A stretch of 64,000 nt of DNA, taken from assembly GCF_027913215.1 (NCBI RefSeq), contig NZ_CP115784.1:2604001-2668000 (forward strand), in the 5' to 3' direction. Below are positions 1 to 64,000 of the stretch, one piece after another. This DNA is from Paracoccus aerodenitrificans (GTDB lineage Bacteria; Pseudomonadota; Alphaproteobacteria; Rhodobacterales; Rhodobacteraceae). The position numbers and the translations under genes are program-made. Numbering within the stretch: position 1 is the first letter of the stretch; each line of letters begins with the position of its first letter. The notes under the pieces are model-generated. The model worked only from the letters and a program-made list of their open reading frames with translations. It made no database searches and was not told the origin of the DNA.

Positions 1-657
1 CAACCGCACCCGTTCCCGCATGGTCTGAGCGGTTTGTTCCGCGCTTCTCAATCCATTGGTCTGGTCGGTTATTTGTTGCTGAAGATTTTCCAGCATTTCC
101 TGATAAACGGCGTTACGCAATTCCAGCCGATAGGCCAGATAGCCGTGCGCCACGGCATTGGCCGCGCCGGCTGCCAGCACCGGGTTTTCGGCGGTGTAGC
201 TGAGATTTACCACGAATGAACGGCCGCTGTTGCTGACTTGCAGGTTCTGTCCCAACGTCCGAAGCAAGGCCTGACGCCCTTCGTTTTCTGTCTGATCGAC
301 GGGTGGCGGCTCGTTTGGGCTGCGGCCAGATTCCGCCAAAAGCGCCACCACCTCGGGCGACATTTCGTCGAGCGCATGACCCAAAACGACCGGCGTTACC
401 ATCGTTTCGACGATGGTCGAAGTCGCAGTCACCTCACCGGTCTCATCAGCCGTCTCACCCTGGCGTGTGATGAGCCCGGCTCGGGCAGCGTCGGAAATAA
501 GCTTGGCCGAGGCCGAATACTGGTCGGGCAAACTCCGCGCCATGAAATACGCACCCACACCACCGAGAACACTTAGCACCAACACAAGAGGAAGATTGCG
601 CCACAAAGCACGCAAAACATCCGAGAATGAGAAGGATCGAGGCGCTGCCTGCATCAT
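1..657 (-). CDS. Polysaccharide chain-length determinant / co-polymerase (Wzz/GumC type), 3' end cut by window
   Basis: The first 219 codons are visible and the gene runs off the left edge. After a short cytoplasmic start there is one membrane segment (around residues 19-38, LPLVLVLSVLGGVGAYFM). A polar periplasmic region follows, with the SAKLISDAA-type stretch usual for Wzz proteins and then a heptad-like coiled coil rich in Q and E (EMLENLQQQITDQ). Proteins of this family control chain length and export of O-antigen, capsule or exopolysaccharide from the inner membrane. The GGAGGAAGG ribosome site lies directly before two adjacent ATGs (657 and 654), and either may be used. A C-terminal tyrosine kinase domain cannot be judged because of the truncation. 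The neighbouring glycosyltransferases and flippase support the role. Confidence 0.8.
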   Translation of the reverse strand, partial: MMQAAPRSFSFSDVLRALWRNLPLVLVLSVLGGVGAYFMARSLPDQYSASAKLISDAARAGLITRQGETADETGEVTATSTIVETMVTPVVLGHALDEMSPEVVALLAESGRSPNEPPPVDQTENEGRQALLRTLGQNLQVSNSGRSFVVNLSYTAENPVLAAGAANAVAHGYLAYRLELRNAVYQEMLENLQQQITDQTNGLRSAEQTAQTMRERVRL

Positions 658-964
658 CCTTCCTCCCCACACCAGGATGCGCATGATCGCGCCCGGCAAG
701 AGACACCACGGACGAAGTCGGGATTGATTTTGCGGATCCGACGGGGCGGCTCGGCGATTGCGTCCGTCATCAGAAGCACATGAGACCCGACATGGGGACT
801 CGCGGCACACAAACCTGCACGCACTCGCATCACCTTAAAACACAAAACAGCTTGAACTCACAAGCAGAGTAACGCGCTGCTCTTAGGCAGTTTTGTAGTT
901 AACGTCGAGAAGAGAACGGAGGTCAGCAATCACAACAATGGTCAGTCGGCGATTGACCGCGCAT
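658..964. other. Intergenic region without a convincing gene
   Basis: About 300 bases lie between the co-polymerase start and the end of the next minus-strand gene. Short open frames exist, but none has a ribosome site or a recognisable protein. The region presumably holds the co-polymerase promoter (inference); no clear -35/-10 pair was picked out. Confidence 0.4.
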
Positions 965-2041
965 CTAGCGCCCTTTTCTGCCCAAAACCACGCGAGACCT
1001 ACTTATTGGACCGGATGCACCGCCAACATCACCGGACCTGACCGATGCGCAGATCGCATCCGCCTCGCGGCTCAGACGCTGCCAGCGATCCAGATAGCCC
1101 TGGCCGAATTTTTCTTCTGTCCTACCTGCGCCTTTCAGCATGCTTATGCCTTGTTTCAGCCGGGAATATCCCCGTTCGCCAAGCGCCAAGCTAACTCCAC
1201 GCCGCGCTGATTCCCTGACCGAAACCGGGGGAAAAAGTGTACGCAGAAGGCTTAGTAAAGCTGCCCCACGGCGACCGGAATCCGCCAGACGCCAGACACG
1301 ATCCTCCAGATGGTACCCGCTTTTTGCCGCCGCCGACCAGTCATGCGACTCCCGCTTAAACCACGCATAGGACAGGTCCGCCGTCTCGCGGCCCATCGTC
1401 AGGCGATGACTGTCCCGAGTTTCTTCCTTCACCAACGAAGTAACTGCGGCAACCACGAAGCCGATCCCGGCGCGATCCATCCGCATTGCCAGATCAGTAT
1501 CCTGATTAACCCGCAGCGTCTCATCGAAAGGATATTTACGCGCGATTTCTGTCGACATTGCCAGCATGGATGTCTGAATCCGGCCCCGGTCGCGATAGGC
1601 GTACTCGACCAGTGAACTGCCTTTCTTCCACACAGGCTGAATAGAAGGCCGGATCTCTCCGTCGAGATGAAGAACCGAGCGACCGATCAGCACGCTGTGC
1701 ATATGAGCGGGGTCGGCATAGAAGCTCCTGATCTCATCATATCGCCCCGAAAGCCACATATCGTCAGAATCGAGAAAACTGATATGCGTACCTGCTGCCT
1801 CACTCGCACCGCGATTTCGGGCAGCAGCACCCCGCAAATGCCGCGTCTGGCGCAGGATTTTAACGCCTTTGGATTCGAGAAACCCGTATTCTGAGGACAG
1901 GTCGGTTTCGGAGCAATCATCCACAACGATGATCTCGATCCGGTCCTCGGACTGATCCAGAATTGACAGTACCGACCGTAGCAAAGGCCGGGCCCGGTTG
2001 CGGTTCGGGATCACTACGGAAAGAAGAAAAGAGCTACTCAT
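965..2041 (-). CDS. Family 2 glycosyltransferase
   Basis: A 358-residue GT-A type glycosyltransferase. The N-terminus carries the family start LLSVVIPNRNRARPLLRSV, then IIVVDD, the GAAARNRGAS segment and FLDSDDMW. The last contains the metal-binding Asp-x-Asp-type motif that binds the nucleotide sugar. The acceptor-side region is less conserved and the sugar cannot be predicted. The ATG at 2041 was chosen because the conserved beta strand begins five residues later. An in-frame extension to 2200 has no family similarity. The gene lies in the polysaccharide locus and is divergent from the next glycosyltransferase. Confidence 0.85.
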   Translation of the reverse strand: MSSSFLLSVVIPNRNRARPLLRSVLSILDQSEDRIEIIVVDDCSETDLSSEYGFLESKGVKILRQTRHLRGAAARNRGASEAAGTHISFLDSDDMWLSGRYDEIRSFYADPAHMHSVLIGRSVLHLDGEIRPSIQPVWKKGSSLVEYAYRDRGRIQTSMLAMSTEIARKYPFDETLRVNQDTDLAMRMDRAGIGFVVAAVTSLVKEETRDSHRLTMGRETADLSYAWFKRESHDWSAAAKSGYHLEDRVWRLADSGRRGAALLSLLRTLFPPVSVRESARRGVSLALGERGYSRLKQGISMLKGAGRTEEKFGQGYLDRWQRLSREADAICASVRSGDVGGASGPISRSRVVLGRKGR

Positions 2042-2282
2042 CACCAACCCATTCGATCCCAAAAATGCGGATCTGCATCCAATTACCAATTGGTGGTGAG
2101 TGCCTGAAGGCCGCAATGATGGCAAGCATCGGCTCGGCAACTTTCCGGCAAAGAGAGCCCTGTCGGTGCGAATCCGCTTGCGGTGCCGCGCAGGTTCCAT
2201 ACGATAACGCTATCTTTTCAGGCAGTGCAGATCCGGGATCACCTTCGGGCTGGACCGCTTTTTGTTTTTTTGTGGTTACTCT
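2042..2282. promoter_or_regulatory. Divergent promoter region between two glycosyltransferase genes
   Basis: About 240 bases separate two divergently transcribed glycosyltransferase genes, so both promoters must lie here if they are not read from further away. The part next to 2260-2280 is T-rich. No specific operator was recognised. Position is the only evidence. Confidence 0.35.
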
Positions 2283-3221
2283 ATGTCCGACACAGTTTTC
2301 CGGTCATCCTCGGATTACCCTTTTTTTTCTGTCGTCATCCCTGCATATAACCGCTCCGACAAAATAGGCCGGACGCTGGCCTCCTGCTTCGCTCAAAGCG
2401 ATCCGGATTTTGAAGTGGTCGTTGTCGATGACGGCTCTGCTGATGATACTGCCGAAATAGTCGAGGCATATACCGACCCACGCATTCGCTGCATTCGTCA
2501 AGAAAATGCAGGAGCATCCGCCGCACGAAACAGGGGCGTGGCCGAAGCGCAGGGCCGATATGTGGCATTTCTGGATTCGGATGACGAGTTCCTGCCCGGA
2601 AAGCTCTCAAATTTTCGCAAAGCAATTACCGCAGATCCCGCGGGCGGAATGATCGTCTGGTACTCTCCGCTGTTTTTCCATCGCGACGAAGGCAATCGGA
2701 TGGTGAAGCCGGGCAGGTCGATTGGCGAGAATGAACCCATCGGGGATTACCTTTTCGCCAATAACGGCCTGATGCAAACCTCGACACTTGTCGTACCTCG
2801 TGAGCTTCTGATGCGGACAGGTTTCGACGAAACGCTACGCTGTCTGGAGGATCTCGACCTGTGCCTGAGCCTTGAAAATGCCGGAGCCCGGTTTCGCATG
2901 CTGCCCGATCCTTTGGTGATCTGGCATGACGATCAGGCAGAGGGAAGACTTTCCTATACGACCTCTCCGGATGAAATTGTGGACTGGGCCAACCATCAGG
3001 CATCGCGACTGACCGCAAAGGCAGAAAGCGGATTTCTGGCACGTTTCCTCGTTCCTCAGATTTTACGCTCGCAGCCAAAACATGCCCTTTCTATCCTTCG
3101 CCGCGCAATCTTTCTTGGCGCCATATCACCCAAACGCGCCGCTGCGATCATGATGCATGGACTGACCCCGAGCACATATCGTCGCCTTCGGGATACAATG
3201 GTTAGGCTGCGGCATGGCTAA
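2283..3221 (+). CDS. Family 2 glycosyltransferase
   Basis: A protein of about 312 residues with the GT2 order of motifs: FFSVVIPAYNRSDKIGRTL at the N-terminus, VVVVDDGSADDT, then AGASAARNRG and VAFLDSDDEF. The last is the metal/nucleotide-sugar site. A later LEDLDLCLSL segment corresponds to the usual acceptor-side ED motif. Similarity to the divergent neighbour at 965-2041 in the first 130 residues suggests an old duplication. The ATG at 2283 and the one at 2262 are both possible; neither has a strong ribosome site. It overlaps the next gene by eight bases, so the two are probably translated together. Confidence 0.85.
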   Translation: MSDTVFRSSSDYPFFSVVIPAYNRSDKIGRTLASCFAQSDPDFEVVVVDDGSADDTAEIVEAYTDPRIRCIRQENAGASAARNRGVAEAQGRYVAFLDSDDEFLPGKLSNFRKAITADPAGGMIVWYSPLFFHRDEGNRMVKPGRSIGENEPIGDYLFANNGLMQTSTLVVPRELLMRTGFDETLRCLEDLDLCLSLENAGARFRMLPDPLVIWHDDQAEGRLSYTTSPDEIVDWANHQASRLTAKAESGFLARFLVPQILRSQPKHALSILRRAIFLGAISPKRAAAIMMHGLTPSTYRRLRDTMVRLRHG

Positions 3222-4347
3222 GCGGCAACCTAGCTCAGCGCCTCTACATATCGTTCATGTCACCGAGGCATCGCTTGGTGGCGTCGCCACCTATCTTGAG
3301 GAATTGCTTACCGCGCAGATTGAGGGCCTTCCCGAAGCTCGGATCGACCTGCTTAGCCCCGAGATCAATCGTGATGCGCTGTCTGGTGTCAACGGCAAAA
3401 ATTTCCACTTTATCGGCTTCCCGCATAAGCGATCCTCTAAGAAGGATTTGATAACACTTGGCTGGCGAACGATCCAGCATTTGCGGCGCGTGAAGCCGGA
3501 TATAGTACATATACACTCAACATTCGCCGGAGCCGCAATTCGCGGCCTTGCGCCTCTGATCCCGAGACGGACGAAAGTCATCTACTGTCCGCATGGATGG
3601 GCATTCTCTCGGCACGGCAGCCGCAGGATGCAACGCAGTGTGGCTGCGGTCGAGCGGGTACTCAGCAGGGCGACGGACCGCATTATCTGCATCTCGGATT
3701 ATGAGCTGAGCGAAGCGCTGAATGTGGGCATTCCCGACCGCAAGCTGACCGTCATAAATAACGGCGTAAGCCCGCGCCCGGCTCTGCCCTCACGCAGCGC
3801 ACGCAATGAAGGCCAGCCCCGGCTGATCGCCTTTGCAGGGCGATTTGACCGCCAGAAAGGCTATGACACCTTTCTGCAGGTGATGCGCAAGCTGGGCGAT
3901 TCCGCCAGAGGCGCGGCGATCGGCAGCGCCATCGTCTCGGCAGATAAACTGCCCGAAGTGCCAGAGAATGTTGATCTTCTCGGCTGGCAACCCCGCCAGC
4001 GGGTGTTTGAACTGTTTTCTCGCGCTGACCTGCTTCTCGTGCCGTCTCGCTGGGAAGGATTCGGCCTGGTGGCGGTCGAGGCGATGCAGGCAAGGCTGCC
4101 GGTCTTTGCAAGCCGCGTCGGCGGCTTACAGGATATCGTGATCGACCATGAAACAGGACGCTTATTCACGCCGGATGCAGTTGAGGAAATTGTCGCAGCT
4201 ATTCGGGCGAGCAGCGACACGGATCTGCGCCGATACGGTGAACAGAGCTATCGACGTTACCTGCAAAAATACACCGCGGATCGCATGGCAGGCCAAGTAG
4301 ATGCGCTGTATCGGAATTTGCTGAACTGCGCTACCGACAGGACATAA
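3214..4347 (+). CDS. Family 4 glycosyltransferase (GT-B fold)
   Basis: A 377-residue retaining GT-B glycosyltransferase. The N-terminal domain has HIVHVTEASLGGVATYLEEL, the glycine-rich acceptor-side loop of GT4 enzymes, and VKPDIVHIHSTFAG. The C-terminal domain has FAGRFDRQKGYDTF and the E-x7-E region around PSRWEGFGLVAVEAMQ, followed by GGLQDIV, which together bind the nucleotide sugar. It starts inside the end of the preceding glycosyltransferase. The product is likely a cytoplasmic enzyme adding one sugar to the lipid-linked repeat unit; donor and acceptor are unknown. Confidence 0.88.
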   Translation: MAKRQPSSAPLHIVHVTEASLGGVATYLEELLTAQIEGLPEARIDLLSPEINRDALSGVNGKNFHFIGFPHKRSSKKDLITLGWRTIQHLRRVKPDIVHIHSTFAGAAIRGLAPLIPRRTKVIYCPHGWAFSRHGSRRMQRSVAAVERVLSRATDRIICISDYELSEALNVGIPDRKLTVINNGVSPRPALPSRSARNEGQPRLIAFAGRFDRQKGYDTFLQVMRKLGDSARGAAIGSAIVSADKLPEVPENVDLLGWQPRQRVFELFSRADLLLVPSRWEGFGLVAVEAMQARLPVFASRVGGLQDIVIDHETGRLFTPDAVEEIVAAIRASSDTDLRRYGEQSYRRYLQKYTADRMAGQVDALYRNLLNCATDRT

Positions 4348-4534
4348 CACCGAAGGTTTGAAGTCCTCTGCAGCCAGATTATGCTTGGCGCTAAACAAGA
4401 TGCGAAGGTCGAAATCCGGTTTTCCTTCGTGAATATGGGCCGCGTCCCGGCCAGTATCGGGGCGAAAGATGAAAACATCGTTTCCCGCTTCTTCGATATG
4501 CAACCAAAGATAGCGCCGCGTTGACACGCTCCGG

Positions 4535-5980
4535 CTATTTGCCACGGATCAGTCCGATGAAGTCGGTCAGACAACGGCGACACACCACCAACATTGCCAT
4601 TGGATAAATAGCCATCCCTGTCAAGATAATCGCGGCAAGGCGTGGAAGCGTGACCGGTACCTCTGGGCCGGACAGGAAAAGCGACCAGACCACAGCGGCC
4701 ATGATCAGTGCACCGATCCAAATCCGGAGCATTCTGAACATTATCGGCATTATAGCGCGGCCAATCAGAAACGTTGCAAAACCGACCGCGGTCACAACCG
4801 TCGCCGCTTCAGAGGCAATGAAGGCCACTCCGGCAGCATTATGTATATCTGCATCGGTGGCGATCATGAAGATTGCCACCATTGAAACCAACGCGAAGAT
4901 GCTGCTGATCAGCCCATATTCGGGCCGCCCAAGCGCAGAATAGCCCGAGAAATAGAAGCGAAATGGCAGCGACAGCCCGACCCCAAGACAGAGCATCTGC
5001 GACAGCGGGACCGCGCCCTCCCAACCTGGACCGACCAGCATAGGCAGCAAAACGTGGGTTGCGACAGCCAGCCCGGCAAATGCAGGAATGATAATGAAGC
5101 CTGTAGCCAAGGCGATCTCACCGGCTTTTGCCGTCAGCTTCCGCGCATCAAGCTGCAGACGGACCAGAGCCGAGAAAGCAAGATTATGGCCGACCCCCAT
5201 CAGTGCCATGCGCAACGGATCGACAATACGCAGTGCAATATTCCACTGGCCAAGAATAGCTTGCCCGAAATAGGCGTTTACCAGAAATGCCAACGTCGCC
5301 GGACCAGAATTGGTCACGCCGACATTTGCCAGATGCAGCCATGAAAAACGAAACAGCTCTCGGAAGCGTGTCGCGTGCCAACGCAACGGAAGAAGGACGC
5401 GCTTACCACCAAGCCCCATGAATCCGGCGGCCAGCATCGGAAAGAATAAATTGGGCAGAAGCCGTTGGAGGATCAGCGCATAGACGCCCCAACCGGAAAA
5501 TGCGGCCATCACCGCTACCACGCAGGCAAGCGCGGTCGAGACTGCGTTACAGATCGACAGATCGACAAAACGCCGGTGCCGCCGTGCCATAGCACGCGCT
5601 ACCGCTCCGGGCCCTTGGGCGAACAGCAACAGGCTGGAAACAATCAGCGCCACAGCAAAGCCCGGCGCATTGGCAAAATTCTCAATTATCGGGCCGAATA
5701 CAGCCGACAGGGCCATCGATAGAAGCGTCAATATGCCCGAGACGAACAGCACAGTTTCAAGATGCGTGGTATAAAGCTGTCGCCGCTGCGCAAGAGATTC
5801 TTCGAATGGCAGGCCGATAAATGCGGCCATTACCGTATTCACGCCCAACACCATGCTGGCCAGGCCGAACTCTTCCGCGCTGAGAATACGCGCCATGACC
5901 ATTGTGCTACCAAGCTGCAAGGCCAATCGGGTAATTGTATCAGCGGCCGACGCCCCGATCCAAATCTTGAAACTCGCCAT
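4535..5980 (-). CDS. Wzx-like polysaccharide flippase (MOP superfamily)
   Basis: A 481-residue, very hydrophobic protein with about 12-14 predicted membrane helices and the N-terminal layout of the oligosaccharide flippase branch (GASAADTITRLALQLGSTMV, then ILSAEEFGLASMVLGV). Such proteins move lipid-linked repeat units across the inner membrane for polymerisation outside. The ATG at 5980 was preferred to 5998 because GAGGTG lies eight bases upstream. The gene converges on the GT4 gene. The 190 bases between them hold an unrecognised minus-strand frame continuing into the GT4 gene, not called here. Confidence 0.85.
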   Translation of the reverse strand: MASFKIWIGASAADTITRLALQLGSTMVMARILSAEEFGLASMVLGVNTVMAAFIGLPFEESLAQRRQLYTTHLETVLFVSGILTLLSMALSAVFGPIIENFANAPGFAVALIVSSLLLFAQGPGAVARAMARRHRRFVDLSICNAVSTALACVVAVMAAFSGWGVYALILQRLLPNLFFPMLAAGFMGLGGKRVLLPLRWHATRFRELFRFSWLHLANVGVTNSGPATLAFLVNAYFGQAILGQWNIALRIVDPLRMALMGVGHNLAFSALVRLQLDARKLTAKAGEIALATGFIIIPAFAGLAVATHVLLPMLVGPGWEGAVPLSQMLCLGVGLSLPFRFYFSGYSALGRPEYGLISSIFALVSMVAIFMIATDADIHNAAGVAFIASEAATVVTAVGFATFLIGRAIMPIMFRMLRIWIGALIMAAVVWSLFLSGPEVPVTLPRLAAIILTGMAIYPMAMLVVCRRCLTDFIGLIRGK

Positions 5981-6278
5981 AACAAAACACCTCGGCACAC
6001 TCCGTGCCTTCTGCCGTCAAAGCCAGGCAGGCGCAAGCCGGGCAAAGATTATCAGGCAGAGGCAGCGTCTGTGGTGCAGAGTATTCCCGCAGCGAATTAT
6101 CTGGGCCGAGCCGACGGCTTCAATCCCAAGTCGGATGCAAGCCTAGCGACACGCAACCGCTGCGGTATTGTGACGCCTGTACCCCTTTAGAGCATGGAAT
6201 CATGCCTATGCCAGGTCATCCCGAGTGGCAGCCCGGCATGACCTGACAGCATCCGTTAAGCAGGTCGGAATTCGCAGA
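5981..6278. other. Intergenic region with an inverted repeat at 6212-6245
   Basis: No gene is seen between the flippase start and the end of the ABC operon. An 8-base inverted repeat, CAGGTCAT at 6212-6219 and ATGACCTG at 6238-6245, encloses a GC-rich centre. It lies just beyond the end of the minus-strand ABC ATPase gene and could end that operon's transcript, although no T-run follows. The flippase promoter must lie in the right part of this gap. Confidence 0.4.
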
Positions 6279-7280
6279 TCAGCTTCTCAGCCGCTGCCCC
6301 TCGCCGTCGAAATGGAATGCGCGGGACTGGTCCGGGGTGAGCCAGACCTTGCTGTCCACCGCGTGATCATGCTCGCCGAACTGGCGAACTGTCAGCAGGC
6401 CGTGGTCGTCGGTGCGGACATAGGTCAGTGTCTCTCCGCCAAGCTTCTCAAGATGGCTGACCCGGCCCTCGATCTGCCCGTCAGTCTCCGAGATCTCTAC
6501 ATGCTCGGGCCGGATACCGAGCGTATCCGAACGCAGACCAAGCTGTCCCGCCTTCAGGAAATTCATCTGAGGGCTTCCGATAAACCCGGCGACGAATGTG
6601 TTATCCGGGTCGTTATACAGATCCATCGGCCTGCCGACCTGTTCGACCCGACCGGCCCGCAACACCACGATCTTGTCGGCCAACGTCATCGCCTCGACCT
6701 GATCATGGGTCACATAGATCATCGTCGCGCCCAGATCGCGATGCAGACGCGCAATCTCGATCCGTGTGGCGACGCGCAAGGCGGCATCGAGGTTCGACAA
6801 GGGTTCATCGAACAGGAACAGTTTCGGCGTCCGTACAATCGCGCGGCCAATGGCGACACGCTGGCGCTGTCCGCCCGACAATTCGGACGGGCGGCGATCC
6901 ATCAGCGGCTCAAGCGCCAGCATTCCGGCGGCCTTGTCCACCGCTGCCGCCACCTTATCCTTCGGGGTGCCAAGCTGTTTCAATCCCAGCCCCATATTGT
7001 CGCGGACCGTCAGATGCGGGTACAGCGCATAGGTCTGGAAGACCATCGCGATTTCCCGCCGCGCAGGGGCCAGATCGTTGATCCGATCCCCATCCAGCAG
7101 GACATCGCCCGAGGTCACATCCTCAAGCCCCGCGATCATGCGCAGCAGGGTCGATTTACCACAGCCGGACGGGCCGACAAAGACGCAGAACTCACCGTCA
7201 TTTACGGTTAGATCGACGCCCTTGATGACCTCGACCTTGCCGAATGTCTTGGTGACAGCAGAGAGATTCAGGGTTCCCAT
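6279..7280 (-). CDS. Sugar ABC importer ATPase, UgpC/MsmK type
   Basis: A 333-residue ATPase with Walker A GPSGCGKSTL near residue 37, the Q-loop MVFQTYALYPHL, the signature LSGGQRQRVAIGRAI, Walker B LFLFDEPLSNLD and the switch histidine in YVTHDQ. The C-terminal third (from about 235) is the TOBE/MalK-type domain with GIRPEHVEI. Such subunits energise carbohydrate importers with two different permeases, as encoded just upstream. It is the last gene of the minus-strand operon reading murQ, binding protein, two permeases, oxidoreductase, ATPase. Confidence 0.92.
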   Translation of the reverse strand: MGTLNLSAVTKTFGKVEVIKGVDLTVNDGEFCVFVGPSGCGKSTLLRMIAGLEDVTSGDVLLDGDRINDLAPARREIAMVFQTYALYPHLTVRDNMGLGLKQLGTPKDKVAAAVDKAAGMLALEPLMDRRPSELSGGQRQRVAIGRAIVRTPKLFLFDEPLSNLDAALRVATRIEIARLHRDLGATMIYVTHDQVEAMTLADKIVVLRAGRVEQVGRPMDLYNDPDNTFVAGFIGSPQMNFLKAGQLGLRSDTLGIRPEHVEISETDGQIEGRVSHLEKLGGETLTYVRTDDHGLLTVRQFGEHDHAVDSKVWLTPDQSRAFHFDGEGQRLRS

Positions 7281-7290
7281 GTGAGTTCCT

Positions 7291-8313
7291 TCAGAGTTTT
7301 ACGGGTGCGCCGCTGCGGACGCTTTCATCTGCGGCAAGGCAGACGGCCAGCGAACGCACGGCATCAGTCATGTGGCGGGACAGGTCGAGATCTTCGCGGA
7401 TCGCACGGGCCATAAAAGCCTGCTCGCGGTCGCAGAGTTGCTGATGCCCAGGCTCATCCGCCATGCTCAGATCCTCATCGCCCTGCCCGACACGATGGAT
7501 GCGGAGTGTCGAGGTCTTTGTGTGGGTATCGATGTCGTCCGAGCGTGCATCTTCCGGCATCCGGATAGAGACCGCGCCGTTCGGGCTGACCACATCCTTC
7601 ACGAAAAAAGCGGTATCCGACATCATCGGACCCCAGCCGGCCTCATACCAACCGACCGAGCCATCATCGAACAGCACCTGAAAATGGCCGTAATTATACA
7701 TGCCTTCCGGCACATCATCCGACAGGCGCAGCCCCATGCCGCGCACCTCAACCGGGGCGGCATCGGTGATCTGGCACATCACATCGACATAATGCACACC
7801 GCAATCCACAATCGGAGAGGTGGTCTGCATCAGCGCCTTATGCACCTGCCATGTCGGCCCGCTGCTTTGCTGATTGAGGTTCAGCCGGAACACATAGGGC
7901 CCGCCCAGATCCCGCGCCTCGGCGATCAGGCGCTGCCAGCTTGGATGGTGACGCAGGATATAGCCGACCGCCAGCTTGCGCCCGGTCGCCTGCGCACACT
8001 CCACCACACGCTGCGCATCGGCAACCGTCATGGCCAGAGGCTTTTCGACAAAGACATGCGCACCCGCCTTCATCGCGGCAATCGCATAATCGGCATGGCT
8101 GTCGGAATAGGTCGCGACACAGACCAGATCCGGCTTCGTCCTGTTAAGCGCCAGGGCGAAATCATGGTCCAGAGGATAGCCACGCAGTTCCTCCGGCAGA
8201 TCCGGCATGCTGCGATTTACCAGCCCCACGATCTCAAAATCCGGGTTGGCATGGTAGGCGAGGGCGTGGCTGACGCCCATATTCCCCAGACCGGCGACAA
8301 GAACCCGGATCAT
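7291..8313 (-). CDS. Gfo/Idh/MocA-family NAD(P)-dependent oxidoreductase
   Basis: A 340-residue protein with an N-terminal Rossmann fold (RVLVAGLGNMGVSHAL), the conserved HVFVEKPLAMTV, in which Lys usually takes part in catalysis, and VDCGVHYVDVM, matching the family's D-x3-H substrate motif. Family members oxidise or reduce sugars and cyclitols at a ring carbon. The start ATG at 8313 overlaps the permease stop by four bases. Its place inside an amino-sugar import operon suggests action on the imported sugar, but the standard pathway needs no such step, so the exact reaction is unknown. Confidence 0.88.
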   Translation of the reverse strand: MIRVLVAGLGNMGVSHALAYHANPDFEIVGLVNRSMPDLPEELRGYPLDHDFALALNRTKPDLVCVATYSDSHADYAIAAMKAGAHVFVEKPLAMTVADAQRVVECAQATGRKLAVGYILRHHPSWQRLIAEARDLGGPYVFRLNLNQQSSGPTWQVHKALMQTTSPIVDCGVHYVDVMCQITDAAPVEVRGMGLRLSDDVPEGMYNYGHFQVLFDDGSVGWYEAGWGPMMSDTAFFVKDVVSPNGAVSIRMPEDARSDDIDTHTKTSTLRIHRVGQGDEDLSMADEPGHQQLCDREQAFMARAIREDLDLSRHMTDAVRSLAVCLAADESVRSGAPVKL

Positions 8314-9149
8314 TTGACCGCCCCCGCAGTGATGCCGCGGATCAGCTGACGCGAGAAGATCAGATACAGCACCAGCACCGGCACGATCGCCAGACCAAGG
8401 GCCGCCAGAACCGCATTCCAGTTGGTCACGAACTGCCCGATAAAGACCTGACTGCCCAGAGTGATGGTCTTGGTCTCCTCGGACGGAGCAAGGATCAGCG
8501 GGAACCACAGATCGTTCCAGATCGGAATCATGGTGAACACCGCCACCGTCGCCATCGCCGGTCGGACCAAAGGCAGCACCAGACGAAAGAAGATCTTGTA
8601 TTCCGACAACCCGTCAATTCGCCCGGCATTCTTCAGGTCGTCGGAAACGCCCCGCATAAACTCGGACAGGATGAACACCGCCAGCGGCAAACCCTGCGCG
8701 GTATAGACCAGAATGAGAGCGGTCAGCGTATTGACCAGACCGGTCGCAACCATCAGCTGCAGAATGGCGACCGTCCCCAGACGGATCGGGATCATGATCC
8801 CAAGCGCCAGATACAGCCCCATGAGCATATTGCCCTTGAACCGGTACTCCGCCAGCGCAAACGCCGCCATTGCGCCGAACAGCAGTACGAAGAACAGGCT
8901 GCCGACCGTGACGGTCATCGAGTTCAGGAAGTACTGAAAAAAATCCCCCTGTTGCAGGACCGTCTGATAGCCGACCAGATCGAATGTCTCGGCATTCGGC
9001 AAAGCCAGCGGATCATTGAAGATCGCCCGGCGCGACTTGAAGCTGTTGACCACGATCACGAAGACCGGGAACAGCGCGATAATCGTATAAAGGATCAGGA
9101 TCCCATGCGCCGCGACGCTGCGGGCGACTGACTGACGTGCAGAATTCAT
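8310..9149 (-). CDS. Carbohydrate ABC transporter permease, MalG type
   Basis: A 279-residue inner-membrane permease with six predicted helices. The cytoplasmic coupling loop EYKIFFRLVLPLVRPAMATV fits the EAA motif that contacts the ATPase. The N-terminal helix (ILILYTIIALFPVFVIVVNSF) and the segment NSFKSRRAIF are typical of MalG/UgpE partners. It forms the channel with the permease at 9159-10079. The gene overlaps the following oxidoreductase by four bases. Confidence 0.9.
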   Translation of the reverse strand: MNSARQSVARSVAAHGILILYTIIALFPVFVIVVNSFKSRRAIFNDPLALPNAETFDLVGYQTVLQQGDFFQYFLNSMTVTVGSLFFVLLFGAMAAFALAEYRFKGNMLMGLYLALGIMIPIRLGTVAILQLMVATGLVNTLTALILVYTAQGLPLAVFILSEFMRGVSDDLKNAGRIDGLSEYKIFFRLVLPLVRPAMATVAVFTMIPIWNDLWFPLILAPSEETKTITLGSQVFIGQFVTNWNAVLAALGLAIVPVLVLYLIFSRQLIRGITAGAVK

Positions 9150-9158
9150 GTCATCACC

Positions 9159-10079
9159 TCAGAACTGATAGCGGCGCAGCCGCGTCTGAATACCGAACAG
9201 ATAGAGACAGACACCAACCAGAATGATCCCGAACATCGCCGTCGCAATCGCAGCGCCCATATGGGGATCGCCAAGCTGCAACTGGAAGCCGAAGAAGGTC
9301 CGGTACAGGAATGTCCCCAGAATATCGGTCGAGAAATTCGGCCCCGCCAACGCCCCCTGACTGACATAGATCAGGTCGAACGCGTTGAAATTCCCGACAA
9401 AGGTCAGGATCGAAATGATCCCGATAGACGGCAGGATCAGCGGTAGCTTGATCTTCCAGAATTGCGACCAGCCAGTAATGCCGTCCATCTCGGACGCCTC
9501 GATCACCTCATCCGGGATCGACAGAAGTGCTGCATAGATCAGCATCATCGGGATGCCGACGAACTGCCAGACGGATACCAGCGCCAAGGTGGTCAGCGCA
9601 TATTCCTCTTTCCCCAGCCAGGGCGCGAACAGAGCCTTCAGCCCCACCGCATCAAGCATCCCCGGCGCAATCCCCCAGATCGGCGACAGGATCAGCTTCC
9701 AGACAAAGCCTACGATCACGAAAGACAAGATTGTCGGAATGAAGATCGCGGTGCGGTAAAACGCCGCCATTCGCAGCCTCGGCGAAGACAGCAGCGCCGC
9801 CAGCATGATCCCGATTGGGTTCTGAACCAGCATATGAACCAGAAAGAACCAGCCATTATTGGCCAGAGCGTTCCAGAAAGATTCCGACCAACGCGGGTCC
9901 CCGAACAGGGTCGCGAAATTCTGTATTCCGACGAAAACCCGCTCTCCCGCCTCGGTCAGACCGAACAAGGACAGATTCAGCGTCCCGATCAGCGGAATGA
10001 TCATGATCGCCGTATAGACCAGCACCGCAGGTGCCAGAAACACCGCGATATGCCAGCGAAATGCTCTTCGCTGCGCCAT
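9159..10079 (-). CDS. Carbohydrate ABC transporter permease, MalF/UgpA type
   Basis: A 306-residue permease with six predicted helices. The coupling loop is EMDGITGWSQFWKIKLPLI (EAA-type motif). It is the heterodimer partner of the MalG-type permease downstream, which begins nine bases after its end. The ATG at 10079 is preferred over 10094 because AAAGGAAG lies five bases upstream of it. It is separated from the binding-protein gene by 116 bases containing three hairpins. Confidence 0.9.
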   Translation of the reverse strand: MAQRRAFRWHIAVFLAPAVLVYTAIMIIPLIGTLNLSLFGLTEAGERVFVGIQNFATLFGDPRWSESFWNALANNGWFFLVHMLVQNPIGIMLAALLSSPRLRMAAFYRTAIFIPTILSFVIVGFVWKLILSPIWGIAPGMLDAVGLKALFAPWLGKEEYALTTLALVSVWQFVGIPMMLIYAALLSIPDEVIEASEMDGITGWSQFWKIKLPLILPSIGIISILTFVGNFNAFDLIYVSQGALAGPNFSTDILGTFLYRTFFGFQLQLGDPHMGAAIATAMFGIILVGVCLYLFGIQTRLRRYQF

Positions 10080-10119
10080 TAGACTTCCTTTCATCCTGGC
10101 TCAAATATCCTCGGGGGGT

Positions 10120-10187
10120 CCGGCCGTCAGGCCGGGCGGGGGCGGAAAGCCCCCTCCCCTGTGTCGTCATCGGGCATCAGACGCCCG
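10120..10187 (-). promoter_or_regulatory. Three successive intercistronic hairpins
   Basis: Perfect short stems follow one another between the binding-protein gene and the first permease gene: CCGGCC/GGCCGG (10120-10135), GGGGGC/GCCCCC (10138-10154) and CGGGC/GCCCG (10171-10187). In many importer operons such stems protect the abundant binding-protein message or reduce read-through into the membrane genes. That role is inferred from position. Confidence 0.6.
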
Positions 10188-10195
10188 GACGGTTT

Positions 10196-11452
10196 CTATT
10201 GCTGCGGCTCGTACCACGAAGCGAGACCTTCCTGCAGACGCGCCGCCACTTCCTCGGGCGTCTCTGATTTGGTCATCACATTCGCACTGGCATTCCAGGT
10301 CTCGGTTTCCAGATTCGGCGTACCACGCGACAGGATCTGATAGGTGGACCGGATCGTTTCTTCGCAATTCTCGCGCCAGCTTACGAATTCGGTCGCCAGC
10401 GGGTCCTCCATCTCGACCGGAGTCGCGTTCATCGAGAAGAAGCCGGGCAGCGCATTCGCATAAAGTGCGGCAAATTCGGGAGAACCGACCCATTCAAGGA
10501 AGGTCCGCGCCTCTTCCGGGTGCTCGGTCGCGGCATTCATGCCCATCCCGATATCGGTGTGATCGCTGATATAGCATGTATCGCCCTCGGCAGCGACAGG
10601 CGGCGGGAAGGCTCCCATCTCGAACGCGCCCTCAATCTGCGGCGTAAAGACGCCGATTTCCCAGGACCCGGTCGGATAGATCGCCGCACGGCCAAGCGTG
10701 AACAGGTTCTGACTGTCCGGATAGGTCTGCGCCTCATAACCGTCGCCCAGATAATCGGTCCAGCGGACAAGCTGGCGGAACGGCTCGACCCATTGTTCAT
10801 CGGTCAGCTTCTGGCTGCCGTCGATAAGCGCCTTGCGGCCCTCCTCGCCTTTCCAGTAAGTCGGCCCGATATTCTGATAGCCCATCGTCGCGGCTTCCCA
10901 CTGATCCGCCGTTCCCATTGCCATCGGGATATAAGTGCCATCTTCCTTGAGCGCGTCGAGCACCGCGTAGAATTCGTCGACTGTCGTCGGAGCTTCCAGC
11001 CCGAGCTCCTCGAACGCGGTCTTGTTATACAGGAAGCCGTGGATCACTGAGGCCATCGGTACACAGAATGTCGCACTTCCGTCGTCGGTCTGCCATGCGG
11101 ATTTCGCGACATCCGAGAAATTCGCCATGACCGGCAGATCGGTCAGGTCAGCGATCTGACCCTGCGAGAACAGTTCAAGCGAAGCATCGAACGGGCGGCA
11201 AGTGATCAGATCGCCAGCGGAACCTGCATCCAACTTGGAATTCAGGATCGCGTTATATTCCGCCGGTGCGGTGGGCGAGAACTGGATCCTGATGCCCGGA
11301 TTGGCTGCCTCGAAAGCCGGTATGATAATGTCCTGCCAGATGGTCAGGTCATCGTTCCGCCAGCTTTCGATGGTCAGTGTGACGTCCTGCGCGGCAGCAG
11401 CGCCACCCAGAATCGTCGTGGCAAGACATGCCAGCTTGATGGATTTTTTCAT
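10196..11452 (-). CDS. Extracellular sugar-binding protein of ABC importer (family 1)
   Basis: A 418-residue periplasmic binding protein. The N-terminus is a Sec signal peptide (MKKSIKLACLATTILGG, cleavage probably in AAAA/QDV). The mature part has the family pattern of TLTIESWRND, FEAANPGIRI and IPTGSWEIGVF-like regions. The start ATG at 11452 follows AGAGGGA; a much longer in-frame extension upstream looks non-coding. It should capture the imported sugar and deliver it to the permeases encoded downstream. Its linkage with murQ suggests an amino sugar or muropeptide-derived sugar, which is an inference. Confidence 0.9.
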   Translation of the reverse strand: MKKSIKLACLATTILGGAAAAQDVTLTIESWRNDDLTIWQDIIIPAFEAANPGIRIQFSPTAPAEYNAILNSKLDAGSAGDLITCRPFDASLELFSQGQIADLTDLPVMANFSDVAKSAWQTDDGSATFCVPMASVIHGFLYNKTAFEELGLEAPTTVDEFYAVLDALKEDGTYIPMAMGTADQWEAATMGYQNIGPTYWKGEEGRKALIDGSQKLTDEQWVEPFRQLVRWTDYLGDGYEAQTYPDSQNLFTLGRAAIYPTGSWEIGVFTPQIEGAFEMGAFPPPVAAEGDTCYISDHTDIGMGMNAATEHPEEARTFLEWVGSPEFAALYANALPGFFSMNATPVEMEDPLATEFVSWRENCEETIRSTYQILSRGTPNLETETWNASANVMTKSETPEEVAARLQEGLASWYEPQQ

Positions 11453-11470
11453 TTCCCTCTCCCTGTATCC

Positions 11471-11485
11471 GGGCCGTATCGGCCC
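11471..11485 (-). promoter_or_regulatory. Hairpin between murQ-type gene and binding-protein gene
   Basis: A perfect 6-base stem, GGGCCG/CGGCCC with a 3-base loop, lies in the 55-base gap and ends 18 bases before the binding-protein start. It may tune read-through from the etherase gene or stabilise the downstream message. Confidence 0.5.
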
Positions 11486-11507
11486 ATAATGGACTTCCTC
11501 TTTTATA

Positions 11508-12389
11508 TCAGTCGAGTAGCGGGGCAAGATGCCCCTCCGTCCTCTCCAGCGCCGCCGAAGCTTCATCCGGGGCCATGCCACGCGCAACCAGAATCGCGGA
11601 TTTGACAGCGCCTTTCGTTGCCAGCAGCGCAGCCTCGGCCACCGGAGGCGGCACCTGTGCAAGTTCTCCGACGATCCGGGCCGCACGGGCGACAAGTTTC
11701 GCGTTATCCGCGACAAGATTGACCATATGTCCGTCATGAACATGGCCCAGCTTGATGCCGACCATGACGGACAGAAGGTTCAGCGCCGCTTTCTGCGCAG
11801 TCGCCGCACCCAGCCGGGTGGACCCGGCAATGATCTCTGCTCCGGTATCGATCAGCACGGGAATATCGGCGGTCGCCAGCAGCAATGTGTCAGGCACATT
11901 CGCGATTCCGACCACGACGGCCCCCGCAGCCTGCGCTGCTTCGGCCGCGGCCAGAGCATATGGCGTCGACCCCGAAGCCGATACGGTCAGCAGGACATCG
12001 CCCTCTCCCAGACCGGCGCGTTCGACATCGTCCTGCGCCAGCACTGGATCATCTTCGACACTGCCGCGCATATGCAGCAATGCCTCGGCGCCGCCCGCGA
12101 ACAGCATCGGCGTCCGGTCAACCGGTACACCGAATGTTCCCGAAAGCTCAAGGCAATCGGCCATCGCCATCAGGCCCGAACTTCCCGCGCCTGCATAGGC
12201 CATCTTATGACCGCTCCGAAGCGCGGCAGCCCCCGCTTCGGCAGCTTTTTCAATTGCAGGAAAAGCGGGCCGCAGCGCGTTCAGCGCGTTGATCTGAGAA
12301 TCGAGCGCAAGCGCCAGCACCTCACCGGACGCATTTGCGTGCAATCCGGTCGATGCTGAATGTCTGGCTTCGGTGCTGCGAGCGTTCAT
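11508..12389 (-). CDS. murQ: N-acetylmuramic acid 6-phosphate etherase (MurQ-like)
   Basis: A 293-residue SIS-domain protein. MurQ enzymes remove the lactyl ether from MurNAc-6-P to give GlcNAc-6-P and D-lactate in the cytoplasm. The sugar-phosphate loop is YAGAGSSGLMAM. Aligning CLELSGTFG with the usual SECPPTFG and GSVEDD with EGAEDD keeps both catalytic glutamates. The C-terminal KSAILVARGMAPDEASAAL also fits the family. The ATG at 12389 has GGGGAG seven bases upstream. It is the first gene of the minus-strand importer operon and faces the kinase gene across an inserted IS. SIS etherases are diverse, so the substrate is likely but not certain. Confidence 0.82.
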   Translation of the reverse strand: MNARSTEARHSASTGLHANASGEVLALALDSQINALNALRPAFPAIEKAAEAGAAALRSGHKMAYAGAGSSGLMAMADCLELSGTFGVPVDRTPMLFAGGAEALLHMRGSVEDDPVLAQDDVERAGLGEGDVLLTVSASGSTPYALAAAEAAQAAGAVVVGIANVPDTLLLATADIPVLIDTGAEIIAGSTRLGAATAQKAALNLLSVMVGIKLGHVHDGHMVNLVADNAKLVARAARIVGELAQVPPPVAEAALLATKGAVKSAILVARGMAPDEASAALERTEGHLAPLLD

Positions 12390-12412
12390 CCGATTCTCCC
12401 CTTCCAGAAAAT

Positions 12413-12431
12413 AATGCCAAAGCAATACCAA
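12413..12431 (-). promoter_or_regulatory. Candidate operator upstream of murQ (tandem TTGGTATT-type repeat)
   Basis: Read towards murQ the sequence is TTGGTATTGCTTTGGCATT: two near-identical 8-base units with an 11-base period, ending 23 bases before the start codon. The same 19 bases, with one mismatch, stand 20 bases before the divergent kinase gene. Equal placement at both genes is strong evidence for a shared regulatory site. The GntR-type protein at 14242 is the obvious candidate regulator. Confidence 0.65.
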
Positions 12432-12478
12432 TTGCAAACCCTTTTTATCGAGCGATTCGATTTTCGGGGATTTTCCTA

Positions 12479-13319
12479 GGCTCAGGACTCGTTCTTGATC
12501 ATAACCAGAAGATGACGGTCGCGGCGAGCAGGATTGCAGAGAAGAAGGTCTCGGGGCAACGGTCGTATCGGGTGGCGACGCGCCTCCAATCCTTGAGTCG
12601 GCCGAACATGATTTCGATGCGGTTGCGGCGTTTGTATCGCCGCTTGTCGTATTTGACGGGTTTCTTGCGCGACTTCCGACCCGGGATGCAAACCTTTATC
12701 CCCTTGTTTTTCAAGGCATCTCTGAACCAGTCGGCATCATAGCCCCGATCGGCCAGCAGCCAATCCGCCTCCGGCAGGCTGTTCAGAAGTGCCGCTGCCC
12801 CGGTGTAATCACTGACTTGTCCGGCGGACATGAAGAACCCTATCGGGCGGCCCTTCGCGTCGGTGACGGCGTGCAGTTTCGTGTTCATGCCGCCTTTCGT
12901 TCGCCCGATCTGGCGCCCGCGCCCCCTTTTTTGATCCGCAGGCTCGAGGCCGTGCGATGCGCTTTCAGATAGGTCGCGTCGATCATGATCGTATTGTGTT
13001 CGGCGCTCTCGGCGGCGAGGCCCACCATGATCCGGGCGAAGGTCCCGTTCTCGCTCCAGCGCTTCCAGCGGTTGTCGAGCGTCTTGGCGGGGCCGTAGTC
13101 CGTCGGCGCGTCGCACCATCGCAAGCCATTACGATTGATGAATATTATGCCGCTCAGCACACGCCGGTCGTCAACGCGTGGCTTGCCGTGGGATTTCGGG
13201 AAATAGGGTTTCAGACGCTCCATCTGCGCGTCAGTCAGCCAGAAAAGGTTGCTCATAAATCAGGTCTCCTTGCAGAGCCTGAATCACGCAAACAGCCCGA
13301 AATCAATGGGTCTGGAGCC
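12479..13319 (-). mobile_element. IS5-family (IS427-like) insertion sequence, copy 1, 841 bp
   Basis: The element begins GGCTCAGGACTC at 12479 and ends GTCTGGAGCC at 13319. These ends form imperfect inverted repeats (GGCTC-AGGAC against GGCTC-CAGAC) and TA is found on both sides, the duplication expected for this group. It carries one transposase split into two overlapping frames. A copy of identical length, differing at about ten positions, lies at 52130-52970 in the same orientation. It sits in the promoter region between murQ and the amino-sugar kinase gene. Confidence 0.9.
12499..13256 (-). CDS. IS5/IS427-type transposase made by -1 frameshift (orfA 13256-12885, orfB to 12499)
   Basis: The first frame (123 residues) starts MSNLFWLTDAQMERLKPYF and contains DATYLKAH with the first catalytic Asp. 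After RIKK the message reads AAAAAAGGGGG. Slipping back one base gives RGRGRQIGRTKGGMNTKLH, which continues into LADRGYDADWF (second Asp) and RRNRIEIMFGRLKDWRRVA (catalytic Glu). The DDE triad is therefore complete only in the frameshifted product, normal for this IS group. It looks intact and potentially active. Confidence 0.88.
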
Positions 13320-13339
13320 TAATGATTATTAATATATAC

Positions 13340-13347
13340 GTCTAGAC
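13340..13347. promoter_or_regulatory. Palindrome GTCTAGAC, resembling NagR/DasR-type operator core
   Basis: This 8-base perfect palindrome lies 58 bases before the kinase start and just outside the IS. The known binding site of GntR/HutC regulators of GlcNAc use (DasR, NagR) has the core GGTCTAGACC. Here the outer G/C pair is not kept (ACGTCTAGACAA), so the match is partial. Confidence 0.4.
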
Positions 13348-13366
13348 AAAATTTTCCCCTTTTCTT

Positions 13367-13390
13367 TTGGTATTGCTTTGGTATTGGTAT
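13367..13390 (+). promoter_or_regulatory. Candidate operator upstream of the amino-sugar kinase gene
   Basis: TTGGTATT occurs at 13367 and again at 13378, with an 11-base period, and a further TTGGTAT overlaps at 13384. The first 19 bases match the site upstream of murQ, in the inverted orientation and at nearly the same distance from the start codon. It ends directly before the GAGAGGAG ribosome site, so a bound protein would overlap the early transcript or promoter. Confidence 0.65.
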
Positions 13391-13405
13391 CGAGAGGAGA
13401 TGCAA

Positions 13406-14245
13406 ATGGTATTTTTCTTGGGAATCGATGGCGGCGGCACCGGATGTCGTGCCGCATTGGCCGATGCAGAAGGGCGCATTCTGGGCCGCGGCACGGGCGG
13501 CCCCGCCAATATCAACACCAGCGTTGACGCGGCGGCGACCAGCATTATCGCCGCGACGATGCAGAGTTTGGAAAACGTTGAGGCAAGCCCGCAGGATCTG
13601 ATTGCGACGCTTGGTCTGGCCGGTGGAACGATGAGCGGCGCGACAAGACGACTTGCCGAGCTTCTGCCCTTCGGCCGGACCCAGATCGTAAATGATGGCG
13701 TCATAGCGGCGCGGGGTGCGCTTGGAAGCGATGACGGGATACTTGCCGCGATCGGAACCGGCTCGGTCTATGCCGTTCAGCGCGGCAACCAGATCCGGCA
13801 AAGCGGCGGGCGCGGCTTCTTGCTGGGAGACCATGCAAGCGGCGCGGTCATGGGCCGGGAGTTGCTGTCGCGAACCCTGATGGCTGAAGACGGATTCGTC
13901 CCGATGACGCCGCTTCTGAAACAGATCTCGGCACAGCTTGGCGGGATTGAGGGCATTATCGAGTTCGGAAATACCGCGCGGCCTGCCGATTTCGGGGCTC
14001 TGGCCCCGCGTATCGTCAACTCGGACGATCCTGCCGCCCGCGAGATCTTCGAAAATGCCGTCGAACAGGTGCGCCACGCCCTGCAAACGCTTCAGCAGGA
14101 CGACAATCTTCCGGTGGTGTTCACCGGCGGGCTTGGGCCGTATTATGCCGAGCGTCTTGACGGGCCGTGGCCGCTTCGAAGCTCAAAAGGCAGTGCCGTT
14201 GACGGCGCTCTGGACATGGCCATCCAGATGGGCGCTTCATCATGA
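13406..14245 (+). CDS. BadF/NagK-type amino-sugar kinase
   Basis: A 279-residue ASKHA-fold kinase. Visible motifs are phosphate-1 FLGIDGGGTGCRAALAD, the catalytic-Asp region QIVNDGVIAARGALG, phosphate-2 LAAIGTGSVYAV and adenosine VVFTGGLGPYYAE. Family members phosphorylate GlcNAc, or both GlcNAc and MurNAc, at O6 with ATP. That step is required here because the importer is ABC rather than PTS. The ATG at 13406 is six bases after AGAGGAG; 13400 would sit too close. It overlaps the GntR gene by four bases. MurNAc versus GlcNAc preference cannot be read from sequence. Confidence 0.85.
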   Translation: MVFFLGIDGGGTGCRAALADAEGRILGRGTGGPANINTSVDAAATSIIAATMQSLENVEASPQDLIATLGLAGGTMSGATRRLAELLPFGRTQIVNDGVIAARGALGSDDGILAAIGTGSVYAVQRGNQIRQSGGRGFLLGDHASGAVMGRELLSRTLMAEDGFVPMTPLLKQISAQLGGIEGIIEFGNTARPADFGALAPRIVNSDDPAAREIFENAVEQVRHALQTLQQDDNLPVVFTGGLGPYYAERLDGPWPLRSSKGSAVDGALDMAIQMGASS

Positions 14246-15012
14246 CAGAGTTGTTCTCGCCCGCCGCCTTCACCGATACCAAGGGCGGCCCGCTTTACGT
14301 GCAACTGCATCGCCGCATCGCCAGCGCCATCGAATCAGGTCAGTTGAAACCCGGCGACAGCCTGCCTCCGGAGCGTGAAATCGCCACCATGACCGGATTG
14401 TCCCGCGTGACCGTGCGCAAGGGTGTCGAAGCTCTGGTCAGCTCTGGCCAGCTTGTGCAGAAACGTGGCTCGGGCACCTTCGTCGCCGCCAGAATCGAGC
14501 GGATGGAGCAGGCGCTTTCCCTGCTGACCTCGTTTACCGAAGATATGCAGCGGCGCGGACGCCAGGTCGAAAGTCACTGGCTGGCCCGCGGCCTGCACGC
14601 CCCTGCCCCGGAAGAGGTGATGGCCCTCGGTCTGGGCGCAAATGACCGCGTTGCCCGGCTGGAAAGAGTGCGAAGCTCTGACGGGACACCACTTGCGATA
14701 GAACGCGCGTCGCTGCCCGCCTCAATCCTTCCGGACCCCGAAAATGTCGATGGCAGCCTGTATTCCATGCTGGAAACCCGCAAATCGCGGCCCATCCGCG
14801 CCGTTCAGCGAATCTCAGCAGTTAATCTGGAAGCGAAAGACGCCGCCTTGCTGAAAGTGCCGCTCGGCGTGGCAGGGCTGCGGATCGAGCGTGTTTCATA
14901 CCTGCCGTCCGGGCAGGTCGTCGAATTCACAAGATCAGTTTATCGTGGCGATGCCTATGATTTCGCCGTCGAACTGAAACTGGCCCCGAAGGCCGAAAGG
15001 ACAAGCGAATGA
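14242..15012 (+). CDS. GntR-family (HutC/UTRA) transcriptional regulator
   Basis: A 256-residue repressor-type protein. Residues about 15-80 form the winged helix (PLYVQLHRRIASAIESGQLK, LPPEREIATMTGLSRVTVRK, GSGTFVA). From about 95 to the end is the UTRA ligand domain, with VARLERVRSSDGTPLAIERA and GLRIERVSYL. UTRA regulators of this context (NagR, DasR) sense GlcN-6-P or GlcNAc-6-P. It is embedded between the kinase and deaminase genes with four-base overlaps on both sides. It probably controls this locus through the repeats near 12413 and 13367 or the palindrome at 13340. Confidence 0.88.
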   Translation: MTELFSPAAFTDTKGGPLYVQLHRRIASAIESGQLKPGDSLPPEREIATMTGLSRVTVRKGVEALVSSGQLVQKRGSGTFVAARIERMEQALSLLTSFTEDMQRRGRQVESHWLARGLHAPAPEEVMALGLGANDRVARLERVRSSDGTPLAIERASLPASILPDPENVDGSLYSMLETRKSRPIRAVQRISAVNLEAKDAALLKVPLGVAGLRIERVSYLPSGQVVEFTRSVYRGDAYDFAVELKLAPKAERTSE

Positions 15013-16034
15013 CCCAAAGCCACATGGCCCGAGAAGTGGCCGAAATTCCGCAAACCGCCTCGCGCTTTCTGGAGAACACGCGCGACGTGGTCAGTCACGC
15101 CGCAAAAGCCCTGCGCGAGCGGGACCCGATGGTTTTCGCAACCGTCGCTCGTGGTTCTTCGGACCACGCGGCAACCTATCTGAAATATGCGATAGAGTTG
15201 CATTCGGGCATCCCCGTCGCTTCAATCGGGCCGTCTATCGCCTCGATCTACAAGCGTCCGCTGCGGATGGATCGCGGCGCATGTATCGGCATCTCGCAAT
15301 CCGGTCGCAGCCCGGACATTGTGGACATGATCGGCGCCGCAGGACAAGGAGGCGCTCTGTCAGTCGCCATCACCAACCATGCCGACAGCCCGATGGCCGA
15401 GGCCGCAGGCCACTGCCTGCCGCTGGAAGCGGGCGTCGAGCAAAGCGTCGCCGCCACGAAAACCTTCGTCAACTCGGTCGTTGCCGGGCTGGCTCTGCTA
15501 GCCGAGTGGCGGCAGGATGATGAGCTTCGCGCCGCCGTCGCAGCCCTGCCCGATGCCTTCGCGCAGGCCATTTCAATGGACTGGTCGCCGCTTTCGGACC
15601 GGCTGGCGCGGGCAAGTTCCGCCTATGTGCTGGGACGCGGACCGGGCAATGCCATCGCCAACGAATCAGCACTGAAGCTGAAGGAAACCTCCGGGATGCA
15701 TGCCGAGGCATACAGCGCCGCCGAGGTTCTGCACGGACCCGCCGCAATCGTTCAGGCGAATTTCCCGGTTCTGGTCCTTGGCGTCGAGGACGCGGCGCTG
15801 ACTCAGGTCGTCGCAACAGCGACGCGCCTGGCCGAGCAGGGCGCGGATGTCTTCCTGACAGGTGCCGATGTTCCCGGCACCACCCGGCTGCCCTCGGTCG
15901 ACGGGCTGCACCCGCTTATTGCGCCTCTGGTCCAGATTGCAAGCTTCTATGCCTGTGTCGAAGGGCTTGCCCGGCGTCGTGGCTTCGACCCCGACACGCC
16001 ACCGCATCTTCGCAAGGTCACGGAAACCGTCTGA
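15009..16034 (+). CDS. SIS-type glucosamine-6-phosphate deaminase (NagB-II)
   Basis: A 341-residue protein with two SIS domains and no glutaminase domain, the architecture of NagB-II/AgaS-type deaminases. The first domain has FATVARGSSDHAATYLKYA and GISQSGRSPDIVDM. The second has YVLGRGPGNAIANESALKLKE followed by EAYSAAEVLHGPAAIV, which resembles the GlmS isomerase active site. Expected reaction: GlcN-6-P to fructose-6-P plus ammonia. Stop and start overlap at both ends fixes it in the kinase-regulator-deaminase-deacetylase operon. Confidence 0.87.
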   Translation: MTQSHMAREVAEIPQTASRFLENTRDVVSHAAKALRERDPMVFATVARGSSDHAATYLKYAIELHSGIPVASIGPSIASIYKRPLRMDRGACIGISQSGRSPDIVDMIGAAGQGGALSVAITNHADSPMAEAAGHCLPLEAGVEQSVAATKTFVNSVVAGLALLAEWRQDDELRAAVAALPDAFAQAISMDWSPLSDRLARASSAYVLGRGPGNAIANESALKLKETSGMHAEAYSAAEVLHGPAAIVQANFPVLVLGVEDAALTQVVATATRLAEQGADVFLTGADVPGTTRLPSVDGLHPLIAPLVQIASFYACVEGLARRRGFDPDTPPHLRKVTETV

Positions 16035-17176
16035 TGCAGCATATTCTTTCCGGTGCACGCATTTTCGACGGTGCCGAGTTTATCGACGATCATGTGCTGG
16101 TGATCGAGGATGGTTTCATCAGCGCCATTCTTCCACGCGGTCAGGCCGGTGAACCCACCCATAGTTGCGACGGTATCATCGCGCCGGCCTTTCTTGATCT
16201 TCAGGTCAATGGCGGCGGCGGGAAAATGGTGGACTGCTCTACCGATCTGGCTGCTCTGCGCCATATCTGCGAGACACATCGCAACCTTGGCTGCGCGGGC
16301 ATCCTGCCAACGCTGATCACGGATACAGCGGACGCGACGGCAAAGGTGATCGAGGCCGGTATCGCAGCAGCAGAAAGCGGCGTGCCGGGATTCCTTGGGT
16401 TGCATCTGGAGGGTCCGCATCTGGATCCCCGCCGCAAGGGTGCGCATGATCCGGCGCTTGTCAGACCGATGGAAGAGGCCGATCTTGCGCGGCTGTGCGA
16501 CGCGGCCCGCACCCTTCCGATCCTGATGGTGACGCTTGCCCCGGAAGCGGTTACGCCTCAGCAGATTGCGACCCTCTCGGGTGCTGGCGCGATTATCAGC
16601 CTTGGGCATAGCGACTGCGACTATGACGCCGCCTGCGCCGCTTTCGACGCAGGGGCAAGCTGCGCTACGCATCTGTTCAACGCAATGAGCCAGATGGGAC
16701 ATCGCAGCCCGGGCCTGACCGGAGCGGTCCTGTCCAGAACCGAGCCAAATGCCGGGCTGATCGCCGATGGCATCCATGTGCATCCGGCGGCCATGAAAGC
16801 GGCACTCGCCGCTCGCACGGACGGCATCTTCCTTGTGACGGATTGCATGGCATTTGCCGGAACGACTCTGTCAGAAATGACCCTGAACGGCCGACCTGTC
16901 CGCCGCGAAAAGGGGCGGTTGACGCTGGCAGACGGCACCCTTGCCGGAGCGGATCTTCGCATGGACCGCGCCATTGCAACGCTTGTCGGGGATGTCGGCA
17001 TTGCCCCCGAACGTGCCCTTGCGATGGCCACAGTTGAACCTGCCCGCGCCATCGGGCTGGATCATCGGTTCGGACGCCTTGCCCCGAAAAGATCGGCCGA
17101 TCTGGTGCTGCTGGATGACAGCTTCACCCTGCGCGGCATCTGGGCGGATGGTGAGTGGCAGAGGCCTCTGGACTGA
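16034..17176 (+). CDS. nagA: N-acetylglucosamine-6-phosphate deacetylase
   Basis: A 380-residue amidohydrolase. The metal-site motif GLHLEGPHLDPRRKGAHDP supplies the Glu ligand, GHSDCDYDAA and CATHLFNAMSQMGHR supply His ligands, and FLVTDCMAFAG carries the catalytic Asp. The more common sequence there is TDAMAAAG; Cys in this place is unusual but does not touch the Asp. It removes acetate from GlcNAc-6-P to give GlcN-6-P for the deaminase encoded just upstream. The ATG overlaps the stop of that gene by one base. A terminator follows eight bases later. Confidence 0.93.
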   Translation: MQHILSGARIFDGAEFIDDHVLVIEDGFISAILPRGQAGEPTHSCDGIIAPAFLDLQVNGGGGKMVDCSTDLAALRHICETHRNLGCAGILPTLITDTADATAKVIEAGIAAAESGVPGFLGLHLEGPHLDPRRKGAHDPALVRPMEEADLARLCDAARTLPILMVTLAPEAVTPQQIATLSGAGAIISLGHSDCDYDAACAAFDAGASCATHLFNAMSQMGHRSPGLTGAVLSRTEPNAGLIADGIHVHPAAMKAALAARTDGIFLVTDCMAFAGTTLSEMTLNGRPVRREKGRLTLADGTLAGADLRMDRAIATLVGDVGIAPERALAMATVEPARAIGLDHRFGRLAPKRSADLVLLDDSFTLRGIWADGEWQRPLD

Positions 17177-17184
17177 ACCCGATG

Positions 17185-17202
17185 CAGCGCCCCGCGGCGC
17201 TG
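17185..17202 (+). terminator. Rho-independent-type terminator of the kinase-to-nagA operon
   Basis: Stem CAGCGCC/GGCGCTG, seven pairs with a 4-base loop, followed by TATTTT. It lies directly after the nagA stop codon. Confidence 0.75.
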
Positions 17203-17213
17203 TATTTTCAGAC

Positions 17214-17242
17214 GGCGGCGGCCAAGATATCCGGCCGCCGCC
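17214..17242. terminator. GC-rich hairpin between convergent nagA and OYE genes
   Basis: A perfect 10-base stem, GGCGGCGGCC/GGCCGCCGCC with a 9-base loop, lies between two convergent genes. It can act in either direction and most likely ends the minus-strand oxidoreductase transcript. There is no clear T-run. Confidence 0.6.
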
Positions 17243-17257
17243 CTATCACGCCGGAAC

Positions 17258-18346
17258 TCAGACCGTCCCGGACATGGTCGGATAATCCGTGTATCCCTTC
17301 GCCCCACCACCATAAAGCGTGTCGCGATCAGGCACAGCCAAAGCTGCCCCTGCCTCAAGCCGCGCGACAAGATCCGGATTCGCCACATAGGGCGCACCGA
17401 ATGAGATCAGATCCGCCGCTCCGTCAGCCAGAGCCTTATCGGCCAGTTCGCGGTCATAACCGTTATTCGCGATATAGGTGCTGCGGAAAAGCTTGCGCAG
17501 CGCGGCATAATCAAACGGCGCGACATCGCGCGGACCGCCCGTCGCACCTTCGATGACATGAAGATAGACGGGCGAAAGCTTGTCCAGCTCGGCGACGATA
17601 TAGTCGAAAAGCTTTTGCGGATCGCTGTCGCTGATACCATTCGCCGGAGTAACCGGCGAAATGCGGATCCCGGTCCGGTTGGGACCGATCTCACCGATCA
17701 CAGCCTGCATCACCTCAAGCAGGAAGCGTGCACGGTTCTGGATGGAACCGCCATAATCATCATCCCGCTTATTGGCCCCATCCTTGCTGAACTGGTCGAT
17801 CAGATAGCCATTCGCCGCGTGAATCTCGACCCCATCGAACCCGGCCCTGATCGCATTCGCGGCGGCACTACGGAAACTGTCGATCACATCCGGAATTTCG
17901 CTCAGTTCCAGGGCGCGGGGCTCTGAGACCTGCTGAAACCCGCCGTCAACGAAGGTCTTGGCATCGGCGGCAACCGCAGAAGGCGCCACCGGAGCGCGAT
18001 TGCCCGGCTGCACCGAAACATGAGAGATCCGCCCGGTATGCCAAAGCTGCACAAAGATTTTTCCGCCTTTCTCATGAACGGCGTCCGTCACCTTGCGCCA
18101 TCCGGCGACCTGCGCGTCGGAATAGATGCCGGGCGTGTCCTGATAGCCCTGCGCCTGCTCTGACACCTGAGTCGCCTCGGCAATGATCAGCCCGGCAGAA
18201 GCCCGCTGCGCATAATATTCGGCCGCATTCGGCCCCGGAACCAGCCCGTCCGCCGCCCGGTTCCGCGTCAGCGGCGCCATTACGACACGATTGGACAGGG
18301 TGAGGTCACCCAATTGGTAAGGTTCGAAGAGAAGAGCGTTGGACAT
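17258..18346 (-). CDS. Old yellow enzyme family NADH:flavin oxidoreductase (NemA-like)
   Basis: A 362-residue FMN-dependent TIM-barrel ene-reductase. It opens LFEPYQLGDLTLSNRVVMAP and MAPLTRNRA, shows KIFVQLWHTGRISH, and has the substrate-binding His-x-x-Asn pair in VEIHAANGYLIDQF. The C-terminal LISFGAPYVANPDL is the phosphate-binding part of FMN binding. These enzymes reduce activated C=C bonds, quinones or nitro compounds, often in electrophile detoxification. It appears monocistronic; the natural substrate is unknown. Confidence 0.92.
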   Translation of the reverse strand: MSNALLFEPYQLGDLTLSNRVVMAPLTRNRAADGLVPGPNAAEYYAQRASAGLIIAEATQVSEQAQGYQDTPGIYSDAQVAGWRKVTDAVHEKGGKIFVQLWHTGRISHVSVQPGNRAPVAPSAVAADAKTFVDGGFQQVSEPRALELSEIPDVIDSFRSAAANAIRAGFDGVEIHAANGYLIDQFSKDGANKRDDDYGGSIQNRARFLLEVMQAVIGEIGPNRTGIRISPVTPANGISDSDPQKLFDYIVAELDKLSPVYLHVIEGATGGPRDVAPFDYAALRKLFRSTYIANNGYDRELADKALADGAADLISFGAPYVANPDLVARLEAGAALAVPDRDTLYGGGAKGYTDYPTMSGTV

Positions 18347-18421
18347 GTCTGCACCTTATGCTTGGAGTCCTGACTTGTAGGCTGTGATCACCCACATCAA
18401 CCCCAAACATGGCGAAAATCG

Positions 18422-18787
18422 CTATGCGCCCCGGTCGCGCTCATTCTTGGCCCAGAGATACCCGATGAAAGCGCCCTTGCAGAGCCGCAGCAGCACCAGA
18501 GTCAGCGCCGTCATCAGCACAGTCAGGACGATCAGAAATGTCAGCGGATCGGGCTCGAACAGGACCCAGCCGAAGCCGATGACCGGAATCAGCAGAAGCA
18601 TGACGAACGTCATCGTGAAAAAGGCAGGACCGTCCGCCGCCGGATATTTTGCCAAAGGCGCACCGCAATGCGCACAGCTCTCAACAACCTTCAGATAGCC
18701 CTGAAAAATCCGACCTTCGCCGCAATTCGGACAGCGGCAGGAAACTCCCCGGCGAATGGCGGTGCGGCTGTCACGTACCTCGGTCAT
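18422..18787 (-). CDS. DUF983 small membrane protein with zinc-ribbon-like cysteines
   Basis: A 121-residue protein. The N-terminal half has two Cys pairs, CRCPNCGEGRIF and CAHCGAPL, likely a small metal-binding ribbon. Two membrane segments follow (FTMTFVMLLLIPVIGFGWVL and LTFLIVLTVLMTALTLVLL). This matches DUF983 proteins, common in alphaproteobacteria and without an established function. The ATG at 18787 has no strong ribosome site, but the conserved region starts soon after it. Confidence 0.8.
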   Translation of the reverse strand: MTEVRDSRTAIRRGVSCRCPNCGEGRIFQGYLKVVESCAHCGAPLAKYPAADGPAFFTMTFVMLLLIPVIGFGWVLFEPDPLTFLIVLTVLMTALTLVLLRLCKGAFIGYLWAKNERDRGA

Positions 18788-18928
18788 TGTCACATAATTC
18801 CCATTCCCAGAGCAGGACACAACGCTTCGTTTGCAGTACATGAAGGCCATCAAGCCTTGCTACAGAACCTTCCCGAAATTGGGCAGAGCCTTTCCCGCGA
18901 CCTTCCGCCGCAGCCTGCATCCAATCCG

Positions 18929-19945
18929 CTAGACGCTTGCCGTGCTGTCACGAAGAATAAGCTCTACCGGCAATATCACGACATCCTCGACCGTTTCCCC
19001 TTCGATCGAGGCCAGCAGAGTCTCAGCCGCCCTCCGCCCAAGAGTTGTACGCCATTGTCGGATCGTAGTCAGCGGAGGCAGGCTGTAGCGTGCCATCTCG
19101 ATATTGTCGAAACCAACCACCGAGATATCGTCCGGCACACGCAATCCAAGCTGATGCAGGCCATGAATCAGGCCAATTGCCATTTCATCATTGTCACAGA
19201 ACACCGCACTTGGCCGGGGCTGCATCCTGGCAAGGCGGGCAGCGGTCTCAAACCCCGAGCGAAGGCTAAAATCCCCGTCGATGCGGGTCACATCCCGGTC
19301 AATGTCAATTCCAGCCCTGTTCACACCCTCGACAAACCCGCTTTGCCGTGAGGTCGTCAGCGTGTTTCCCGAAGGTCCACGCAAATGCAGAATCCTGCGA
19401 TGCCCCAACTCTGTCAGGTGACGCGCGGCCTCGCATGCGCCGCCGGCATTATCGGCCAGAATACGGGGCGCGTTCAGCCCTCTGGTCCATTCGCAGACCT
19501 GCACAACCGGAGGACAAGAGGGCGCCGACAGCATCTCTGCCGGCACGGCACCATCCATGACAATCACCCCGTCGCAACGTGCACGGTTCAGATATGACGC
19601 CATCGTCGCCGCCGGTGCGCCATCATTCGCAGCGCGTGTATCGAGCACCAGAAGATTCAGGCCCCGCGCACGCAGGGTGGACGCTATCCCCGAAAGTATC
19701 TCCGAGAAGAAGGGATTCGCCAGATTGGGAACCAGTGCCAGAACACCGCCGACCTGTTGCTGGCGCAGATTGCGGGCCGTTACATTCACGATATAGCCGG
19801 TTTCCCGTACCGCTTCTGCGACCGCCTGCCGGGTTGCCTCGGACACCATATCCGGTTTCGACAGCGCCCGGCTGACCGTGGCGGAGGAAACGCCTGCAAG
19901 TCTGGCGACATCGTGGATTCGTGGTGCCCGGGATTGATCTTTCAC
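18929..19945 (-). CDS. LacI-family transcriptional regulator
   Basis: A 338-residue regulator. The N-terminal helix-turn-helix and hinge read RIHDVARLAGVSSATVSRAL and NVTARNLRQQQVG. The rest is a periplasmic-binding-protein-like effector domain (LALVPNLANPFFSEIL, ISVVGFDNIEMA). It is transcribed divergently from the 20066-25732 sugar operon, the usual layout for a local repressor whose effector is the imported sugar or an early product. Two candidate operators lie in the shared 120-base gap. Confidence 0.9.
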   Translation of the reverse strand: MKDQSRAPRIHDVARLAGVSSATVSRALSKPDMVSEATRQAVAEAVRETGYIVNVTARNLRQQQVGGVLALVPNLANPFFSEILSGIASTLRARGLNLLVLDTRAANDGAPAATMASYLNRARCDGVIVMDGAVPAEMLSAPSCPPVVQVCEWTRGLNAPRILADNAGGACEAARHLTELGHRRILHLRGPSGNTLTTSRQSGFVEGVNRAGIDIDRDVTRIDGDFSLRSGFETAARLARMQPRPSAVFCDNDEMAIGLIHGLHQLGLRVPDDISVVGFDNIEMARYSLPPLTTIRQWRTTLGRRAAETLLASIEGETVEDVVILPVELILRDSTASV

Positions 19946-19995
19946 AGTGTTCTTACGTGCTCATTGGAAATTCGAGCTTAGACAAAAGATAACAG

Positions 19996-20011
19996 TTGTA
20001 AACCATTTCAT
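19996..20011. promoter_or_regulatory. Candidate LacI-type operator 1
   Basis: TTGTAAACCATTTCAT matches the neighbouring candidate at 20027 in 12 of 16 positions. Both are semi-palindromic around a central C/G-containing dinucleotide, as LacI-family sites are. The two centres are 31 bases apart, about three helical turns. Confidence 0.4.
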
Positions 20012-20026
20012 CCTGTGTCACCTCAT

Positions 20027-20042
20027 ATGTAACCGATTGCAT
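20027..20042. promoter_or_regulatory. Candidate LacI-type operator 2
   Basis: ATGTAACCGATTGCAT is a 16-base semi-palindrome with a central CG; six of eight half-site positions pair. This fits the LacI-family operator form. It stands 24 bases before the first gene of the operon. Confidence 0.5.
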
Positions 20043-20065
20043 GACGTCTTTCCGTTGGGGGGAGC

Positions 20066-21130
20066 ATGAAGACGATCAAAGGGCCGGGGCTGTTTCTCGC
20101 ACAGTTTGCGGGCGACACGGCACCGTTCGACAATTTCGATTCGATCACCGCCTGGGCTGCCGGTTGCGGGTATGAAGGTGTTCAGGTCCCGTCCGGCACG
20201 AAGTCTCTGATAGATCTGGATCAGGCAGCTACGTCCCGCGACTATGCAGACGATCTGAAAGGCCGTGCGGCGGAAAGCGGAATCCAGATCACCGAGCTTT
20301 CCGCGCATCTTCAAGGCCAGCTTGTGGCCGTCCACCCTGCATTCGATGAGGCGTTTGACGGCTTCGCACCACAGGAATTGCGCGGCAATCCGGCAGCGCG
20401 TCAGCAATGGGCGGTGGAGCAGGTCAAGAATACCATCGACGCCTCGGCCCTGCTTGGTCTGGATCGCATGGCGGCGTTTTCCGGCGCTCTGGCATGGCCC
20501 TATTTCTACCCTTGGCCGCAGCGGCCCGCCGGGCTGGTGGAAGCCGCTTTTGATGAGCTTGCGAAACGCTGGCGGCCGATACTGGACCACGCCGATGCGA
20601 AAGGGGTGGATATCTGCTTCGAGATCCACCCCGGCGAAGATCTGCATGACGGCGTGACCTTCGAAATGTTCCTCGACCGCGTGGACGAGCATCCCCGGGC
20701 GAAGATGCTTTACGACCCCTCTCATTACCTGCTTCAGCAGCTCGATTATCTGGAAAATCTGGACATTTATGCGGACCGCATCGGGATGTTCCACGTCAAG
20801 GATGCCGAGTTCAATCCGACAGGGCGGCAAGGTGCGTATGGCGGCTATCAGTCATGGATCGACCGCGCCGGGCGGTTCCGCAGCCCCGGCGACGGGCAGG
20901 TCGATTTCAAGGCGATTTTTTCGAAACTGACCGCGATGGATTTCGATGGTTGGGCCGTCGTCGAATGGGAATGCGCGATGAAGCACCCAGAGGACGGCGC
21001 ACGTGAAGGGGCTCAATTCGTTCGTGATCACATTATCCCGGTCACGGATCGAGTTTTTGACGATTTCGCGGATTCCGGCGTCGATCAGGACGCCAATCTA
21101 CGCATGTTGGGACTTGGAGAGCGCAAATGA
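20066..21130 (+). CDS. TIM-barrel sugar phosphate isomerase/epimerase-like protein
   Basis: A 354-residue member of the xylose-isomerase-like AP-endonuclease-2 fold. Visible metal-site segments are DICFEIHPGEDLHDG, LYDPSHYLLQQ, FHVKDAEF and AVVEWECAM, which supply the Glu, Asp/His, His and Glu ligands of the family. Relatives isomerise or epimerise sugars, or act as keto-sugar lyases or hydrolases with Gfo/Idh partners. It is the first gene of a five-gene operon and overlaps the oxidoreductase by four bases. The substrate is unknown. Confidence 0.85.
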   Translation: MKTIKGPGLFLAQFAGDTAPFDNFDSITAWAAGCGYEGVQVPSGTKSLIDLDQAATSRDYADDLKGRAAESGIQITELSAHLQGQLVAVHPAFDEAFDGFAPQELRGNPAARQQWAVEQVKNTIDASALLGLDRMAAFSGALAWPYFYPWPQRPAGLVEAAFDELAKRWRPILDHADAKGVDICFEIHPGEDLHDGVTFEMFLDRVDEHPRAKMLYDPSHYLLQQLDYLENLDIYADRIGMFHVKDAEFNPTGRQGAYGGYQSWIDRAGRFRSPGDGQVDFKAIFSKLTAMDFDGWAVVEWECAMKHPEDGAREGAQFVRDHIIPVTDRVFDDFADSGVDQDANLRMLGLGERK

Positions 21131-22272
21131 ACACGCATAAACCTTTAAGGCTAGGGATGGTCGGCGGCGGTGCCGGAGCGATGATCGGCAATGTGCACCG
21201 CATCGCCTCCCGGATCGACGGCGAATATGTGCTTGTCGCAGGTGCACTTTCCTCGACCCCGGAAAAGGCGCAGCAAAGCGCCGCCGAGTTGGGGATCGCG
21301 CAGGACCGCGCCTATGACGATTACGAAAAAATGGCGCAGCAAGAGGCTGCACGCGAGGACGGTATCGACGCTGTCTCAATCTGCACACCGAACTTCCTGC
21401 ATGCTCCGGTCGCAAAGGCATTTCTTGCGCAGGGCATTCACGTCATCTGCGACAAGCCGATGACCGCCACTCTGGAAGAAGCGCAGGATCTGGCCGAGAC
21501 GATAAAATCTTCGGATGCGCTGTTTTTCCTGACCCATAATTATTCGGGCTATCCTCAGATCCGTCTGGCGCGGGAAATGGTGGCGCGAGGCGATCTGGGA
21601 ACGATACGGCTGGTGCAGGCCGAATATGCGCAGGACTGGCTGACCGAGGCCAGCGACTCGAAACAGGCCGAATGGCGCGGCGATCCGTCCAAAGCCGGTG
21701 CGGGTGGCGCGATTGGCGATATCGGCACACATGCGTTTCAGCTTGCCCGCTTCGTAACCGGCATGATCCCGGAAAAACTGGCCGCCGATCTGACCGCCTT
21801 TGTTCCCGGACGAAAGCTGGATGATAATGCGAATATCCTTCTGCGCTATGCCGAGGGCGCGAAAGGCTCGATCTGGTGTTCGCAGGTCGCGCCGGGCACG
21901 GAGAACGGGCTGAAACTGCGCGTTTACGGCGACAAGGGCGGCCTGGAATGGGCGCATGAGGCGCCGGAAACGCTCTGGTTCACGCCATTCGGCGAGCCGA
22001 CCAGAAAGCTGCGCCGGGGCGGGCCGGGGACACCGGAAAGCGTCATGGCAGCCAGCCGGGTGCCGCCGGGCCATCCCGAGGGTTATCTGGAAGGCTTCGC
22101 CAATATCTACACGGAAGCCGCTGCCGCGATCCGGGCACATCAGGCAGGCGAAACCTTACCGGAACCCATGCTGGTCCCCGGTTTACAAGACGGTCTTGAG
22201 GGTCTCTACTTCATCGACGCCTGTGTCCGCTCGAATGAGTCGGACACGGCATGGGTGAAGGTCATGCCATGA
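21127..22272 (+). CDS. Gfo/Idh/MocA-family oxidoreductase
   Basis: A 381-residue protein with an N-terminal NAD(P)-binding fold (RLGMVGGGAGAMIGNVHRIA), ICDKPMTATLEEAQDLA in place of the usual EKP, and AIGDIGTHAFQLARFVTG giving the D-x3-H motif. Together with the TIM-barrel gene just upstream it forms the catabolic half of this locus, probably oxidising the imported sugar or cyclitol to a keto form (inference from family). The stop overlaps the ATPase start. Confidence 0.9.
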   Translation: MNTHKPLRLGMVGGGAGAMIGNVHRIASRIDGEYVLVAGALSSTPEKAQQSAAELGIAQDRAYDDYEKMAQQEAAREDGIDAVSICTPNFLHAPVAKAFLAQGIHVICDKPMTATLEEAQDLAETIKSSDALFFLTHNYSGYPQIRLAREMVARGDLGTIRLVQAEYAQDWLTEASDSKQAEWRGDPSKAGAGGAIGDIGTHAFQLARFVTGMIPEKLAADLTAFVPGRKLDDNANILLRYAEGAKGSIWCSQVAPGTENGLKLRVYGDKGGLEWAHEAPETLWFTPFGEPTRKLRRGGPGTPESVMAASRVPPGHPEGYLEGFANIYTEAAAAIRAHQAGETLPEPMLVPGLQDGLEGLYFIDACVRSNESDTAWVKVMP

Positions 22273-23774
22273 ACCAGCCGATCCTCAGCCTTGAAGACGT
22301 AACCAAGTCCTTCGGTCTCATCGAGGTACTGCATGGCGTCGATTTCGCCTTACGTCCTGGCGAGGTTCATGCCCTGATCGGCGAAAACGGGGCGGGCAAA
22401 TCCACGACGATGAAGATTCTTGCGGGCTATCTGTCTCAGACAGGCGGTCGCGTTATCTTCGACGGCAAACCGATAGAGTTTTCGCATTCCGACGAGGCGG
22501 AGGATCTGGGGATCATCATGATCCATCAGGAATTCAATCTCGCCGAACATCTGTCTGTGGATCAGAATATTTTCCTTGGTCGTGAGTTGAAAAAAGGCTG
22601 GCGGCTGGACCACGCTGCGATGAGACAGCGCTCGGCCGAGCTGCTGTCGCGGCTGAATAGCCGCGTCGATCTTTCAGCACGGGTCGGTCGCATCTCGGTT
22701 CCCGACAAGCAGATGGTGGAAATTGCCAAAGCACTCTCACGGGATGCGCGGGTTCTGATCATGGACGAGCCGACCGCCGTGCTGACCGAGCGGGAAACAG
22801 AGATTCTTTTCGAACAGATCGAACGGCTGCGCGAACAGGGCGTCGCGATCCTGTACACTTCGCATAAGCTGGGAGAGGTGAAACGCATCGCCGACCGCGT
22901 GACTGTTCTGCGCGATGGAACGATGGTGACATCCGGTCTGGTGGAAGAATTTTCCGAACATGACATGGCCACGGCAATGGTCGGCAGAGAACTGTCAGAC
23001 CTGTTCCCGCCCAAGGCGACCGGCGATAATGAGATCATCCTTGAGGTTCGTGACGTCTCGGTCCCCGGCATGGTCGAAAATGTCAGCCTGACGCTTCATC
23101 ATGGCGAGGTTCTGGGAATTGGCGGCCTTGTCGGCTCGGGCCGGACAGAACTGGCCGAGGCGATTGCCGGGCTTCGTCCGCGCAGCGGGACGGTGAAGCT
23201 GAAGGGCAAGACGCTTCCTTCGGGAGATATCACCGCCGCCGTGAAGGCCGGGCTTGTTTACCTGACCGAGGACCGCAAGGGCGCCGGTCTGCTGCTGGAA
23301 AAATCGCTTCGCGAAAACCTGACCCTGCCGCTTTTGTCGGAATTCGGCAATCCGCTGATCAGCCGCAAGAAGGAAGAACAGGCGCTGACCAAGGCCATTG
23401 ACGACTTCGCAATCCGCGCCCCTGACCGCAGCATGGCTGTCGGAGATCTTTCGGGCGGCAATCAGCAAAAGCTGCTGCTGGCAAAAACCCTGCTGAGCAA
23501 CCCCGAAATCGTCATTATCGACGAACCCACACGCGGTATCGATATCGGAACCAAGCAGCAGATCTATCAACTGATCGCAAAGCTTGCCAAAGAAGGCCGC
23601 AGCATCATCGTGATTTCCTCGGAAATGCCCGAACTGATCGGCCTCGCCGACCGGGTGGTGGTGATGCATGCGGGTCAGGTGACCGGCGAGGCTCGCGGCA
23701 AAGACGTTAACGAGCAGCGCATTGTGAAGCTCGCAATGGGCATGGACGCACAGCACAAGGATAACGCAGCATGA
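22269..23774 (+). CDS. Sugar ABC importer ATPase with two nucleotide domains (RbsA/MglA type)
   Basis: A 501-residue fused ATPase. The first domain has Walker A GENGAGKSTTMK, signature-like ISVPDKQMVEIAKAL and Walker B VLIMDEPTAVL. The second has the degenerate Walker A GGLVGSGRTELAE typical of this family, the signature LSGGNQQKLLLAKTL and Walker B IVIIDEPTRGIDIG. It drives a CUT2-type importer with the permease and binding protein that follow. The ATG at 22269 overlaps the oxidoreductase stop. Confidence 0.93.
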   Translation: MNQPILSLEDVTKSFGLIEVLHGVDFALRPGEVHALIGENGAGKSTTMKILAGYLSQTGGRVIFDGKPIEFSHSDEAEDLGIIMIHQEFNLAEHLSVDQNIFLGRELKKGWRLDHAAMRQRSAELLSRLNSRVDLSARVGRISVPDKQMVEIAKALSRDARVLIMDEPTAVLTERETEILFEQIERLREQGVAILYTSHKLGEVKRIADRVTVLRDGTMVTSGLVEEFSEHDMATAMVGRELSDLFPPKATGDNEIILEVRDVSVPGMVENVSLTLHHGEVLGIGGLVGSGRTELAEAIAGLRPRSGTVKLKGKTLPSGDITAAVKAGLVYLTEDRKGAGLLLEKSLRENLTLPLLSEFGNPLISRKKEEQALTKAIDDFAIRAPDRSMAVGDLSGGNQQKLLLAKTLLSNPEIVIIDEPTRGIDIGTKQQIYQLIAKLAKEGRSIIVISSEMPELIGLADRVVVMHAGQVTGEARGKDVNEQRIVKLAMGMDAQHKDNAA

Positions 23775-24772
23775 GCGAGGCAACCGCGAAGAAACCCGGT
23801 GGTCGGCGCATGCGGATCGACCTTCAGACGATCGGACCCGTCGTGGCGCTGATCGCACTTGTGCTTATCGGTATCTCGCTGAGCGACAACTTCCTCAGCT
23901 ATGCAAATGTGACCAACGTGCTCGCACGGTCGGCCTTTATCGGCATCATTGCAGTCGGCATGACCTTCGTCATCACCGCTGGCGGGCTGGATCTGTCGGT
24001 CGGCTCAATGGCGGCTTTTGTCGCAGGTGTGATGATCCTCGCGATGAATGCCCTGACCGAGCGTATGGGCGTGACGCTTCCCGTCGTACTGATCGGCATT
24101 GCCATAGCGCTTTTTGTGGGATTCGCCGCAGGGATGATCAACGGTCTGCTGATCACCCGCGCCGGGATCGAGGCTTTTATCGTCACGCTTGGCACGATGG
24201 GCATCTATCGCTCGCTGATTACCTGGCTGGCGGATGGCGGAACATTGTCTCTGGGTTATGAAATGGGAGAGCTTTATCGCCCGCTTTATTATGGCGGAAT
24301 CGCAGGGATAAGCTGGCCGATCATCGTTTTTGCGCTTGTCGCGATCATTGGCGAAATCGCCATGCGGCATACCGCATTCGGACGCCACTGCGCCGCCATC
24401 GGGTCGAATGAGAAAGTCGCACGCTATTCATCGGTCGCGGTGCTGCGGGTGCGGCTGATAACCTATGCGCTTCTCGGGCTTCTGGTCGGGCTGGCTGTGG
24501 TGATGTATGTGCCGCGCCTCGGATCGGCATCATCTGCGACAGGGCTTCTCTGGGAGCTGGAGGCCATCGCCTCTGTGATCATTGGCGGTACGCTTCTGAA
24601 AGGCGGATTTGGCCGGGTCTGGGGCACCGTTGTCGGTGTGCTGATCCTCAGCCTGATCGGCAATATCCTGAACCTGACCGATTTCGTGAGTCCCTATCTC
24701 AACGGAGCCATTCAGGGCGTCGTCATCATTCTGGCGGTGGTCCTGCAACGCAATACGGGCCCTGCCCGCTGA
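23771..24772 (+). CDS. Sugar ABC importer permease (RbsC type)
   Basis: A 333-residue inner-membrane protein with about nine predicted helices and the RbsC-family segments GMTFVITAGGLDLSVGSMAA and ITRAGIEAFIVTLGTMGIYR. The loop GRHCAAIGSNEKVARYSSV corresponds to the region that contacts the ATPase. It overlaps the ATPase gene by four bases and forms a homodimeric channel in this transporter class. Confidence 0.92.
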   Translation: MSEATAKKPGGRRMRIDLQTIGPVVALIALVLIGISLSDNFLSYANVTNVLARSAFIGIIAVGMTFVITAGGLDLSVGSMAAFVAGVMILAMNALTERMGVTLPVVLIGIAIALFVGFAAGMINGLLITRAGIEAFIVTLGTMGIYRSLITWLADGGTLSLGYEMGELYRPLYYGGIAGISWPIIVFALVAIIGEIAMRHTAFGRHCAAIGSNEKVARYSSVAVLRVRLITYALLGLLVGLAVVMYVPRLGSASSATGLLWELEAIASVIIGGTLLKGGFGRVWGTVVGVLILSLIGNILNLTDFVSPYLNGAIQGVVIILAVVLQRNTGPAR

Positions 24773-24796
24773 ACTCACTCATAAGGGAGGAAGACC

Positions 24797-25732
24797 ATGA
24801 AGACTGCACTGATTTCCACAACCGCGTTGATCGCATCTTTCACCGTACCTGCCGCCGCGCAGACCATAGGCGTGTCGATCCCTGCCGCGACGCATGGCTG
24901 GGCCGGTGCGCTCAACTATCACGCCGAGCGCACGGTAGAGCGGCTGGAAGAAACCTATCCCGACATGGATTTCGTTCTGACCACGACATCCGATCCGGCA
25001 ACCCAGGTTTCCGATCTGGAAGACATGGTCGCAACGCGTGGTATCGACGCGCTTGTCGTGCTGCCCTTCGAGTCCGAGCCTCTGACCGGGCCGATCCAGC
25101 GTATCGCGGAAAGCGGCACCTGGGTGACAGTGGTCGATCGCGGGCTGGCTCAGGAGGGGATCGAGGATCTCTATGTCGCGGGTGACAATGAAAGCTTCGG
25201 CCGCACCGCCGCAGAGTATTTCGCCGAAACGCTGGATGACGGCGCGAAGATCGTGGTGATGCGCGGCATCCCCTCGACGGTCGATAATGAGCGTGTAGAC
25301 GGCTTCAACGCCGCTCTGGAAGGGTCGAATATCGAGGTTCTGGCGATGGATCACGCCAACTGGAACCGCGACAACGCCTTTACGTTGATGCAGGACTACC
25401 TGTCCCGCTTCTCGGAAATCGACGCTGTCTGGGCTGCGGATGACGATCAGGCCGTCGGAGCGCTTGCCGCCATCGAACAGGCAGGCCGCGAAGGCGAAAT
25501 GATCGTGGTCGGCGGCGCGGGCATGAAGGAAATGGTCGACCGCATCCGCAACGGCGATGAGACGGTGCCGGTGAACGTCACCTATCCTCCCTCCATGATA
25601 TCGACCGCAATCGAGATGACGGCCGTCGGCGTGACAGGCGCTGCTCCGATGACCGGCGAATTCATCATCACCTCCGAGCTGATCACGCAGGAAAACGCCG
25701 AAGATTTCTACTTCGAAGACAGCCCCTACTGA
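24797..25732 (+). CDS. Periplasmic sugar-binding protein (RbsB type)
   Basis: A 311-residue protein with a Sec signal peptide (cleavage probably at PAAA/QTIGV) and the two-lobed ribose-binding-protein layout. Marker segments are IGVSIPAATHGWAGALNYHA, DALVVLPFESEPLTG, VTVVDRGL and VWAADDDQAVGALAAIEQ. It is the last gene of the operon, 24 bases after the permease, with AAGGGAGGA as ribosome site. The ligand is not predictable by eye. Confidence 0.92.
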   Translation: MKTALISTTALIASFTVPAAAQTIGVSIPAATHGWAGALNYHAERTVERLEETYPDMDFVLTTTSDPATQVSDLEDMVATRGIDALVVLPFESEPLTGPIQRIAESGTWVTVVDRGLAQEGIEDLYVAGDNESFGRTAAEYFAETLDDGAKIVVMRGIPSTVDNERVDGFNAALEGSNIEVLAMDHANWNRDNAFTLMQDYLSRFSEIDAVWAADDDQAVGALAAIEQAGREGEMIVVGGAGMKEMVDRIRNGDETVPVNVTYPPSMISTAIEMTAVGVTGAAPMTGEFIITSELITQENAEDFYFEDSPY

Positions 25733-25746
25733 TCTGATGATCTCTC

Positions 25747-25775
25747 CTGTGCGCGACATTTATTTTCGCGCACAG
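25747..25775. terminator. Stem-loop after the binding-protein gene
   Basis: A perfect 9-base stem, CTGTGCGCG/CGCGCACAG with an 11-base loop, lies 14 bases after the binding-protein stop and 40 bases before the convergent lipoprotein gene ends. It likely ends one or both transcripts; no T-run is present. Confidence 0.6.
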
Positions 25776-25815
25776 AGCCGCATTGATCACGGCGAAAGGC
25801 TGAACCCGCTACCGC

Positions 25816-26448
25816 TCAGTTGCAGCCATTCGGATCGACGCCTACTCCGCGCAGCGCCCATTCGGCCATCTCTGCCACAAGCTGTTGCGCAGCAAGATCG
25901 AATGCCGGGATCAGGTCGCGTGTGCGTGTGCCTGCCGCTTCAGTCGTGGCGCTGAACCGGCCCCGCGAAACGACCGTGGCGTCCATTTCTCGGACCAGAT
26001 CCGCCACGACATCCAGCCGGATCAGCGCACCGTTTTCAGTCGTCTGGGCATTGAAATGCCTGATCTCGCTGAGCAGCGCATAATCACCCGAAATCCCCAA
26101 AGGCGCCCGCCCCACATGCGTGAAGGCACCGTAATTCCCAAGCGTTTCGACAAGCAGGCGCTGCAGGGTTACGGGAACGGTATCGCCCCAGATCGCATCC
26201 GGCAGATACTGGGTCTGCAGATCGGAGGGGCGGATCATGATGCGTTCGCTGTCCAGCGTGCCGCGCGTCTTGGGCAGTTCGATCACCAGCTCGGCGACAC
26301 CGCTGCTGCGGCATGCCCCGATCCCGGCGGGCGGAGACCGTAATTCGAAAACGTCCCGGTTGGGCTCACCCTGCAACGCGGACAAGGCAGCGCAGCCCGG
26401 CAGGGCGACGGTCAGGCAAATCATCAGCAGAACAGATCTAAGCATCAT
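25816..26448 (-). CDS. ABC-type transport auxiliary lipoprotein (PqiC/DUF330 family)
   Basis: A 210-residue lipoprotein. The lipobox is LPGCAAL after a short hydrophobic signal (VLLMICLTVA). The remainder has the PqiC pattern ELVIELPKTRGTLDSERIMI, YLPDAIWGDTVPVTLQRLLV and a late FDLAAQQLVAEMAEWAL. Such outer-membrane-anchored proteins work with MCE proteins in lipid transport. It is the last gene of the operon, four bases after the MlaD-like gene. Confidence 0.87.
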   Translation of the reverse strand: MMLRSVLLMICLTVALPGCAALSALQGEPNRDVFELRSPPAGIGACRSSGVAELVIELPKTRGTLDSERIMIRPSDLQTQYLPDAIWGDTVPVTLQRLLVETLGNYGAFTHVGRAPLGISGDYALLSEIRHFNAQTTENGALIRLDVVADLVREMDATVVSRGRFSATTEAAGTRTRDLIPAFDLAAQQLVAEMAEWALRGVGVDPNGCN

Positions 26449-26452
26449 GACC

Positions 26453-27688
26453 TCAACGGCGGAACTCGGGTGTCGGTTGTCCCTGCAGAAGCTGGGCGGG
26501 ATTACGTCTCAGCGCGGAAATAAACTGATCCGCATTCGAAACCAGGCTCCGCAACTCGGTCGACAGGCGGGAGAACTGCGGCAGGCTCTCTCGGGTGAAA
26601 ACCTGCACCGGCTGGCGGGAACTGTCCAGCATGACACGCAGGGATTCGAACGCAGCCGCAGCGGAATCGCCGGCATTGCTGACACTGGCGATGATCCGGG
26701 GCAGTGCTTCCGGCAGCCCGGACATGGCCTCGTTCATTCCGCCCAATGTAACGCGCAGATCGCTGAAAACCGGTCCGACCTCATCGACCACGCCGGTCAC
26801 TGCATCGAAAGTCCGTGTCGCGCTTTCGGCGGCCGTGTCGAACTTGTCCAGACTGCCCTGAGCACGCTCTCCTAACGCGGCAAGGTCGGTCTTCGCGACC
26901 AGTGCGGTTTCGCGCAGGGTTGTCGTCAGCGGAGTCAGATCGTCGGTGACATAGGAATTAACCGTCGCAAGCGCGATCTCCGCCTCGCTTGCAGCATCCG
27001 AGAAACGTGTCAGCGTGGTTCCGGCAGTATCGCCCAATGTCTTGAGCTGGCTGCCGAACCCTTCAAAATCACTTGCGGCAGAGGCAATTGCCTCGGTCGC
27101 GGCGGAAATATCTTCCATCGTCCGGTTCAGATTTCCCGATGCGCTTTCGACATTTGTCAGGATCGACGCTACGCGCTGCTGATTATCCGGCCCCAGCAAC
27201 TGATTAAGCTGCATCGCCAGCCGGTTCAAACGGCCCAGCAATTCCGGTGCCTGCTGCTCCAGCGATTGCAGCGCCGACCGGCCGGTCCGGATCACCGGGG
27301 TCTGATCATCGGAACTGTCCGCCAGAAACGGTGCATCGCGGCTGCCGGACGAGATTTCCACAATCGACACACCGGTCACCGCCGAGGTTTCCAGCGATGC
27401 AAGCGAATCGGTTCGGACGGGGGTATCTTCATCCACTTCCAGCCGGATCCGCACCGCATCCTCTCCGTCGGGAACGAGCGTCATATCGACCACTTCCCCG
27501 ACGCTCAGACCGGCGAACAGCACCTGTGACGAGACAGAAAGACCCGCAACATCTGGAAAATACACGTCATAATACGCGAATTGGCGATTCAGCTCCAGCT
27601 TGGCGAACCACATCAGGAAACCGAGTATCCCCAGAAACCCGAAAACGGTGAATGTGCCGATCAACACGTAATTCGCTTTGGTTTCCAT
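26453..27688 (-). CDS. MCE-domain lipid transport protein (MlaD-like)
   Basis: A 411-residue protein. One N-terminal membrane helix (VLIGTFTVFGFLGILGFLMW) anchors it, followed by a single MCE domain (VYFPDVAGLSVSSQVLFAGL, VGEVVDM). A long, mostly helical Ala/Ser/Thr-rich region of about 260 residues follows, which probably forms a periplasmic tube or coiled assembly. MCE proteins bind the MlaE-type permease and carry phospholipids between membranes. ATG 27688 is preferred over 27706 because TAGGAA lies just before it. Confidence 0.88.
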   Translation of the reverse strand: METKANYVLIGTFTVFGFLGILGFLMWFAKLELNRQFAYYDVYFPDVAGLSVSSQVLFAGLSVGEVVDMTLVPDGEDAVRIRLEVDEDTPVRTDSLASLETSAVTGVSIVEISSGSRDAPFLADSSDDQTPVIRTGRSALQSLEQQAPELLGRLNRLAMQLNQLLGPDNQQRVASILTNVESASGNLNRTMEDISAATEAIASAASDFEGFGSQLKTLGDTAGTTLTRFSDAASEAEIALATVNSYVTDDLTPLTTTLRETALVAKTDLAALGERAQGSLDKFDTAAESATRTFDAVTGVVDEVGPVFSDLRVTLGGMNEAMSGLPEALPRIIASVSNAGDSAAAAFESLRVMLDSSRQPVQVFTRESLPQFSRLSTELRSLVSNADQFISALRRNPAQLLQGQPTPEFRR

Positions 27689-27692
27689 TTTC

Positions 27693-28472
27693 CTACCCGT
27701 CCTCATCTTCCGATGTCATGGCGGCGCGGGCGCGCGGACCATGAAAATATTCATGCACCCAAGGATGGTCGATCTCCAGCATTTCGGCCATCGTTCCGGT
27801 TGTCAGCACGCGCTTTTCGGCAAGAACCGCGATCCGGTCACAACAGGCGTGCAGCGTATCCAGATCATGCGTCACCAGAAAGACCGAGAGATTCATGGCA
27901 TCGCGCAGGCTGACGATCAGCCGGTCGAAAGCATCCGCGCCGATCGGGTCCAGCCCTGCGGTCGGCTCATCCAGAAAGACGATCTCGGGATCGAGCGCAA
28001 GCGCACGGGCAAGCCCTGCCCTCTTGCGCATCCCGCCTGAAAGATCCGAAGGGAATTTCCCATTCGCATTGGGCGGCAACCCGGCCATCGCGACCTTGAG
28101 CCGGGCCAGAGCCTGCCGGTCCGCATCCGCAAGCCCCGGCACGGCGCGAAGCGGCACCTCGACATTCTCGCGGACATTCAGCGCGGAAAACAGCGCTCCG
28201 TCCTGAAACATCACGCCCCAGCGACGTTCGACCGCTTCGCGATCCTTGGCGCTCATTTTGCCGATTTCCTGCCCGAAGACGCGTACGACGCCCGCGCGGG
28301 GCTGGATCAGCCCGACAATACTGCGCAGAAGAACCGATTTCCCGGTGCCGGAACCGCCGACCACGCCGAGAATTTCACCGCGTCGCACATCCAGATCCAG
28401 CCCGTCATGGACAACATGATCCCCGAACTGATTGCGCAGCCCGCGCACCTCGATGACATTCGCGGCGGTCAC
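27693..28472 (-). CDS. MlaF-type ABC ATPase for lipid transport
   Basis: A 259-residue ATPase with Walker A GGSGTGKSVLLRS, signature LSGGMRKRAGLARALA, Walker B IVFLDEPTAGLDP and switch His in LVTHDLDTL. The GG-x-GTGKS form and the MRKR signature are specific to the Mla/Ttg2/Tgd3 lipid-transporter ATPases. It overlaps the permease gene by four bases and forms the inner-membrane complex with it. Confidence 0.93.
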   Translation of the reverse strand: MTAANVIEVRGLRNQFGDHVVHDGLDLDVRRGEILGVVGGSGTGKSVLLRSIVGLIQPRAGVVRVFGQEIGKMSAKDREAVERRWGVMFQDGALFSALNVRENVEVPLRAVPGLADADRQALARLKVAMAGLPPNANGKFPSDLSGGMRKRAGLARALALDPEIVFLDEPTAGLDPIGADAFDRLIVSLRDAMNLSVFLVTHDLDTLHACCDRIAVLAEKRVLTTGTMAEMLEIDHPWVHEYFHGPRARAAMTSEDEDG

Positions 28473-29578
28473 AGGCCGATCTCCGAGAAGAAGACCGAGA
28501 ACAGCGCATCCGAGATAATGACGGCAAAAATCGCGTTCACAACGGCGGTCGAGGTCATCCGGCCAAGCGATTCAGCGTCCTTGCCGACCTTCATGCCCGC
28601 ATGGCAGCCGATCACCCCGATGATGATCGCGAAGACCGGCGCCTTTGACAGCCCCACTATCGCATGATCAACATTGGTTTCCTTAAGCTGCGCAAGGAAC
28701 ATCGCCGGTGAAATCCCCAGCGAGACCCATGACATGACGGCACCGCCAAGCAGCCCGGCGACATCCGATAAAAGCCCGAGGATCGGCAGCGTCAAAACAA
28801 GCGCCAGTACACGGGGCAGGATCAGCACCATATTGGGATCCATGCCGAGCGTGCGCATCGCGTCGATTTCCTCGCGCATCTTCATCGATCCGATAGAGGC
28901 GGTCAGCGCCGATGCCGTGCGCCCGGCAACCACAATCGCAGTCAGCAGAATGCCGAGTTCGCGAAGAATGGAAATGGCGATCAGATCGACAACGAAGACC
29001 TCTGCGCCAAATTGTCGCAACTGTGCTGCTCCCTGAAATGCCAGCACCACCCCGATCAGAAATGAGATGGTGAAAACAATCGGCACTGCCCTCAGACCCG
29101 TTTCCTGACAATGATGAATCAGCGAGGTAAAGCGGAACTCGGAGGGATGGAGCACGCAGCGGAAAAGCGCACTCAGGAAGCGCCCGAGATATTCGGCCAG
29201 CTCCTTCACGAAACTCAGAGAGCCGACGACCCGCCTGCCCGTCCGATCCAGAAATTCGCGCCAGCGGGGCGGGGCTGGCTGGTTTGCCTCTGTTTCACCA
29301 AGCGAGCCGGAGACCATGCCGATCAGTTCGGAGCGCCCTTCGCTCAGCCCCTGCAGCGCCGTTCCGGCCTGCCGGGCGCGGGCCAGATACCACGCCCCTG
29401 CCGTATCAAGCTGCGTCACTTCGGAAAGGTCGATCCGTCCGGGACGGTTTTCGGGAAGCTCGGGCAATGTCCAGACCGTCAGTGCCCCGCCAAGGCGCAG
29501 CATGTCTGCTTCCAACGACTGCGTCAGACGCACCGATTCAGGGTCTTGGAGTTTTGCAGCCTCACTCAAGATCGGCAC
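28469..29578 (-). CDS. MlaE-type permease with N-terminal STAS domain
   Basis: A 369-residue protein. The first ~105 residues are a STAS-like domain (LTVWTLPELPENRPGRIDLS, VTQLDTAGAWYL). The rest is the MlaE permease (FLIGVVLAFQGAAQLRQFGA, ILRELGILLTAIVVAGRTAS, MKMREEIDAMRTLGMDP). In several bacteria the STAS protein MlaB is separate; here it is fused. The first codon is GTG at 29578 with a weak ribosome site, so the N-terminus is uncertain by some residues. It starts the four-gene minus-strand operon. Confidence 0.9.
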   Translation of the reverse strand: MPILSEAAKLQDPESVRLTQSLEADMLRLGGALTVWTLPELPENRPGRIDLSEVTQLDTAGAWYLARARQAGTALQGLSEGRSELIGMVSGSLGETEANQPAPPRWREFLDRTGRRVVGSLSFVKELAEYLGRFLSALFRCVLHPSEFRFTSLIHHCQETGLRAVPIVFTISFLIGVVLAFQGAAQLRQFGAEVFVVDLIAISILRELGILLTAIVVAGRTASALTASIGSMKMREEIDAMRTLGMDPNMVLILPRVLALVLTLPILGLLSDVAGLLGGAVMSWVSLGISPAMFLAQLKETNVDHAIVGLSKAPVFAIIIGVIGCHAGMKVGKDAESLGRMTSTAVVNAIFAVIISDALFSVFFSEIGL

Positions 29579-29874
29579 CCTTGAACTGCGAGCATCATAT
29601 TTATCAGCCAGCCAGCCAGATGCCCCATCTTGCGTTGTCCCGTCATGTTTCCGGTTATGGACTGCCCAAATCTGGCCAACCGATTATGTTCAGCAAACAA
29701 CTATCTCCGGCAATGTCCAGAACTTAAGCTGGAAAAATCGGAACAGCTATCCGCCGGAAAGTCAGCAAACCCTGCGGCAAACGGACCCACATAACCTTCA
29801 ACAACGAAAAGCCGCGACCCCGCCAATTCAGGATCACGGCATTTTCTGAACTTATCCGACAGACTGTCCGGCGT
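29579..29874. other. Intergenic region between aspartokinase and Mla operons
   Basis: About 296 bases without a supported gene. Both flanking genes are on the minus strand, so this should contain the end of the ectABC-ask transcript and the promoter of the Mla operon. It is more A+T rich than its surroundings. No clear hairpin or promoter pair was identified. Confidence 0.4.
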
Positions 29875-31314
29875 TTAAGCGGCGATCCGTTCGGCAGCCT
29901 CGCTTTCGATCAGATCGGCATGCAGGACCTTGATCGCACGTTCCAGATCGTCGCGATCCAGCAGGAACTGGACATCGACCGCGCGGGTCGGCTGATGCGC
30001 CGCCTCGACATTGATCCCGGCCTGCGCCAAAGCCTGAAGGCCGCGCATCAGCGTATGCTGCCCGGTCAGGTTCCGCCCCACCGCCGAGGCAATCGCTGCC
30101 GAACGGGCCGAGACCTGCGCCGCAGGGTAAAGCTCTGACAGCTCATTCTCGATCCGGCGTGCGCGTTTGGGCGGCGTGGCGAGGAAATGCGTGATCGTGT
30201 TCGCATTCGAGGTTTTCGAGACGATGAAGGCGTTATGCCGGGTCAGCACTTCAAGGATCTTCGAATCGTAGCCTTTCACGCCGACCATATCCTGCTCGAA
30301 CACCTCAAGGGCGACGACGGGCAGGCCGGTGACGATTTCAGCCCCGGTCGTTTCGGCAAAACTGTCATTGATCAGCGTACCGGGATCGTCAGGTTCAAAC
30401 GCATTCGTGACCCGCAGCGGAATCTGCTTCTGGCGCAGGGTCTTGGCGGCTTTCGGATGGATCGCCTCCATCCCCAGATTCGCCAACTGGTCGGCCACAT
30501 CGTAATTCGTATGGCCAAGCTTGCGCACGGCCTCCTGCCCGACAATGCCGGGATCGGCAGAGGACAGGTGAAATTCCTTGTGGATGATCGCCTCGGACGC
30601 ATTGGTCAGAGCCGCCATGCGCGAGAACGTAACCTCGGAATAGCCGCGGTCGAATTCGGCCATCAGCCCTTCGGTGCATTGCGCATAGCCGGTCACGATG
30701 GGCAGTTCAGCGGTCAGGTCGATGCCCGTGATCCCCGCCGTCAGGCGCTCGTCCAGAGTCAGTTCCCGTTCATCCCGCCAGCCGGTCAGATCGACATAAC
30801 GCGCGGCCACCCCGGCGCGGTTCAGCAACAGCGAGGCGACAAAGGCCGACTGCGCTTCCCCGAGACCGGAAAGAAGCTCACGGAACACCATCATGTGTCG
30901 TGACAGCCGGAAATGGCCATAGCTGCAAAGCCGCTGAAGATCGAACAGACATGAGCGTGCGCCCTCGATCCGTTCGCGGACAAAATCATCGGCACGGCTC
31001 AGATCAGCCGGATGATCGAGAATATCATGATTCGCCGCCCGCATCGCCTCGGCCACACGGTCGAGCGCCTCCAGCCAGCCATGACCTTCCGAGGCATTGG
31101 CGAAGCTTGCATAGACGCCCGGCTCTCCGGTCTTCTTATGCTCCAGCAGTAGGTTGGTAATCCCGCCAAATGCCGAGACGACAAAGATGCGTCCGTAAAG
31201 ATCGGCCCCCTTGCGGTCGCCGATCAGAAGCGTGTCGCGCAGCTCTTTCAGCCGACTCATGGATGTGCCGCCGATTTTCTCGACAGTATGTGCGGGGAAA
31301 TTCAGATCGGTCAT
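29875..31314 (-). CDS. ask: Aspartokinase of the ectoine cluster
   Basis: A 479-residue aspartate kinase. It starts TVEKIGGTSMSRL, matching the family's K-x-GGTS motif, has VTGYAQCTEGLMAEFDRGYS and EAIHPKAAKTLRQ in the catalytic part, and two ACT-like repeats at the C-terminus (VALEVFEQDMVGVKGYDSKI and HTLMRGLQALAQAGINVEA). It makes aspartyl phosphate. Ectoine-linked copies are often less feedback-inhibited. The start ATG at 31314 was chosen over 31374 from the position of the conserved region. It follows ectC in the ectABC-ask order known from many alphaproteobacteria. Confidence 0.92.
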   Translation of the reverse strand: MTDLNFPAHTVEKIGGTSMSRLKELRDTLLIGDRKGADLYGRIFVVSAFGGITNLLLEHKKTGEPGVYASFANASEGHGWLEALDRVAEAMRAANHDILDHPADLSRADDFVRERIEGARSCLFDLQRLCSYGHFRLSRHMMVFRELLSGLGEAQSAFVASLLLNRAGVAARYVDLTGWRDERELTLDERLTAGITGIDLTAELPIVTGYAQCTEGLMAEFDRGYSEVTFSRMAALTNASEAIIHKEFHLSSADPGIVGQEAVRKLGHTNYDVADQLANLGMEAIHPKAAKTLRQKQIPLRVTNAFEPDDPGTLINDSFAETTGAEIVTGLPVVALEVFEQDMVGVKGYDSKILEVLTRHNAFIVSKTSNANTITHFLATPPKRARRIENELSELYPAAQVSARSAAIASAVGRNLTGQHTLMRGLQALAQAGINVEAAHQPTRAVDVQFLLDRDDLERAIKVLHADLIESEAAERIAA

Positions 31315-31383
31315 TCGCTTTCCCGGCCCTTGTGACGGGCCGGGCCTCTGACTGATTGTTATAATATCGCGCAAATCGCGAAT

Positions 31384-31776
31384 TCAGGCATCCTCGGGTG
31401 CGGCGGCGTAGGAACCATCCGCCTGATGGACCTCATTGCCGGTCACGGGCGGGTTGAAGCAGCAGGCCATGACCAGTTCTTCCTCGGCACGGAGCGTATG
31501 CTTGTCGTGCAGATTCAGTGCATACATCACGCCGGGCGTGATTTCATGCGTCTCGCCGGTCGCAAGATCGGTGATCGAGCCCTTGCCGGACATGCAGTAC
31601 ACGCTTTCGAAATGGTTCTTATAATGAAAGGTATGTTCCGAACCCGCCTCAAGCGTGGTGATGTGGAACGAAAACCCCATCTTGTCGTCGGCCAGCAGCA
31701 TGCGGACGGATGACCATTGTGCATCCTTCACATCGCGGTCGGTATTCTTCAGCTTGTTGAAATCACGAATAATCAT
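31384..31776 (-). CDS. ectC: L-ectoine synthase
   Basis: A 130-residue cupin-fold protein of the usual EctC length. Marker segments are [40 protein letters not shown] and [16 protein letters not shown]. They hold the His and Glu residues of the metal and substrate site. It closes N-gamma-acetyl-diaminobutyrate to ectoine, a compatible solute. GGAG lies before the ATG, and only six bases separate it from ectB. Confidence 0.96.
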
Positions 31777-31782
31777 ATTGGT

Positions 31783-33072
31783 TTACTCCGCTGCGATCTG
31801 GTTGTTTCCGGTAGCTTCGCGCATCGCGGCCTCCAGGATATCCAGACCTTTGGTGAAAATTTCATCAGGAATGGTCAGCGCCGCAAGCACCTTGACCACT
31901 TCTTCGTGAGCGCCCGAGGTTTCGATAATCAGACCGTTCTCGAAACATTTCGCGCAGATTTTCCCGGCCAGTTCGCCACTGCCGACATCGATCCCGCGCA
32001 TCATGCCACGGCCTTTCAGCGTGGCATCCGGAACCAGTGCAGCCATTGCCTCCAGCCGCTGGCGCAGATAGTCGCCCTTGCGCTGAATATCCTGCACAAA
32101 GCCCTCATCCGCCCAGAATTTCTCAAGCGCGACGCGAGCCGTCACAAACGCATGCGTGTTGCCCCGGAACGTGCCGTTATGTTCGGCGGGCTTCCAGATA
32201 TCATGCTCGGGCTTGATCAGCAGCGCCGCGAAAGGCAGACCCATGCCGGAAAACGACTTGGCCTGCGTGATCATATCGGGGTCCAGCCCATATTCCTCGG
32301 TCGAGAAATACGTCCCGGTCCGGCCGATCCCGGCCTGAATATCGTCGATGATAAGCAGCGCACCATGCTTCTGGGCAATGCGCTGAATACCCTGCAGCCA
32401 TTCCTTGCTGGCCGCGTTCAGGCCGCCCTCGCCCTGCACCGGCTCAACGATAAAGGCCGCAGGCGCGTCGATCCCGCTGGACGGGTTGTCGAGCGCCCAT
32501 TCAATATATTCCAGCGTGTCGGTGTCGCCCATCGCGTTCTCGAAAGGCATATGGGTCACATCCGCCAGACTACCGCCGCCTGCCCCGCCGCGCTTGCCAG
32601 CATTGCCGGTCAGCGCAAGGCTGCCCATCGTCATGCCATGAAACGCATTGGTAAACGCGATGATATTGCGGCGATCGGTGACCTTGCGGGCCAACTTGAT
32701 CGCGGCCTCGACGGCATTGGTCCCGGTCGGGCCGGTCATCATCACCTTATAGTCCAACCCGCGCGGCTTCAGCACAATGCGCTCAAAAGCGTCCAGAAAC
32801 GCGGCTTTCTGGACAGTGAACATGTCCAGCCCGTGAGCGATGCCGTCATTGCCGATATGCTCGATCAGAGCAGCCTTCATATCCGGGTCGTTGTGACCGT
32901 AATTCAGCGATGAACAGCCCGCGAGAAAGTCGATATACTCGCGACCCTTCTCATCGGTCATGACTGAACCGCTCGCCTTGGTGAACACCGTCGGAAAACT
33001 GCGGCAATAGGAACGCGCCTCGGATTCGCGGCGCTCGAAAACTGCGGTATCGGCCGTCTTGTCAGTCGGCAT
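31783..33072 (-). CDS. ectB: Diaminobutyrate--2-oxoglutarate transaminase
   Basis: A 429-residue class III PLP aminotransferase of standard EctB length. It has EARSYCRSFPTVFTKASGS near the start, MTGPTGTNAVEAAIKLARK, LLIIDDIQAGIGRTG for the cofactor-ring Asp and MITQAKSFSGMGLP with the PLP lysine. It converts aspartate semialdehyde to L-2,4-diaminobutyrate using glutamate. GAGGTAA stands before the ATG. It is the second gene of the operon. Confidence 0.96.
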   Translation of the reverse strand: MPTDKTADTAVFERRESEARSYCRSFPTVFTKASGSVMTDEKGREYIDFLAGCSSLNYGHNDPDMKAALIEHIGNDGIAHGLDMFTVQKAAFLDAFERIVLKPRGLDYKVMMTGPTGTNAVEAAIKLARKVTDRRNIIAFTNAFHGMTMGSLALTGNAGKRGGAGGGSLADVTHMPFENAMGDTDTLEYIEWALDNPSSGIDAPAAFIVEPVQGEGGLNAASKEWLQGIQRIAQKHGALLIIDDIQAGIGRTGTYFSTEEYGLDPDMITQAKSFSGMGLPFAALLIKPEHDIWKPAEHNGTFRGNTHAFVTARVALEKFWADEGFVQDIQRKGDYLRQRLEAMAALVPDATLKGRGMMRGIDVGSGELAGKICAKCFENGLIIETSGAHEEVVKVLAALTIPDEIFTKGLDILEAAMREATGNNQIAAE

Positions 33073-33126
33073 GAGAGTTACCTCGGGAAAAATGAATGGG
33101 AAAGGGTCCGGTTTCTGTGCCGCCCA

Positions 33127-33657
33127 TCAGGCGACGCGGGCCACCGGTGCCGAAAAGCGGATCGTGACCATATGTTCAGTGGCGTGCTCGCCGTCGAAAT
33201 GGTCGTCCTTCTTGAAATGAGGCTCATCGGTGAGAATGCCATTATGACGATCCGCCAGACTGCGGAACAGGCCCCAGCTTGCATCGTTATCGCGGGTGAT
33301 GGTGGTCTGAAGTTTCAGTACACCGGCCATATCCTCGCGCGACAGAAGCTTGTCCAGCATCCGTCCACCAAGACCCAGACCACGCGCCTCTTCCGAGACG
33401 GCGACCTGCCACACGAACAGCGTATCGTCCGCGTCAGGCAACAGATAACCCGAGATCCAGCCGACAGGCACACCGTCCTTTTCAGCCAGAATGCAGGTAT
33501 CCGCGAAATGATCGCACTGGATCAGGTTGCAATACATGCTGTTTTCATCCAGCGGCTTGCACGCCTTGATCAGTTCCCAGATGTTGCTGCCATCCTCTGC
33601 CTCCGGCTTGCGGAAGGTCAGCCTGTCCTGAGTTTCGTTCTCGATCATGTCTTTCAC
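33127..33657 (-). CDS. ectA: L-2,4-diaminobutyrate N-acetyltransferase
   Basis: A 176-residue GNAT acetyltransferase. Family segments are TFRKPEAEDGSNIWELIKAC, NSMYCNLIQCDHFADTC and WQVAVSEEARGLGLGGRML, the last being the acetyl-CoA pyrophosphate loop (R-G-x-G-x-G/L-type). It acetylates diaminobutyrate at N-gamma. The first codon may be GTG at 33657 or ATG at 33648. It is the first gene of ectABC-ask, with a 54-base gap to ectB. Confidence 0.95.
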   Translation of the reverse strand: MKDMIENETQDRLTFRKPEAEDGSNIWELIKACKPLDENSMYCNLIQCDHFADTCILAEKDGVPVGWISGYLLPDADDTLFVWQVAVSEEARGLGLGGRMLDKLLSREDMAGVLKLQTTITRDNDASWGLFRSLADRHNGILTDEPHFKKDDHFDGEHATEHMVTIRFSAPVARVA

Positions 33658-33889
33658 GTCGCGATCCCCGATTTATTTCGAGACACTAACTAACACAATT
33701 TTCCCCTTTTGCAACCGCAGCATTCCTTTTCCACGCGCTTATAGCGCATTTACGCGCTTTTCAGCCAAGTATTACTGGATGTTTCGTAGTGTAAATTTTT
33801 TATAACTCTAAGGAATTATCTTTAGGGAATTGACCAGACCCCGCGAATCCGGAAAATGACCTGACCTTGGCGGGGTAAGGGGGCTGAAC
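33658..33889. promoter_or_regulatory. ectA/ectR divergent promoter region with palindromes
   Basis: This 232-base A+T-rich gap separates ectA from ectR. A perfect palindrome GCGCT-TAT-AGCGC lies at 33735-33747, and the ACGCGCTT element recurs 19 bases later. A second A+T-rich inverted stretch (ATAA near 33803 and TTAT near 33816) flanks CTCTAAGGAA. EctR-type regulators repress ect genes from sites in this position in other bacteria; which element is the site here is not known. Confidence 0.5.
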
Positions 33890-34354
33890 TTGGACCGGAT
33901 CGATGTTTGTCTGATTGCGTTGCGCCGTATCCTGCGGGCGACCGAAGTGCATGGCAAGGAACTGGCGCAATCCGCAGGGTTGACGCCGGTGCAATTGCGG
34001 GTGGTCCAGATCGTCGCCGAGACCGGCAGCACGACCGGCACAGCCATTGCCCGGCGAATGCATGTCGCGCCCGCAACCGTGACCGCTATGATCGACAAGC
34101 TGGAACGTCTGGGCCATGTCACCCGTCAGCAAAGCCAGACCGACCGGCGGCAAACCATGATCCTGCTGACCGAGGCCGGACGCACCGCGCTTGAACGCGC
34201 TCCGGATGCGCTTCAGCAGCGTTTTGCTGCTGATTTCGACGCATTGCCCGACTGGGAGCAGGCGATGATGATCTCTGTGCTGGAGCGGGTCGCCTCGATG
34301 CTGGACAGTCAGGACGGCAGCCCGGCTGCGGTTCTGTATCCGGGCGAGCTGTAG
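33890..34354 (+). CDS. ectR: MarR-family regulator of ectoine genes (EctR-like)
   Basis: A 154-residue winged-helix protein. The start is a TTG at 33890, supported by AAGGGGG seven bases upstream and by absence of an ATG before the helix-turn-helix. It has LTPVQLRVVQIVAETGSTTG, RRMHVAPATVTAMIDKLERL and the wing QSQTDRRQTMILLTEAGR. Its divergent position next to ectA is the classic ectR arrangement. It likely represses ectABC-ask at low osmolarity (inference from relatives). Confidence 0.88.
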   Translation: MDRIDVCLIALRRILRATEVHGKELAQSAGLTPVQLRVVQIVAETGSTTGTAIARRMHVAPATVTAMIDKLERLGHVTRQQSQTDRRQTMILLTEAGRTALERAPDALQQRFAADFDALPDWEQAMMISVLERVASMLDSQDGSPAAVLYPGEL

Positions 34355-34444
34355 CTTTTTCCTATCGACACCTGCCCGCATATGGCGCATGCCCTACGTT
34401 TAATGGCGTCTCGCACTCTGCCCGGAAACAATTATAGGCCCGGC

Positions 34445-35116
34445 ATGTCCACTCCGGCGCTCAGCATATCCCATCTGCAGAAAACCTATCACCGCGCCGG
34501 AACGCGGATTCCGGTTCTGTCCGATGTCAGCCTCACACTGGATTTCGGGCAGTCTCTGGCACTGACCGGAGAAAGCGGGTCTGGCAAAAGCACCCTGTTG
34601 CACCTGATCGCGGGGCTGGATCGACCGGATGGCGGGAAGATCGTCCTGTCAGGGCAGGATATCTGCGATTTGCCGGACCGGGCGCTTGCACGGCTGAGGC
34701 GGCAGAAGGTCGCGCTGATCTTTCAGCAATTCAACCTGATCCCAAGCCTGAATGTCTCCGATAATCTGGCGATGCATGCACGGCTTGCCTCTCGTTACGA
34801 TGCGGACTGGACAAGGGCGCTTGCCGACCGGCTGGGGCTTGCCGGGCTGGCCGAGCGGATGCCCGATCAGATCTCGGGCGGTCAGCGGCAGCGCGTGGCG
34901 ATCGGCAGGGCGATGGCGCTGCGCCCCGATCTTCTGCTTGCGGATGAGCCGACGGGCAATCTGGATGAAGAGACAGCGGATCAGGTCATGGCAGAGTTGC
35001 TGGGCCTCGTGGAAGATATCGGCTGCGCCCTGCTGATGGTGACGCATTCCACAAGGCTTGCAAATCGTCTGGAAGCCCGGCTGCATCTGAGCCACGGACA
35101 GGTCGCACTGCCATGA
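34445..35116 (+). CDS. ABC transporter ATPase, LolD/MacB/YbbA type (AttE-like)
   Basis: A 223-residue ATPase: Walker A GESGSGKSTLLHLIAG, Q-loop FQQFNLIPSLNVSDN, signature ISGGQRQRVAIGRAMA, Walker B LLLADEPTGNLDEET, His in MVTHSTRLA. The GNLDEET region is typical of exporters and mechanotransmission ABC systems rather than importers. ATG 34445 starts three residues before the conserved strand; the upstream in-frame extension looks non-coding. It overlaps the permease by four bases. Confidence 0.92.
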   Translation: MSTPALSISHLQKTYHRAGTRIPVLSDVSLTLDFGQSLALTGESGSGKSTLLHLIAGLDRPDGGKIVLSGQDICDLPDRALARLRRQKVALIFQQFNLIPSLNVSDNLAMHARLASRYDADWTRALADRLGLAGLAERMPDQISGGQRQRVAIGRAMALRPDLLLADEPTGNLDEETADQVMAELLGLVEDIGCALLMVTHSTRLANRLEARLHLSHGQVALP

Positions 35117-37443
35117 TTCCTGCGGTGCTGGCGACGCTCTGGTCGCATTGGCGGCGCAATCCGGTTCAGCTTTTCACGCTGATCACAGGGATCGCCCTTG
35201 CAACCGCGCTGTGGACCGGGGTGCAGGCGATCAATGCCGAGGCCCGCGCCAGTCTGGACAATGCCGCACGCATAACCGGCATCGCAGAACTGCCTCGCCT
35301 TCAGCGCCACGATGGCGGCACAATCCCGGTTGAGGATTTCGTGGCGCTGCGCCGGTCGGCGGTGCTTGTCAGCCCGCTGGTTCAGGGCGACGCTGAAATT
35401 GCACCGGGAGTCACCGTTTCCCTGACCGGGATAGATCCGCTGACGGCACCATCCGGCATCTGGCCGAACGCGAATTTCGACACACATCCCACGGCACCGG
35501 ATACGATCTTTGTGCCGCCGGGCAGCGCATCCGGGCCGGGACTGATCGAAAGCGACGCAGTCCCATTGGGCGAGGCGGTGACGGATATCGACACCGCGAT
35601 GCAGCTTCTGGATCGCCAGGGCTATGATGCGCTGATCCTGACACCGCCCCAGCCTCTTGCATCGCCAGACCCCGGAACCGTCATCCCGGCGCTGCGCCGC
35701 GTCGATCCTTCGGTCCCGGTTGACCCTTCTGCCCTGACCGAAAGCTTCCGGCTGAATCTGACCGCCTTCGGTGCTTTGTGCTTTGTCGTGGGGCTGTTCA
35801 TCATTCGCGGGACAACCGGCCTTGCAATGGCGCAGCGCAGGCGGACCGTAACCGTGCTACGCTCACTAGGGGTTCCGTCCCGGCTGGTCACGGCGCTGAT
35901 GCTGGCTGAGCTGGCCGCGATCGCGGCAATCTCCGGGTTGCTGGGCGTGGTGCTGGGATATGTTCTGGCAACGATGCTGATGCCCGGCGTGTCGGGAACG
36001 CTGGACGGGATCTACGGAGCGCAGGTCGGGACCGGGATCGCCTTGCGTCCGGTCTGGTGGCTTGGCGGTCTTGCAATTGCGATCCTTGGCACCTTGCTGA
36101 GCGCATCCGGCCCGATGATCCGGGGCGCCCGCCATTCGGTCCTGTCCGAAGATCGCCCGCTCAGGCCCGGGATTCTGTCGCTTGCGGCAGTCATACTGTT
36201 TTGTTTCGCCGCTGCGCTTGTCCTTTGGGGAGATGGGCTGCTTGCAGGGTTCGGAGCGATGGGCCTTGTGCTTCTGGGAACTGCGGCGCTGATGCCCGCT
36301 TTCCTGACCGGAATGCTGCATATGCTGCGCCGGGCGCTACGCGGCTCCCTTCCTGAATGGGTTCTGGCCGAGACCCGCGCACAGATCCCCCAGATGTCAC
36401 TTGCCATGACAGCATTGCTGATGGCGCTGTCGGCCAATATCGGCGTTGGCACAATGGTGGACAGTTTCCGCAAGAGCTTCACCGACTTCATAGATCAGCG
36501 ACTCGCCGCCGAACTTTACGTCTCGACCCCGGACGGAGACACCACTTTCGCGGCATTCCTGCCCGAGGATACAAGGCTTCTGCCGCTCCGCTGGACCGAT
36601 GCAGTCATCGCGGGTCAGCCGACCGAAATCTATGGCGTCGTTGATGATATCACCTATCGCCGCGACTGGCCCTTGCTGTCGGGCGGGGAGGAAAGCTGGC
36701 AGGCGGTACATGCGGGGCAAGGCGCGATCATAAACGAACAGCTTGGCTATCGCACCGGGCTGTCCACAGGCGATACGATCTCGCTGCCCGACGGAGATGC
36801 AAGGATCGTCGGGATCATCACCGATTACGGCAACCCGTTCGGGAAGGTCTATGTCTCGGATACCCGGCTGAGCCGCATCGACCCGGATGCAGTTGCGATG
36901 CGCTATGGCATCCGCAGCGACGACCCGGCCCGGATACGCGATGATTTGCTGGCCGCAGGTGTTCCCGAAGACCGTATAGGCTTGCAGGACGACCTCAAGG
37001 CGGCGTCGATCCGCATATTTGAGCGCACTTTCGCCGTGACCGCCGCGCTGAACGCCCTGACCCTTTCAGTGGCGGGTTTCGCCGTGCTGACATCGCTTCT
37101 GACCATGACCAACGCCAGATTGCCGCGTCTTGCCCCGCTTTGGGCAATGGGTATCCACCGCAGGCAGCTTGCGCTGCTGGAGCTGATCCGCGTCACGCTG
37201 ACCGCCGCAATGACCGCCCTTCTGGCGCTGCCACTGGGCATCGTGCTGTCATGGCTTCTTCTGGCGGTCATAAATGTCGAGGCATTCGGCTGGCGCCTGC
37301 CTTTCCGCGCCGATCCGGTGGGCTGGCTTGGCCTGATGGGGCTTGGTTGTCTTGCCGCTTTACTGGCCGCATTATGGCCCGTGTGGCGTCTGGCCCATAT
37401 GCCTCCGCGTTCCCTGACAGAGATATTCACCGTTGATCAATAG
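35113..37443 (+). CDS. FtsX/YbbP-like ABC transporter permease
   Basis: A 776-residue membrane protein with duplicated FtsX-like permease units. One helix near residues 17-37 precedes a ~190-residue periplasmic domain. A group of six or seven helices (about 215-455), a second periplasmic domain and three C-terminal helices with LTMTNARLPRLAPLWAMGIHRRQ follow. It pairs with the ATPase just upstream. Together with the lipocalin-like protein downstream this mirrors AttEFGH-type systems. The cargo is unknown. Confidence 0.87.
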   Translation: MIPAVLATLWSHWRRNPVQLFTLITGIALATALWTGVQAINAEARASLDNAARITGIAELPRLQRHDGGTIPVEDFVALRRSAVLVSPLVQGDAEIAPGVTVSLTGIDPLTAPSGIWPNANFDTHPTAPDTIFVPPGSASGPGLIESDAVPLGEAVTDIDTAMQLLDRQGYDALILTPPQPLASPDPGTVIPALRRVDPSVPVDPSALTESFRLNLTAFGALCFVVGLFIIRGTTGLAMAQRRRTVTVLRSLGVPSRLVTALMLAELAAIAAISGLLGVVLGYVLATMLMPGVSGTLDGIYGAQVGTGIALRPVWWLGGLAIAILGTLLSASGPMIRGARHSVLSEDRPLRPGILSLAAVILFCFAAALVLWGDGLLAGFGAMGLVLLGTAALMPAFLTGMLHMLRRALRGSLPEWVLAETRAQIPQMSLAMTALLMALSANIGVGTMVDSFRKSFTDFIDQRLAAELYVSTPDGDTTFAAFLPEDTRLLPLRWTDAVIAGQPTEIYGVVDDITYRRDWPLLSGGEESWQAVHAGQGAIINEQLGYRTGLSTGDTISLPDGDARIVGIITDYGNPFGKVYVSDTRLSRIDPDAVAMRYGIRSDDPARIRDDLLAAGVPEDRIGLQDDLKAASIRIFERTFAVTAALNALTLSVAGFAVLTSLLTMTNARLPRLAPLWAMGIHRRQLALLELIRVTLTAAMTALLALPLGIVLSWLLLAVINVEAFGWRLPFRADPVGWLGLMGLGCLAALLAALWPVWRLAHMPPRSLTEIFTVDQ

Positions 37444-38470
37444 GCGCATTTTCCTGCTGGCAGCATTATCCGCCCCGCAACTCCGTGCGCAGGGCTTCGC
37501 CGGGCTTGGAGAAACGTCCGACGGATATGGGCAACCCGATCCCGACCGGCCTGTGACCTTCCCGCGCGACCATGCCCCCCATCCGGATTACCGGATCGAG
37601 TGGTGGTATCTGACCGCCCCGCTCAGCTTTGCCGACGGCACATTGCTGGGTGTTCAGTGGACGTTGTTCAGGTCAGCACTGACATCCGGGGCAGAATCCT
37701 CCGGCACCGGACCGTCGCAGGCATGGCTGGGTCACGCAGCGGTCACGACTGCCGACACGCACCGCGTGGCCGAGCGCTACGCGAGGGGCGGCACCGGGCA
37801 GGCAGGTGCCTCTGGCCAGCCATTCGAGGCATGGATCGACGAATGGACCATGCGCGGAGAGACACCGGAGGCATTGCGCCTGACCGCTGGCGGAACGGAT
37901 TTCAGATATGATCTGCAACTTCGCGCCGAAGGACCACTGATCCGGCACGGCAAGGACGGGTTTTCGGTGAAATCCTCGGCGGGGCAGGCAAGCTATTACT
38001 ACTCACAGCCCTTTTACCGGGTGCGCGGCACGGTGGATCTGGGGAACGGGCCGAAGGATGTGATCGGGCAAGGCTGGCTTGACCGGGAATGGTCCAGTCA
38101 GCCTCTGGCCGAGGATCAGTCCGGCTGGGATTGGTTTTCCCTGAATCTCGACGATGGCCGTCGCATTATGGCCTTCAGGCTGCGGGGGGCCGAGGATTAT
38201 CTGTCCTGCACACTGATAGACCGCGACGGCAACAGCATGGCTTTGGACAATGACCAGATCATCCTGCGTGCAGGCAGGCGCAGAAACGGCGTTCCCGTCA
38301 ACTGGACGCTTACCCTCGCACGGCACGATATTTTCCTGACCATCGAGGCGCTTAACCCGGATGCCTGGATGACGACGCGGATCCCCTATTGGGAGGGACC
38401 CGTCAGCATCAGCGGCAGCGCATCCGGCCGGGGATATCTGGAGATGACTGGATATGAACGGCGCGGCTAG
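37433..38470 (+). CDS. Lipocalin-like secreted protein (AttH / CrtC-like)
   Basis: A 345-residue exported protein. The start is TTG at 37433, overlapping the permease end by 11 bases. NRRIFLLAALSAPQLRA/QG resembles a twin-arginine signal peptide. The mature part has the AttH hallmark YRIEWWYLTAPLSFADG, then GYQ-type YYYSQPFYRVRGTV and GQGWLDREWSSQPL with DWFSLNLDDGRRIM. The fold is two lipocalin-like barrels, seen in AttH proteins and carotenoid hydratases. It probably binds a hydrophobic ligand handled by the adjacent ABC transporter (inference). Confidence 0.85.
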   Translation: MINRRIFLLAALSAPQLRAQGFAGLGETSDGYGQPDPDRPVTFPRDHAPHPDYRIEWWYLTAPLSFADGTLLGVQWTLFRSALTSGAESSGTGPSQAWLGHAAVTTADTHRVAERYARGGTGQAGASGQPFEAWIDEWTMRGETPEALRLTAGGTDFRYDLQLRAEGPLIRHGKDGFSVKSSAGQASYYYSQPFYRVRGTVDLGNGPKDVIGQGWLDREWSSQPLAEDQSGWDWFSLNLDDGRRIMAFRLRGAEDYLSCTLIDRDGNSMALDNDQIILRAGRRRNGVPVNWTLTLARHDIFLTIEALNPDAWMTTRIPYWEGPVSISGSASGRGYLEMTGYERRG

Positions 38471-38557
38471 CCTGCCCCATGCGCCCGCGATATCCGGCGC
38501 AAGCAAAAGCTGTGCCCTTGTCAGCCCGTAACTGTTGCGCCAAAGTTGATATTCGTG

Positions 38558-38581
38558 CGCCCTGCATGACAGCGCAGGGCG
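38558..38581 (+). terminator. Stem-loop upstream of the peptide importer operon
   Basis: An 8-base perfect stem, CGCCCTGC/GCAGGGCG with an 8-base loop, lies between the AttH-like gene and the Dpp-type binding-protein gene and is followed by an A-run. It may end the upstream transcript or act in the leader of the next. Confidence 0.45.
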
Positions 38582-38608
38582 AGCACCAAAAAACGGGGAG
38601 CCTTTGCC

Positions 38609-40207
38609 ATGAAGATTTTGATGAACCCTCGCGCGATATTGCTGGCCTCAGCAGTCGCCGTCGCGCCGATGGCCCATGCTGCGACACCTGACGACACGCT
38701 TGTCGTCGCCGCCGCGATCAACGACATCATCACGCTTGATCCCGCGCAGGCTTTCGAGTTTTCCGGCATCGACGTGACGACCAACCTGTATGACCGTCTG
38801 GTGGATTTCGATCCGCTCGATCTGGAGGCAGGCTTCAAACCCAGCCTTGCCGAAAGCTGGGAGGTCTCAGAGGACGGGCTGTCCGTCACCTTCACCATGC
38901 GCGAAGGCGTGACCTTCCATTCCGGCAACCCTGTCCGCGCCGAGGATGCCGCATGGTCCCTGCAACGTGTCGTCAAGCTGAACAAAACCCCTAGCTTCAT
39001 TCTGACCCAGTTCGGCTTCACTCCTGAAAATGTCGAAGAAAAGATCACCTTCGACGGCAATACGCTGACGCTGAACCTCGATAAGCCCTATGCGCCGTCC
39101 TTTGTGCTGAACTGCCTGACTGCCGGTGTCGCCAGCGTTCTGGACAAGGAACTCGTCATGCAGAATGCCGAGGGCGAGGATATGGGCAATGCGTGGCTGA
39201 CCTCGAACGATGCCGGCTCGGGCGCGTATGAGCTTGCAGCATGGCGTGCGAATGAGGCGGTTCAGCTTACCGCCTTTGAAAACTACTGGAACGGCGCGGC
39301 AGAGATGAAGCGCGTCATCATCCAGAACGTGCAGGAATCCAGTGCGCAGCGCCTTCAGCTTGAGCGCGGCGATATCGACGTAGCGCGGAATCTTTCGCCC
39401 ACCGACGCCGAGGCACTGACCGAGGCAGAGGGCGTGAAGATCGAGGATCACCCGCGCGGCCGCATCCTGTATCTCGGCCTGAACCAGAAGGATGAGTTTC
39501 TGTCAAACCCCGCCGTTGTCGAGGCGATGAAATATCTGGTCGACTATGAAGGCATCACCAACAGCTTCCTTCAGGGTCAGTTCATGGTGCATCAGAGCTT
39601 CCTGCCGGAAGGCTATCTGGGTGCGCTCGACGAACAGCCCTTCACCTATGACGTGGAAAAGGCCCGCCAGATCCTGACCGATGCCGGCATCGAGGGCGGA
39701 GAGATCACCACCAGCGTTCGCGATCTGCGCGAATACACCGATGTGGCGCAGGCGCTGCAAGGCTCACTGTCTCAGGTCGGCATCACGCTGAACATCCAGC
39801 AGGCGACGGGTGCGCAGAATCTCGATGCCTATCGCGCCCGCGAACTTCCAATCTATATCGGCGAATGGGGGCCTGACTATTCGGACCCGAACACCAATGC
39901 CGCGACCTTTGCATTCAACCCCGACAACAGCGACGAAGCCAACGCAACCGGTCTGCTGGCCTGGCGCAATGCCTATGCGGTGCCGGAGGATATGAACGAG
40001 GCCACCGTGGCCGCGACTCTGGAACAGGACAGCGATACCCGCGCCGAAATGTATCAGGAGATTCAGCGCCGCTATCAGGCCGAAGCGCCGATCATTCCGC
40101 TTTTCCAGCGGATCGAACGCAGCGGCCTGCGCGAGAATATCCAGAACTGGCAGCCGGGCGGCGCGGTGACCTCGGTCATTTATCATGCCGTGACCAAGGG
40201 CGAGTAA
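38609..40207 (+). CDS. Peptide/opine-type ABC substrate-binding protein (DppA/OppA family)
   Basis: A 532-residue family 5 binding protein. The signal peptide ends MAHA/ATPDD. The mature protein shows TLVVAAAINDIITLDPAQAF, the family motif YDRLVDFDPLDLEAGFKPSL, SWEVSEDGLSVTFTMREGV, and AWRANEAVQLTAFENYW. A ribosome site GGGGAG stands before the ATG. It opens a five-gene importer operon. The family takes dipeptides, oligopeptides, nickel or sugars; the ligand is not predictable. Confidence 0.92.
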   Translation: MKILMNPRAILLASAVAVAPMAHAATPDDTLVVAAAINDIITLDPAQAFEFSGIDVTTNLYDRLVDFDPLDLEAGFKPSLAESWEVSEDGLSVTFTMREGVTFHSGNPVRAEDAAWSLQRVVKLNKTPSFILTQFGFTPENVEEKITFDGNTLTLNLDKPYAPSFVLNCLTAGVASVLDKELVMQNAEGEDMGNAWLTSNDAGSGAYELAAWRANEAVQLTAFENYWNGAAEMKRVIIQNVQESSAQRLQLERGDIDVARNLSPTDAEALTEAEGVKIEDHPRGRILYLGLNQKDEFLSNPAVVEAMKYLVDYEGITNSFLQGQFMVHQSFLPEGYLGALDEQPFTYDVEKARQILTDAGIEGGEITTSVRDLREYTDVAQALQGSLSQVGITLNIQQATGAQNLDAYRARELPIYIGEWGPDYSDPNTNAATFAFNPDNSDEANATGLLAWRNAYAVPEDMNEATVAATLEQDSDTRAEMYQEIQRRYQAEAPIIPLFQRIERSGLRENIQNWQPGGAVTSVIYHAVTKGE

Positions 40208-40210
40208 TCC

Positions 40211-41296
40211 TTGGCAGATACTTCCGCAGATCATGGCGGGGGGCAGAACGACAATCTGCCCCCTGAACAGCGCTTCAGCGCCGCCCGACACCGGGCCGGA
40301 CGTATTGGCGGCGTGATCCTGTCGCTTGCGCTGACATTGCTGGGGCTTCTGCTGATCACCTTCATCATTGGCCGGGTGATGCCGATCGACCCGGTTCTGA
40401 AGGTCGTGGGCGAGCGGGCGACACAGGCGCAATACGACGCGGCCTATCAGGCGATGGGGCTGGATCAGCCTCTCTATGTGCAGTTCTTCAGATATCTGGG
40501 CGATGTTCTGACCGGCGATTTCGGTCGTTCGATCTCGACAGGGCAGCTTGTGTCCGACGATATCAGGCGCGTCTTTCCTGCGACAGTGGAACTGGCCACG
40601 CTTGGGACATTGATCGGGGTCTGTATCGGCGTACCGCTTGGCGTTGTTGCTGCCGCCAATCGCGGCGGGCTGATCGACCAGATCGCCCGGGTTGCGGCGC
40701 TTGTGGGTTACTCGGTTCCGATCTTCTGGCTGGGGCTGATGGGACTGTTGATTTTCTATGGTATTCTCGGCTGGGTCGGAGGACCGGGACGGCAAAGCAT
40801 CATCTATGACGGCATGGTCCCCGAGGTGACCGGTCTGATCCTGCTCGACAGCCTGATCGCCGGGGATTGGGGCGCGTTCCGGGATGCATTTTCCCATATC
40901 ATCCTGCCCGCCTCGCTTCTGGGCTATTTCAGCCTCGCCTATATCAGCCGGATGACCCGCAGCTTCATGCTGGAGCAGCTTTCCGCGGAATATATCACGA
41001 CGGCACGGGTCAAGGGGCTTTCCGAACGCGCAGTCATCTGGCGCCACGCTTTCCGTAATATCTCGATCCCTCTGGTCACCGTGATCGCGCTGTCCTTCGG
41101 GTCCCTGCTTGAAGGCTCGGTACTGACCGAGATCATTTTCAGTTGGCCCGGCCTTGGCCAATACGTGACCAACGCGCTTCTGGCGGGGGATATGAACGCG
41201 GTGCTTGGCGGGACCGTGGTGATCGGGGTCTGCTTCGTCGGACTGAACCTGCTCAGCGATCTTCTGTACCGGGTACTGGACCCGAGATCGAAATGA
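40211..41296 (+). CDS. ABC importer permease, DppB type
   Basis: A 361-residue permease with six predicted helices and a polar N-terminus of about 35 residues. DppB markers are VVGERATQAQYDAAYQAMGL, YVQFFRYLGDVLTGDFGRS and the coupling loop ITTARVKGLSERAVIWRHAF. The only early start is TTG at 40211, three bases after the binding-protein stop. It overlaps the DppC-type gene by four bases. Confidence 0.9.
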   Translation: MADTSADHGGGQNDNLPPEQRFSAARHRAGRIGGVILSLALTLLGLLLITFIIGRVMPIDPVLKVVGERATQAQYDAAYQAMGLDQPLYVQFFRYLGDVLTGDFGRSISTGQLVSDDIRRVFPATVELATLGTLIGVCIGVPLGVVAAANRGGLIDQIARVAALVGYSVPIFWLGLMGLLIFYGILGWVGGPGRQSIIYDGMVPEVTGLILLDSLIAGDWGAFRDAFSHIILPASLLGYFSLAYISRMTRSFMLEQLSAEYITTARVKGLSERAVIWRHAFRNISIPLVTVIALSFGSLLEGSVLTEIIFSWPGLGQYVTNALLAGDMNAVLGGTVVIGVCFVGLNLLSDLLYRVLDPRSK

Positions 41297-42213
41297 ACGA
41301 CACAACCCGACATATGACCCGGCGCGAATGGCTGCTGAGCGACGCACCTCAGACGCGCAGACAGGCCCGGCTGGGTTCGCTGTATCAGGGCTGGCTGGTG
41401 TTCCGCGCAAACCGGCTGGCGATGCTTGGGCTGGTGATCCTGATCCTGCTGGTGCTGATGGCGATCTTCGCGCCGGTTCTGGCCCCGCAGAGTCCCTTCG
41501 CGCAGGATCTGGCCGGCCGTCTGCAACCACCCTCGGCCGAGCACTGGCTGGGGACGGACCATCTGGGCCGCGATATCATGTCACGGATCGTCATGGGGTC
41601 GCGGATCACCCTGTTCATCGTCGGCACGGTGGCGCTGATCGCGCCGATTATGGGACTGTTCATCGGTACGGTGGCCGGTTTCACCGGAGGATGGGTGGAC
41701 CAGATCCTGATGCGGATCACCGATATCTTTCTGGCCTTTCCCAAGCTGATTCTGGCACTGGCTTTCGTGGCGGCGCTTGGTGCCGGGATTGGCAATGCGG
41801 TGCTGGCGCTGGCGATTACCGCCTGGCCGCCCTATGCCAGACTTGCCCGCGCCGAGACACTGACCATCCGCAACGCCGATTATATCTCGGCGGCACGGTT
41901 GCAGGGCGCAGGGCCAATGCGGCTGCTGATCGGGCATATCTGGCCGCTTTGTATCAGTTCCCTGATCGTGCGGGTGGCGCTCGATATGGCGGGTATCATC
42001 CTTTCGGCGGCAGGGCTTGGTTTTCTGGGGCTCGGTGCGCAGCCTCCCATGCCGGAATGGGGCGCGATGATCGCGGATGGGCGGATCTATATCCTCGATC
42101 ACTGGTGGGTCGCGGCAATGCCCGGACTTGCAATCTTCGTCGTCTCTCTGGCCTTCAACCTTCTGGGTGACGGGCTGCGCGATGTGCTCGATCCGAAAGG
42201 GGCGAAAAATTGA
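41293..42213 (+). CDS. ABC importer permease, DppC type
   Basis: A 306-residue permease with DppC markers LAPQSPFAQDLAGRLQPPSA, HWLGTDHLGRDIMSRIVMGS and the coupling loop YISAARLQGAGPMRLLIGHI. Six helices are predicted. The ATG at 41293 lies in the stop of the DppB gene. It forms the heterodimeric channel with that protein. Confidence 0.92.
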   Translation: MNDTTRHMTRREWLLSDAPQTRRQARLGSLYQGWLVFRANRLAMLGLVILILLVLMAIFAPVLAPQSPFAQDLAGRLQPPSAEHWLGTDHLGRDIMSRIVMGSRITLFIVGTVALIAPIMGLFIGTVAGFTGGWVDQILMRITDIFLAFPKLILALAFVAALGAGIGNAVLALAITAWPPYARLARAETLTIRNADYISAARLQGAGPMRLLIGHIWPLCISSLIVRVALDMAGIILSAAGLGFLGLGAQPPMPEWGAMIADGRIYILDHWWVAAMPGLAIFVVSLAFNLLGDGLRDVLDPKGAKN

Positions 42214-43094
42214 CCGACCCGCTTCTGTCGATCCGCAATCTGCGCGTTTCATTCCCGACCAGGCAGGGCGTGTTCGAGGCGGTTCGCGGCCTTTCCTTCG
42301 ATCTGGGACATGAGCGTCTTGGCGTGGTCGGCGAATCCGGGTCGGGGAAATCCATGACAGGCCGCGCAATATTGGGGCTGGTCCCTTTCCCCGGAGAGGT
42401 CACCGCTGACCGCATGGAGCTTACCGGCGAGAATATCCTGAACCTCTCTGCCCGCGAGATGCGCCGGATCAGGGGAAACCGTATCAGCATGGTCATGCAG
42501 GACCCGAAATTCAGCCTGAACCCGGTGATGCGCGTCGGCGACCAGATCATGGAAGCATACCGGCTGCATAGCGGCGGCGGGCGGACACAGGCACGGCGCA
42601 AGGCGCTGGATATGCTGGAGGCCGTGCAGATCCGCGACCCCGAGCGCGTGTTCAACGCCTATCCGCATGAGGTCTCGGGTGGGATGGGGCAGCGCATCAT
42701 GATCGCGATGATGCTGGCCCCCGATCCCGAGATCCTGATCGCGGATGAGCCGACCTCGGCGCTTGATGTGTCGGTCCGCACCGAGGTGCTGAACATCATG
42801 GACGGGCTTGTGCGCGACAGGGGCATGGGGCTGATCTTCATCAGCCATGACCTGAATCTTGTAGCGCAGTTCTGCGACCGCGTCCTGATCATGTATGCGG
42901 GGCGCATTGTCGAAACGCTCAATGCCTGCGACCTGAGTCAGGCAAAACACCCCTACACGCAGGGCTTGCTGAACAGCCTGCCGCGTCTGGACAAGCCTTC
43001 CGAGCGTTTGCAGGTGCTGAAACGCGATGAGGCATGGAGGGACGCGCCGCTGATCGAAGAATCACTGGAAACCGAATTGCCGGGCGGGCTGTGA
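42210..43094 (+). CDS. ABC importer ATPase, DppD type
   Basis: A 294-residue ATPase. It starts at TTG 42210, which overlaps the permease stop. It has Walker A GESGSGKSMTGRA, MQDPKFSLNPVMRVGDQIME, signature SGGMGQRIMIAMMLA, Walker B ILIADEPTSALDVS and His in FISHDLNLVAQ. The C-terminal HPYTQGLLNSLPRLD belongs to the oligopeptide-ATPase extension, but the iron-sulfur cysteine pattern of some DppD proteins is not seen. Confidence 0.92.
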   Translation: MTDPLLSIRNLRVSFPTRQGVFEAVRGLSFDLGHERLGVVGESGSGKSMTGRAILGLVPFPGEVTADRMELTGENILNLSAREMRRIRGNRISMVMQDPKFSLNPVMRVGDQIMEAYRLHSGGGRTQARRKALDMLEAVQIRDPERVFNAYPHEVSGGMGQRIMIAMMLAPDPEILIADEPTSALDVSVRTEVLNIMDGLVRDRGMGLIFISHDLNLVAQFCDRVLIMYAGRIVETLNACDLSQAKHPYTQGLLNSLPRLDKPSERLQVLKRDEAWRDAPLIEESLETELPGGL

Positions 43095-43885
43095 TGGCAG
43101 AAAATCACCAGGCACAGCCGCAGGACCGGCGATATCTGCGCGTCGACGGGCTGAATGTCTGGTTCGGGGACCCTCCGAACCGCGTTAGCGCCGTGCGCAG
43201 TGCCAGATTTTCGATCGCTCAGGGCGAGAGTTTCGGGCTTGTCGGAGAATCCGGCTCGGGCAAATCGACCATTCTGCGTGCCATCGCCGGGCTGATCGAC
43301 ACATGGTCGGGCCTGATTGAGGTCGATGGCCAGCAGGTACAGGGCAACCGCCGCGACCGGCATTTTCACAAGCTGGTCCAGATGGTGTTTCAGGACCCCT
43401 ATGCCAGCCTGCATCCGCGTCATTCCGTCGATCACGTCCTGTCCGAGACGCTTCGCCTTCAAGGCATGGACGATATCGACGCAAGGATCACCCGCCTGCT
43501 GGAGGATGTCGGACTGGGTCGCGGCTTTCGTTTCCGCTATCCGCATCAGCTTTCCGGGGGTCAGCGGCAACGCGTCGCCGTCGCCCGCGCTCTGGCCGCC
43601 GGGCCGAAGATCCTACTTCTGGACGAACCCACAAGCGCATTGGATGTCAGCGTTCAGGCCGAGGTGCTGAACCTTCTTTCGGATCTGAGGGCGGAACACG
43701 GTCTCACCTATCTGATGGTCAGCCACGATCTTGCCGTGATTGCCCATATGTGCGACCGGCTTGCGGTGATGCGGCAGGGCGAAATCGTCGAGATCATGAA
43801 TGTCGGCCAGTTGCGCCGGGCCGAGGCCTCGGACAGCTATACCCGGCAACTGATCTCACAATCGGGGAATTACATGCGCGGCTGA
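43094..43885 (+). CDS. ABC importer ATPase, DppF type
   Basis: A 263-residue ATPase partner of the preceding gene: Walker A GESGSGKSTILRAI, QMVFQDPYASLHPRHSVDHV, signature LSGGQRQRVAVARALA, Walker B ILLLDEPTSALDVS and His in MVSHDLAVIAHM. It is shorter than many DppF proteins and lacks most of the C-terminal oligopeptide extension. The ATG at 43094 shares one base with the DppD stop. It closes the operon. Confidence 0.92.
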   Translation: MAENHQAQPQDRRYLRVDGLNVWFGDPPNRVSAVRSARFSIAQGESFGLVGESGSGKSTILRAIAGLIDTWSGLIEVDGQQVQGNRRDRHFHKLVQMVFQDPYASLHPRHSVDHVLSETLRLQGMDDIDARITRLLEDVGLGRGFRFRYPHQLSGGQRQRVAVARALAAGPKILLLDEPTSALDVSVQAEVLNLLSDLRAEHGLTYLMVSHDLAVIAHMCDRLAVMRQGEIVEIMNVGQLRRAEASDSYTRQLISQSGNYMRG

Positions 43886-44103
43886 GCCATAGCATGCGCC
43901 GCGCGGTCCTGTTCGGGCAACCGGACCGATACATCCCCCCGGATCAATTATAAGCTTCATATATATCAGCTTGTCCTTCGCGGTTTTCCCGGGCAATCTG
44001 CGGCCACGTGTCGCAGCGCTTTATGCTGGTCGGATTTTCCCAGCATTTACAGCCCCGCTCAACGGATCTGTTTAGAATCGACTATTAATGGAGAACCCGG
44101 ACA

Positions 44104-46482
44104 ATGCTCATTCGCATTCTGAGTCTGCTGTTCCTGCTTGCCGGTGCCGTTCTTCTGGCCGGCGGCGGCTGGCTGATCTATCTTGACGGCAGCCCGTATT
44201 ATCTTGTGGCCGGTATCGGCTTTTTCCTGACGGGTCTGGTGCTGTGGCGCAGGCGCGCCTCGGCTTACGGCATTTATGCAATCACCCTGGCATTCACGCT
44301 CGGCTGGGCATTATGGGAGGTCGGCTTCGACTGGTGGCAACTTGCCCCGCGCGGCGGCGTTCCGGTCCTGCTTGGCCTGCTGCTTCTTCTGCCGCCCCTG
44401 CGCCGCGGCTTTGCGGGGCCCGCAGTCCCGGTCGGGCGCGGCCTTCTGGGTTTCGTCACCGTGGCGGCCATCGGTGTTGCGGTCTATTCCATGTTTCAGG
44501 ACCCGTCCGCCTTGCATGGCGAACTGACCAAAAGCATCGCTCAGCCGCTCCAGGAAAACGGGGTGAATACCGGAAATGAGGCAGGCGACGGAGAGTGGCA
44601 TCAATATGGCCGGACCAGTTTCGGCCAGCGTTGGTCCCCCCTGGATCAGGTGACACCGGAGAATGTCGCCGATCTTCAGCTTGCCTGGCAATATCAGACC
44701 GGCGATGTGAAGCGCCCTGACGACGTCAGCGAGACCACCTATCAGGTGACACCGATCAAGGTCGGCGACAGTCTTTATGTGTGTACGCCGCACAACCTTG
44801 CCATATCGCTGGACGCGACCACCGGCGAAGAGAACTGGCGCTACGATGCCAATTCGGGGATGAACCCGGATCGCCAGCACCAGACCTGCCGCGGTGTGAC
44901 TTGGTGGGAGACCCCGGCGGCTCCGCCCGCAGACGCAACTCCGCAACAGGTCGAACTGCATAACCGTGCACTGGCGGAATGCCCGCGCCGGGTCTATATG
45001 CCGACCGCTGATGCACGGCTGATCGCGCTGAATGCCGACACCGGAGAGCTTTGCAGCTTCTTCGCCGATGGAGGTGAGCTGCATCTGGAAAACGGGATGG
45101 AGTATAATCCAGCCGGTTACTACTATTCGACCTCGCCGCCTGTGGCCACCGATGGAAAGCTGATCATCGGCGGGGCCGTGAACGACAATTTCTCGACCCG
45201 TGAACAATCCGGCGTGATCCGCGCCTTCGATATCAACAGCGGAGAGCTGATCTGGAATTGGGATAGCGGCAATCCGGATGAAACCGCGCCGATCGATGTC
45301 GCGGCGGGCGAGACTTACACCACCAACTCGCCGAATAGCTGGTCGGTGTTCAGCTACGATGAAACTCTTGGACTGGTCTATATCCCGATGGGGAACCGGG
45401 TTCCCGATCAGCTTGGCATGAATCGCAGCCCCGAGGTCGAGCGGTATTCCTCCTCGGTCGTCGCTCTGGATATCCGCACGGGCCGGCTTCGCTGGGTGCG
45501 CCAGATGGTCCATCACGACCTGTGGGATATGGATGCGCCCGCACAGCCTGTACTGGTCGATCTGACCCGCAATGGCGAGATCGTCCCCGCGCTTGTCGCG
45601 CCGACCAAGCAGGGCGATATGTGGGTGCTGGACCGCCGCACCGGCGTCCCGCTTTCACCGCGCGAGGAACTGCCTGCTCCGGGCGGAGCCATCCCCGAAG
45701 ATTTCACCTCTCCCACCCAGCCGATCAGCAAGCTGACCTACAGGCCCGACACACTGCGCGGCAGGGATATGTGGGGCGTGACGATGTTCGACCAGCTTTC
45801 CTGCCGGATCAAGCTGCACAGCCTGAACTATGAAGGCCAGTACACGCCTCCGTCACTGAACGGGACCATCGTCTATCCGGGCAATTTCGGAACCTTCAAC
45901 TGGGGTTCGGTCGCGGTCGATCCCGAGCGTCAGGTGATGTTCGGAATGCCGACCTATCTTCCTTTCACCGCACGGCTTGTCCCAGCAGAAGACATCCCCC
46001 CGAAAGGCGAGGATGAAACCGCCAGCGAGCAGGGTCTGAACCGGAATGAAGGAGCCGATTACGGCGTCTTCATGGGACCGTTCCTGTCGGCGCTCGGCGT
46101 CCCCTGCACGGCTCCGCCCTGGGGCTTCGTGTCGGGTGCCGATCTGCGTAGCGAGAGCATCGTCTACAAACTGAAGAATGGCACTGTCGAGGATATGACC
46201 CCGCTGCCACTGAAGATCAAACTGGGTGTGCCCGGCATCGGAGGCCCGATGACGACACGTTCGGGACTGGCATTCCTCGGCGCGGCGATTGACAACTATG
46301 TCCGTGCCTATGACCTGACAACGGGCGAACAGCTTTGGGAAGCCCGCCTGCCCGCCGGTGGCCAGTCAACGCCGATGACCTATTCGGTAGATGGCAAGCA
46401 ATATGTCGTCATCGTCGCAGGCGGTCATGGATCAATCGGGACGAAACCGGGGGATTATATCATGGCATACGCTCTGCCCTGA
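44104..46482 (+). CDS. Membrane-bound PQQ-dependent glucose/quinate-type dehydrogenase
   Basis: A 792-residue quinoprotein. Residues 1-135 hold five predicted membrane helices; the remainder is a periplasmic beta-propeller starting near GEWHQYGRTSFGQRWSPLDQ. The HQTCRGV segment carries the His and HHDLWDMDAPAQPVLVDL the catalytic Asp of E. coli-type glucose dehydrogenase. It oxidises a sugar or polyol in the periplasm and passes electrons to ubiquinone. Glucose, quinate and shikimate enzymes look alike, so the substrate is left open. No PQQ synthesis genes are in the window. A strong terminator follows. Confidence 0.9.
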   Translation: MLIRILSLLFLLAGAVLLAGGGWLIYLDGSPYYLVAGIGFFLTGLVLWRRRASAYGIYAITLAFTLGWALWEVGFDWWQLAPRGGVPVLLGLLLLLPPLRRGFAGPAVPVGRGLLGFVTVAAIGVAVYSMFQDPSALHGELTKSIAQPLQENGVNTGNEAGDGEWHQYGRTSFGQRWSPLDQVTPENVADLQLAWQYQTGDVKRPDDVSETTYQVTPIKVGDSLYVCTPHNLAISLDATTGEENWRYDANSGMNPDRQHQTCRGVTWWETPAAPPADATPQQVELHNRALAECPRRVYMPTADARLIALNADTGELCSFFADGGELHLENGMEYNPAGYYYSTSPPVATDGKLIIGGAVNDNFSTREQSGVIRAFDINSGELIWNWDSGNPDETAPIDVAAGETYTTNSPNSWSVFSYDETLGLVYIPMGNRVPDQLGMNRSPEVERYSSSVVALDIRTGRLRWVRQMVHHDLWDMDAPAQPVLVDLTRNGEIVPALVAPTKQGDMWVLDRRTGVPLSPREELPAPGGAIPEDFTSPTQPISKLTYRPDTLRGRDMWGVTMFDQLSCRIKLHSLNYEGQYTPPSLNGTIVYPGNFGTFNWGSVAVDPERQVMFGMPTYLPFTARLVPAEDIPPKGEDETASEQGLNRNEGADYGVFMGPFLSALGVPCTAPPWGFVSGADLRSESIVYKLKNGTVEDMTPLPLKIKLGVPGIGGPMTTRSGLAFLGAAIDNYVRAYDLTTGEQLWEARLPAGGQSTPMTYSVDGKQYVVIVAGGHGSIGTKPGDYIMAYALP

Positions 46483-46498
46483 ATTTCTACGCCTGGTC

Positions 46499-46537
46499 CC
46501 AAAACAGCGCCCGCATTTGTGGCGGGCGCTGTTTTGG
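46499..46537 (+). terminator. Strong terminator after the PQQ dehydrogenase gene
   Basis: A perfect 16-base stem (CCAAAACAGCGCCCGC with its complement, 46499-46514 and 46522-46537) and a 7-base loop, followed by TAGATTTTA. It is 16 bases after the stop codon. Confidence 0.85.
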
Positions 46538-46686
46538 TAGATTTTAGATAAGACCATACCCGAAATTTATTTGAATTTGATCGTTATCATCACTGCGCGA
46601 AGATCCAGACGCCGTAAAATTTGTTTATACTACCGAACTATCGTAAAATCTGGTCGGATATGCTGCCCGACGAACAAGGCAGGTAC

Positions 46687-46717
46687 CCCGCCCGTAAAAC
46701 CAAGTGTCACGGGCGGG
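46687..46717. terminator. Hairpin after the DASS transporter gene
   Basis: A 9-base perfect stem CCCGCCCGT/ACGGGCGGG with a 13-base loop lies 12 bases beyond the end of the minus-strand transporter gene. It probably ends that transcript. Confidence 0.6.
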
Positions 46718-46729
46718 ACGATTTAGGTA

Positions 46730-48235
46730 TCAGCGGCCGAACACTATCGGGACCAGTGACATCACCATACTCATTGTCACCAGCAGCGCGACGATGTTCA
46801 GGACAACACCGGCACGCGACATCTGCCTGATCGAGACCTCACCAGAGCCGAATGCCACCGCGTTGGAAGGTGTCGCCACCGGCAGCATGAAGGCAGAGCA
46901 GACTGCGAAGGTCATCACCACAGTCATCACGAGAGGGTCTATCCCGACTCCGATCGCGACAGACCCCATGATCGGGAAAAACGCGGCGGCGGTGGCGGTG
47001 TTGCTGGTCAGCTCGGTCAGGATCAGACCAACTGCAGCCGCAGCGGCGAGGATCCAGAAATCCGGCAGATCCGCCAGACCCGCGACCTGATTGCCGATCC
47101 AAGCCGACAGCCCGGTCGAGGTAAAGGCGCCCGACAGGCTCAGCCCGCCGCCAAACAGGATCAGAAGACCCCACGGGATATCGCGGGCTGCCTCCCAGGG
47201 CAAAAGCGCCAGCGGACGACCCTTCGCCGTCTTTTCACCCGACGGAACAAGGAAGCAGGCAATAGCAGCAGCCATCGCCACCTGCGAATCCGAGATCCCC
47301 TTCAGCCACGGCATGGCAGACGCGACGGCCTGGTTTCTGGCAATCAGCGGGACCACAACCCAGAAGAAGATCGCGGCCAGAAAGATTGCCGAGACCCGCT
47401 TTTCGGGTGCGCTCATCGGGCCGAGCGCACGATATTCGCTGTGGATCAGCTCCTGCCCGCCCGGCAACTCGCGCATACTGCTTCGAAAGACCAGCTTCGT
47501 GAGGACAAGCCACGTCACGACCAGCATGATAATCGCGAAGGGCACGCCTATCAGCATCCATTGGCCGAAGCCCATCTCATAAATATCCTGCTCCAGCAGA
47601 TAAGCCTTCATCAGCGCGGTCGGCGGTTGCCCGACAAGCGTTGCGACCGATCCGATGGTCACGCCATAGGCGATGCCAAGCAGCATCGCGGCGGAAAAAT
47701 TTTCGTCCGCCCCTGCCCCTTCAACATTGCGCACCAGCTTGATGATCGACACCCCGATGGGAACCATGATCACCGCGGTCGCCGTGTTCGAGATCCAGGC
47801 GGAGATGAACGCCGAAGCCAGCATGATCCCCAATACCATGCGGTCAGGCCGCGTACCTACGGCCTGAACCGTGGTCAAAGCGACGCGGCGATGCAGGTTG
47901 CTGCGCTCGGTCGCAAGGCCCAGAATCACTCCGCCCATCACCAGAAACACGACAGGATTTGCATATGGTGCGGCAGACTCGGCAAAGCTGCCGATGCCTA
48001 GCAGCGGGAACAGCACCAGAGGCAACAGAGAGGTGACCGGGATCGGCGCCGCCTCGGTCATCCACCAGATCGCCATCCACAAGGCGCAGCCCGCTGCTGC
48101 ACGCCCCGTGAAGCCAAGGCTGTCCGGCAGCAGCCAGATCGCCAGCACAGCAAGAACAGGTCCAAGCGCCATCAGCGAATAGCTGACCGCCGCGTTTTCA
48201 TCCGGGCCCAACGCGGGGCTTTCCGATTGGCTCAT
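46730..48235 (-). CDS. DASS/SLC13-family anion:Na+ symporter
   Basis: A 501-residue membrane protein with about 11-12 helices. The two family SNT motifs are present as SNTATAVIMVPIG and SNTATAAAFFPIM, the Na+ and carboxylate sites of DASS transporters. IWWMTEAAPIPVTSLLPLVL is also characteristic. It likely imports di- or tricarboxylates or related organic acids. GGAGGAAA precedes the ATG at 48235. It is divergent from the ring-cleavage gene, suggesting shared regulation. Confidence 0.9.
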   Translation of the reverse strand: MSQSESPALGPDENAAVSYSLMALGPVLAVLAIWLLPDSLGFTGRAAAGCALWMAIWWMTEAAPIPVTSLLPLVLFPLLGIGSFAESAAPYANPVVFLVMGGVILGLATERSNLHRRVALTTVQAVGTRPDRMVLGIMLASAFISAWISNTATAVIMVPIGVSIIKLVRNVEGAGADENFSAAMLLGIAYGVTIGSVATLVGQPPTALMKAYLLEQDIYEMGFGQWMLIGVPFAIIMLVVTWLVLTKLVFRSSMRELPGGQELIHSEYRALGPMSAPEKRVSAIFLAAIFFWVVVPLIARNQAVASAMPWLKGISDSQVAMAAAIACFLVPSGEKTAKGRPLALLPWEAARDIPWGLLILFGGGLSLSGAFTSTGLSAWIGNQVAGLADLPDFWILAAAAAVGLILTELTSNTATAAAFFPIMGSVAIGVGIDPLVMTVVMTFAVCSAFMLPVATPSNAVAFGSGEVSIRQMSRAGVVLNIVALLVTMSMVMSLVPIVFGR

Positions 48236-48292
48236 GTGAATTTTCCTCCGTCCATCGCGGCAAGAGTGCCGAAATACTCGACGGCTTATGGC

Positions 48293-48314
48293 ATGGCCCA
48301 TGCAACCGGGCCAT
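48293..48314. promoter_or_regulatory. Inverted repeat in the divergent promoter region
   Basis: ATGGCCC at 48293-48299 and GGGCCAT at 48308-48314 form a perfect 7-base inverted repeat with an 8-base spacer. It lies 58 bases upstream of the transporter start. Confidence 0.4.
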
Positions 48315-48322
48315 TTCACCCA

Positions 48323-48340
48323 GGGTATCAGGCGATACCC
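48323..48340. promoter_or_regulatory. 18-base palindrome, candidate operator of the ring-cleavage cluster
   Basis: GGGTATC-AGGC-GATACCC is a perfect 7+4+7 inverted repeat in the 181-base gap between the transporter and dioxygenase genes. The LysR-type regulator encoded downstream is the natural candidate to bind here. Confidence 0.55.
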
Positions 48341-48416
48341 CAGGCACACTTCCTCAGCGCCCGCCGGGATGACTATCTTCAGCACATCCACCCACGCTCA
48401 TCGAAGGAGGAGTAAG

Positions 48417-49289
48417 ATGCGCAACGTTACCACCGAGAATGTCACGGATGTCGTGATTGACGCTCTTGGCAAACACGGCGAAGTCACGCCCCGCAACCGT
48501 GAAATCCTGACCGCACTGATCCGTCATCTGCACGATTTTGCCCGCGAGGTGAAATTACAGCATGGCGAGTTTCTGTATGGCTGCGACTTTCTGGCTCGTG
48601 CGGGGCAGTTGAGCGATGACAAGCGGCAGGAATTTATCCTGCTTGGCGATATTCTCGGCTTCGAGGTGCTCGTCGATATGCTGACACACCCCGCCGATGG
48701 TACGGCCAGTGAATCGACCGTATTGGGGCCGTTCTATCGTGAGAACCCTCCGGTCCTGCCGAAAGGCGCTTCGATCGTACAGAAACATTTCGACAATGAA
48801 GAAACCATCTATTTCGAGGGCTATGTCCGCGACAAGGACGGCAACTCGCTGAAAGATGTGATCGTCGATGTCTGGGAGGATGCGCCGAACGGACTCTATG
48901 AAAACCATGATCCCGATCAGCCCGACTACAATCTGCGCGGACGGCTGAAGACTGACGAAAACGGGCACTATGCCTTTAACGCCGTGCGCCCTGTCGCCTA
49001 CCCTATCCCCGACGACCACACCGCCGGAGAGTTGATCCGGGCAATGGGCCATCATCCGATGCGACCGAGCCACATGCATTTCATGATCCAGAAGGATGGC
49101 TATCGCCGTCTGATCAGCCAGGTATTCGACTCACGCGATGAATATCTGGACAATGATTCCGTCTTCGCGGTGAAGGAAAGCCTGATCGGTCAGTACAAGC
49201 CTGCTCCAAAGGAAATGGGCGTCGACCTTCATATCGAGTTCGACTTTGTGCTGACCGAAGATGAAACGGCCCGGCTTGCTGCCGAATAA
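48417..49289 (+). CDS. Intradiol ring-cleavage dioxygenase (hydroxyquinol/catechol 1,2-dioxygenase)
   Basis: A 290-residue non-haem Fe(III) dioxygenase with the N-terminal helical dimerisation domain (1-100) and the catalytic beta-sandwich. The iron ligands fit Tyr161 (NGLYEN), Tyr195 (PVAYPIP), His219 and His221 (RPSHMHF). The run YPIPDDHTAGELIRAMGHHP resembles hydroxyquinol 1,2-dioxygenases more than catechol enzymes. It opens a catechol or hydroxyquinol ring to a (hydroxy)muconate. GAAGGAGGAG gives a strong ribosome site at 48417. A muconate-cycloisomerase-family gene follows two genes later. Confidence 0.88.
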   Translation: MRNVTTENVTDVVIDALGKHGEVTPRNREILTALIRHLHDFAREVKLQHGEFLYGCDFLARAGQLSDDKRQEFILLGDILGFEVLVDMLTHPADGTASESTVLGPFYRENPPVLPKGASIVQKHFDNEETIYFEGYVRDKDGNSLKDVIVDVWEDAPNGLYENHDPDQPDYNLRGRLKTDENGHYAFNAVRPVAYPIPDDHTAGELIRAMGHHPMRPSHMHFMIQKDGYRRLISQVFDSRDEYLDNDSVFAVKESLIGQYKPAPKEMGVDLHIEFDFVLTEDETARLAAE

Positions 49290-49295
49290 AAACCT

Positions 49296-49321
49296 GCGGC
49301 GCGGGCTTGTTCCCGCGCCGC
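49296..49321 (+). promoter_or_regulatory. Intercistronic hairpin between dioxygenase and GST genes
   Basis: A perfect 10-base GC-rich stem, GCGGCGCGGG/CCCGCGCCGC with a 6-base loop, fills most of the 52-base gap. It could partly terminate the transcript or stabilise the dioxygenase message. Confidence 0.55.
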
Positions 49322-49341
49322 GAAGCTGAGAAGGACATATC

Positions 49342-49980
49342 ATGCCGATACTCCACTGGTCCCCGAGATCGCCCTTCGTGCGCAAGGCAATGGTCGCGAT
49401 CCACGAGAAGGGTCTGGCCGATCAGATCGAGATCCGGCGTACTCCGGTCGATCCTCTGATTCCGCTGGAACCATTCATGGCGCTCAATCCGCTCAGCAAG
49501 ATCCCGACGCTGGAACGCGAAGATGCGCCACCCATCTTCGATTCCCGCGTTATCATGGAATGGGCCGATACGGTCGGTACGGCTGGCCCGAAACTGTTCC
49601 CGGACGATCCCGAACAGAGATGGCGCGTCCTTTCGCTTGAGGCGATGGGCGACGGTCTTCTGGATCACGCACTGCCCTGGCTTGTCGAGACTCGGATGCG
49701 GCCCGAGGAATATCGCTATGACAAGCAGATCGACGTCTATCGCCGCAAGCTTTACAGCCTGTCCGACTGGCTGGAGCCACGCATTGATGAGATCGCCAGT
49801 GGCGGTTTCAACGCCGGCCAGATCGCGCTTGCCGTCGCCTATTCCTATATGGATTTCCGCTTTGCAGGTGAAAACTGGCGCAAGGGGCGCCCTGCCCTGA
49901 CCGCATGGCACGAACAGGTCTCACAACGGGCTTCGATGCAAGCGACCGCCTTCCGTGACGACCCGCGCCCCGACGCCTGA
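49342..49980 (+). CDS. Glutathione S-transferase family protein
   Basis: A 212-residue GST. The thioredoxin-like N-terminal domain begins ILHWSPRSPFVRKAMVAIHE, with a Ser in the catalytic-loop region. NPLSKIPTLE is the cis-proline loop and FDSRVIMEW holds the glutathione gamma-glutamyl contact (usually ES/DS). The C-terminal helical domain includes GQIALAVAYSYMDFRF. Within a ring-cleavage operon it may isomerise or detoxify a pathway intermediate with glutathione (inference). Confidence 0.85.
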   Translation: MPILHWSPRSPFVRKAMVAIHEKGLADQIEIRRTPVDPLIPLEPFMALNPLSKIPTLEREDAPPIFDSRVIMEWADTVGTAGPKLFPDDPEQRWRVLSLEAMGDGLLDHALPWLVETRMRPEEYRYDKQIDVYRRKLYSLSDWLEPRIDEIASGGFNAGQIALAVAYSYMDFRFAGENWRKGRPALTAWHEQVSQRASMQATAFRDDPRPDA

Positions 49981-49999
49981 ATTTCAAGGATAACCCGCA

Positions 50000-51103
50000 A
50001 TGAAGATCACCCGCATAGACGCGATCCCCTTTTCGATCCCGTACAGCAAGCCTCTGAAATTCGCGTCGGGTGAGGTTCATTCTGCCGATCATATCCTCAT
50101 CCGCATCCACAGCGAGGATGGACTGATCGGCACCGCAGAAGCGCCGCCCCGGCCCTTCACCTATGGCGAAACGCAGGTCGGTATCAAAGCACTGGTCGAA
50201 GGCATATTTGCCGAACAGATTCTGGGCCACAGCATTTTCGAGCGCGAGAAAATACACGCCCTCCTGAACCGGACGGTAGGCAATCCGTGCGCCAAAGGTG
50301 CGGTAGATATCGCCATATGGGATCTGATCGGCAAAGTGCTGAACCAGCCGGTCAGCAGGCTTTTGGGCGGCTATACGGATCGGTTGCGTGTCAGCCATAT
50401 GATCGGTTTCGACGAGCCCGCCAAGATGGTCGAAGTGGCTGAACGTTGTATCGAGGAATTCGGCATCACCACCTTCAAGGTCAAGGTCGGTCGTCGCCCT
50501 TTCCAGTTGGATGTCGATGTCTGCCGCGCATTACGCGAACATTTCGGTGACAGGATCGAGATGTATATCGACGGCAATCGCGGATGGACCGCTTCGGAAG
50601 CCGCGAGAGCCATGCGGGCCATGTCCGATCTGGATTTGCTCTTCGCGGAAGAACTGAACCCCGCAGATGAGGTCATGGGACGACGCTGGCTGGTCAGCCA
50701 AAGCCCGATTCCCAGCTTCGCCGACGAATCCGCACCGACCCCCGCCCATGCTGTACGCGAATTGCTGGACGGCGGTGCCACGGCGATTGCCATCAAGACG
50801 GCACGAACTGGCTTTACCTATTCGCAGCGTGTCCTGTTCCTGTCGGAATCGCTTGGTGTCGAAAACTATATCGGCAATCAGATCGACGGTCAGGTCGGCA
50901 CGATGGCCTCACTGGTCTTCGGGACGGCCTATCGGGCAACCGCTTCTCGCGCGGCCGAGTTGTCTAATTATCTCGATATGGCCGATGACCTGCTGACCGA
51001 TCCGCTCACCATCTCGGGCGGCGAAATGAAACTGCGCGACCTGCCCGGCACCGGCGTTCTCATCGACGAGGACAAGCTGCGCCACTATCGCACCGACATC
51101 TAG
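50000..51103 (+). CDS. Muconate cycloisomerase-family enzyme (enolase superfamily)
   Basis: A 367-residue enolase-superfamily protein of the muconate-lactonizing subgroup. Catalytic residues are visible: Lys160/Lys162 in TTFKVKVG, metal ligands Asp191 (YIDGNRGW), Glu217 (FAEEL) and Asp242 (FADES), and Lys266 (AIAIKTART). It would lactonise cis,cis-muconate made by the nearby dioxygenase. Dipeptide epimerases share these residues, so the assignment leans on context. It is 19 bases after the GST gene. Confidence 0.85.
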   Translation: MKITRIDAIPFSIPYSKPLKFASGEVHSADHILIRIHSEDGLIGTAEAPPRPFTYGETQVGIKALVEGIFAEQILGHSIFEREKIHALLNRTVGNPCAKGAVDIAIWDLIGKVLNQPVSRLLGGYTDRLRVSHMIGFDEPAKMVEVAERCIEEFGITTFKVKVGRRPFQLDVDVCRALREHFGDRIEMYIDGNRGWTASEAARAMRAMSDLDLLFAEELNPADEVMGRRWLVSQSPIPSFADESAPTPAHAVRELLDGGATAIAIKTARTGFTYSQRVLFLSESLGVENYIGNQIDGQVGTMASLVFGTAYRATASRAAELSNYLDMADDLLTDPLTISGGEMKLRDLPGTGVLIDEDKLRHYRTDI

Positions 51104-51154
51104 GCCAATTGCACTTTCCCGGTCCCGATGTTTCTGTGCATCGGGGGTACGGAA

Positions 51155-52045
51155 ATGAACTTTCGACAATTGACCTATTTCATGGCCGTGGCAGAAGAAC
51201 TGCATTTCGGTCGCGCCGCTGAAAGGCTTGGCGTCGCCCAACCGCCCCTGAGCCGCCAGATCAAGCAACTGGAAGACGAACTCGACACGCTTCTGTTTCA
51301 TCGCGGTCGCAGCGGCGTCACCCTGACGCAGGCTGGAAAGCGGCTGTTCGAACGCGGAACCGAGATCCTGTCATTGATGGATGACAGCAAGCGTGAAATC
51401 CGCCGCATCGGACAGGGAATGCAGGGTCGGCTGCGCCTTGGATATGTGGGATCGGCGGTCTACGGCGTCCTGCCAACCATCGTAAAATCCTATCGCGCAG
51501 CAAATCCCAAAGTCTTCCTCAGCTTCTCGCCGATGAATAATGCCGGGCTGCAGCAGGCTCTGATCCGGCGAGAAATCGACATTGCCATCGCACGCCCGCG
51601 TCTGATCGACAAGGAAATCACCTCACGTCCGCTTGGCGATGAGCCACTGATCCTTGCGGCACCAGATACGATGTTTCCGGGCAGCACAGCGATAGACTGT
51701 CATGATATCGCCGATCAGGTGCTGGTACTTTATCCCGAATATCCGCGCCCCAGCTTTGCCGATGTCGTCTTGCAGGCGCTTGCGACGCAAGGGCTGACCG
51801 ATCCAAAGCGGATATTCACAATGGATGTCAGCACGTCCCTTGGCCTTGTCTCGGTAGGCGAAGGCGTGGCAATCGTGCCTGCCTCCGTGGGGTCGGGAAC
51901 ACGCAACGGCATCCGCTTCCATCCATTCGCCAGCAATATAGGCACAACCGGTCTTTCAGTCAGCCACCGCATCGACGATCAGAGTGTGCATGTGAACGGC
52001 TTTGTCGACGTCGCCCGGATGGTCGCACGACGATCACTGAGTTGA
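51155..52045 (+). CDS. LysR-type transcriptional regulator
   Basis: A 296-residue LysR protein. The N-terminal helix-turn-helix reads MNFRQLTYFMAVAEELHFGR and AAERLGVAQPPLSRQIKQLE. The effector domain starts near residue 90 (QGRLRLGYVGSAVYGVLP). The sequence resembles CatR/BenM-type activators that sense muconate. It is co-directional with the cluster rather than divergent. A 7-base stem CCCGATG/CATCGGG at 51124-51145 lies just upstream of its start. Confidence 0.9.
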   Translation: MNFRQLTYFMAVAEELHFGRAAERLGVAQPPLSRQIKQLEDELDTLLFHRGRSGVTLTQAGKRLFERGTEILSLMDDSKREIRRIGQGMQGRLRLGYVGSAVYGVLPTIVKSYRAANPKVFLSFSPMNNAGLQQALIRREIDIAIARPRLIDKEITSRPLGDEPLILAAPDTMFPGSTAIDCHDIADQVLVLYPEYPRPSFADVVLQALATQGLTDPKRIFTMDVSTSLGLVSVGEGVAIVPASVGSGTRNGIRFHPFASNIGTTGLSVSHRIDDQSVHVNGFVDVARMVARRSLS

Positions 52046-52129
52046 GCTTGTCAGGAAAACGCCGATCCCGGTATTTTCTGGTTGGTCGAATCCGCGTCCG
52101 CTCGTTGAATATGGAATTGTCTAAGCTTA

Positions 52130-52970
52130 GGGTCAGGACTCGTTCTCGATCATAACCAGAAGATGACGGTCGCGGCGAGCAGGACTGCAGAGAAGAAGGT
52201 CTCGGGGCAACGGTCGTATCGGGTGGCGACGCGCCTCCAATCCTTGAGTCGGCCGAACATGATTTCGATGCGGTTGCGGCGTTTGTAGCGCCGCTTGTCG
52301 TATTTGACGGGTTTCTTGCGCGACTTCCGACCCGGGATGCAAACCTTTATCCCCTTGTTTTTCAAGGCATCTCTGAACCAGTCGGCATCATAGCCCCGAT
52401 CGGCCAGCAGCCAATCCGCCTCCGGCAGGCTGTTCAGAAGTGCCGCTGCCCCGGTGTAATCACTGACTTGTCCGGCGGACATGAAGAACCCTATCGGGCG
52501 GCCCTTCGCGTCGGTGACGGCGTGCAGTTTCGTGTTCATGCCGCCTTTCGTTCGCCCGATCTGGCGCCCGCGCCCCTTTTTTTGATCCGCAGGCTCGAGG
52601 CCGTGCGGTGCGCTTTCAGATAGGTCGCGTCGATCATGATCGTCTTATGTTCGGCGCTCTCGGCGGCGAGGCCCACCATGAGCCGGGCGAAGGTCCCGTT
52701 CTCGCTCCAGCGCTTCCAGCGGTTGTAGAGCGTCTTGGCGGGGCCGTAGTCCGTCGGCGCGTCGCACCATCGCAAGCCATTACGATTGATGAATATTATG
52801 CCGCTCAGCACACGCCGGTCGTCAACGCGTGGCTTGCCGTGGGATTTCGGGAAATAGGGTTTCAGACGCTCCATCTGCGCGTCAGTCAGCCAGAAAAGGT
52901 TGCTCATAAATCAGGTCTCCTTGCAGAGCCTGAATCACGCAAACAGCCCGAAATCAATGGGTCTGGAGCC
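52130..52970 (-). mobile_element. IS5-family (IS427-like) insertion sequence, copy 2, 841 bp
   Basis: It has the same length and orientation as the copy at 12479-13319, with about ten base differences. It begins GGGTCAGGACTC and ends GTCTGGAGCC, with TA on both sides. The rejoined target would read AAGCT-TA-GCTT, a near-palindrome. It marks the left border of the glycan-modification block. Confidence 0.9.
52150..52907 (-). CDS. IS5/IS427-type transposase made by -1 frameshift (copy 2)
   Basis: Two frames (52907-52536 and onward to 52150) join by a -1 slip at the run AAAAAAAGGGG. Copy 1 has AAAAAAGGGGG at this place, so here the slippery run holds one more A and one less G, with total length kept. 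All DDE residues are present. Protein differences from copy 1 include TLYNRW for TLDNRW, FARLMV for FARIMV and FSAVLL for FSAILL. Confidence 0.87.
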
Positions 52971-53360
52971 TAGCTTCGGACATCTCTCTCTAGCCTATCA
53001 CCTTCAATCAACGAGAAGCAATTGTGATCGGTGTTTTTCTTGGTGAACCCTGCAATCGAGCGTCTTTGCGAATACCTACCCCAAACCGCCGAAGTCGAGA
53101 GTGACTCACAATCACGCTGGCACGAAGGTAGAGATCTTTCGAGATGAATTCCAACACCTGGTAATACAAGTATTTCGAAGGCATCTCTCGTCTGGCAACA
53201 GCCCATCCACCGCGTGACATAAGTGGCCAACGCGCTTTTCGAAAAGTTACCGAGTTTGACATATAAGGGTCCGCTACGATATTGCGTCTGCATAATTGCT
53301 TTAGCAAAAGCAGAAGAGTTTACCGGACGCTTCGCGTCACTTTGGCAGCTAGGTCAGACG
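52971..53360. other. Intergenic region at the IS/glycan-block junction
   Basis: About 390 bases between IS copy 2 and the first glycosyltransferase of the block. Minus-strand frames of about 100 residues exist but show no recognisable family, no ribosome site and odd composition, so they are not called. The segment is noticeably more A+T rich than the genes to its left and likely contains the promoter of the plus-strand block. Confidence 0.4.
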
Positions 53361-55640
53361 ATGCGGATCATTATTCACAGTGGAACAGCGCATGGTGTCG
53401 TTCAGGCTGTGCAGAACGCCTTGCATGCTGCCAGCAACCCGCTTCTGGCAGAGGGCGTGCTCTTTCCCAGTGAGGTTGTTAAGAACGGCGACAGCATTAC
53501 CCGCGCCGCGCTGCCCTTGTCCGAATTGCATCCGCTGGCCGCCTTAAATGGTCTGGCGGATCCGGTTGATCATCAGTTTCTGCTCGCTCGGGTCCGGGGA
53601 GGCCTGTCTCAGGCGGTTTCCCGGCATCGTCCACGGGTGATGATCCTCAGCCTGCCCGAGGCGGCGATATGGCTGGACTCTCCGCTGCTGCTGTCGGGAT
53701 TAGCAGGTCTGCTATCGAACTATTCAGACGATCTCCGACCTGTGCTTCACGCAGCTCACCCGTCAACCGCATTGACGGATCTTTATCTGACGCAGGTGGC
53801 AGCAGGGCGATCAACCGGGCTGGAGAGTGAAGGGCAGATTGCGCGGGACAAGAAGGACTGGTGGGAGGCAGCCACTTCGCTGCGTGAAAACCTGCAAGAC
53901 CCCGCTCGCTCGCCGCAGGACGCCCGCCTTCTGGCACCGATGCCCGTGGTCGACAGCCGTGGTACCGCCGAATTATGGGCTCAGGTTTTCGGCGCCGATA
54001 CGCTGACCATGCGCGAGCTGCCATTCGGGCCTGTATCTTCCACAACTTTGGCAGAAATTGCTGCCGATCTGGAGCTGCCTGTGTCTTTGCCGATCGAAGT
54101 GCCAGAGGTAAGGCGTCCATCTGTTCCGGTTTTGTGCCGGATGCTGACGGTGAATGCTGCGCTCTCTGGGCTTGAAAACGAAGTTGGACCGATACCCGGG
54201 GCACTGCGATCTGAAATCTTGGAGCGATGCTATGATGACCTTGGGCCGCTACAGCCGGTCGAGTTGGCACCGCTGACGGCACATCTGCGCCCGCTGGATG
54301 GCGGCGGCCCTGTTCCTGTGATCCGGCCCATGAGTGATTTCGACCCGCGTCCGCTGCTGGAGGATCTGCCGCCAGCGTTGGCAACATGGCACAGCGAGCG
54401 GCTGGAGGGCCGTTCACTTGCTCAATCCGGAACCGCAGCGATGGCTGAAAACGGGCAGTCAAAACCGGAGCCGCTATCTCCAGCCGCTGAAATACTTCTT
54501 GATCAGCCCGCTCGCGACGCGTTGTCGGGTTTTGCAGGTACGGCCTTCTGGCCTCATAACCGGGTTGTTAAACTGGATGAAGCCGCGGAGATGCCGCCCT
54601 TCCCGGACGAGCCGGGCGAGCTGACCAATTCCCTGATTATTGCCTGCATGAAGAATGAGGGGCCTTACATCATTGAATGGGTTGCCTATCACCGTGCAAT
54701 CGGCATCGATCACTTCTTGATTTTCACCAATGATTGCAGCGACGGCACAAACGAAATTCTCGATCGTCTGGCCGAGCTTGGATATGTCACGCGTGAAGAT
54801 AACGAGGACTGGAAAGGCAAATCACCCCAACAGAACGCGCTTAACAAGGCGATGCGTATGGATGTTGTGAAACAGGCGGACTGGTTGATCCATATCGATG
54901 TTGATGAGTACATTAATATCCGTATCGGACAGGGCACAATGGCCGAACTTATTTCAGCAATGGGCCCGGATGCGACCAACCTGGCCATGACATGGAGACT
55001 GTTCGGCAATGGCGGCGTCGACGATATAGGCGATGGCTCGGTGATCAGCCGCTTTACGGGCTGCTCGCCGGCCTATTGCCCCAAACCGCACACGATCTGG
55101 GGCTTCAAGTCGATGACTCGGAATAACGGTGCATACGGTAAATTGTCGTGCCATCGCCCCAACAAATGGGACCAGACAACCCCGGTAAAATGGCTGAACG
55201 GTTCACTCACGGACACCACAAGGAAGTTCCGCGATAAAGGGTGGCGCAATTCGATCAGCAGCGTCGGCTTCGATGCCGTGCAGTTGAACCATTATGCGTT
55301 GCGCTCGCGAGAAAGCTTTCTCATCAAAAGGCAGCGGGGCCGGGCCCTGCATGTCGATCGTTCGATCGGGCTTAATTACTGGGTCCGCCATGACTGGAAC
55401 CAGAATGAGGACCGGACCATCCTGCGTCAGATTCCGCGCATGGAAGCAGTCAAGCGCATATTGTTGGCCGACCCGGAGCTCGCACGGCTGCAGGAACAGA
55501 CGCTGGCATGGCACCGCGCCCGGGCCACTGAGCTGCGCAATAGCGAGGCGTTCGACGAACTATGGAACCAGACCACACAGGCTGACCTTACAGACCCCGA
55601 GCGTGTTGCCTATGCGACTGCGGCGGGCATGGAGAGCTGA
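53361..55640 (+). CDS. Two-part protein: degenerate sulfotransferase-like N-terminus plus GT2-type glycosyltransferase
   Basis: A 759-residue protein. The C-terminal part (from about residue 425) is a glycosyltransferase of the Glyco_tranf_2_4 type: NSLIIACMKNEGPYIIEWVA, DHFLIFTNDCSDGTNEILD and the D-x-D site WLIHIDVDEYINI. The N-terminal ~400 residues begin MRIIIHSGTAHGVVQAVQNA and GVLFPSEV. This has the spacing of Rhodobacteraceae sulfotransferase-like proteins (usually HIGTxKTGTT...GVLYP), but the PAPS-loop Lys and Thr residues are missing. ATG 53361 was chosen because the first beta strand begins there. It is the first gene of the block; its sugar and acceptor are unknown. Confidence 0.75.
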   Translation: MRIIIHSGTAHGVVQAVQNALHAASNPLLAEGVLFPSEVVKNGDSITRAALPLSELHPLAALNGLADPVDHQFLLARVRGGLSQAVSRHRPRVMILSLPEAAIWLDSPLLLSGLAGLLSNYSDDLRPVLHAAHPSTALTDLYLTQVAAGRSTGLESEGQIARDKKDWWEAATSLRENLQDPARSPQDARLLAPMPVVDSRGTAELWAQVFGADTLTMRELPFGPVSSTTLAEIAADLELPVSLPIEVPEVRRPSVPVLCRMLTVNAALSGLENEVGPIPGALRSEILERCYDDLGPLQPVELAPLTAHLRPLDGGGPVPVIRPMSDFDPRPLLEDLPPALATWHSERLEGRSLAQSGTAAMAENGQSKPEPLSPAAEILLDQPARDALSGFAGTAFWPHNRVVKLDEAAEMPPFPDEPGELTNSLIIACMKNEGPYIIEWVAYHRAIGIDHFLIFTNDCSDGTNEILDRLAELGYVTREDNEDWKGKSPQQNALNKAMRMDVVKQADWLIHIDVDEYINIRIGQGTMAELISAMGPDATNLAMTWRLFGNGGVDDIGDGSVISRFTGCSPAYCPKPHTIWGFKSMTRNNGAYGKLSCHRPNKWDQTTPVKWLNGSLTDTTRKFRDKGWRNSISSVGFDAVQLNHYALRSRESFLIKRQRGRALHVDRSIGLNYWVRHDWNQNEDRTILRQIPRMEAVKRILLADPELARLQEQTLAWHRARATELRNSEAFDELWNQTTQADLTDPERVAYATAAGMES

Positions 55641-55683
55641 AATTGCCTAATATTTCGGTCAGGGCTTCAGCGGAACGTCTGAT

Positions 55684-56418
55684 ATGGCGGAGCAGTTGAT
55701 GTCGATCCTCGTTCATTCGCCAACGATCGAAGTCGGCGGGGCGCTCAACGCGAACGCCGTCAGCTCCGAGCTGTCCGAAATTCCCCCGGACAAGCTTTCA
55801 CGTGCCGTTCCGGCAGCCGATATGTCGACCCTGCGAGCTCGAACAACGCGGATCTTCCAGCTTGGTTTTAACAAATGTGGGACGAGCAACATTTACCGGT
55901 TCCTGCAGCGGTCCGGGATCTCTGCGACACGGTTCAATCGCGGCATGCTGGCGACAAGGATCAAGGCAAATATCGAGGCAGGACTCAAGCCCTTGGCGGG
56001 CGAGTTCACACGTTTTACCGCTTTTGCCGATATCCACTATCTGACACGAAATTCGGTTATTGAAGGCAATCGTTATTTCCGTGAGTTTTACCAATATTAC
56101 CCCTCATCCTATTTCATCCTTAATACACGCAACAAAGAAGAATGGATCCGTGCGCGTCTGGCGCATGGAGATGGGGCTTATGCCCGACGCTACAGTCGTG
56201 CGCTTCGTTTGAGAAATGAGAACGAAGTGATTCAGCAATGGTCGGAGGACTGGGACCGGCACCACAGGAGCGTAGTGGATTACTTTGCGGACAAGCCTGG
56301 TAGGTTATTGGTGTTCGACATCAACAAGAGCAACCCTCAGGAACTTGTCAATTTTTTAGCGGCTGATTTCATCACAAATTCCGCAAACTTTCTCCACGAG
56401 ACCGACACGATCGATTAG
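55684..56418 (+). CDS. Sulfotransferase-like protein
   Basis: A 244-residue protein. Residues about 57-80, IFQLGFNKCGTSNIYRFLQR, match the 5'-phosphosulfate-binding loop of sulfotransferases (G-x-x-KCGT-S/T). SYFILNTRNKEEWIRARL corresponds to the 3'-phosphate-binding Arg/Ser region. The C-terminal RLLVFDINKSNPQELVNFLA is also usual. It would move sulfate from PAPS to a hydroxyl, here plausibly of a glycan. No PAPS synthesis genes lie in the window. The first ATG (55684) and one five codons later are both possible. Confidence 0.75.
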   Translation: MAEQLMSILVHSPTIEVGGALNANAVSSELSEIPPDKLSRAVPAADMSTLRARTTRIFQLGFNKCGTSNIYRFLQRSGISATRFNRGMLATRIKANIEAGLKPLAGEFTRFTAFADIHYLTRNSVIEGNRYFREFYQYYPSSYFILNTRNKEEWIRARLAHGDGAYARRYSRALRLRNENEVIQQWSEDWDRHHRSVVDYFADKPGRLLVFDINKSNPQELVNFLAADFITNSANFLHETDTID

Positions 56419-56574
56419 GATCTCTGCGGCGGTATATCCCGGTGGTTTGCTTCATCACTGGCGGGATGCCCCTACAGAGGCCGCTTTGCGCTCGGGTGGC
56501 GCGAAGCAGTTGCATGTGCGCTTTATTTTCACAGAACACGTGTTAAGAACCTATAGCAAAAGGAGAGCGACTTA

Positions 56575-57579
56575 ATGGCCCACGAAACTCCAGCAGTCAC
56601 CGGCTCAGACAGCGCGGCAGGGCATCACAAGATCGCCCTTTTCGGCACCGGAATATCTCTGCGTCTGGCCGAAAAACTGCCGGGCTTCATCAATGCCGAA
56701 CCAGCTCCTTCTCTCGCATCCGAGGCGCTGTGCCTGCGCTATGGCTACAGGGGTTTTTCCGCTCGTACGGGCGAAATCGCGAATCTTGCGGGCTTGCGTC
56801 AACTTTTCTCGGCAGCCCTGACTGAAACGCCGGTGGCTGCTTGGCAGCGCACAGATGGACGGTTTTCAGACCCGCTGCGTCCCAGGGTTGATCCGGAAGG
56901 GCTTAGCTCTGCTGAGGAGGTGGCCGAGATGCAAGAGCAGCACCTTCTCGCCGTTCGCCAAGCCATCGGAATTGCTGACGAGGTTTTGCTTGTTCTGGGC
57001 GGAGCAGCACATGGACGCGACAAGGCCTCTGGTGCGATCTGGACATCTGTTCCCGACACTACTTTCCCCAGTGAGCTCCGTGCACGGATTGAGCCATATT
57101 TTTCCGGTTTCAACGAACTGGAAAATGATTTCGCAGAGATCTGGCGCCTATTGCAGGACGCAAATCCCGGAGTAAAAATCACCGTCGCTCTGGCTCCGCC
57201 AATGCCCGGAGAGACATTGGCGCGCGAGGAGCAGCACCAACTGACCTGCCTGCGCGTTCTAGCCGAAGAGTGGGCATGGCGATTTGCCAATGTTGGCTAT
57301 CTGCCAATATGGGATCTGGCTCTGGCGAGGGGTAGTGAGGATAGCTTTGCGTTGGCCGAAATACTGATCGCTCAGGCATCGCCTCCGACCGAGGCGGAAT
57401 CCGCATCAAGCGCCTCCAGTGATGACAATGACGACGCTGATATCGATACCGCGAGCGATAAAGAAGATCCGCCACCCTCTGATGAAGACCAAAACGCTCG
57501 TCGTCGCAAAAAACGCAAGAATCGTGCGGCACCTTCTACTGTCTGCGAGGATGAGTTGCTTGAGGCGTTCTCGCGATGA
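56575..57579 (+). CDS. GSCFA-like protein lacking the GSCFA motif, with charged C-terminal tail
   Basis: A 334-residue protein that I align by eye to the intact GSCFA domain at 58397-60109: FSDPLRPRVDPEGLSSAEEV pairs with FDTLRPNIEPEGFASVNDL, and ANPGVKITVALAPPMP with INPGLRVLLTVSPVPL. Where the relative has TAGSCFAQHVG this one has ALFGTGISLRLA, so the nucleophile Ser and Cys are gone. It may be a non-catalytic partner. The last ~60 residues are low-complexity, first acidic (DDNDDADIDT) and then basic (ARRRKKRKNR). GGAGAG precedes the ATG, and the gene overlaps the next by four bases. Confidence 0.65.
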   Translation: MAHETPAVTGSDSAAGHHKIALFGTGISLRLAEKLPGFINAEPAPSLASEALCLRYGYRGFSARTGEIANLAGLRQLFSAALTETPVAAWQRTDGRFSDPLRPRVDPEGLSSAEEVAEMQEQHLLAVRQAIGIADEVLLVLGGAAHGRDKASGAIWTSVPDTTFPSELRARIEPYFSGFNELENDFAEIWRLLQDANPGVKITVALAPPMPGETLAREEQHQLTCLRVLAEEWAWRFANVGYLPIWDLALARGSEDSFALAEILIAQASPPTEAESASSASSDDNDDADIDTASDKEDPPPSDEDQNARRRKKRKNRAAPSTVCEDELLEAFSR

Positions 57580-58358
57580 CAAAGACCCGCCTGTGCCTGA
57601 TCGGTAACTCTCATCTGGCCGCGATGAAGCTGGGGTGGGACAAGCTGGTCGAGGAAAATGATCCGTTGATAAACGGACACTCCATCACCTGTTACGGTGC
57701 GCCGCGCGATATGCTGAGGCATGTTGAAGTGCGTGATGGCTGTCTGGTGCCGACCTCCCCGAAAGTGCGTAAACAGTTTACGATGCTCTCGGGGCAGGAG
57801 CGACTGGATCCTAACGATTACGATGTCTTTTTGCTTGTCGGTCTCGGTGCAAGTTTCAAACGCGTCCTGCGACTTTATAACGGGTGTCGCTGGCCGGGTG
57901 TAGGTAAACAGCCACATATGCCGCTGGTCAGTTCCGACTTCGCCCGCAGCCTTCTGATCGAAGGCTATCTTGGCACACGTTTGTCGGACATGGGTCAAAA
58001 ACTGATGAGTGTCACGAACAAGCCGGTCTTCGCTCTTCACGAACCCCTCTGGTCGCCGCGCACCAGCCCCTGCCCGGGAGATCACGACTTCGGTTGGCTG
58101 AACGCCGTCGCAAGCGGCGACGGAACAGCGCTTGCAGCATTATTCCGCGACTCTTTGGCTGCGGCGATTGCACCCTGGGTCTGCCTGCTTCCGCAGCCTG
58201 ACTCGACGATAGAAGAACACATCATGACCCGACCGGAGTTCAACCGTGACGCCGATAAAGATATCTCGGGCTCCGGTGGGGGTAAGGACGCTGCCCATAT
58301 GAACCGCGACTTCGGTGCAGAAATGTGGCGACATCACCTTGGGGCAATGCGACCCTGA
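57576..58358 (+). CDS. SGNH-hydrolase-like protein
   Basis: A 260-residue protein without signal peptide or membrane helix. It begins RLCLIGNSHLAAMKLGW, where Ser12 sits in a GxSH context like block I of SGNH/GDSL enzymes. Near the end DAAHMNRDFG offers the D-x-x-H pair of block V (Asp238, His241). The middle is divergent and the oxyanion residues of blocks II and III are not obvious. It may be an esterase or acyltransferase acting on the same glycan. It overlaps the preceding gene by four bases. Confidence 0.6.
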   Translation: MTKTRLCLIGNSHLAAMKLGWDKLVEENDPLINGHSITCYGAPRDMLRHVEVRDGCLVPTSPKVRKQFTMLSGQERLDPNDYDVFLLVGLGASFKRVLRLYNGCRWPGVGKQPHMPLVSSDFARSLLIEGYLGTRLSDMGQKLMSVTNKPVFALHEPLWSPRTSPCPGDHDFGWLNAVASGDGTALAALFRDSLAAAIAPWVCLLPQPDSTIEEHIMTRPEFNRDADKDISGSGGGKDAAHMNRDFGAEMWRHHLGAMRP

Positions 58359-58396
58359 ACGCGGCAAACCAACCCAGACCAGAATGCGAGATCAAA

Positions 58397-60109
58397 GTGA
58401 CCCAGTCTTCTCCCTATCGCGGACTTCCTGCATCGGCCTTTTGGCGCACGGGTTTTGCGGAAACGAGCTATCCCCCACCCGGCCTGTATGAGCCCCGTCA
58501 TCACCTGACCAAAAGCGACCGCATTGTGACTGCCGGGTCATGCTTCGCACAGCATGTCGGACGCACACTTCGCAATAATGGTTTCAACGTCCTCGACAAA
58601 GAACCTGTGTCCGAGGATCCGCGCGATATCGGCGATCAGGCACAGGCCTATGGATATGGGCTATACACCGCCCGCTACGGTAATATTTATACTGCCCGCC
58701 AGCTTAAGCAGATACTGCTTGAAGCACTCGGGCGCTACACGCCAGCGGATCCGGTCTGGGAACGGGACGGGCACTATTTCGATACGCTTCGCCCCAATAT
58801 CGAGCCGGAGGGGTTTGCGTCGGTCAACGACCTGCGTGCCGCACGCGAACATCACCTCCAACGTGTGAAAGAGGCCTTTACGGAAGCCGATGTCTTCGTC
58901 TTTACCCTTGGCCTGACCGAAGCGTGGTTGCACCGGCCGACAGGGCAGGTCTACGCCATTGCACCCGGCACGATCGCGGGCAGTTATGATCCCGCGCTGC
59001 ATGTTTTCAAGAATTTCCGCCATCACGAGATCATGTCGGATCTGCGTGAGACGCTGGATTTACTGAAGACCATCAATCCCGGCCTGAGAGTATTGCTAAC
59101 CGTCTCACCAGTCCCTCTGACGGCGACCGCAACCGGCGATCATGTCCTGCCAGCAACAATCCTCTCTAAATCGGTGCTGCGGGCCTGCGCCGGCGAAATG
59201 CGAGAGGATTATCCTGAGGTCGATTATTTCCCATCTTACGAAATCCTCACCTCAAGTCGCGGTGGTGCAAAGTTTTTTGAAGACAATCTGCGCAGCGTGA
59301 CGGCAGATGGTGTCGCGCTTGCAATGAGGACCTTTGTCACCGCGCATATGCCAGGCGCACATGCAGTGCCGGAAGAGACGGCAACCCGCGCGAAGAAAAA
59401 ACAGCCGGGAGCTTCGAAAAAGAAATCAAAACAGGCGGCTGCGGCGAACGAAGCCGAGCCAGGACGCGTTCCAGCCGAACGTGCAAATGTCGTCGCAACA
59501 ATCGCTGGACTTGCCATTCCTGCATCACCGATCAGTTCCCGTAAAAAGTTCCTCGATCGCATTTCTGGTCTTGAGGATGCCAAACCCGATGATGTCGCCT
59601 GTGCCGAAGCAGTCGTCCGGGAGGGTGATCGTGTACTGGAAATTGGTGCACGCCTCGGTGTTGTCAGCGCATTCCTTGCCAAAACAAACCTGCCTGCAGC
59701 CATACGCTCCTATGAGGATAATGGCGACCTAATCCCCCATATTCAGGAACTTTACGCGATCAATGGCATAAGTCAGCAAGTCGATTTGCGTCCTGACACA
59801 GTCCGTGCCCGGCCAGGCGGCAAACCATCAGAACATTACCGCTCAGAGGCACCCGGGCACAGAGAAGTACAATTCAGCGACATTGTAAGCGAGTTCAAAC
59901 CCGACGTTCTGCTGATGAATATGCGCGGGGATGAAGTTGATTTTCTCATGCAGGCAGACCTGAAAAGCTTGCGTGGCCTCGCCGTCCGCTGGCACCCTAA
60001 AATCACCGGCATTGAAGGGCTACGCAAATGCAAGCGGCGATTGAAAAAAGATGGCTTCGAGGTCATAGAGCCCGTATCGACGCGCTTGACTTGGGCAGTT
60101 ACGCGATAG
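58397..60109 (+). CDS. GSCFA-domain protein fused to FkbM-like methyltransferase domain
   Basis: About 570 residues. The N-terminal GSCFA domain has SPYRGLPASAFWRTGF, the name-giving DRIVTAGSCFAQHVGRTL (GSCFA at 47-51) and LTVSPVPLTAT. A Lys/Ala-rich linker (around 335-375, KKKSKQAAAANEAE) leads to a C-terminal domain with the SAM-binding pattern REGDRVLEIGARLGVVSAFL and the FkbM-like DVLLMNMRGDEVDFLMQAD. The start is uncertain: GTG 58397 gives the usual GSCFA-family N-terminus, while GTG 58325 would overlap the previous gene. GSCFA proteins are SGNH-like and linked to polysaccharide modification; the methyl acceptor is unknown. Confidence 0.72.
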   Translation: MTQSSPYRGLPASAFWRTGFAETSYPPPGLYEPRHHLTKSDRIVTAGSCFAQHVGRTLRNNGFNVLDKEPVSEDPRDIGDQAQAYGYGLYTARYGNIYTARQLKQILLEALGRYTPADPVWERDGHYFDTLRPNIEPEGFASVNDLRAAREHHLQRVKEAFTEADVFVFTLGLTEAWLHRPTGQVYAIAPGTIAGSYDPALHVFKNFRHHEIMSDLRETLDLLKTINPGLRVLLTVSPVPLTATATGDHVLPATILSKSVLRACAGEMREDYPEVDYFPSYEILTSSRGGAKFFEDNLRSVTADGVALAMRTFVTAHMPGAHAVPEETATRAKKKQPGASKKKSKQAAAANEAEPGRVPAERANVVATIAGLAIPASPISSRKKFLDRISGLEDAKPDDVACAEAVVREGDRVLEIGARLGVVSAFLAKTNLPAAIRSYEDNGDLIPHIQELYAINGISQQVDLRPDTVRARPGGKPSEHYRSEAPGHREVQFSDIVSEFKPDVLLMNMRGDEVDFLMQADLKSLRGLAVRWHPKITGIEGLRKCKRRLKKDGFEVIEPVSTRLTWAVTR

Positions 60110-60159
60110 ACAAAAAATTGCTCAGGATGCGATAGATACTTCAGGACAGGATCACAGAT

Positions 60160-61035
60160 ATGCAGAATACGGCGGCGGCAGTGACAATGGTTCGCGACGA
60201 TCCGTTTTTTCTGCGAATCTGGCTGGATTACTATGGCAATTTGTTCGGCCGCGAAAACTGCTACATCATCAACCACGGTCGCGGCGAGGAAGTCGCTTCA
60301 ATGGCCGCCGGATGCAACGTGATCGGCATTCCGGGCGATCACCATAAGAACTTTGAGGTGAAGCGGTGGCGGCTTCTGAATAATCTCACTATGGGTCTGA
60401 GAAGCTATTACTCCCATGTCATCGTTGGCGATGTTGACGAATTCGTCGTCGTCGATCCTGCAAGCGGGATAGATCTGTTGAAGCGCCTCTCCAAGGCCCC
60501 GACAGAGCGCGTGCTGACTCCACTGGGGCTAGAAGTTATTCACAGGCTGGAGCTTGAACCAGAGCCCATCGTGGACAAGGTATTGGGTCCACGGCGGCAT
60601 GTTCGGGTGGTGCCGCGTTATTCCAAACCCTGTGTCGTATCCGCTATCACCAGGATTTCTCGCGGCGGGCATTTCAGTCGGTATGACAAGTTGCATACAC
60701 CCGATGACCTGTACATGCTGCACTTAAAATACTGCGACTTCGCCAATTACGTGGACACCTTGAACGCCCGGAATCAGATGACCAAGGAGACTGGGGTCGG
60801 GTTCAAGCAAACCTCAATCGGTCGTCACTGGTTTGCTGAAGGACGCGGCGAAGATCGCGCGGTTTTTCAGGCTTTCGACACGCTGAGACTGGTGGATGGC
60901 TTCGATATGTCTCCCTATCGCAACGAAATGCATCGCACATTCCAGCCACGTGGCGACACCGGTTTCTGGGAGTTTTCCAATCCAACCTACAAGGAACAGT
61001 TCGAGCTGCCTGAGCGGTTCTTTGGGATTCTTTGA
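60160..61035 (+). CDS. Glycosyltransferase of the Glyco_tranf_2_4 type
   Basis: A 291-residue protein with AVTMVRDDPFFLRIWLDYYG at the N-terminus, YIINHGRGEEV, and the metal-site motif HVIVGDVDEFVVVDP. It shares this plan with the C-terminal half of the 53361 gene. The MVRDD...WLDYY start corresponds to the family's CMKNEGPYIIEWVAYH. It is the last gene of the block before the insertion-sequence nest. Donor and acceptor sugars cannot be told. Confidence 0.82.
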   Translation: MQNTAAAVTMVRDDPFFLRIWLDYYGNLFGRENCYIINHGRGEEVASMAAGCNVIGIPGDHHKNFEVKRWRLLNNLTMGLRSYYSHVIVGDVDEFVVVDPASGIDLLKRLSKAPTERVLTPLGLEVIHRLELEPEPIVDKVLGPRRHVRVVPRYSKPCVVSAITRISRGGHFSRYDKLHTPDDLYMLHLKYCDFANYVDTLNARNQMTKETGVGFKQTSIGRHWFAEGRGEDRAVFQAFDTLRLVDGFDMSPYRNEMHRTFQPRGDTGFWEFSNPTYKEQFELPERFFGIL

Positions 61036-61177
61036 GACTGTATGTGCGTGTCGGCCGTCAGTGCCCGTGGCGGCAGATCTTGGTGTTGGGCATTCTAAAG
61101 CATCCCTCCCGAAGTCTGAATCAAGAGGGTTTCCGGCTGTCTGGATTTGTGATTCATCCTTTTTGGAAGGATGGATC

Positions 61178-61461
61178 ATGTCAGCACCCCTGCCAGATGT
61201 GCTGTGGGGGCGGTTTCAGAAACTGATTGAAGAGGGTTCAGTGGGCGGGCGGCGGCGCTGGGTTTACAGCTTTTCCCTGCGACGGGTTCACGTTGGTCGC
61301 GGGCGATCCGGCAGACGGGTTGCGCACGGGCGGCTCCTAAGGGTCGCCCCGTCGGCAAAGGAAAGCTCGACCCGCATCGCGCCTTTTTCGCTGAAGTCAT
61401 CGGTCAGGACGGAGATATCACGATGCCCGAACTGGCTGCGGCTCTGCTGGGTGTGTGGAAC
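61178..61461 (+). pseudogene. IS630-family transposase remnant (frameshifted, truncated)
   Basis: The start MSAPLPDVLWGRFQKLIEEG is in one frame. The continuation SGRAAALGLQLFPATGSRW, then GRPVGKGKLDPHRAFFAEV and GDITMPELAAALLGV, is in another, so a base was lost or gained near 61237. This is the N-terminal helix-turn-helix part of IS630 transposases; the DDE half is missing. The remnant breaks off at about 61455, where sequence like an IS21 end begins. Confidence 0.7.
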
Positions 61462-61474
61462 GGCATGCAAAACT

Positions 61475-63136
61475 GGCTCTGTCGCGCATTTGGTGCAGTT
61501 GAGTTGCCATAATGCTATATCTCGGCGAACTTGAAGGAGGTTGCCGATGGGTTCATGGTTTTCGCGGCGAGATTTTCTACCGGCGGGGTTGAAGGCCGAC
61601 CAGGTTGAGCTTGATGGCAACAGGATCCGGGTCCACGCCCGTTCCCTGGATGCCTCGGCAGCATGTCCCCGCTGCGGCGCGGTCTCTCGTCAATTCCACA
61701 ACAAGTATTGGCGTCGGCCAGCCGATCTCCCCGCCCATGGCCGAGAAGTTGAACTGGTGCTGCTGGTTCGTCGATTTTGTTGCCGCGCCGTAGGTTGCCC
61801 AACGAAGATTTTTTCAGAACGGTTCCCGCCTTATGTCACGCGGCCACATGCGCGCCGGACGTCACGCTTGCAGGAACTGGTGCGTCACATCGGCATTGCT
61901 CTCGGTGGGCCCCCGCGCAGGCGCTTGCCGGACGGCTTTTTGCTACCGGTGAGCAAAGACACGTTCCTGCGCAGCGTTCGGGCGAAGACCGAGGGGGCTG
62001 TCGCGGACCCCCGCGTGGTGGGTATCGACGACTGGGCATGGCGGAAGGGACAGCGCTACGGCACGCTGATCTGCGATCTCGAATGGCGGAAGGTCATCGA
62101 TCTGCTGCCCGACCGGGAGCCCGCCACTGTGGAAGCGTGGCTCCGCGCGCGTCCCGGGATCGAGATTGTTGCCCGTGATCGCAATGGTGGCTACGGCGGT
62201 GCCACCGCGCGCGCCCTGCCGGACGCGGTTCAAGTCGCGGATCGTTGGCATCTGTTAGAGAATGCAAGTGCCGCCTTCCTGACCGCCGTGCAGCGGAACA
62301 TGCCAGCCATTCGCAAGGCTATCGGGGTAGAGACCCTCGATCCGAGGCTTTTGACGGCAGCGGAAAGGCTGCAATTCGAGGGTTTTCAAAGGCGCCAGCA
62401 GACCAACCACATGGTCCGCCGAATGGCAGACGAGGGTGTTCCCATCAAACGGATCGTGCGCCTTACCGGGCTGAGCCGCGGTTTGGTCCGCCAGATCACC
62501 CGCGGTGAGCGAGAAGATGTTTTCCGCATCCGCGAGAGCAGCTTGACCGCTTGGTTGCCTCGGCTGGAACGGGAGTGGAGCGGCGGATGCCGTAATGGCG
62601 CAGAACTCTGGCGCCGGTTACGGGCTGATGGATTTCAAGGCAGTCTCCGGGTCGTCGGCGAGTGGGCAACACGCCAGCGACGCGCCGAACAAGCGTTGCC
62701 GTCCGGAACAGGAAAGTCGCCACCTGCCCGAAGGATTGCGCGGCTCCTGACCATGGGACGAGATCATCTGACTCGTGCCGATGCAATCCAGGTCGCGCGG
62801 ATCGAAGCGGCGCGACCAGCTCTGGCAACCGCCCGGGAACTGACCGACCGGTTCACTGACATGGTGCGAAACGCCCGTGAGAATGCCCTGGCCGCCTGGC
62901 TCGACGAAGCCGGAGGACAGCATGCTCTCATCCTTCGCCCGTGGCCTTCGTTGCGATCAGGCAGCAGTTGCCGCCGCGCTGCGGGAACCTTGGTCGAACG
63001 GGCAGACCGAGGGCCAGATCAATCGCCTGAAGACGCTGAAACGCCAGATGTATGGTCGCGCGAATATCGACCTGCTCAAAGCTCGGCTTGTCGCGCCATC
63101 ATAGTCGAAAAGGTGCATCAACTTTGAGTCAGAGCC
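61475..63136 (+). mobile_element. ISL3-family insertion sequence, about 1662 bp
   Basis: The ends GGCTCTGTCGCGCATTTGGTGCA (61475) and, in inverse, GGCTCTGACTCAAAGTTGATGCA (to 63136) form imperfect inverted repeats typical of ISL3. CAAAACT stands directly outside both ends (61468-61474 and 63137-63143), so the insertion is recent enough to keep its target duplication. It carries one transposase gene with a late frameshift. Confidence 0.85.
61547..63104 (+). pseudogene. ISL3-family transposase, broken by one inserted base near the C-terminus
   Basis: The reading frame starts at ATG 61547 after GAAGGAGG. The N-terminal zinc-finger-like part has CPRCGAVSRQFHNKYWRRPA, CCRAVGCPTKIFSERFP; the DDE core includes VVGIDDWAWRKGQRYGTL and VVARDRNGG-like AVQVADRWHLLENA. 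Around 62912-62916 (GGAGGA) one extra G shifts the frame. The expected end EPWSNGQTEGQINRLKTLKR, including the last catalytic Glu, continues in the next frame to 63104. The unshifted product ends in unrelated residues, so the copy is probably inactive unless the shift is bypassed. Confidence 0.8.
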
Positions 63137-63260
63137 CAAAACTGACCCCTATCTGGAGTTCGCCCCTTGAGCGGACCAGCCGGATATATTGAATTGACCG
63201 ATCTTGGAACTCACCCCGTTTCTGGTCCGGCCTTCATGCGACCTTTCGGGTTTTTGGTCC
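63137..63260 (+). mobile_element. Fragment resembling an IS21-family end
   Basis: Without the ISL3 insertion the sequence would run from TGTGGAACGGCATGCAAAACT into GACCCCTATCTGGAGTTCG. A related unit (ATTGACCGATCTTGGAACTC, then ACCCC) recurs about 50 bases on. Repeated units of this sort are usual at IS21 termini. No istA/istB coding sequence is present, so only an end survives. Confidence 0.4.
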
Positions 63261-63330
63261 TGCCCCCTGAAACTTGTCCGAGTTGATTGCGAAATTTTGG
63301 GTACATTTCTGGCACCAGAGGAGTGTACCG

Positions 63331-63475
63331 ATGCCGAAGAAAAGATTCAGCGACGAGCAGATTGCTTTTGCGTTGAGGCAAGCAGAGGCCGGAACGACGG
63401 TCGGCGAGATCTGCCGCAAGATGGGGATCGCGGAAGCGACGTTTTATCGCTGGAAGAAGGTCTATGAAGGGCGAT
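63331..63475 (+). pseudogene. IS3-family (IS407/IS2-like) orfA, interrupted
   Basis: It begins MPKKRFSDEQIAFALRQAEA and GTTVGEICRKMGIAEATFYR, the helix-turn-helix of IS3 orfA proteins. It stops being IS407-like after WKKVYEG, where the next IS3 element starts at 63476. The left end of this element is probably at about 63261 (TGCCCCCTGAAACTTGTCC). The rest of the element is not visible. Confidence 0.75.
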
Positions 63476-63524
63476 TGAACCGCCCCGGGTTTACCGGAGA
63501 GTAAAACACTCAAAGGATGAGCCC

Positions 63525-63858
63525 ATGACAAAGCAGAGATTCACCCCCGCCTATCCGGTCGAACTTCGCGAACGCGGCGTTCGGCTATTTCGAGAGGACC
63601 GTGCCGGTTACGCCAGCGACACGGTCGCTTACAAGGCGAATTGCGCCGAAGCTTGGCTGCTCACCTGACAGCCTTCGCGTCGGGTGTCAGCAGGCTGAAC
63701 GTGACGCCGGACAGCGCGGCGGTCTGACCAGCGCCGAGAAGGATCGTATCAAGGAATTGGAGCGGGAGAACCGTGAACTTCGCACCGCCAACGAGATCCT
63801 GAAGAAAGCATCTGCTTATTTCGCTGCGGCGGAGCTCGACCGCCCGTTCCGCAAATGA
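63525..63858 (+). pseudogene. IS3-family orfA with a one-base insertion
   Basis: It starts MTKQRFTPAYPVELRERGVR. Near 63640 the text GCGAATTGCG, where GCGATTGCG is expected, adds an A and leads to an early stop. The proper continuation LGCSPDSLRVGCQQAERDAG, EKDRIKELERENRELRTANE, ILKKASAYFAAAELDRPF lies in the next frame to 63858. The Leu/Glu-rich stretch is the usual coiled coil of orfA. Confidence 0.75.
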
Positions 63859-64000
63859 TCGCGTTCATCGACGATCACCGTTGTGTTCATGGTGTTGGGC
63901 CGATCTGCCGGGCTCTGGGGATCGCACCATCGACGTATCATGCCTTCAAGGCCGTCGAGCGTGATCCGGACCTGGCATCGGATCGGGCCAGGCAGGATCG
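63855..64000 (+). CDS. IS3-family orfB (transposase), 5' part only
   Basis: It starts ATG 63855, overlapping the orfA stop by four bases, and reads MIAFIDDHRCVHGVGPICRA, LGIAPSTYHAFKAVE to the window edge. This is the HTH_21-like N-terminus before the integrase core. In IS3 elements it is normally made as a fusion with orfA by frameshifting. It cannot be judged whether the rest is intact. Confidence 0.75.
   Translation, partial: MIAFIDDHRCVHGVGPICRALGIAPSTYHAFKAVERDPDLASDRARQD

Follow-up and report, generated by a model that had tools for sequence, protein, structure and literature searches.

What does a bacterial gene block make when it encodes two GSCFA proteins, one of them without the motif of its family, alongside a sulfotransferase-like protein and glycosyltransferases? 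Such a block lies in a 64,000-nucleotide stretch of the Paracoccus aerodenitrificans genome (hereafter the window), and an initial annotation had read its six genes as one set that builds or decorates a sulfated, methylated and possibly acylated surface glycan. Our preferred reading, held with moderate confidence, is that the core of the block is a PipF/PipG-like O-acyltransferase in split form, which decorates a glycan. The probable outcome is the addition of acetyl-type groups to a surface sugar.

Six genes between insertion elements

All six co-directional open reading frames are present on the forward strand between positions 53361 and 61035, as annotated. The first (53361..55640) encodes a glycosyltransferase with an N-terminal part of about 400 residues that has no family match and a C-terminal PF13704 domain (76.5 bits, cut-off 27.5; Pfam scan run from a GTG at 53223). 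The last (60160..61035) is a short glycosyltransferase gene that also passes PF13704, at 28.7 bits against the same cut-off. The two had been described as being of one type, which holds at the level of the Pfam family, but BLASTP of one protein against the other gave no meaningful alignment. Between them, the sulfotransferase-like gene (55684..56418; 244 aa; PF17784 Sulfotransfer_4, 30.1 bits, cut-off 22.8) and the motif-less GSCFA paralogue, here called dGSC (56575..57579), agree with their first descriptions. They are followed by the gene of a small SGNH-like protein (57576..58358) and by a gene whose product fuses an intact GSCFA protein to an FkbM-like methyltransferase domain (58397..60109; methyltransferase limits approximately 59500..60106). 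The GSCFA part of this fusion is unambiguous (PF08885, 176.6 bits, cut-off 25). Its FkbM part has no direct Pfam FkbM match up to E 1, but all six fetched relatives match it at 34–38% identity, and the three of them scanned with Pfam all pass PF05050. As for the overlaps reported in mid-block, the dGSC and SGNH genes do overlap by 4 nt, while the 58397 gene would have to start at an alternative GTG at 58325 to reach into its predecessor.

The block is bounded on the left by an IS5-family element (52150..52907, reverse strand) and on the right by an ISL3-family transposase gene (61541..63127, forward strand; NF033550, 263 bits). The IS5 element has at least 32 copies in the genome matching at least 833 of 841 bases (40 of 70 first-look candidates scored). 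The GC content of the block is 56.2, compared with 59.6 for positions 1–52000 of the window.

A conserved quartet in related loci

Homologues of the 56575, 57576 and 58397 genes are not scattered: in 11 of 11 loci from Rhodobacter and related genera they lie side by side in a single order. These loci were found by scanning for the SGNH-like gene, with gene calls made by our own hexamer script; L125 and L127 belong to one species, L124 and L126 to one genus, and L129 and G068/L094 are one contig, from which half of the search alignment A2 came. A homologue of the first glycosyltransferase lies downstream of the trio in all ten loci whose contig is long enough. The conserved unit is a quartet of motif-less GSCFA, SGNH-like protein, intact GSCFA and glycosyltransferase. 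Across the class, the dGSC profile found matches in 9 of 289 genomes, the gene of the window included; judged by score and length, the other matches are taken for ordinary GSCFA proteins.

The claim that all six genes form a single pathway found no support in this comparison. At E 1e-4, the called genes of the 11 related loci include no homologue of the sulfotransferase, the FkbM part or the second glycosyltransferase; a conserved six-gene unit was rejected on that ground, and these three look like local additions. The first glycosyltransferase is not an obligate companion of the trio either: its homologues occur without the trio in all eight same-genus loci examined (9–14 kb each). Sulfation and O-methylation of one and the same glycan are guesses. 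The genome also encodes an APS kinase, which makes the sulfate donor. A glycan-modifying role as such is plausible, because glycosyltransferases are found in the block and in its relatives and because, on several plasmids, polysaccharide genes surround those for GSCFA proteins. We could not match this locus to the genes named in the accessible parts of the R. capsulatus capsule literature. In the accessible literature on that capsule, O-acetyl groups, acetyltransferases of detoxin pathways and SGNH pseudoenzymes, the module did not appear beyond PMC12828459 and PMC9503745.

Cys site and tail on separate GSCFA proteins

The intact GSCFA protein carries the family motif (58535..58549) with Cys49 (58541-58543) followed by His53, a C-x3-H spacing. 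dGSC matches PF08885 at 28.2 bits over profile positions 75-210 only, and the motif is absent. It ends in a tail, CEDELLEAFSR, that begins with Cys324 (57544..57576). The protein is predicted to have an SGNH-type fold, in which the tail would form a short helix (residues 325-333) behind a low-confidence linker.

In ordinary members of the subfamily, the catalytic motif and the C-terminal Cys-acidic tail occur together, in 121 of 121 proteins of one set and 62 of 62 of another. The first set consists of P0009, found via the dGSC profile, and the 120 matches listed out of 7998 that were scored against a query bearing the tail; its tail rate is biased upward because most of its members were found with that query. 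The second came from searches with the window's GSCFA, dGSC and SGNH proteins and with the PF08885 family, plus plasmid loci, and excludes eight loci (split module, truncated or duplicate), proteins repeating the last 120 residues of another and ORFs shorter than 330 aa. A tail was scored as C[ED][ED]xx[LMIA] within the last 32 residues. In the module, these two features are reciprocally lost. The intact GSCFA has the Cys in 11/11 cases and the tail in 0/11, and dGSC has the tail in 18/18 and the Cys in 0/18. The Cys/tail alignment used the window's intact GSCFA shortened to 345 residues; the tail search covered the full 58397 protein end to end and found the motif nowhere. A full-text literature search found no description of such a split GSCFA arrangement.

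With the Cys missing from all 18 copies, dGSC is a divergent paralogue rather than a working GSCFA member. It retains E69, R94, D130, R133 and H154 (P0010 numbering), which are kept in all three sets, and has neither the Cys nor most other motif-region positions. A dN/dS of 0.19-0.46 indicates purifying selection, on which ground we rejected a pseudogene. In a tree, the intact GSCFA proteins of the module form one clade (support 100/99), nested in the ordinary family beside L006, L007 and L009 (99/96); the tree is midpoint-rooted, and the long dGSC branch may attract.

These data bear on whether the split has any mechanism behind it. The six genes might encode decorating enzymes that act independently and came together between the insertion elements, with the split arising by drift, and the insertion sequences on both sides (one of them highly repeated), the lower GC content and the additions not found in relatives fit such a history. 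Against drift stand tail residues that are invariant in 18/18 dGSC proteins, purifying selection and a single gene order in 11/11 loci from several genera; we consider it improbable.

The tail-coding sequence might serve as nothing but a ribosome-binding site for the SGNH gene that comes next. The GAG codon of L-E-A-F is indeed identical in 12/12 dGSC genes, matching a Shine-Dalgarno requirement. However, all eight remaining codons of CEDELLEAF show synonymous variation somewhere among the 12, and a tail of the C[ED][ED] type is also found in ordinary GSCFA proteins whose partner gene lies upstream (L019, L049, L120, L121), so that this cannot be the whole story. Nor need the tail bind PipF-type proteins, since it is also present on 2/62 GSCFA proteins whose neighbour has an alpha/beta-hydrolase-like motif and on 5/62 whose partner was unrecognised by our rule. 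By eye, L020 and L033, which failed the partner rule, have a GDS[HN] start, and the neighbour in L028 is alpha/beta-hydrolase-like; the set of 27 loci omits the window, G068 and the truncated L027. The tail motif is absent in all six distant GSCFA proteins examined.

The tail could also make dGSC a brake, a decoy that binds the SGNH protein by this shared element and holds it inactive until intact GSCFA takes its place. Such a role would suit a protein that keeps the tail and the residues common to all three sets while having no Cys. The closeness of its gene to that of the SGNH protein also fits: the two share 4 nt in the window and 5/11 relatives, overlap or touch by 1 nt in another 5/11, and stand 8 nt apart in the remaining one. 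A pure decoy leaves the loss of the tail from the intact GSCFA in 11/11 loci unexplained, and we regard the idea as improbable.

The SGNH-like partner and a proposed split O-acyltransferase

The 57576 protein scores above no Pfam cut-off, but carries the Ser of SGNH block I and the Asp-x2-His of block V: Ser12 (57609-57611), Asp238 (58287-58289) and His241 (58296-58298). Among 35 family sequences, S12 is conserved in at least 90%, and D238 and H241 are invariant. Its predicted structure (pLDDT 90.7) has an SGNH fold and matches SGNH esterases and O-acetyltransferases, the closest being mostly esterases; by sequence, both query profiles gave only chance-level matches to solved structures. Relation to PipF was judged through Streptomyces partner proteins rather than through PipF's own sequence, using a profile of three sequences, one of them a Leisingera partner from outside detoxin clusters. 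Compared directly by hhalign, the window's SGNH profile reached 7.5% with these partners; via the ordinary family, the path is window to ordinary at 100% and ordinary to Streptomyces partners at 97.2%.

PipF/PipG is, to our knowledge, the only genetically tested pair of its kind. A relative of Streptomyces SpcZ, which we presume to be PipD, was not found here at E 0.1. According to the accessible text of a 2025 report, PipG and PipF, with PipD, are required for O-acetylation of a peptide, Ser18, His211 and Cys47 are important residues, no acetylation resulted from expressing pipDFG in E. coli, and the role of PipG Cys47 is left open by its authors (PMC12828459). PipG Cys47 and His51 have the C-x3-H spacing (PMC12828459). 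In both systems, then, a GSCFA protein with a C-x3-H Cys is encoded beside a small SGNH-like Ser/His/Asp protein, an adjacency seen in the window and in 11/11 relatives; this gives the earlier 'possibly acylated' a specific form. The PipG Cys matters in vivo, but mutants support the common spacings only in part, because PipF Asp208 and PipG His51 are not among the residues named in that text. PipDFG, which belongs to detoxin/rimosamide-like pathways, differs in its peptide acceptor, its third subunit and its single GSCFA protein; the window's module instead has the tail on an extra motif-less GSCFA, with glycosyltransferase genes alongside.

The ordinary GSCFA/SGNH pairs of Rhodobacteraceae show the same families and adjacency as the module, but with motif and tail on a single GSCFA protein. 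They are flanked by two CoA-transferase-type genes in 9/20 neighbourhoods (Pfam-checked for one locus). Streptomyces clusters of similar layout have GSCFA first and partner second, like these pairs.

Other acyltransferases offer looser parallels. WcbI of the Burkholderia pseudomallei capsule uses Cys14, binds CoA and is, in the accessible text, a proposed polysaccharide acetyltransferase needing an unidentified partner (PMC4104973); in Alloyangia pacifica, a WcbI-family gene lies immediately beside a GSCFA gene. The window's SGNH protein, in contrast, has no match to WcbI (PF18588) up to E 1, and WcbI is not among the 50 best fold matches listed for its model, which excludes nothing. The SGNH domains of PatB and of LPS acetyltransferases differ in that the partner here is a GSCFA protein and Pfam detected no membrane acyltransferase domain in the six genes.

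The mostly esterase-like folds leave room for an SGNH protein that removes or edits acyl groups, with GSCFA proteins as accessory binders, and neither sequence nor fold separates hydrolases from transferases. Against this unlikely reading stand the requirement of PipF/PipG for acetyl addition, as given in the accessible text (PMC12828459), and the location of the pairs among glycosyltransferase or NRPS genes.

For the split acyltransferase that we favour, we propose that the SGNH-like protein charges its Ser12 with an acyl group (acetyl is the likeliest) and cooperates with the GSCFA protein, whose Cys49 would be needed for transfer to the acceptor. In ordinary members, a single GSCFA protein bears both the Cys site and the flexible C-terminal tail; in the module, the Cys site resides on the downstream GSCFA and the tail on upstream dGSC, which would act as a non-catalytic subunit of the presumed complex. 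The linked glycosyltransferases probably make the glycan that serves as acceptor, and the sulfotransferase, the FkbM domain and the second glycosyltransferase would be decoration added later and locally. A bolder version, which we rate as distinctly doubtful, casts the tail Cys as a swinging thiol arm that ferries the acyl group, carrier-like, on a flexible linker from the SGNH Ser to the GSCFA Cys. A pseudo-enzyme whose own active site is lost would provide this arm in trans, making a three-protein relay of charging, carrying and transferring subunits.

In 2022, GSCFA was listed as an SGNH family without any member of known function, in the accessible part of that source (PMC9487903). By separating the Cys site from the tail in nature, the split module allows each function to be removed alone, and thereby offers a way to learn how this widespread, poorly understood family works. 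The analysis also names a recurrent C-terminal motif for the PipF-partnered GSCFA subfamily, and indicates the laboratory organism Rhodobacter capsulatus as a test system for the module.

Division of GSCFA features between two proteins

Ordinary GSCFA proteins of this subfamily carry both a Cys motif and a C-terminal tail in one chain. All 62 of those from the genomes and plasmids of this analysis end in the motif C[ED][ED]xx[LMIA], as do all 121 from the protein database, a set (P0009 plus 120 listed of 7,998 scored with a tailed query) in which the tail rate is biased upward. In two Streptomyces GSCFA proteins, encoded in clusters with a detoxin-like layout, the tail takes the form C[ED]DxxLDYY. 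The motif is absent from the C-terminus of six distant GSCFA proteins (five proteobacterial genera and a Bacillus), which are approximately 28–32% identical to the window's GSCFA. These six, at loci L192–L197, represent a second GSCFA type; polysaccharide genes adjoin in L195 and L196 and FkbM genes in L197, and L193 is without annotation.

In the window, these features are split between a motif-less GSCFA homologue, dGSC (gene at 56575), and an intact GSCFA fused to an FkbM-like domain (58397), with an SGNH-like protein (57576) between them. We compared the two GSCFA types and their relatives at positions shared by 95% or more of the 121 ordinary proteins. All 11 intact partners have the motif Cys and none of the 18 dGSC proteins does; the tail residues C343, E344, L347, L348 and F351 are found in all 18 dGSC proteins and in none of the 11 intact partners. 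No tail motif occurs anywhere in the full-length intact GSCFA of the window and 10 loci. E69, R94, D130, R133 and H154, each present in at least 120 of the 121 ordinary proteins, are kept in every intact partner and dGSC, and on average the intact partners retain 87% of the conserved positions, against 34% for dGSC. Intact partners and dGSC each form one clade (support 100/99), the former branching beside ordinary GSCFA with an SGNH neighbour (99/96). In four pairs, dN/dS is 0.19–0.46 for dGSC versus 0.07–0.19 for intact GSCFA; dGSC evolves more quickly than its neighbours, yet under constraint.

Conservation and setting of the trio

The SGNH-like protein found matches in 44 of 295 genomes of the same family. 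Among 28 fetched match loci other than the window and the related genome G068, 25 have, within flanks of about 1.5 kb, a frame with the GSCFA motif in the same orientation as a G-x-S-H frame. G068 has dGSC, SGNH and GSCFA ordered as in the window, and after them a first-glycosyltransferase (53361) relative. A scan of 84,980 species (one genome each), with the aligned window and G068 SGNH proteins as query, returned 11 loci: Rhodobacter sp. Har01, R. viridis, two R. capsulatus strains, Rhodobacter sp. KR11, two Cypionkella, Tabrizicola, Pseudorhodobacter, Stagnihabitans and the G068 contig itself. The trio has one order on one strand in all 11, and a first-glycosyltransferase relative follows in all 10 whose contig extends far enough, immediately in seven and beyond two opposite-strand genes in three. 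Among the trio neighbours checked against Pfam are GT61 glycosyltransferases and one protein with a weak methyltransferase match under its cut-off. Relatives of the window's sulfotransferase (55684), FkbM part and second glycosyltransferase (60160) were absent from the 11 loci at E 1e-4.

Of 100 other genomes searched from the genus of the window, 20 gave an SGNH match, and none came near the strength of the window's own (best E 1.2e-23 versus 8.9e-159); on this evidence the split module seems to be rare in the genus. It was likely acquired by transfer.

The window is contig C5:2604001-2668000 of a 3.56-Mb genome (G000), and the six open reading frames that the initial annotation assigned to the block (53361..61035) were confirmed by ORF calls and Pfam scores. 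Paracoccus is the most frequent genus among plasmid records that match the stretch (25 of 71). An IS5 element lies at one edge of the block and an ISL3 transposase at the other. The IS5 element has at least 32 genome copies matching at least 833 of 841 bases, a lower bound from 40 of 70 candidates scored. The ISL3 transposase (61541-63127) matches its Pfam profile over positions 1-105 of 240 only, and its final part apparently runs on in another frame (gene 62922-63104). The N-terminal ~400 residues of the first glycosyltransferase (53361-54560) have no Pfam match; long-form relatives occur without the trio at eight same-genus loci. Other members of the bacterial family carry fusions of a GT61 glycosyltransferase with an FkbM-like domain related to that of the window (L169:2015-3601, L170:1-1659).

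Other GSCFA neighbourhoods

In 9 of 20 neighbourhoods, an ordinary GSCFA and SGNH pair is flanked by two CoA-transferase-cluster genes (L095:11585-14822, L096, L098, L100, L102-L105 and L108), an assignment confirmed for both halves by Pfam PF01144 in L095 and made by gene cluster elsewhere. L094 of G068, considered as a tenth, falls into one cluster and is not such a case. The CoA-transferase genes are a possible metabolic link to an acyl donor. Some GSCFA genes have no SGNH partner and are preceded by a 320–334-residue protein that is alpha/beta-hydrolase-like by eye or motif (L115:8034-9020, L116:8078-9040, L028); G000's own second GSCFA locus has such a neighbour (L112:8615-9619), without a Pfam match. 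Sulfotransferases recur next to GSCFA. Alloyangia pacifica has sulfotransferase-like, WcbI-family and GSCFA genes in a row (L117:7368-10122) with cysN and cysD nearby, the sulfotransferase match being weak and under cut-off, and a sulfotransferase gene comes right after GSCFA in Octadecabacter (L121:8148-8927).

Proposed acyl-transfer partners and the tail

The main external evidence on function comes from the accessible text of PMC12828459. In Pseudomonas entomophila, pipG (GSCFA) adjoins pipF, and their products are needed, together with PipD, to O-acetylate a peptide; PipF Ser18 and His211 and PipG Cys47 matter in vivo, and a pipG deletion is complemented only by pipG and pipF together. PipG and the window's GSCFA share C-x3-H spacing, and PipF and the window's SGNH protein share D-x2-H; the latter protein also has an N-terminal G-N-S-H. 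Less favourable is that, in the same text, PipF Asp208 and PipG His51 are not among the residues named important, expression of pipDFG in E. coli did not lead to acetylation, and the role of Cys47 is left open by the authors. In profile comparisons, the window SGNH group matches the partners of ordinary GSCFA proteins (100%, E 1.4e-48). The latter in turn match (97.2%, E 4e-11) a profile built from three sequences, two of them Streptomyces partners and the third a Leisingera partner; direct comparison of the window group with that profile fails (7.5%).

A full-text search of 5.39 million open papers for GSCFA yielded, in the passages that use the word, no account of a paralogue lacking the motif, of the tail or of the division between two proteins. 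WcbI, a CoA-binding capsule protein, is said in the accessible part of PMC4104973 to require an unknown partner. That a WcbI-family gene adjoins the GSCFA gene in Alloyangia suggests that the acyl-transfer partners of GSCFA proteins may be of several kinds. The tail could be a partner dock or an acyl carrier, and its invariant Cys favours, though not decisively, a role beyond docking.
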